This document shows positions 1-21,137 of a stretch of DNA of 21,137 bases, in pieces. Under the pieces are notes generated by a model that ran no database searches, had not been told where the DNA came from, and saw only the letters and a list, made by a program, of their open reading frames with translations. A program made the translations under genes and the position numbers. The stretch covers positions 1-21,137 of IMG/VR virus record IMGVR_UViG_3300037520_000667, one strand, 5' to 3'. The DNA comes from a virus. Within the stretch, counting starts at the first letter, position 1, and the number at the start of each line of letters is the position of its first letter.

Positions 1-635
1 TGCAGCGCGGCGTCGGGCTTTTCCGATTGCTTAACGGCGAACACCAGCTCACGCTCGAACATGCGCAAGCGATCGAACGACGTCACCCAGCGCTTGATCG
101 AGGGCGGCTGCACGATGATGCACTCGACTTCCTTCGCGCCGTCGAACACCCATGCCAAGCTCGGCGTGCGCATCGCAGCAGCGGCGTAGAACATCAGCTG
201 CGGATTCTCATCGGCCTCGACCGCCACGCCGTCACCAAATTTCCAATCCAATATAACGGCACGATCACCAATACGGCCAATAAGATCGCAAGAACCAAAC
301 ACGCCCGGAAGAAGATCGCCGAAGCCGACAGACTGTTCGACCGCGTATTCCATTTGTTCATCGGGGTCTACCTCATGCAGCGCCCGCACGGCAGGCACCA
401 GCTTGTCTTCGTATAGTTCTTGCGTCAGCGTGATGCCGTTGTACTCAGCGCCGATGATGGCGTCGACCCTTGCATCTGCGCCGAGGATCTCCGCGATGGC
501 GTTGTGCAACAGTGTGCCGGTGTCGGCGTATGAGCTTGATGGTTTAGGCGGCACTTGCTGGCAGAGCTTGACGCTGCCGGGGCAGTTGATGACGCGCTTG
601 GCGGTGCTGCCGCCGACGATATTGCTGTGTGACAC
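1..635 (-). CDS. PD-(D/E)XK nuclease, DUF2800-like (3' end outside window)
   Basis: Reading leftward from a GTG at 635 gives 211 codons open to the window edge, so the C-terminus is missing. An AGGAGA SD five bases upstream fixes the GTG start. The N-terminus has the pattern GGSTAKRVINCPGS (residues 8-21), typical of phage DUF2800 proteins. The Cas4/RecB-like nuclease core follows: H44 in GTLLH, D117 in GSCDLIG, the D130-x-K132 pair in LDWKFG, and the late motif NPQLMFYA (144-151) with Q146 and Y150. The family is predicted to be a DNA exonuclease in phage replication or recombination and usually sits with replication genes, as here. It is divergent from the VRR-NUC/SNF2 pair. Family assignment is strong from motifs; the exact substrate is unknown. 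Confidence 0.85.
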   Translation of the reverse strand, partial: MSHSNIVGGSTAKRVINCPGSVKLCQQVPPKPSSSYADTGTLLHNAIAEILGADARVDAIIGAEYNGITLTQELYEDKLVPAVRALHEVDPDEQMEYAVEQSVGFGDLLPGVFGSCDLIGRIGDRAVILDWKFGDGVAVEADENPQLMFYAAAAMRTPSLAWVFDGAKEVECIIVQPPSIKRWVTSFDRLRMFERELVFAVKQSEKPDAAL

Positions 636-720
636 TGAACTCTCCTGTACTACGTTTGATGCAAGGCTAGACCTGACGTTTTTGCTTGTCAAGCATCTTT
701 TTGTAAATTATTATCTGACG
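636..720. promoter_or_regulatory. Divergent promoter region with shared palindromic -35
   Basis: This gap separates two divergent transcription units. On the plus strand TTGTCA (686-691), a 17-base spacer and TATTAT (709-714) form a near-consensus sigma70 promoter. Its start site would fall at about 720-721, on the ATG of the VRR-NUC gene. On the minus strand TTGACA (692-687), a 17-base spacer and TAGCCT (669-664) form a second candidate, starting about 20 bases before the SD-preceded GTG at 635. Both -35 boxes lie in the near-perfect palindrome GCTTGTCAAGC (684-694). The boxes are visible; promoter activity is inferred. Confidence 0.6.
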
Positions 721-1008
721 ATGCGTGAGAAGACAATCGAAGAGTATTTGACGTGGGCCGTCGAGATCGTGGGCGGCGTGACGTTCAAGTTTCGCTCGCC
801 CTCGCAGCGCGGCGTGGCCGATCGGATCGTCTGTCTGCCGAATGGGCAGACGTGGTTTGTTGAGCTCAAGGCGCCGCACGGGCGCTTGTCGCCGCTGCAG
901 AAGGTCTTTGCCGACGTGATGAAACAAACGAATCAGCGCTATATCGCGCTATGGGATACGGAACAAGTCGATGCTTGGATTGCGTCCATATCAAGAGACT
1001 GGCGCTGA
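721..1008 (+). CDS. VRR-NUC domain nuclease
   Basis: This is a 95-residue standalone VRR-NUC protein, a compact PD-(D/E)XK nuclease fold common in phages and related to the nuclease domain of FAN1. The core is visible: GVADR (31-35, with D34), FVELKAP (46-52, with E48 and K50) and the downstream GRLSPLQ with Q60. The reading frame is open further upstream, but MREKTIEEYL is the usual N-terminus of the family, so I place the start at this ATG. No SD precedes it; the -10 box of a plus-strand promoter ends only six bases before the ATG, which suggests leaderless translation. Its 3' end overlaps the helicase gene by 38 bases. It probably acts with the helicase on branched or recombining DNA. Confidence 0.9.
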   Translation: MREKTIEEYLTWAVEIVGGVTFKFRSPSQRGVADRIVCLPNGQTWFVELKAPHGRLSPLQKVFADVMKQTNQRYIALWDTEQVDAWIASISRDWR

Positions 1009-2314
1009 CTTTCTCTTCGAGCGCGACCGCGCGATGGTGCTGGCGCCGATGGGCGCTGGCAAGACGGCGCTCACGCTCGTTGCTATGCGCGACGCGTTGG
1101 CTCAAGGCGTCGTCACCCGTTGGCTGGTGCTGGCGCCTAAGCGCGTCTGCGAGAAGGTATGGCCCATCGAGCAACCCAAGTGGGCGCATGGGCTCACGCT
1201 TGCTGTGGCGCTTGGCACGCCCAAACAGCGCGAGGCAGCGCTGGCGTCGTCCGCCCAGGTGGTTGTGACCAACTACGACAATCTGCAATGGCTTGCGGAA
1301 CAAGAGCTTAACTTCGATGGCGTGGTGTTCGATGAGCTCACGCGCCTGAAGAACCCCAGCGGCAAGCGCTTCAAGGCGTTCGAGAAGGTTGTGCAGCCCA
1401 TGAAGGTGCGTTGGGGTTTGACCGGATCGTTCACGTCCAACGGCCTCGAAGACGTGTTCGGGCAGTGCAAGATCATCGACCAGGCGCTACTTGGCCGCAG
1501 CAAGGGCGCCTTCCTGCAGCAGTATTTCGTCTGCACCAACCGCGAGTACGGCGAGTACATACCGCGCAAGGGGGCGCTTGAACAGGTCATGCAGCGCATA
1601 CGCCCCTCGACGTTCCTGCTAGATCCGGGGCAATACGTCGACACGCTGCCGCCGCTACACGTCAGCGAGCTGCGCTGCGACATGCCCGACCGCGAGCCGT
1701 ACGTGAAGATGAAGCGGGACTTCCTGTTCGACTTCCCCGACGCGCGCGTCATGGCGGCCAACGCCGGTGTGGTAACGGCCAAGCTGCAGCAGATGGCCTC
1801 GGGGTTTGTCTATAGCAGCGAGTCGAGCGCGGATCCGACGCGACCGGGCAAGTTCAATGTCACCAAGACGCCGGTGTGGTTCTCTGATCATAAGTTTGAT
1901 TTGCTCGATGAGGTGCTCGAGGGCAACCAGCGCGCGAATACGATTGTTGTGTACAACTTTGTTGAACAGCTTGCCGAGCTGCGCCGGCGCTATCCGCAGG
2001 CGGTGACGATCGACGAGCCGCAAGCCATCGAGCGCTGGAACGCGGGTAAGGTCGAGCTGCTATTGATCCATCCTAAGTCTGCAGGGCATGGGCTCAATCT
2101 GCAGCACGGCGGCTGCCGCATGGTGTTCTTGTCGCTGCCGTGGTCGCTCGAGGAGTACGAACAAACCGTTGGCCGGCTGCACCGCAGCGGCCAGGCGCAT
2201 GACGTGTGGGTTTATATCCTGCTCACGACGTCGACTGTAGACGAACGGATATGGGCGGCGCTGCATGACAAGCGCGCCATTTCGGATGTGGCATTAGAGG
2301 AACTGAAAACATGA
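971..2314 (+). CDS. SNF2-family DEAD-like helicase/translocase
   Basis: The 447-residue protein is a short superfamily 2 ATPase of the SNF2 type. Visible motifs are LRPYQ near the N-terminus (Q-motif-like), Walker A APMGAGKT (25-32), motif Ia LVLAPKR (52-58), motif II VVFDELTRLKN (118-128, DE in place of the full DEAH), motif III LTGSFTSN (150-157), motif V SAGHGLNL (370-377) and motif VI QTVGRLHRSGQ (398-408). SNF2 proteins translocate on double-stranded DNA rather than strictly unwinding it. The start follows from LRPYQ lying at residues 4-8. The gene overlaps the VRR-NUC gene and ends in an ATGA junction with the next ORF, so the three are one operon. VRR-NUC followed by SNF2 is a recurrent phage replication pair. 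Confidence 0.92.
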   Translation: MLGLRPYQETGADFLFERDRAMVLAPMGAGKTALTLVAMRDALAQGVVTRWLVLAPKRVCEKVWPIEQPKWAHGLTLAVALGTPKQREAALASSAQVVVTNYDNLQWLAEQELNFDGVVFDELTRLKNPSGKRFKAFEKVVQPMKVRWGLTGSFTSNGLEDVFGQCKIIDQALLGRSKGAFLQQYFVCTNREYGEYIPRKGALEQVMQRIRPSTFLLDPGQYVDTLPPLHVSELRCDMPDREPYVKMKRDFLFDFPDARVMAANAGVVTAKLQQMASGFVYSSESSADPTRPGKFNVTKTPVWFSDHKFDLLDEVLEGNQRANTIVVYNFVEQLAELRRRYPQAVTIDEPQAIERWNAGKVELLLIHPKSAGHGLNLQHGGCRMVFLSLPWSLEEYEQTVGRLHRSGQAHDVWVYILLTTSTVDERIWAALHDKRAISDVALEELKT

Positions 2315-2493
2315 ACTGGCAAGAGCTGAACGTCGCTATCCGCGACATGAGCGAGCAAGAGCTTAAGTATTTGATCGCGCAGGAGCGCCGGCAAAAGGTG
2401 CCGCGCAAGACGTTTCTGATCCGCATGCACCAGCGCTACAGCATGCTGCGCGATTTGCGCGAGCGGGCCGAGCTGCTCGAGGGGGTCGCTTAG
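2311..2493 (+). CDS. Small helical phage protein, unknown function
   Basis: A 60-residue, mostly alpha-helical, charged protein starts within the ATGA overlap with the SNF2 gene, so it is translationally coupled. The N-terminal half (NWQELNVAIRDMSEQELKYL) and the C-terminal RERAELLEG look like two helices around a basic KVPRKTF loop. I recognise the style as a common phage hypothetical but no catalytic motif. Its stop codon overlaps the stop of the convergent endolysin gene in the sequence TTAG. The position suggests a small accessory factor of the replication operon; no function can be assigned. Confidence 0.75.
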   Translation: MNWQELNVAIRDMSEQELKYLIAQERRQKVPRKTFLIRMHQRYSMLRDLRERAELLEGVA

Positions 2494-2828
2494 GCCGTAC
2501 GCTGGAAGTGCGGCACGTCTTTGAAGCTGCGCCAGAAGCCGCCCCACTGGTTTTTGGAGTTGAGCGACTCCCAGTATTGACCGAGCGGCGTCAAAGTTTT
2601 GACGTCGTATGTCAGTTTGCCGTCGATGAAGAAGTTGAGGTCGATCGCGCAGCGCTTTAGGTGCATCGAATTCATCGTCTTGCTGCGGCCGGTTTTGATG
2701 TAGATCTGCTGCTGCTCGAGCGTGCGGTAGAGCTCACCGCCCGTGACGGTAAAGCCGCGCTCGCTGGCGAACTGAATGAGCTTGCAGACGTCGAGTAAGA
2801 ACGCCGCCTGTTCGGTGACGAGGCTCAT
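2490..2828 (-). CDS. Endolysin, M15-family peptidase
   Basis: This 112-residue protein resembles phage M15 peptidases (VanY / L-alanyl-D-glutamate endopeptidase type), zinc enzymes that cut the peptide stems of peptidoglycan at lysis. The zinc-ligand pattern is visible: H56 and D63 in NSMHLKRCAIDLNF, and H107 in the C-terminal VPHF, preceded by the usual WGGFWRSF. There is no signal peptide, so it needs the upstream holin for export. It is slightly shorter than the T5 enzyme as I remember it, but the catalytic core looks complete. The start overlaps the holin stop by four bases. It is the last gene of the long leftward run and collides with the rightward operon. Confidence 0.88.
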   Translation of the reverse strand: MSLVTEQAAFLLDVCKLIQFASERGFTVTGGELYRTLEQQQIYIKTGRSKTMNSMHLKRCAIDLNFFIDGKLTYDVKTLTPLGQYWESLNSKNQWGGFWRSFKDVPHFQRTA

Positions 2829-3364
2829 TTGAGTACGTCCTTCAGCTGTTCGGCCTTGTCTTTGGATCCGATCGAGCTGCCGAAATAGTAGGCAACGATC
2901 TGGGTGCTGATGGCCGAGAGCACACCGAGCACGTAAACGAGCAAGTCCTTGCGCGTCGACTCGACCGGGCTGTTGTCGAACATGACGATGGCAAAGAGCA
3001 CAAACGTCATGCCGAGAAGCCCGAGCGCGAGCACCGGCGTGATGATTTTATTGAGGAGCGGCGCGTCTTTATTCGTGACGATGTTGGCCTCACGCTGCCG
3101 CGCGTCGATGGTGTCGCGTACGCCAAGCTCCATCTTGGCGAGGTCTAGGCGGTCTTCTTCGATGGCTAGGCGCTTGAGCTCCTCTTCATGCTCCATCGCC
3201 GCGATCTGCACCTTGGCCAGATCCTCGCTCGTCATGTCGGGTTTGATCGACACGCCGAGCTTGTCTTCCGTCCACTGCTTACCCTTGGCGAGCACCGCGT
3301 TGGCGACCAGGTTCAGCCCGTTAGAGAGCAACGGCTGCAGTAGACCAATGAGCGCTGGGGGCAT
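2825..3364 (-). CDS. Holin, 3TM GTA-holin-like
   Basis: The 179-residue protein has an N-terminal hydrophobic or amphipathic helix (about 3-26), a long charged helical middle (about 45-95, probably coiled coil) and two clear membrane segments at about 107-129 and 141-163, followed by a short charged tail. This layout matches the three-TM holin family first described from gene transfer agents (GTA_holin_3TM). Holins permeabilise the inner membrane and release the endolysin. The gene lies directly before the endolysin with a four-base overlap and directly after a small TM protein. Family assignment is from architecture and remembered sequence style. Confidence 0.75.
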   Translation of the reverse strand: MPPALIGLLQPLLSNGLNLVANAVLAKGKQWTEDKLGVSIKPDMTSEDLAKVQIAAMEHEEELKRLAIEEDRLDLAKMELGVRDTIDARQREANIVTNKDAPLLNKIITPVLALGLLGMTFVLFAIVMFDNSPVESTRKDLLVYVLGVLSAISTQIVAYYFGSSIGSKDKAEQLKDVLK

Positions 3365-3588
3365 TATTTGTCCGCCTTCTCGTCGAGCTTGTCGTTGATA
3401 CGGTTCAGCATCGCCTTAATTTCGTCAATGTCCGCGCGGTAGTCGACACGGGTGACGTACATGTGCGGAAGGTTGCGCACGTCTTTGTCGAGGCGCTCGA
3501 TCGTGCGGCTGATGTTGTTCAGGATCCAACCGCCGAAAAATGCTGCAGCACCCATGATGATGTTGAAGAGCGCCTGTCCGCTATCCAC
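3364..3588 (-). CDS. Small membrane protein of the lysis cassette
   Basis: A 74-residue protein with one N-terminal TM segment (about 7-24, rich in Ala, Gly and Phe), then a charged helical tail (about 26-74) ending in a predicted coiled coil (EIKAMLNRINDKLDEKADK). The start is GTG: a GGGAG SD lies five bases upstream and no equally good SD precedes the internal ATG at codon 12. The shape fits a spanin-like, antiholin-like or XhlA-like lysis accessory protein, with the tail on one side of the inner membrane. I see no lipobox, so it is not an outer-membrane spanin. It abuts the holin with a one-base overlap. Confidence 0.7.
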   Translation of the reverse strand: MDSGQALFNIIMGAAAFFGGWILNNISRTIERLDKDVRNLPHMYVTRVDYRADIDEIKAMLNRINDKLDEKADK

Positions 3589-3590
3589 GA

Positions 3591-6443
3591 TTACTCCCTG
3601 AGCGAGTTTTGATTGGTGACGATCGGCGCCAGGACGTTGATGACCGCGCCGCGCCCCGGCCTTTCTGCCGGCTTCTGCAGCCGCTCGCCAAACTTTGAAC
3701 GCTTACCCTGTACCAGCGCATCGGCCAGCGCCTTAGCGGCCGGCTCCGCGTTGATCATTTCCTTGGCGATCTCGACGGCCAGTTTGGCGTCGACGCGGCC
3801 TTGAGCGCGGGTGAGCAAGAAGTTGGCGTACGTGGCAATTTGATCGAACAGCTGCAGCTTAGGGCCAACCTGTTCAGACGCCAGCTCACGCACGCCGCCG
3901 CCTGCGGCCAAACCTTCACGCACCAGCGTCTTGAAGCGGCGCTGATCGGCCAAGTCGCGGCGAACATCGCGGATCAACTGCGCTACGTCGTCCGACGTGC
4001 GAGACAGCTCATCGAGCGTCGCGGCCGATTGCTGCGGGTCGACGCCGACCTTGTTAGCGGCGACACGCGCCTGGCGCTCGAGCGTCTTGAGCTCGTCAGC
4101 ACGCGGTGTAAACTCAGCCTCGACACGGGCGGTAACGGTTTCGCCCGTCTCTGCGAGCTTGGCGGCCTGTTCATCAAACGCGCGCAAGTCGTCAAATATT
4201 TTGACGCCGGACTCCTCGAGCGCGTTAAGCGCATCGTCGTGGCGGCGTAAAAACTCCGTGGATTTAGCCGGGTCGATAACGCCTTTGCGCACCACCGCAC
4301 GACGATAGTTGTCAATAATGCCTCGACGCACCGCGTCGACCGCGAGGCTATCTTCGCCGAGGGCGGCAACGAATCGCAGCGCGTTCTCTTCGCCACTGAG
4401 GATAGTCTTAACAACCGATTCCGGTGCGAGCTTCTGCACGTTGGTTGTCGTCTGCCGCTCAAGGTCAGACACCCAGCCGGTGCGGAATCGACCGATTACT
4501 TCGTCGGTAAATAACGTGCGCGCTTGTTTGTACAGCTTCGCCGCTTCAGTGCCCTGAGTGCCCTCTTCAATGGCTTTTTCAGCGGCGGTTTTAAGCCGCA
4601 TAAGGTTGCCTACAGTCCTATTAGACCCCGCATCATTAGCCCGCGTAAGCACCGCCAAATCTTCGTTAATGGCTTTAATAAACGCATCTGCGTCTTCTAG
4701 CGTAATCATGGTGGGCTCAACGCGTGTTGCGGGTTGGCCCATGACGGACGCGTATGGTTCACGCACCACACGCGATTGATATTCGGCCACGGCCCTAGCT
4801 GCGTTCGGCGCTTGTTCAGGGTTAAACACGTAACCTGAATCGTCCATCAGCGCGCGAGCAGTCTGCGCAACCAAATCAAAACTAAACGGCTCGGGGGCAG
4901 CGTCAAACGCCGCGCGATATGCCGGGCTAATGACTTCCTTCTTAACGCGGTCAAGTTCTTGCGCGCGGCGTTCAGTGACGGTCGAGCCCACTTCGAGCTG
5001 GCTTTCTTTCGGTAGCCGCCCAGCCAGTTTTTCGCGCTCTTGCCGCACCGCCTTTTGCGCTGCTTCATCTTGCTCAGACAGCGCGATTAGCCGGCTTGTC
5101 TGCTCTTGATCCAACTGATCGCGCAGCGCGTTAATGCTGCGCGTAGCGGACGCCAACTGGTTAGCGCGCCCCTGCTGCAACGCACTGTCGCGGGCCAGGT
5201 ACAAGTCTTTGATAATGGTGTCGGCGTTGCGTGCCGTGCCAAGCAGCGCGGCAAAACCCGACGCGTTCATAGCGGTCGCCACCTTCTCCGGCGGCGTGCC
5301 GAGCTCGAGCAGATTGATCGCCTGTTGCACCTTGTTGGGGTCGTTGTTGAACGCCTCGAGATACGCGCGAGCTTTGACGCGCTCGGCGCCACCCGGCGTA
5401 AACGGCTCGGTGATGTTGTACAGCGCGCGGGTGCCGGCCTTGATGGGCATCGTAGCAAGCGACGGCGCGACGCCGCCGGCCAAAGCTGCGCCCGTCAGCA
5501 GGAACGGATTTTCTGTGCCGGCTTCTTGCGCTGCGCCGACACCCGCGCCACCGCCGATAGCGGCGACAGTCTGGGCGCCCGGCTTGTCAGCGAGCGTAGT
5601 CAGCACGTTGCGAGTAACGCCGGGCTCAATCAGCGCGTTGCGTGGCGCTACGGGTGTCGGCGCAAAGACGTTGCCCGTAACACCTCGGGTCAAATCATCA
5701 GCAACGCCAATCGTCGCGCGCGTCGGTGCAACAAATCCACCAATCGTACGCATGGCGCGACGGCCAGATGACGTCGCCTCTGGTGCAACAATGTTCTGGC
5801 CGTACAACGCGTTGATCGCCTCGGAAGGCGTCATCATCGTTTCTTGGCCAAACGCCTGCAACAGTGGGTTGACAACGCCGCCTACCGCCAGATCGCTTGC
5901 CAACAAGCCGCCCGTAGTGACCGCCGCGCCAAGCGGGCCGCCAGCTAAGAAGCCCGCACCCGCAGCGGTCGCCAGCGGTGCGACGTTGGGGTTGACCACT
6001 TCACGCGCAATCCGCGCGGCGTCTTCCAGAAACGTCGTTTCTTGGCGCGGAGCCGGCAGCGCGTCGTCAGTGTATTTAGCAAACCGATTCTGGCGAGCAG
6101 GCGCAGTCGCCGCCGCCGCAGGCGCAGTTTGATCGGGCGGATTGACATATTTAGAAAAACGGTTAGAAGTTGTTTTCTCCGTTGAAGCCTCGGGGCCAGG
6201 TAACGCTGTGCCTAACGGGCGCCCGCCGGGCCCCGTTACCGTGACGTCTGATCTTTCTGCCGTCGGCGCAGCGCTTTGCCGCAATATCTGAAAAAGTTGC
6301 TGGCGAGATTGAGCAGGCAACGTGTCAAAACCTTCTGCGCCGCGTTCTAGCGGCAGCGGAGAAAGGCCATACGCGCGAAACAAATCTTTAGCTTTAACAA
6401 CTTCGTTTGGCGCTAAGTTTGCAAAAACATATGGGTCAGCCAT
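3591..6443 (-). CDS. Large internal virion / DNA ejection protein (P22 gp16 position)
   Basis: This 950-residue protein is the last of three genes lying where P22 has gp7, gp20 and gp16. It starts at an ATG preceded by AGGTGG. The N-terminal 135 residues are polar and Pro-rich with two short repeats, NRFSKY (94-99) and NRFAKY (119-124). Two Ala/Gly-rich hydrophobic stretches follow (about 155-196 and 291-335). The rest is long charged helices likely to form coiled coils. Such proteins are carried in the capsid and injected to build a channel across the host envelope; the hydrophobic stretches are candidate membrane inserts. I see no lytic transglycosylase motif. It is much longer than P22 gp16. 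Function is inferred from position and architecture. Confidence 0.7.
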   Translation of the reverse strand: MADPYVFANLAPNEVVKAKDLFRAYGLSPLPLERGAEGFDTLPAQSRQQLFQILRQSAAPTAERSDVTVTGPGGRPLGTALPGPEASTEKTTSNRFSKYVNPPDQTAPAAAATAPARQNRFAKYTDDALPAPRQETTFLEDAARIAREVVNPNVAPLATAAGAGFLAGGPLGAAVTTGGLLASDLAVGGVVNPLLQAFGQETMMTPSEAINALYGQNIVAPEATSSGRRAMRTIGGFVAPTRATIGVADDLTRGVTGNVFAPTPVAPRNALIEPGVTRNVLTTLADKPGAQTVAAIGGGAGVGAAQEAGTENPFLLTGAALAGGVAPSLATMPIKAGTRALYNITEPFTPGGAERVKARAYLEAFNNDPNKVQQAINLLELGTPPEKVATAMNASGFAALLGTARNADTIIKDLYLARDSALQQGRANQLASATRSINALRDQLDQEQTSRLIALSEQDEAAQKAVRQEREKLAGRLPKESQLEVGSTVTERRAQELDRVKKEVISPAYRAAFDAAPEPFSFDLVAQTARALMDDSGYVFNPEQAPNAARAVAEYQSRVVREPYASVMGQPATRVEPTMITLEDADAFIKAINEDLAVLTRANDAGSNRTVGNLMRLKTAAEKAIEEGTQGTEAAKLYKQARTLFTDEVIGRFRTGWVSDLERQTTTNVQKLAPESVVKTILSGEENALRFVAALGEDSLAVDAVRRGIIDNYRRAVVRKGVIDPAKSTEFLRRHDDALNALEESGVKIFDDLRAFDEQAAKLAETGETVTARVEAEFTPRADELKTLERQARVAANKVGVDPQQSAATLDELSRTSDDVAQLIRDVRRDLADQRRFKTLVREGLAAGGGVRELASEQVGPKLQLFDQIATYANFLLTRAQGRVDAKLAVEIAKEMINAEPAAKALADALVQGKRSKFGERLQKPAERPGRGAVINVLAPIVTNQNSLRE

Positions 6444-6455
6444 TGCTTACGCCAC

Positions 6456-7748
6456 CTATTTTTTAGGGTTGAGCACTTTATCCGCAGCGCCAGCGCCAAA
6501 TTCTTCGTCAAACTCTTTGCGCGCTTCTGGCGACGGATCTGCCAGCAGCTCTTTCATTGCGCCTGGCGGTGGGGCTAGCGGCGTGTCGTACATCTTGAGC
6601 ATGTCCTTGTAGATAGCCTCATGCTCTGGCGTCCACGCCACCGCCGATCGACGTTTAGCTGCGGCGACTTGATCAAGGAACAGCTTGCGTTTGGTTTTGA
6701 TTGCAGGCGCGCCATCCGAAAACGCGGGGATCACCGCGTTCTGGTTATTGGTGTATTGCAACTCGTTGTAGGCAGCGCCCGTGGCGAGATACAGCAACGC
6801 GTCGGCAAGCTGCACTTGAGCGGCTGCAATCTGCTGTCGCTGGTCGTCGCGGGTAAAGTTGACCGCGCCTTTAATAAATGGGGTGCTTCCCACTACGGTT
6901 TCAAAAAAGCCGGGCTTTTCAGCGCTGGGGTTTTCCTTCAGCGCGTTGCCAATCACTTCACCCGCTGACAACATGCGATCGGCGTTGTACGCGGTTTTGA
7001 GCTGATCTTCGGTGGCCTTTTGACTGACAGCGCCGGTGACCTGTTTACCGTTAATCATCACCGGGCGTACATCGCTGGGGTTACGTCTGTTGACAGCAAG
7101 GTATCCAAGCGGTGTTTCTACAAGGTCAAGCTCCGGATTATTGCGTTTCCACGTTTCTTGATCTCTTTCAAACGCTAGTCGATCCCGGCTTAAATCTGCC
7201 TGATCTTGCTGAACGCGAAGTTTTGCTTCTTCGCGCTCGTTCTCCAAAAACTTGGTGTAGCCCAACGCGCGGCGCTGGGCGTTTTTTGTCCACAACGGGT
7301 TCCACTTTTGCGGAACGCCGGTCATGTCTAACCCAGCCTGTTGAGCCTGGTTGTAAACTTGCCCCCAACTATCGTCGTCTTCAGCTACGCCTAAAATATC
7401 AAACAGCTGGCGCGACTCTTCAATTCGACGCTCGCGTTCAGTCTTAAGCGCGTCAGACTCTGATTTACGAGCGTCGGTTATAGCTTTAGCTAAGTCCGCG
7501 CCCGTTTGGCCGAACTCGCCAACCAGTGACTCAAGTGCGTTAGGCTGCTTAAAAAAGTCCGGTGATGAGACGCGGCGACGCAGCGCGTTCTGTTCAGACA
7601 GCGCGCGCTCTTGCGCTTGTATCTGCCGTTGCACCAGCGCGTTGCGCTGTTCAGCGTCGCGCAATCCGGCGATTTGATTCGCCACTTCCAGCGGCGATTG
7701 GATCTGTACCGGCTGAACGCCTAATGCAATACGCGGATCAATAGCCAT
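6456..7748 (-). CDS. Internal virion protein (P22 gp20 position)
   Basis: A 430-residue, mostly helical and highly charged protein with an ATG preceded by GAGG. The N-terminus (MAIDPRIALGVQPVQIQSPL) is a common opening of phage internal virion proteins. It is followed by a long Gln/Arg/Glu-rich helix (about 25-60) and another at about 165-210, both coiled-coil-like. The C-terminal third has a conserved-looking LYLATGAAYNE segment and a Pro-rich loop near residue 390. There is no enzyme motif or TM segment. It sits between the gp7-like and gp16-like genes, matching P22 gp20 in order and roughly in length. It probably enters the host with the genome. The call rests on synteny more than on motifs. 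Confidence 0.65.
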   Translation of the reverse strand: MAIDPRIALGVQPVQIQSPLEVANQIAGLRDAEQRNALVQRQIQAQERALSEQNALRRRVSSPDFFKQPNALESLVGEFGQTGADLAKAITDARKSESDALKTERERRIEESRQLFDILGVAEDDDSWGQVYNQAQQAGLDMTGVPQKWNPLWTKNAQRRALGYTKFLENEREEAKLRVQQDQADLSRDRLAFERDQETWKRNNPELDLVETPLGYLAVNRRNPSDVRPVMINGKQVTGAVSQKATEDQLKTAYNADRMLSAGEVIGNALKENPSAEKPGFFETVVGSTPFIKGAVNFTRDDQRQQIAAAQVQLADALLYLATGAAYNELQYTNNQNAVIPAFSDGAPAIKTKRKLFLDQVAAAKRRSAVAWTPEHEAIYKDMLKMYDTPLAPPPGAMKELLADPSPEARKEFDEEFGAGAADKVLNPKK

Positions 7749-7760
7749 GACGAACCTCGC

Positions 7761-8507
7761 TTAGATTACGCCTTGGGCGCCGACGCCTGACGGTACACTG
7801 GCGCCGCCAGCGCCGCCGGTCGGATAGATGCGGTTGAGCAGATCGCGTTGCATTAGATAGTTTGTGCCAGTGCCAAGCGCTTGATTGAGCGCGTTGGCCT
7901 GCCCGACGTAGCCCGACGCGCGCGCGGCGCCGCCCGACGTCACCAAGTTGCCGACATTAGCGGCAGACTGGCCAACGTCTTGACCAAACCCCATAGCGGC
8001 TTGCAAGCCGCCGCCATACAAACCTGACAGAGCGTTGCCGCGCTGCATGCGCAGCTCCATCGCGCGAGTAAACGCGTTCTGATACTCCTGCGACGCAAGC
8101 TCCTGACCGTACTGTTGTCCAGCCTTGAGCGCACCACCTGAGAACATACGCCCGCCCGCCGACAAACGGCGGTCAAGGTCGCGCATGCCTTCTTTCAAAC
8201 GAAAGCCGTAACCGGGGTCAACAACCAATTCGTTTTCGCCAAACGGTCGCCCAAGCACTCCGTAATCGGGGGCGCCCGTATCGGGGCCAATACCCGCCAT
8301 GCGAGCAAGCGCGTTCTGCGCTTCGATGCCCGTCTCGCGGAACGGCCGCGACAGTTCTTCCTGCCTTGCCAGCGCTTCGCGCTGAACGGCGGCTGCTTCT
8401 TGAGTAGCACGTTCTTGCGCTCGAGCGGCTTTGCTAGATGCGCGGGAGGATGAAACAGCGCCGATCGCGGCGCTACCTAAAACTGCTGCAGCGGTGCCAA
8501 TGCCCAT
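7761..8507 (-). CDS. DNA transfer/ejection protein (P22 gp7-like, T7 gp14-like)
   Basis: This 248-residue protein has an N-terminal Ala/Gly hydrophobic helix (about 4-19), an Ala/Gln/Glu-rich helix (25-55), and a motif recurrent in podovirus ejection proteins at about 97-148: DPGYGFRLKEG, then GRMFSGGALKAGQQYGQELAS and EYQNAF. The C-terminal part is rich in Gly, Ala, Asn and Gln. The motif block is well known in phage DNA transfer proteins. An AGAGG SD overlaps the end of the upstream GNAT gene. It is the first of three ejection genes. The hydrophobic N-terminus could help membrane insertion after injection. Confidence 0.82.
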   Translation of the reverse strand: MGIGTAAAVLGSAAIGAVSSSRASSKAARAQERATQEAAAVQREALARQEELSRPFRETGIEAQNALARMAGIGPDTGAPDYGVLGRPFGENELVVDPGYGFRLKEGMRDLDRRLSAGGRMFSGGALKAGQQYGQELASQEYQNAFTRAMELRMQRGNALSGLYGGGLQAAMGFGQDVGQSAANVGNLVTSGGAARASGYVGQANALNQALGTGTNYLMQRDLLNRIYPTGGAGGASVPSGVGAQGVI

Positions 8508-8966
8508 TTATGCGACCTCTTTGAAAAACGTGCGTTCCATCGGACGGAACCCCTTGCGGGCGTATAACTTTTCCATCTGCGGTGCCCGTTCGTCTTCTAA
8601 CGCAATCATGAACAAGGCGGACACACCTTGCTCATTTGCCCATGCTTCTATTGCATCATACATTGCTTGTCCAGCGCCATGCCCTCGGGCCTCGGGCGCG
8701 AGCCACCACCACAGCTCCTGCGCGACAAAGTGCGAGGGGCTGAAGTACATGGGGTAAGCCAGAGCGCCGGCGATGCCGACCGGGCGCCCGTCGACTTCCG
8801 TAATCCACATGCCGGCAAGCGGATTCTCGAGCGCCGATTTGTAGAATTGGCTAAAGCCTTCCGGGTCAAACGGAATAACCTGGTGCATGGGGCTCGCGTC
8901 ATGGAACGCCTGCCCCATCGGCAGATACGCCGGCAGATCCTCAAGCGTAGCGCGGCGGACGATCAT
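8508..8966 (-). CDS. GNAT-family N-acetyltransferase
   Basis: The 152-residue protein has the GNAT fold signature. Acetyl-CoA-binding motif A is PEARGHGAGQAM (91-102, with the R-G-x-G-x-G loop), preceded by the beta-4 strand AQELWWWLA. A late motif B, LYARKGFRPME (134-144), is typical of the family. The N-terminus MIVRRATLEDLPAY is the usual first strand and helix. It would transfer an acetyl group from acetyl-CoA to an amine; the substrate is unknown. It lies inside the virion gene run, sharing an ATGA overlap with the upstream beta-rich protein and abutting the ejection genes. It might modify a virion or host protein, or be a passenger gene. Confidence 0.92.
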   Translation of the reverse strand: MIVRRATLEDLPAYLPMGQAFHDASPMHQVIPFDPEGFSQFYKSALENPLAGMWITEVDGRPVGIAGALAYPMYFSPSHFVAQELWWWLAPEARGHGAGQAMYDAIEAWANEQGVSALFMIALEDERAPQMEKLYARKGFRPMERTFFKEVA

Positions 8967-9298
8967 GACACCTCGCGCCCGGAAGATCGGATGTTGATGG
9001 CCGACGCCGTGCCCGCGATCGTCGAGATGAACCCGCCCGGTGCGAGGGCAGCGCCTACAATCTCAGGGAACGTGTACGTCTCAGACGGCTGTAGCGATTT
9101 GGTCTTAACGATCAAGTTTTGGTTGCCAGCGCCATCTAACGCAGTCACAAGGTTGACCGAGATAGTAGCCACAGATGCGCTGTAATTCGTGGCAGTAAAC
9201 TTGTCGATAATGGTCGTGACGCCATTCGCGGTGTACTGCGTTGTTTGGGTGTTCTCGGCAATCTTTGCCGGAATCAGCACTCTGACATTAACTGCCAT
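8963..9298 (-). CDS. Beta-rich phage structural protein, unknown function
   Basis: This 111-residue protein is dominated by short beta strands and Thr/Ala/Ser. It opens with MAVNVRVLIPAKIAENTQT and ends with INIRSSGREVS. The style is that of a recurrent phage protein encoded near tail and ejection genes, probably a small virion component or assembly factor. There is no signal peptide, TM segment or enzyme motif. An AGGTGAT SD precedes the ATG. Its stop overlaps the start of the GNAT gene by four bases, so the two are translated together. Seven bases separate it from the glycine-rich adhesin-like gene upstream. Confidence 0.7.
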   Translation of the reverse strand: MAVNVRVLIPAKIAENTQTTQYTANGVTTIIDKFTATNYSASVATISVNLVTALDGAGNQNLIVKTKSLQPSETYTFPEIVGAALAPGGFISTIAGTASAINIRSSGREVS

Positions 9299-9305
9299 AG
9301 ATCAC

Positions 9306-9968
9306 CTAGGGAATAGTAAATTTGAATCGAACGCGGCCCTTAGACCCCGGCCTGCCGGGATCGCCGCCTTCTACGGGGTCGCCACCGTCGCCGCCAGCGC
9401 CGCCGACCAAGTTGCCAACGCCGAGCACAGCCGCGCCGCCAGCTTGCGTAAACGCCGCTCCGCCTGCACCGTTGGTGTTAGTCGTGTTGCCGCCAGAGGC
9501 GACGCCTGCCGCACCCTGCTTGCTTCCGTTAATACCAACGCCACCAAAGCCGCCGCCGCCTCCGGTGCAGATCATCTCTGCAAGGGCGTAAGTGCCCGCC
9601 GACGCCGACGACACGCCTCCAGAACCGCCTATGGGGTCGCCTGCGGTGCCGTTGTAACCAGCGCCGCCTACCGAGTACGCAATCGTCTTCAATGCATCGC
9701 CGCCGCTCAAAACCAGTATGGTCTTGGCGTATCCGCCGCTACCACCGCCACCGCCGGGATTTTCTTGGGGCTCGTAAGCAAACTCACCAAAGATGTTAGT
9801 TACGGTTCCAAAGCCACCGCCACCGCCGCCACCCCACACTTCGATGGTGACGCCCGTCGCGCCGGTGGGAATCGTGACTGTCCCTGACCCCTCAGAGAAG
9901 TCAAATACGCCGGCACCGGCTCCCCCCGTCGTGCCCGCAATACCCGCAACTAGAGTCGCGCCGCCCAT
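9306..9968 (-). CDS. Glycine-rich tail-tip adhesin-like protein
   Basis: A 220-residue protein with long glycine runs (46-52, 72-76, 136-140) and many GG pairs through to about residue 207, ending in the strand RVRFKFTIP. The segment GTVTIPTGATGVTIEVWG (29-46) is the known entry strand of phage glycine-rich domains. In the T4-like phage S16, gp38 has a comparable polyglycine-II sandwich that caps the fibre and binds the receptor; I infer a similar tip role here. The start is in a TAATG junction with the preceding fibre gene and lacks a close SD, so the two are coupled. No other function is suggested. Confidence 0.68.
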   Translation of the reverse strand: MGGATLVAGIAGTTGGAGAGVFDFSEGSGTVTIPTGATGVTIEVWGGGGGGGFGTVTNIFGEFAYEPQENPGGGGGSGGYAKTILVLSGGDALKTIAYSVGGAGYNGTAGDPIGGSGGVSSASAGTYALAEMICTGGGGGFGGVGINGSKQGAAGVASGGNTTNTNGAGGAAFTQAGGAAVLGVGNLVGGAGGDGGDPVEGGDPGRPGSKGRVRFKFTIP

Positions 9969-10768
9969 TACGACAAGCCTGCTCCGCTAATGAGCCAAGC
10001 GGTGCTGCCAATCTTGACGCAAGTCGCCAAGCCGTTCTGCGCCAAGGTGCGCGTGCCGGTCGTCGTGCTATTCGCCAGTGTCAGCGTGTCGGTCGTAATC
10101 GCAATCGAGAGCGGCGACGAGTTGACGTTGACGATAATGATGACCGTACCGACAGGAAACGCGACCGCCGAGTTTGCCGGAATGGTCAGCGTCTTGGACG
10201 TGCCGTTCATTAGGATGGACTTGCCGCGATCGGCAAGCACCAACGTGTAGTTGTCGGTCTTAGACACTTGCGGGGCTTCTCGATAGCCCACGGCAAAGTT
10301 AGCGCTAACGGTATCGTTGTCCGGTATCAGCGGTGTGCCGGTAAAGGTAGGCGAAGCAATCGGTGCGTAGGTTGCAGCAGCCGTAGCCGCAGTCACCGCG
10401 TTGGTGATGCCGTAGCCCGCCAACGTCGTCGGCGTGCCGGTAATGACTGACCACGGCACGGCGCCTGTCGATATGTCATTGACGCCTGCAATATCGTCGT
10501 ATTCGCCGATTTGCACGTCATTGGAATCAGTCAGTACAAACTTGTACTTGACCCCCTCTGCCAGCCACATGTCTTCGGGCAGGCGACCGCCGCTATCGAG
10601 CACAATCGGGTTTGAGTTAGACGACGAGCCGCTGATGGACGTATACGTCACACGCGGCGTGGTGGTGCCCGCGTCGTAGGTGTAAATCTTTCCGCCCGAC
10701 AGGACGCTGCCGTCGTCGGTGAAAAATTGCGCCCCGGCGCCTGCGAAGGCTGAAAGATAAACGGTCAT
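9968..10768 (-). CDS. Tail fibre protein with virion-attachment-like N-terminus
   Basis: A 266-residue protein. The first part (AGAQFFTDDGSVLSGGKIYT... to LPEDMWLAEG, about residues 8-75) matches a recurrent N-terminal domain of phage tail fibres and spikes that docks to the virion. It is followed by a fibre repeat ending in APIASPTFTGTP (about 137-150) and a beta-rich C-terminal domain beginning near DNYTLVLADRGKSILMNG, a common trimeric fibre tip. I chose the ATG at 10768, which has GAGGA four bases upstream; the in-frame TTG 18 bases earlier has no SD. The stop overlaps the glycine-rich gene start by one base. Confidence 0.8.
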   Translation of the reverse strand: MTVYLSAFAGAGAQFFTDDGSVLSGGKIYTYDAGTTTPRVTYTSISGSSSNSNPIVLDSGGRLPEDMWLAEGVKYKFVLTDSNDVQIGEYDDIAGVNDISTGAVPWSVITGTPTTLAGYGITNAVTAATAAATYAPIASPTFTGTPLIPDNDTVSANFAVGYREAPQVSKTDNYTLVLADRGKSILMNGTSKTLTIPANSAVAFPVGTVIIIVNVNSSPLSIAITTDTLTLANSTTTGTRTLAQNGLATCVKIGSTAWLISGAGLS

Positions 10769-10775
10769 AAAATCC

Positions 10776-11918
10776 TCATGCGTCAATCAGCAGACAGTTA
10801 TTGGGAGCGGCTTGCATAATAACCCAGTTTGTGCCATTGGAGACGAGCGTGGCCCAGTTTCCAGCCACGTTCAGCAATATGCTGTTTTGGGCCGCCCCGC
10901 CGCCGAGCGGAATGACGTTGCTGGAGGCCGAGTTCAGCAGTTGAGCCTGCCAGTTCTGAAAGGTTATGGTTCTGCCAGAGTGGCTTGCCGCAGAAGGCAG
11001 CGTCACCACGCAAGTTGACCCAGACTTGTTATTGACCAGCCACGTTTCGCCATTAGCAACGGTAAAGTCTGCCGTCTTAACGTAAGGCGGCGAGGTGACG
11101 ATTTCGCCCGTTGCCTCTTCGTAAGTAGGCCGGACAAACAAAATGCCGTTGCTTGCGGCATTAACAACCGCCGCCATAAACACAATCGGGTTGGGCGGGT
11201 CAGGCCGTGTTTTAGTCAGGCCGCCCGTGACAGCCGGGTTGTAATACAGCACCGTGCCGTCTACCCAACCGCCATCGCTTAGACCGCGAGTATCTACGCC
11301 CTTGATTTCGCCAAACCAAGTAACGTAGCCCCATGCGTTGTTTGCAATGTTTTGGGTGGCAACGCCCATGATGTACTCGGCTTGCGCGGCCAACAAGCCA
11401 GTGGCAGGAGCAGCCAGCAAACCACCCGACGCGCCTACCGCGCCGGTGAACATTACTACTTGGCCCTTGGTAATCGCAGACGATGCCTTGACTCGATAGA
11501 ACGTCTCTTCGCCAACGTCTTGCACGATGGCGCCAGAGTCTTCCATCACAATCGCTAACGTCTTGGAGCGATCCTCGTTATCCCAATACACCGTTCCCGG
11601 TGTAATGGACGGATACGGGCCGGGGTTACGCGCAAACGTTGTCCACGGCAGGTTGGCCTGTTCTAAGGCCGCAAACGTACCGAGTTGCGGTTGGGGCAGC
11701 GTGTCTACGGCGTCAGAGATAACTTGGGTCTGCGACTCAAAGTTAGGCTGCGGAACCGGCGCTAACGCCAAGTCCACAGTCGATATGTCGCTCGTACCCG
11801 CGCCTGTGATGTTGAACAGATTGTAGAGAAACCGATACCACTCGCGATTGACGAGTCCAGTATTGGCATCCACAAACGGCACGCGGGGTGCCGGTATCTG
11901 TGTAATCTTGTCAGGCAT
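10776..11918 (-). CDS. Fibre-like structural protein at the P22 needle (gp26) position
   Basis: This 380-residue protein starts MPDKITQIPAPRVPFVDANTG, followed by LVNREWYRFLYNLFN, a known N-terminal motif of podovirus tail-associated proteins. A central region (about 140-280) carries beta strands and AITKGQVVMFTG-like segments. The C-terminal hundred residues resemble a fibre tip (SGRTITFQNW..., GNWATLVSNGTNWVIMQA). I prefer the ATG at 11918 to an in-frame GTG at 11945 because the recurrent N-terminus begins there; it overlaps the gp10-like stop by eight bases. It lies where P22 has the tail needle gene but lacks a long needle coiled coil. It could be a plug, needle replacement or fibre adaptor. 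Confidence 0.68.
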   Translation of the reverse strand: MPDKITQIPAPRVPFVDANTGLVNREWYRFLYNLFNITGAGTSDISTVDLALAPVPQPNFESQTQVISDAVDTLPQPQLGTFAALEQANLPWTTFARNPGPYPSITPGTVYWDNEDRSKTLAIVMEDSGAIVQDVGEETFYRVKASSAITKGQVVMFTGAVGASGGLLAAPATGLLAAQAEYIMGVATQNIANNAWGYVTWFGEIKGVDTRGLSDGGWVDGTVLYYNPAVTGGLTKTRPDPPNPIVFMAAVVNAASNGILFVRPTYEEATGEIVTSPPYVKTADFTVANGETWLVNNKSGSTCVVTLPSAASHSGRTITFQNWQAQLLNSASSNVIPLGGGAAQNSILLNVAGNWATLVSNGTNWVIMQAAPNNCLLIDA

Positions 11919-13515
11919 TGGTGCCGGTGATTTGTAGCTCGGCACCCATGATGGCGACCTTGACCGGATCAGTGCCGCTGATTTCGTACACGCGGTCGCG
12001 CAGTTTGGTCGTCATGCCAAGACGACGGAAGATGGCGCGAGTGCCGTACTGGCCGATGCGACCCATCGACGTCGTGCGCTCGCCGTTCCAAGTGTGACCG
12101 CCGTCGTCTGACCAGCGCAGCATCAGTTGCGGATCAGCGCCCACGGTATAGTTCACATCAAGCTCAATGTCTTGGCTCAACTCGGTCTGCAAGATTTGCA
12201 GCAACTCGCTGGCCAAAAACTGCTGGTCGTTTAGCGCATAGCCTGACAAGCCAACACCCGTCTCGCAGTCGATCTGCAGCGCGTGATGCGCTGTACGCGT
12301 CAGGTTGTTAGCGCCGGTGGGCAACGCGCGCCAGGTGCGCAGCCACTTCTGCGTGACGCCGGCGTCGGCGTAAACGTCGAGGCTGAACGCGTACAGGCGT
12401 CCGTTCTCGTAGTCACCGATGATCGGTTGGCCGTCAAACCGAGCGTGGTTGTTGCCGCGATGGCGTTTGAAGTCGCCGTTACGGAAACCGGCGCGTTCAT
12501 GCCAAGCGCCCGTAGCCGCGTCGAATACCCAAGTCGTGTCGGCGTCGGTAAAGTTCAACACATAGAACGTGTGACCGTCCTGCTGGTACGTGTATGCCAC
12601 AGCATCAGCCAAGTTGCTGTACTGCTGAATGGCAAATTCTACAGCGTGCGTCGAGATGCGCACGGCTTGATAGCCTTCGGCGCGGTAAACGATGCCTTGG
12701 CCTCGAGCGTCTGCGCCGAGCCAGAAGACGGAGTTATCCATCTTGGCTACCGAGTACGGCGCAATGCAGCCGACTTCGTTGTACGCGCCTTGGATGCGCG
12801 TCAGCGGGAAGAGCGGGTCGCCCGAGTTGTACCAGACCTCGACGCTGTTGGTGCCAAACAGCCACGCTTCGCGGTGGTCGATGATGAGCGACACCAAACC
12901 GTCGGGCGAGCCTTCGGCGCTGGCAAAATCGAGCGGGTCGATCGACAGGCCATCAAGCAGCTGCGTCACCCAGACGCGCTGCGAGTTGGGTTCGTTGAAC
13001 ACAAAGTAGCCGTCGAGATAGCCAACCGTCACGGCGCCGGGAAAGTCTGGATCCGTGATCTGCGCAAACTCTTCAGTTTCCGTGTTGAAAATGTAGCCGT
13101 CAGGGTTAGCCGCAATAAAAATTTGCGTGCCGTTGTCAGTCATCGACACGGGGCCGGTGCCACTGACTTCACCCAGCGCAGATGAGCCCGAGCCTTCCGC
13201 CAAAAGATCTCCGCCACCTTCCAGCAGAATGTCGCCGCCGTCTTCTAACGCCAAGTCAACTGAGGCGTCAAAAGTCGCATCTACTTTAAAAAACTCGTTG
13301 CCCGACACGACGTAAAGGTAATCGCCAAGCGACCACAGCCCTCGAATCGGGCCAGTGCCATACGTGCTTTTCAACACTAAACCTGGGCAGCGCTGCAGAT
13401 AGGCGGGCTCTTTGCCGCCCTCGCCAATGACTTCGGGGTACAGGTTCACCATCCGGTTGTCGGCAGCGTTGACCGACCGGATGACATACGACGACCCGAG
13501 GATCGGCGTCTTCAT
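11911..13515 (-). CDS. P22 gp10-like packaged DNA stabilisation protein
   Basis: The 534-residue protein has the opening of the P22 gp10 family (KTPILGSSYVIRSVNAADNR, then MVNLYPEVI) and the blade-like beta repeats expected of the tail hub that closes the portal after packaging. The motifs FLASELLQILQTELSQDIELDV and LMLRWSDDGGHTWNGE, with the closing FRRLGMTTKLRDRVYEI, are characteristic of this family. An unusual acidic, glycine-rich segment at about residues 88-109 looks like short repeats (EDGGDILLEGGGDLLAEG). The gene directly follows the gp4-like gene with a TAATG junction and no SD, so it is translationally coupled, as expected for a fixed-ratio tail hub. Confidence 0.88.
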   Translation of the reverse strand: MKTPILGSSYVIRSVNAADNRMVNLYPEVIGEGGKEPAYLQRCPGLVLKSTYGTGPIRGLWSLGDYLYVVSGNEFFKVDATFDASVDLALEDGGDILLEGGGDLLAEGSGSSALGEVSGTGPVSMTDNGTQIFIAANPDGYIFNTETEEFAQITDPDFPGAVTVGYLDGYFVFNEPNSQRVWVTQLLDGLSIDPLDFASAEGSPDGLVSLIIDHREAWLFGTNSVEVWYNSGDPLFPLTRIQGAYNEVGCIAPYSVAKMDNSVFWLGADARGQGIVYRAEGYQAVRISTHAVEFAIQQYSNLADAVAYTYQQDGHTFYVLNFTDADTTWVFDAATGAWHERAGFRNGDFKRHRGNNHARFDGQPIIGDYENGRLYAFSLDVYADAGVTQKWLRTWRALPTGANNLTRTAHHALQIDCETGVGLSGYALNDQQFLASELLQILQTELSQDIELDVNYTVGADPQLMLRWSDDGGHTWNGERTTSMGRIGQYGTRAIFRRLGMTTKLRDRVYEISGTDPVKVAIMGAELQITGTNA

Positions 13516-14228
13516 TAGAAGTTGCCCGTGAAGATGTTAAAGCGCGGACGGTTGACAAGCAGCGCAGCTGGCATTGCCATCACGTCATCCGGGTTGTTGA
13601 TGCGTTTCAAGTTGCGCTTGCTGTACATTGCAATGCGCTGCACTTGCGGCGACGGCTCTACGCCAAACTCCGGTGCGAGCTCGCATGCCAAGTTGTAGCG
13701 AAACGCGCGCAAGTAACCCGGCGGGAACGTCAGATCAGTATCGAGCGCTGCTGGTGTCGTCAACGGACGCACCGACACAAAGTGGAACTCCAGCACTTTA
13801 GTGGGTACTGGATAAACGTAAATCTCCACGTTGGGGTAGGTCATGTTGACCCACATCAACTGCGGATACGTGGACGTTACGGTTTTAACGGCAATATTGT
13901 TGTATTGCTCGTTATTAATTAGTTTGATGCCGTACGACACGTTGGTCGAGGCGTCACGAAAATAGGTAGCGTCGTCCATCAGGATAGGACGCTCGGCCAC
14001 AAACGTGCCGGTTGGGCCCATCGTAATCGTACGAATGTTGGGTTGCCAGTTGTATACCTGGTCGATGGTGGAGAACACGGACAGACGCTCCGTGTTCCAC
14101 GAATCAATCATTTGGTTGAGCGCTGTAAGGGCATCCTGCGACGTCGCGGCCGAAGGCACTTCACCTTCCGCCAACATTCCGATCAGACGCAGCGCACCGT
14201 TGATCTGATCTGCAGCGGTGGTGGCCAT
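13515..14228 (-). CDS. P22 gp4-like head-completion / tail accessory protein
   Basis: This 237-residue protein matches the P22 gp4 family, which binds the portal after packaging and accepts gp10. The signature at the N-terminus is visible: QINGALRLIGMLAEGE, then SQDALTALNQMIDSWNTERL. Later conserved-looking features are PPGYLRAFRYNLACELAPEFG and the basic KRNLKRINN segment. It starts at an ATG with AAGGAG six bases upstream. P22 gp4 also has reported peptidoglycan hydrolase activity; I cannot confirm that here. The gene follows the capsid proteins and precedes the gp10-like gene, the P22 order. Confidence 0.88.
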   Translation of the reverse strand: MATTAADQINGALRLIGMLAEGEVPSAATSQDALTALNQMIDSWNTERLSVFSTIDQVYNWQPNIRTITMGPTGTFVAERPILMDDATYFRDASTNVSYGIKLINNEQYNNIAVKTVTSTYPQLMWVNMTYPNVEIYVYPVPTKVLEFHFVSVRPLTTPAALDTDLTFPPGYLRAFRYNLACELAPEFGVEPSPQVQRIAMYSKRNLKRINNPDDVMAMPAALLVNRPRFNIFTGNF

Positions 14229-14231
14229 TAA

Positions 14232-14438
14232 CTACTCCTTACGGCGGCGGCGCGTTCTCAACGCATTAGGGTCAGAAGTCTCCGACGCCGCCATTTCTGA
14301 CGACGCCGGAGATTCTGAATCATCGGAATCGGATGGGTCAAATTCTTCCCATCCGTGCTCCATATCTTCCCTCGCTTCCAGCCAGGAAATCGCAACCTTT
14401 TCCCCGTGCTTGGGGTGGCGAAGATAGATATTCGGCAT
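14232..14438 (-). CDS. Small charged phage protein, unknown function
   Basis: A 68-residue protein starting at MPNIYLRHPKHGEKVA, immediately after the stop of the upstream capsid-associated gene (TAATATG). A longer in-frame reading upstream would overlap that gene by 31 codons with low-complexity Arg/Ser sequence, so I reject it. The protein has a basic N-terminus, an amphipathic middle (SWLEAREDMEHGWEEF), an acidic serine-rich stretch (DPSDSDDSESPASSE) and a basic tail (RTRRRRKE). The tripartite charge pattern could suit binding to a capsid protein or DNA. It lies between the capsid and gp4-like genes. No family with known function is recognised. Confidence 0.65.
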   Translation of the reverse strand: MPNIYLRHPKHGEKVAISWLEAREDMEHGWEEFDPSDSDDSESPASSEMAASETSDPNALRTRRRRKE

Positions 14439-14439
14439 A

Positions 14440-14940
14440 TTACGAGACGCTGAAGTTGAGCAAATAGACCGGGAACGTGACCGTGTTGGCAAGCGTGCCC
14501 GTCGCCGCAGCGCGGATACGGAGACGATCACCAGCTGCCACTACCAAGTTGGCTGCCGTGCCGTTCAGCGACAATACGCGTCGAGCATTAGCAGTCAAAG
14601 CGGTGCCACCCGTTGACTTGGTGGTGTTGGCATCGGTCGCCGCCAGCATCGCTGCAGTGCCCGAACCAGACGTACCAAGGTTGGTGATAGTAAACGTAAT
14701 GTAGTTAGTATCGCTTGCAGCCAGCGCATCAACGCCTGAGAACCACGCAGCCGACAAAACGCCCGACACCGGAGCGATGACGAACACGTCAGCGTTTCCG
14801 GTTGTCGCAATCGTTGCGCCCTGCTGCGCTGCGCTAAACCCGCTACGCACGTTGGAATTAACGAGCGTGGCCGAGTCAAGCGAGCCGTTGATAATTGCTT
14901 GATCCGCAAAAGCAACACCAATCGCCTGTGTATTAGGCAT
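14440..14940 (-). CDS. Capsid-associated structural protein, possibly decoration
   Basis: This 166-residue protein is rich in Ala, Thr, Asn and Ser with short beta strands, and ends RLRIRAAATGTLANTVTFP then VYLLNFSVS, a pattern I associate with phage head-decoration or small virion proteins next to the coat gene. An AAAGGGG SD precedes its ATG. It is separated from the upstream capsid-associated gene by a short gap with a strong hairpin and is followed within one base by a small charged protein. There is no signal peptide or TM segment. The decoration role is inferred from position and composition only. Confidence 0.65.
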   Translation of the reverse strand: MPNTQAIGVAFADQAIINGSLDSATLVNSNVRSGFSAAQQGATIATTGNADVFVIAPVSGVLSAAWFSGVDALAASDTNYITFTITNLGTSGSGTAAMLAATDANTTKSTGGTALTANARRVLSLNGTAANLVVAAGDRLRIRAAATGTLANTVTFPVYLLNFSVS

Positions 14941-14961
14941 ATCAATACCCCTTTAGGTGGT

Positions 14962-14989
14962 GCCCTCGGCGAGTTGCCCCGCCGAGGGC
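14962..14989 (-). other. Intergenic stem-loop without U-tract
   Basis: A perfect ten-base inverted repeat (GCCCTCGGCG at 14962-14971 with its complement at 14980-14989) encloses an eight-base loop. It lies in the gap between two capsid-associated genes, seven bases past the upstream stop. Neither strand has a following T-run, so it is not a classic intrinsic terminator. It may tune transcription or protect the upstream mRNA from 3' exonucleases. Confidence 0.6.
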
Positions 14990-14996
14990 GTTGCTA

Positions 14997-15398
14997 TTAC
15001 GAAACGCGGTAGCAAGTCCAAGTGCCGACGCCGGTCTTGCGGGCACGGAAGTGACCTGAAGTACCGTTGTCAACCTGTCCAGCACCGACGAGCGTCCAGC
15101 CCGTGCCGATTGCCACGGTCACGTCGTCCGTTCCTGCGTCAATGTTAATGACGAAGAAATCAAACGCGCTGTCTACCTTTTCGCCCATTGAGGGGAAAGC
15201 CAACTCAAGGGCGGCAACGGTCGGCAACGTCAAGTCGCCAGCCGCTCCGTCAAAGGTAAAAAGACCGTTGACCAACTGAGCAGCCGTCGCCGTAGCAGCA
15301 GCCGTCAGCGCAGTCGGAGCGCTTTGCGTGAAAAACAGCGGCTCACCAAGATTGCCATCGCCAATCTGATACCCACCAGAACCATTAGGAAGTGCCAT
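14997..15398 (-). CDS. Capsid-associated structural protein downstream of coat
   Basis: A 133-residue beta-rich protein starting MALPNGSGGYQIGDGNLGEP, with AATATAAQLVNGLFTFDG and a C-terminal GTSGHFRARKTGVGTW then TCYRVS. The composition and the SFDFFVINIDAGTDDVTVA segment resemble compact virion domains found directly downstream of phage coat genes, consistent with a head-decoration or head-fibre protein. An AAGGAG SD lies nine bases upstream. It is 26 bases after the coat gene and followed by the hairpin gap. I cannot name an exact family with certainty. Confidence 0.68.
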   Translation of the reverse strand: MALPNGSGGYQIGDGNLGEPLFFTQSAPTALTAAATATAAQLVNGLFTFDGAAGDLTLPTVAALELAFPSMGEKVDSAFDFFVINIDAGTDDVTVAIGTGWTLVGAGQVDNGTSGHFRARKTGVGTWTCYRVS

Positions 15399-15424
15399 TT
15401 TTAGTTACTCCTTAAATTTAACCA

Positions 15425-16630
15425 TTAGCCCCAGAGGCGGACAGCCATCTGCGGACGGATCACCGAGTAGCCATACAGCACGTCGATACGGCACGGCATA
15501 CGGTCGTTGTTAATGTCGTACTGACGAACAACGCGCATGGAGATGCCGTTGTGCACTTGGCGCGAAGCCATGTCAACGCCCTGCGGCATGAGCAAGTCAG
15601 CCGTGGCGAAGGCGATCGCATCGCGGTGGTACACAAGGTTCTGCGGGTACTGCGTCGAAGCGCCACCCAAGAACGTCACAGCAGCACTGTTCTGCGGGAA
15701 CGAATCCACCGTCGCCAAAGCAACGCTCGACGTGTAAATCGCCGGCGAAATCTTGACGTTGGTAAACGCGCTGGCAGCAGCGGTAATGTCCTCAGTGACC
15801 ACGAACTGCTGGAGCGAGCCAGTTGATTCGCGGGTCTGCGGGTTGACCGAGTACACGTTAGCGATCGTGAACACGTCGCCCTTCTTAAGCGTGTTGCCGG
15901 TCGTGCCGTTCAAAGTAATGGTCGCCTGGCCCTGCGTGGAAACCGTACCGTTCACCGTGATGGTGCCCGTGCGGCTGCCGGTCGTGAACTGCTTGATCGA
16001 CTGCGACATGTTGAGCTCGTTAAAGCCCAGGATGCCTTCGCCGAACATGCCGTTCTTGAATTGCGACGAGATGGTGCTGACCGGGTTAAACAACCCCTTC
16101 ATGCCCTCGATAAGCGCAGCGTTGGCGGCCGGGTTGACGGTCGCGTAGCGCGGCGACATGACGGCAGCGGCTTCGTTCAGCTTCTGCTGAGCAGCCAACA
16201 GGACAGCGGTCGTGCCCGGCGTGGTGCCCGGCGTACCGACTGACTGGTAGATGTTGTTGAACGAGTTAGCAACGTCAGCGTCGATGCTGGAGGCCAACTG
16301 GCTGATACGCGGCTTGAGCACGCGCTCGGCAAAGTCGTCCAACTGCATCGTCATTTCGGCGGTGGTGAAGTTCACGCCGATGTGCTTCTGCGAAGCAACC
16401 GTCAGGGTCGTGAACTGCTCGTTGTCGTCCTGCACTTGCAGGGCGGCACCGTCGGTCACAAGGGCGCGATCCGGCAGACGGATACGCAGCGTAGTGCCGA
16501 TCTTGGCGCCTTCGACGGCGTAGCTGCTGTCGTACTGGCGGTTGACGTTACGGGTGATTACGAGGTTGTTCTCGAGGATCTCGAGCGCTTTTCGCGTAAT
16601 CATGTCAATAGTAAGAATTGTATTAGCCAC
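15425..16630 (-). CDS. Major capsid protein, P22 gp5-like
   Basis: The 401-residue protein matches the P22 coat family (HK97 fold). Recognisable parts are MANTILTIDMITRKALEILE at the start, the E-loop-like region GTTLRIRLPDRALVTDGAA, TMQLDDFAERVLKPRISQL, and the closing RIDVLYGYSVIRPQMAVRLWG. A beta-rich stretch at about 220-300 (TITVNG...ATITLNG...GDVFTIANV) corresponds to the P22 I-domain. The start is GTG, supported by AGGAGA seven bases upstream and by the family's N-terminus. It is a little shorter than P22 coat. It follows the scaffold gene with a 21-base gap and should be the most highly expressed gene here. Confidence 0.93.
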   Translation of the reverse strand: MANTILTIDMITRKALEILENNLVITRNVNRQYDSSYAVEGAKIGTTLRIRLPDRALVTDGAALQVQDDNEQFTTLTVASQKHIGVNFTTAEMTMQLDDFAERVLKPRISQLASSIDADVANSFNNIYQSVGTPGTTPGTTAVLLAAQQKLNEAAAVMSPRYATVNPAANAALIEGMKGLFNPVSTISSQFKNGMFGEGILGFNELNMSQSIKQFTTGSRTGTITVNGTVSTQGQATITLNGTTGNTLKKGDVFTIANVYSVNPQTRESTGSLQQFVVTEDITAAASAFTNVKISPAIYTSSVALATVDSFPQNSAAVTFLGGASTQYPQNLVYHRDAIAFATADLLMPQGVDMASRQVHNGISMRVVRQYDINNDRMPCRIDVLYGYSVIRPQMAVRLWG

Positions 16631-16651
16631 GAAAGTGTCTCCTAAAAATTG

Positions 16652-17431
16652 TTAGCGACGTTGACGCGTTTCCCACTGCTTGATCTGGCGTCGACGCTCG
16701 GCCTCAATCCACTCTGACGTGCTCATGGCCGTAACCGAGCGGGGGTCAGTCGTTTCATAAGTGCCGGCGCTGGTGCCTCGAGCCGTTACCGGCTTGATCG
16801 GCGCGGGAGCGCTGGTGGTTTTCTTGATCGGTATCGGATTGTCAGCCATTTTAGCCTCTATCTTGCCGATCTCTTTAGCCTGAAGGTACGGCGACAAACG
16901 GGAAATACGATCGGCTTCGCGCGGGTTCGAGCCTAGGTAATAAGCCAGCTCTGGCCCTACGTCCGACGCCTGAATCGTCTCGGCCATCACGGGCGTAATC
17001 GGCAGTGACGGGTTGTACGCGACCTTTTCAAAGTCATCGTATTTGTCCCGCACGGCTTCTTCACGTTCGTGATAAGCCTCCACAAGAGCCATACGCTCGC
17101 GCTCGGCCTCGCGTCGGGCGAGGAGTTCAGTTGCTTTGCGCTCGGCCAAAGCCTCGGCATACGCATCTGGATCCAAGTCCTTGCTCGGCAAAGGCGCCGA
17201 CTCAGCCGCTGGCTGGGTCTTTAACGATTGCTCTCGCTCCCACTTGCGACGTTCCCGTGCAAGCCTCTTGCCGACCATCGCATCTAGCTCTTCTTGAGTA
17301 AATGCTTTAGCGGGCTTTTCTTCCGGCAATTGCGTTTCCGCAACAACTTCAGATTCCGGGGCAGCCGTAGCCTCCGGTTCCGGCGCGGATATATCCGCTA
17401 CAACTTCAGGGACTTGGTTTTCGTCCGTCAT
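16652..17431 (-). CDS. Capsid scaffolding protein
   Basis: A 259-residue protein with the typical scaffold composition: an acidic, Pro/Ala/Glu-rich N-terminus (1-40), a long charged helix (about 43-135; FTQEELDAMVGKRLARERR, then AEALAERKATELLARREAE), a mid segment with PSLPITPVMAETIQASDVG, and a basic, helical C-terminus (SEWIEAERRRQIKQWETRQRR) suited to binding coat protein. AAGGAAG precedes the ATG. It lies directly upstream of the coat gene, as in P22 and many phages. Sequence similarity between scaffolds is low, so composition and position are the main evidence. It would be released after procapsid assembly. Confidence 0.87.
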   Translation of the reverse strand: MTDENQVPEVVADISAPEPEATAAPESEVVAETQLPEEKPAKAFTQEELDAMVGKRLARERRKWEREQSLKTQPAAESAPLPSKDLDPDAYAEALAERKATELLARREAERERMALVEAYHEREEAVRDKYDDFEKVAYNPSLPITPVMAETIQASDVGPELAYYLGSNPREADRISRLSPYLQAKEIGKIEAKMADNPIPIKKTTSAPAPIKPVTARGTSAGTYETTDPRSVTAMSTSEWIEAERRRQIKQWETRQRR

Positions 17432-17450
17432 ACATCTTCCTTACGGAAAC

Positions 17451-17467
17451 CTGGTGAACCGCACCAG
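17451..17467 (-). other. Leader hairpin upstream of scaffold gene
   Basis: CTGGTG and CACCAG form a perfect six-base stem with a five-base loop. It lies just downstream of the predicted start site of a minus-strand promoter (about 17470) and upstream of the scaffold SD. Position at the 5' end of the transcript suggests mRNA stabilisation; this is inference. Confidence 0.45.
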
Positions 17468-17476
17468 TACGGTTTA

Positions 17477-17505
17477 ACAATACTGTATGGCTTCACAGTG
17501 CGCAA
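17477..17505 (-). promoter_or_regulatory. Candidate sigma70 promoter for scaffold-coat operon
   Basis: On the minus strand TTGCGC (17505-17500), a 17-base spacer and TATTGT (17482-17477) each match four of six consensus bases. It lies in the longest gap of the leftward run, between the tailspike stop and the scaffold ATG. A start near 17470 would give the scaffold and coat genes their own strong transcript. Activity is inferred. Confidence 0.4.
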
Positions 17506-17507
17506 CA

Positions 17508-19133
17508 TTAAGTGCTGCTGTCTGTAATTAGGCCGATGGTTTGGAGGGCGGTCAGTAACGACGCTAATGCTGCGTTACCGCCACGCGATCCCGTGACCGT
17601 CTGCTTGGTTTGAGGCGTTTTGCCATAGAAACCCACAGAGGCCGTACCAAGGCTGAAATTCTTGACGTTAGCGCACCAGAACTGCTGCTCGCCGCTACCA
17701 AACAAGAAGTTGACCAGATCAATCGGGTTGCCACCCACAGTGACGTTGCCCGAGGTGGTCAGCGATGCAACCAAAGTCACATCAAACGTATTGGTTGTGA
17801 CGTTGCTGACGGTATAGATGCCATCGGAACTTGGCGTCGTGGTGGATGCACCGCCTGACGTAAAGTCCAGATAAATGCTGTTGCCGCTAGGAATACCGTG
17901 CGAGTTAAGCGTTACGGTCACAGTCGTTCCCGACTGGCTATACGTCGCCGGAACGCCGGTCAAATCAGCAGCAGAACCTTCAACGTAACGCTCTGAACCC
18001 AGAATCAAATCGCTTCGAGTGTTGGATTCGTTGAGGTCGTTGTACGCGTTACCGACCACGTTCCAGTGGTGGTAATACGTGCTGTTGTCAGTCAGGTCGT
18101 AGAAGATGCAGTTCTTGACGATGCTACGCGCAGCGCCGACCACAATCGTGTCGTTGACCGAACCCGCAAAGCAGTTGGAAATCTCGCTCATAGCGATAGC
18201 GCCAACTGTAATCGGGTTGAAGTTACCCGCAAGCGTGGTGTCCATTATTGACAGGTGCAACCCGCCCACAGCGCCGGTCTTGATGCCGTTGCCAAAGTTG
18301 CCCTCAAACCATGCGTTCTTGATGGACGCGACGGCATAGCCGACTTCATCGTCCATCGTCACATCGTAGTAGATACCGCCCGTGCCGGTGTTGCCCGAGG
18401 TGCCGTTAAAACTAATGTCGGTGCCAACAACATGCACGCCACCGGCTTGCGTGATGTACAAACCCCAAGTGGTGTTACCGCTGAACTGCCCGCCGTAGAA
18501 CGTCACCAAGTTGCTGTAGACGTTGTTGGCCGATTTCTCGCAATAGTAACCGTACAGGTTCGCTTGGAACGTGCAGTCGTATACGTCAAACACCAAGCCG
18601 CCAAGGCAGTGCAGGCCGTAGTTACAGTTGGTGATGTAGACGTTTCGCAGCACCCAACGGCCAAAGTCCGTGACCTTGAGGCCATTGACGCTGGCAACGC
18701 TGTTACCGTCAATCGCTAAATCAGAGATTTCGCTGTACGGCTCCAGCATCGTTGATATGCCGGACAAGTCCAAGATAGGCGTGGCGGTTGAGCCAAACTT
18801 CTTCAAAACCGTTGAGCGCTTGCCGCTGCCCTTGAGGTTGACGGTGATAAAGTTTGTCCAGTTACGCACAATCGAGGTGACGCGATAGGTGCCTGGAGGA
18901 AAGTACACCGTACCGCCACCCGCGCCGTAGACGTAATCAATCGCCGCTTGGATCGCTGCGGTGTCGTTCGTCGTACCGTCGCCCGTTGCGCCGTAAGCCT
19001 TAACGGAAACCGTTGGCCCGATTTGCGCGACCGTGGCTTTCTTGGTGACGCCGCCGTCAACGACCGGGACTAACGCACCATCGGAGACGGGGTTAGTCGC
19101 GGCGGGTAATTGCGAAATCTTGATGCTTGACAT
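17508..19133 (-). CDS. Tailspike with beta-helix (pectate-lyase-3 type) domain
   Basis: This 541-residue protein begins with KISQLPAATNPVSDGALVPV, a known N-terminal domain that anchors phage fibres or spikes to the virion. Next comes the Pectate_lyase_3 entry motif VSVKAYGATGDGTTNDTAAI (43-62) with GGGTVYFPPGTY (72-83), followed by a right-handed parallel beta-helix to about residue 380. A separate beta module (about 394-466) and a C-terminal tip (ALASLLTALQTIGLITDSST) recurrent in phage fibres follow. It probably binds and may cleave a surface polysaccharide; catalytic residues cannot be named without a structure. GGAG precedes the ATG inside the end of the upstream gene. Confidence 0.85.
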   Translation of the reverse strand: MSSIKISQLPAATNPVSDGALVPVVDGGVTKKATVAQIGPTVSVKAYGATGDGTTNDTAAIQAAIDYVYGAGGGTVYFPPGTYRVTSIVRNWTNFITVNLKGSGKRSTVLKKFGSTATPILDLSGISTMLEPYSEISDLAIDGNSVASVNGLKVTDFGRWVLRNVYITNCNYGLHCLGGLVFDVYDCTFQANLYGYYCEKSANNVYSNLVTFYGGQFSGNTTWGLYITQAGGVHVVGTDISFNGTSGNTGTGGIYYDVTMDDEVGYAVASIKNAWFEGNFGNGIKTGAVGGLHLSIMDTTLAGNFNPITVGAIAMSEISNCFAGSVNDTIVVGAARSIVKNCIFYDLTDNSTYYHHWNVVGNAYNDLNESNTRSDLILGSERYVEGSAADLTGVPATYSQSGTTVTVTLNSHGIPSGNSIYLDFTSGGASTTTPSSDGIYTVSNVTTNTFDVTLVASLTTSGNVTVGGNPIDLVNFLFGSGEQQFWCANVKNFSLGTASVGFYGKTPQTKQTVTGSRGGNAALASLLTALQTIGLITDSST

Positions 19134-19136
19134 GTC

Positions 19137-19427
19137 TTACTCCGTCCAAGGCAACGCGACAGGCACGGCGTCATTCTTCGGCTGGTTGGAGAGCGCGGTC
19201 ATCGCAGCCGCACGCGCCTCCCACGCCTTCTTGTGCGTGAGATTCCACACCCAGTTCAGCACAATCTCTTCGGTGAGATTAACCAACGGAATGAAATCAC
19301 CGCTCGGTCGAGTCAGGCGGGTGGTTTGGCGCAGCGGGCCAAGGCTCCACTCGACGAAAGCCACGACGTTCTCATGTTCGTCTACTTTGGGCAGAACCCG
19401 CAGACCTTCGACCTTCCAGTTAGCCAT
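19137..19427 (-). CDS. Small fibre-associated protein, paralogue A
   Basis: A 96-residue protein with an N-terminal MANWKVEGLRVLP, a VVAFVEWSLG strand, the helix LTEEIVLNWVW and a closing LPWTE. The same framework occurs in the 104-residue protein two genes upstream, so the two are paralogues. The family is a recurrent phage protein of unknown function (probably catalogued as a DUF) usually near tail fibre genes. It starts in a TAATG junction with the 48-residue ORF, and its 3' end carries the SD of the tailspike gene three bases later. It might be a fibre chaperone or minor tail component; neither is shown. Confidence 0.72.
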   Translation of the reverse strand: MANWKVEGLRVLPKVDEHENVVAFVEWSLGPLRQTTRLTRPSGDFIPLVNLTEEIVLNWVWNLTHKKAWEARAAAMTALSNQPKNDAVPVALPWTE

Positions 19428-19573
19428 TATTCTTCCTCAGACTGTTTAGCCTGTGCTTCGGCTTGCTCTTTAACCTTTAACAGCAACGGCCATGCGCCGC
19501 TGCTCGTTGGGAGTTGCCCCAGCACTTGCAGGATGGCGTTTACTTCCTCAACGGATAGTTCCAACTTAATCAT
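19427..19573 (-). CDS. 48-residue fibre-associated phage protein
   Basis: A short ORF (MIKLELSVEEVNAILQVLGQ ... KQSEEE) fills the gap between the two paralogues. It overlaps the upstream stop by four bases (ATGA) and shares a TAATG junction with the next gene, so it is translationally coupled on both sides. The pattern LELSVEEVNxIL..LGQLP followed by a Gln-rich helix is one I recognise as a frequent small phage protein encoded next to tail fibres. It would be a single helical hairpin. Function unknown. Confidence 0.75.
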   Translation of the reverse strand: MIKLELSVEEVNAILQVLGQLPTSSGAWPLLLKVKEQAEAQAKQSEEE

Positions 19574-19884
19574 TCTGCGCTCCACGGCAGCGGCTTGGCG
19601 ACGGTCGGCGGATTTACTAGCGCTTCTAGTTCACGCGCTACGTTGGCCTCTACCTCGGCCTTGTCCACGCCGTTCGCCCACACCCAACCCAGCACATCGG
19701 CTTCGGTAAGGTCGGGATACGCCACGAAGTCATCGCCCGGTGAGGCAAAGCCCATGCTGCCGTAGTTGCTGGCGGTAAACTCGCCGCTGCTGTCGCTGCA
19801 ACGCCATGCGGCAGTCACCACAACGTCGGTATGCGAGCCGTCTTGCGGCTTGACGATCATGCTTTCAATTTTCCAAGTAGCCAT
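19570..19884 (-). CDS. Small fibre-associated protein, paralogue B
   Basis: A 104-residue protein with MATWKIESMIVKP, VVVTAAWRCSD, the helix DLTEADVLGWVW and a final LPWSAE. These elements line up with those of paralogue A, while the central loop differs and is about eight residues longer (GEFTASNYGSMGFASPGD). GGAGG lies eight bases before the ATG, within the end of the S74 fibre gene, and the stop TAA directly precedes this ATG. The location after an S74 fibre and before a tailspike suggests fibre assembly or attachment, but no function is known to me. Confidence 0.72.
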   Translation of the reverse strand: MATWKIESMIVKPQDGSHTDVVVTAAWRCSDSSGEFTASNYGSMGFASPGDDFVAYPDLTEADVLGWVWANGVDKAEVEANVARELEALVNPPTVAKPLPWSAE

Positions 19885-21137
19885 TTATTTAGCCTCCAGT
19901 TCAGCGACACGCTGCCGCAGGGATTTGACTTCCGCAAGCAGCAACGGGACAAGTGAAGAAACATCAATTTGCTGGTAAACGGGCTTGCCGTCTTTATCTA
20001 CGGCATCTTTTTCACCACTAACTGCATACGGCGCAACCTCTTGCGCTTCGTGGGCAATCAGCATCGGACGCTCTACCGTCGCGCCGTTCATCTTGCCGAC
20101 GTAGACCTTTAGCGCATCTACCAACTCGCCAGAATTTGTAACTGGCCCAATGATGGTTTTGGCGCGGTAATCCGACGTTGTGTTGTAACGAACAAGCCCG
20201 CCAGTACGGTCGTAATCAATAGAACCGCGAAGTGTTGCGCCGGCATCGGTTATAAATTCTTCAAATTTATTGTTGCCAGAGGTTGCTTTATTCCAAAGAA
20301 CACTAGTGGCTGTTCCAGAATCATCGTTTATAAAAAGGCACGTTGAATTTCCTGCGCCCGTATTTGAAACGGCAAAAGACCGAGTTGACCAATTAGCAAT
20401 GTTTTCTTTTACGCCAAGACCACCCGCCATGTAATTAAGCGCCGTCCCCGCTGCATAGAAGTTCCAGCGGTTAGAGCCAGAGGCGATGTCGGAGTAGAAG
20501 CCGTAGTTGTTGGTGGCGCCGGTGAGAGTAGATTCAGCAATAAACCCAAATTGACTGGTAACAGTTGATCCCGCGCCAATTGTTCCTTGCGCCGCACTAA
20601 ACCCAACCAAATTTGCAGTTGTAAACGACGCCGCTTGGGTATTAAGAATTGACTGAATGCCATACCCGCCAAATGTAGAGCCACTTGGAACAGTGCCATT
20701 CATTAAAATCGCACGAGTAACAGTTCCTGATGTTGGGTATGTTCCTGTTACTTGAAATTTAGTCGTCGCATCCGCCGTCGCGCCGATCCCGACGTTGCCG
20801 GAGGAGTCAATACGCATCCGTTCGGTGTAAGTTGTGCCGTCAGACACTGATATTTGACCAAACGTCATCGCCGCATCTGATGGCGCAAAAGACCGGAAAT
20901 CCCCCGACTGAACGCCAAAACCTGCTTTTGAATTGCTGCTGCGGAAAACAAACAACTTTTGAGCGGTAACGTCGGTACCTAAATCTAGTTTTGCTCCCGG
21001 CGAAGCCGTCCCAATACCGACGTTGCCGGAGGAGTCAATGCGCATCCGTTCGGAGCCATTGGTAAACACAATCCAAGGTCGTGTACCAGCAGCAACATGG
21101 TAGATCGCGGAATTGTTGGCGTTGATGTGGTAGTTGA
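19885..21137 (-). CDS. Tail fibre with C-terminal S74 chaperone (5' end outside window)
   Basis: The frame is open to the right edge, so the N-terminus is missing; the first in-frame GTG (21069) has in-frame fibre-like sequence before it (HINANNSAIYHVAAGTRP). Two copies of ERMRIDSSGNVGIG, a widespread fibre/endosialidase-associated repeat, are present, followed by beta-rich domains. The last 96 residues form a Peptidase_S74 intramolecular chaperone: SDYRAK supplies the Ser and Lys of the self-cleavage site, followed by ERPMLIAHEAQEVAPYAVSG, QQIDVSSLVPLLLAEVKSL and a coiled-coil tail. The chaperone trimerises the fibre and is then cut off. This is a candidate receptor-binding protein. Confidence 0.88.
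   Translation of the reverse strand, partial: NYHINANNSAIYHVAAGTRPWIVFTNGSERMRIDSSGNVGIGTASPGAKLDLGTDVTAQKLFVFRSSNSKAGFGVQSGDFRSFAPSDAAMTFGQISVSDGTTYTERMRIDSSGNVGIGATADATTKFQVTGTYPTSGTVTRAILMNGTVPSGSTFGGYGIQSILNTQAASFTTANLVGFSAAQGTIGAGSTVTSQFGFIAESTLTGATNNYGFYSDIASGSNRWNFYAAGTALNYMAGGLGVKENIANWSTRSFAVSNTGAGNSTCLFINDDSGTATSVLWNKATSGNNKFEEFITDAGATLRGSIDYDRTGGLVRYNTTSDYRAKTIIGPVTNSGELVDALKVYVGKMNGATVERPMLIAHEAQEVAPYAVSGEKDAVDKDGKPVYQQIDVSSLVPLLLAEVKSLRQRVAELEAK
20789..20825 (-). repeat. Direct repeat in S74 fibre, copy 1
   Basis: A 37-base segment matches 21017-21053 with a single mismatch. Both copies encode the ERMRIDSSGNVGIG fibre repeat, in frame and 228 bases apart. Near identity at the DNA level suggests recent duplication or recombination. 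Confidence 0.85.
21017..21053 (-). repeat. Direct repeat in S74 fibre, copy 2
   Basis: This is the second copy of the 37-base repeat, differing from 20789-20825 at one position. The 228-base spacing is a multiple of three, so recombination between copies would keep the reading frame. Confidence 0.85.

Follow-up and report, generated by a model that had tools for sequence, protein, structure and literature searches.

How can a gap of only 85 bases serve two phage operons that are read away from each other? The question is raised by nt 636–720 of the window (the whole stretch of 21,137 nt analysed here), a 21-kb phage fragment from IMG/VR that encodes a P22-type coat protein. The genes on either side of the gap are as follows.

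3..635, minus strand: DUF2800 / PD-(D/E)XK exonuclease (Pfam PF10926, E=4e-26; PHROG exonuclease), first gene of the leftward replication operon, with a GTG start at 635; it extends past the window edge, and its N-terminus is kept in relatives
721..1008, plus strand: VRR-NUC nuclease, first gene of the rightward operon (PHROG_93 endonuclease, E=2e-23; the Pfam VRR_NUC match, E=0.0016, is under the curated cut-off)
971..2314, plus strand: SNF2-type helicase (Pfam SNF2-rel_dom, E=3e-13; PHROG_62 DNA helicase, E=4.5e-122), the start of this ORF overlapping the end of VRR-NUC
2311..2493, plus strand: small ORF of 60 aa from the ORF list, last of the rightward operon, without a match in Pfam or PHROG (both searched)

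G001 (L098–L099), a relative of 38.4 kb that carries a terminal repeat of >=100 bases, is apparently complete and can serve as a reference genome for this uncultured phage family. Its leftward operon continues beyond DUF2800 with a methyltransferase-like protein, DNA polymerase A and a primase/helicase-type protein (DUF5906). Both directions therefore feed replication or recombination genes. The family is one of small freshwater phages, whose hosts are probably Betaproteobacteria. The host is inferred from metagenome bins only, and binned phage contigs are weak host evidence: the bacterial bins with relatives are mostly Betaproteobacteria (several keep the layout), and single relative contigs were binned as Armatimonadota, Bacteroidota, Beijerinckiaceae and Oscillospiraceae. 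Elsewhere in the window, judging from the translations, an ORF amid the structural genes (nt 8508–8966) resembles a GNAT acetyltransferase, and a tail-fibre-like ORF with SSGNVGIGT repeats (nt 19885–21069) ends in what resembles an S74-type self-cleaving chaperone.

Layout of the intergenic region

The preliminary description had placed back-to-back promoters in the gap, sharing a palindromic -35 region, with a Shine-Dalgarno (SD) sequence before the leftward gene only. Direct reading of the sequence confirms this base for base: AGGAGA precedes the minus-strand gene, and nothing similar is found before the ATG at 721.

641..646, minus strand: Shine-Dalgarno AGGAGA of the leftward gene, invariant in the window's clade
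657, minus strand: predicted leftward +1 (A), 7 nt beyond the -10; this base does not vary in the clade
664..669, minus strand: leftward -10, TAGCCT, 17 bp from TTGACA; all 10 clade members agree at positions 2 (A), 5 and 6 (T)
684..694, no strand: near-palindrome GCTTGTCAAGC holding both -35 boxes; only the TTGTCAA core is conserved
686..691, plus strand: rightward -35, TTGTCA (5/6 consensus), invariant in the clade
687..692, minus strand: leftward -35, TTGACA (6/6 consensus), invariant in the clade
698..702, plus strand: T-tract within the spacer of the rightward promoter; as CTTTTT it is also common in relatives
709..714, plus strand: rightward -10, TATTAT, 17 bp from the -35; positions 2, 5 and 6 invariant in the clade
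721..723, plus strand: ATG start and predicted +1 of the leaderless message, from the family-wide -10-to-ATG spacing and the absence of an SD

The sequence GCTTGTCAAGC is an inverted repeat with perfect 5-bp arms and a single central base, and the two -35 boxes overlap by five of their six bases. Core elements of opposite orientation overlap, as in overlapping divergent sigma70 promoters, with both 17-bp spacers conserved in the clade. The window's leftward -10 has just 3/6 consensus bases, and the predicted leftward leader is 22 nt long and bears the SD. On the other side, six bases (CTGACG) separate the rightward -10 from the ATG. An AT-rich spacer near -18 has been reported to be stimulatory (PMC12825309).

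One promoter alone is uninformative, because a sigma70 consensus scan of window nt 1–6000 is at chance level (2 sites vs 1.6 +/- 1.3 in shuffles). A back-to-back pair with overlapping -35 boxes occurs once in the window, and 10 of 300 dinucleotide-type shuffles contain one; in the complete relatives G001 and G007 the pair in the gap is the sole one genome-wide to share a -35, and leaderless-type consensus matches elsewhere in complete genomes amount to a few per genome. A second minus-strand promoter-like match of the consensus scan, at nt 736–707, was treated as noise. As far as sequence can tell, the main support for the arrangement comes from relatives, not from the window alone.

Relatives and conservation of the shared -35

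Eighty IMG/VR loci, one annotated phage and 13 contigs from bacterial bins were fetched, the viral loci having been found via SNF2. BLASTN and tblastn against named phages gave one close relative, MW202483, in which the gap is atypical. Most fetched loci keep the divergent pair, with the DUF2800 operon leftward and VRR-NUC and SNF2 rightward, and the gap between them is usually 69–121 bp. It reaches 200–700 bp in ten loci (L009, L015, L025, L033, L039, L043, L044, L051, L060 and L062), by what look like gene insertions on the DUF2800 side; the VRR-NUC-proximal promoter block stays in place, but is altered in L043. VRR-NUC starts were set by protein alignment, independently of promoter motifs, and promoter scores were taken from E. 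coli matrices. The -10 and SD counts below refer to 42 dereplicated gaps, which are not independent because the loci share ancestry.

The claim of a shared -35 is borne out in the window's clade, where the box is real and conserved. All ten of the closest sequences share the seven-base core TTGTCAA and, in both -10 boxes, A2 and T6, the -10 bases that matter most to sigma. Invariant columns in the clade make up 13 of 19 promoter positions vs 8 of 60 others (p=1e-5). Across the family, a TTG-N(1-2)-CAA core is present in 24 of the 42 gaps. Measured from this core, the leftward -10 shows a sharp peak at 17 bp (62% at >=2 bits; neighbouring distances <=12%) and the rightward -10 a peak at 16–18 bp; the core assigned in L001 is a chance TTGTTCAA downstream of the true TTGTCAA, and those of L043 and L019 are also badly placed.

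The expectation that related phages would conserve both boxes and their spacing largely held: the boxes are mostly kept, but the layout is gone from a few distant relatives (L088, L093, L094), at least two of which then carry an SD. A further seven loci (L043, L082, L083, L091, L024, L031, L074) have no good -10 where one is expected; in L043, L082 and L091 the ATG comes right after a T-run, yet no good -10 lies seven bases upstream. The shared -35 is also not universal, because a short-register group (L006, L014, L036, L060 and kin), in which the ATG directly follows the T-run, shares a palindrome that contains extended -10s, while a clear -35 is lacking.

The palindrome might instead be mainly an operator, at which a dimeric regulator of phage or host turns both directions on and off or toggles between them, but this we consider improbable. 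Although inverted symmetry is present, as GCTTGTCAAGC in the window and as TAGCACAG-N9-CTGTGCTA in the L006 group, its form differs among subclades, and within the clade only TTGTCAA is conserved while the outer GC arms are not. Regulator-controlled overlapping divergent promoters are known from pLS20, lambda and PY54; here, no regulator gene adjoins the gap, CTTGTCAAG occurs 0–2 times per genome, and the recurrence of TTGTCAA, CTTGTCAAG, TTGTGCAA and TGTGCTA in seven genomes or fragments reveals no operator-like set. The earlier proposal of a single regulator acting at the palindrome is thus unsupported, because conservation of the TTG-N-CAA core is explained by promoter function. A terminator (the stem and T-run of the L006 group) was likewise considered and rejected, because the window arms leave a 1-base loop, which cannot fold.

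A probable leaderless rightward message

That the rightward operon begins with a leaderless message, as the preliminary description had proposed, is strongly supported at the sequence level by the -10-to-ATG spacing, the absence of an SD, the near-exclusive use of ATG and the presence of an SD where a leader exists. A sigma70-like -10 (>=3 bits) ends 5–9 nt before the VRR-NUC start in 36 of the 42 gaps, as against 5.3 ± 2.3 in 200 mononucleotide shuffles, which preserve base composition only and the best of which reached 13 gaps. The best -10 site lies at a distance of 7 nt in 25 loci and 6 nt in 11, the window having 6. Strong SD sequences (<= -4.5 kcal) precede 10% of VRR-NUC starts; the share is 92% for DUF2800 and 18% for random sites (VRR-NUC vs DUF2800, p=6e-12). 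Start codons differ in the same two genes, with 41 ATG and 1 GTG for VRR-NUC against 31 and 9 for DUF2800 (p=0.006), and the only locus with a GTG-start VRR-NUC, L031, carries an SD. The layout agrees with what is expected of leaderless genes, a -10 that places +1 at the start codon and an AUG lacking an SD. Low 5' structure at the VRR-NUC start is weak evidence, gene starts being often unstructured in general.

Both promoters could be real and VRR-NUC still be translated from a longer, leadered transcript, with the ATG-proximal -10 secondary. This alternative, which we rate somewhat below the operator, draws on L008, where the start is displaced about 20 nt further downstream of the -10, leaving a leader of about 20 nt with AGGAG, and on SD-like stretches in L031, L005 and L045; but the mean -10 profile has a single clear peak, at 6–7 nt from the start, no conserved alternative -10 was seen at leader-producing distances, and most loci are without an SD. 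Direct reading of L093 and L094, in which the gap is gone, finds GGAG and GAGGAG upstream of VRR-NUC. The rightward message thus appears, from comparison of the sequences, to start directly at the AUG without a ribosome-binding site, in a layout kept across dozens of diverged relatives.

Two promoter registers

In the short-register loci the right arm of the box is TGTGC-TAAACT or a close variant, which makes an extended -10 ending 7 nt upstream of the ATG; the palindrome of the L006 group carries both extended -10s in its arms. Counted over the loci, the box has an extended -10 (TGn-TA) in 0 of 32 long-register vs 11 of 17 short-register cases (p=4e-7), and three of the six short-register exceptions (L041, L056, L080) are run-parsing artefacts. 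Some automatic labels were wrong: L080 is truly long-register and L051 truly short-register, and L091 was labelled far, though its ATG follows the T-run. The T-tract, as CTTTTT, keeps a constant distance to the box whichever the register (window nt 698–702; L007, L062, L070); one register has it within the spacer, the other between -10 and ATG. No single promoter position explains its role.

On the SNF2 tree, used qualitatively only, the two registers interleave, long-register L009 grouping with short-register L014 and short-register L060 lying near long-register L070. Unless recombination has swapped gaps between loci, this means more than one change of register. Since the -10-to-ATG distance remained constant through these changes, it is this distance that seems to be selected, and here lies the strongest argument for selection. 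Functionless chance matches in an AT-rich gap, which the chance-level scan of a single sequence might suggest, are a highly improbable explanation in view of the family-wide positional conservation, the invariance of A2 and T6 in both -10 boxes and a register switched at the same distance from the ATG.

Proposed mechanism

We favour, and hold to be probable, a compact divergent sigma70-type promoter with a shared TTG-N-CAA -35, a leaderless rightward and an SD-led leftward message, and alternating occupancy. The sequence elements, their spacing and their conservation are observed; from these we infer promoter activity, the leaderless 5' end, exclusion and co-expression. A single TTG-N-CAA box would supply the -35 to left and right alike, each -10 lying about 17 bp away from it, and a host sigma70-type holoenzyme would bind it in either orientation. 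Leftward transcription would deliver the SD-led replication operon with its 22-nt leader, while the rightward transcript would start at, or within 1–2 nt of, the VRR-NUC AUG and be translated without a leader. Going by the geometry and general knowledge, the expected polymerase footprints would overlap and occupancy would be exclusive. Because both holoenzymes would need the same -35 bases, only one could be bound at once, and the two arms would be co-expressed by alternating occupancy.

Competition for polymerase, which the preliminary description had also suggested, is geometrically forced in this arrangement; how far it may matter for regulation would depend on how strong the promoters are. 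An E. coli study of 2026 found competition negligible at low-activity bidirectional promoters: the basal activity of the five tested was too low, and competition emerged once one direction was strengthened (PMC12825309). For the phage gap, co-expression of two replication modules looks likelier than a switch.

Comparison with known systems

The prokaryotic bidirectional promoters described by Warman, Grainger and Wade (PMC12825309, PMC10268837) likewise use one pseudo-symmetric element, two polymerase orientations and mutually exclusive binding. In that class, however, the -10 is shared and start sites are typically 18 (also 10 or 23) bp apart, whereas the phage gap shares the -35, has separate -10 boxes (664–669 and 709–714) and predicted start sites 64 bp apart (657 and 721). 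It therefore falls outside the shared -10 class. Overlapping divergent promoters with proposed polymerase exclusion are also found in pLS20 (Pc/Pr; PMC4207663), but there one -10 is proposed to lie on the other promoter's -35, and the regulator Rco and DNA looping are involved.

Messages beginning at the AUG within a compact divergent phage gap are likewise known for lambda cI (PRM) and for PY54 cI and cro (PMC4488713). Those leaderless genes encode operator-controlled repressors, whereas here a nuclease-helicase operon is served. The gap is not a lambda-type PR/PRM immunity switch, since its flanking genes do not encode repressors, and repeated operators are not seen. In Deinococcus-Thermus a -10 just before the ORF similarly gives leaderless mRNA (PMC12340547), but as a host-wide mode of expression in another phylum, while the present case is a conserved phage locus with a divergent partner that has an SD.

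The phage gap offers a compact example of promoter symmetry achieved via the -35 instead of the -10. Most known leaderless messages of phages come from repressor genes, and here the leaderless design would be that of a nuclease-helicase operon, conserved in dozens of uncultured phages. The natural variants (register switches, and a leadered relative with an SD) make selection on the -10-to-AUG distance testable. More speculatively, and with odds we judge to be against it, the symmetric promoter may be a built-in allocator, in which one polymerase at a time chooses between the leadered replication operon and the leaderless nuclease-helicase operon, translation of the latter being favoured when 70S ribosomes dominate in infection. 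If true, such an allocator with 70S-favoured leaderless translation would explain why the register could change while the distance from -10 to AUG stayed constant.
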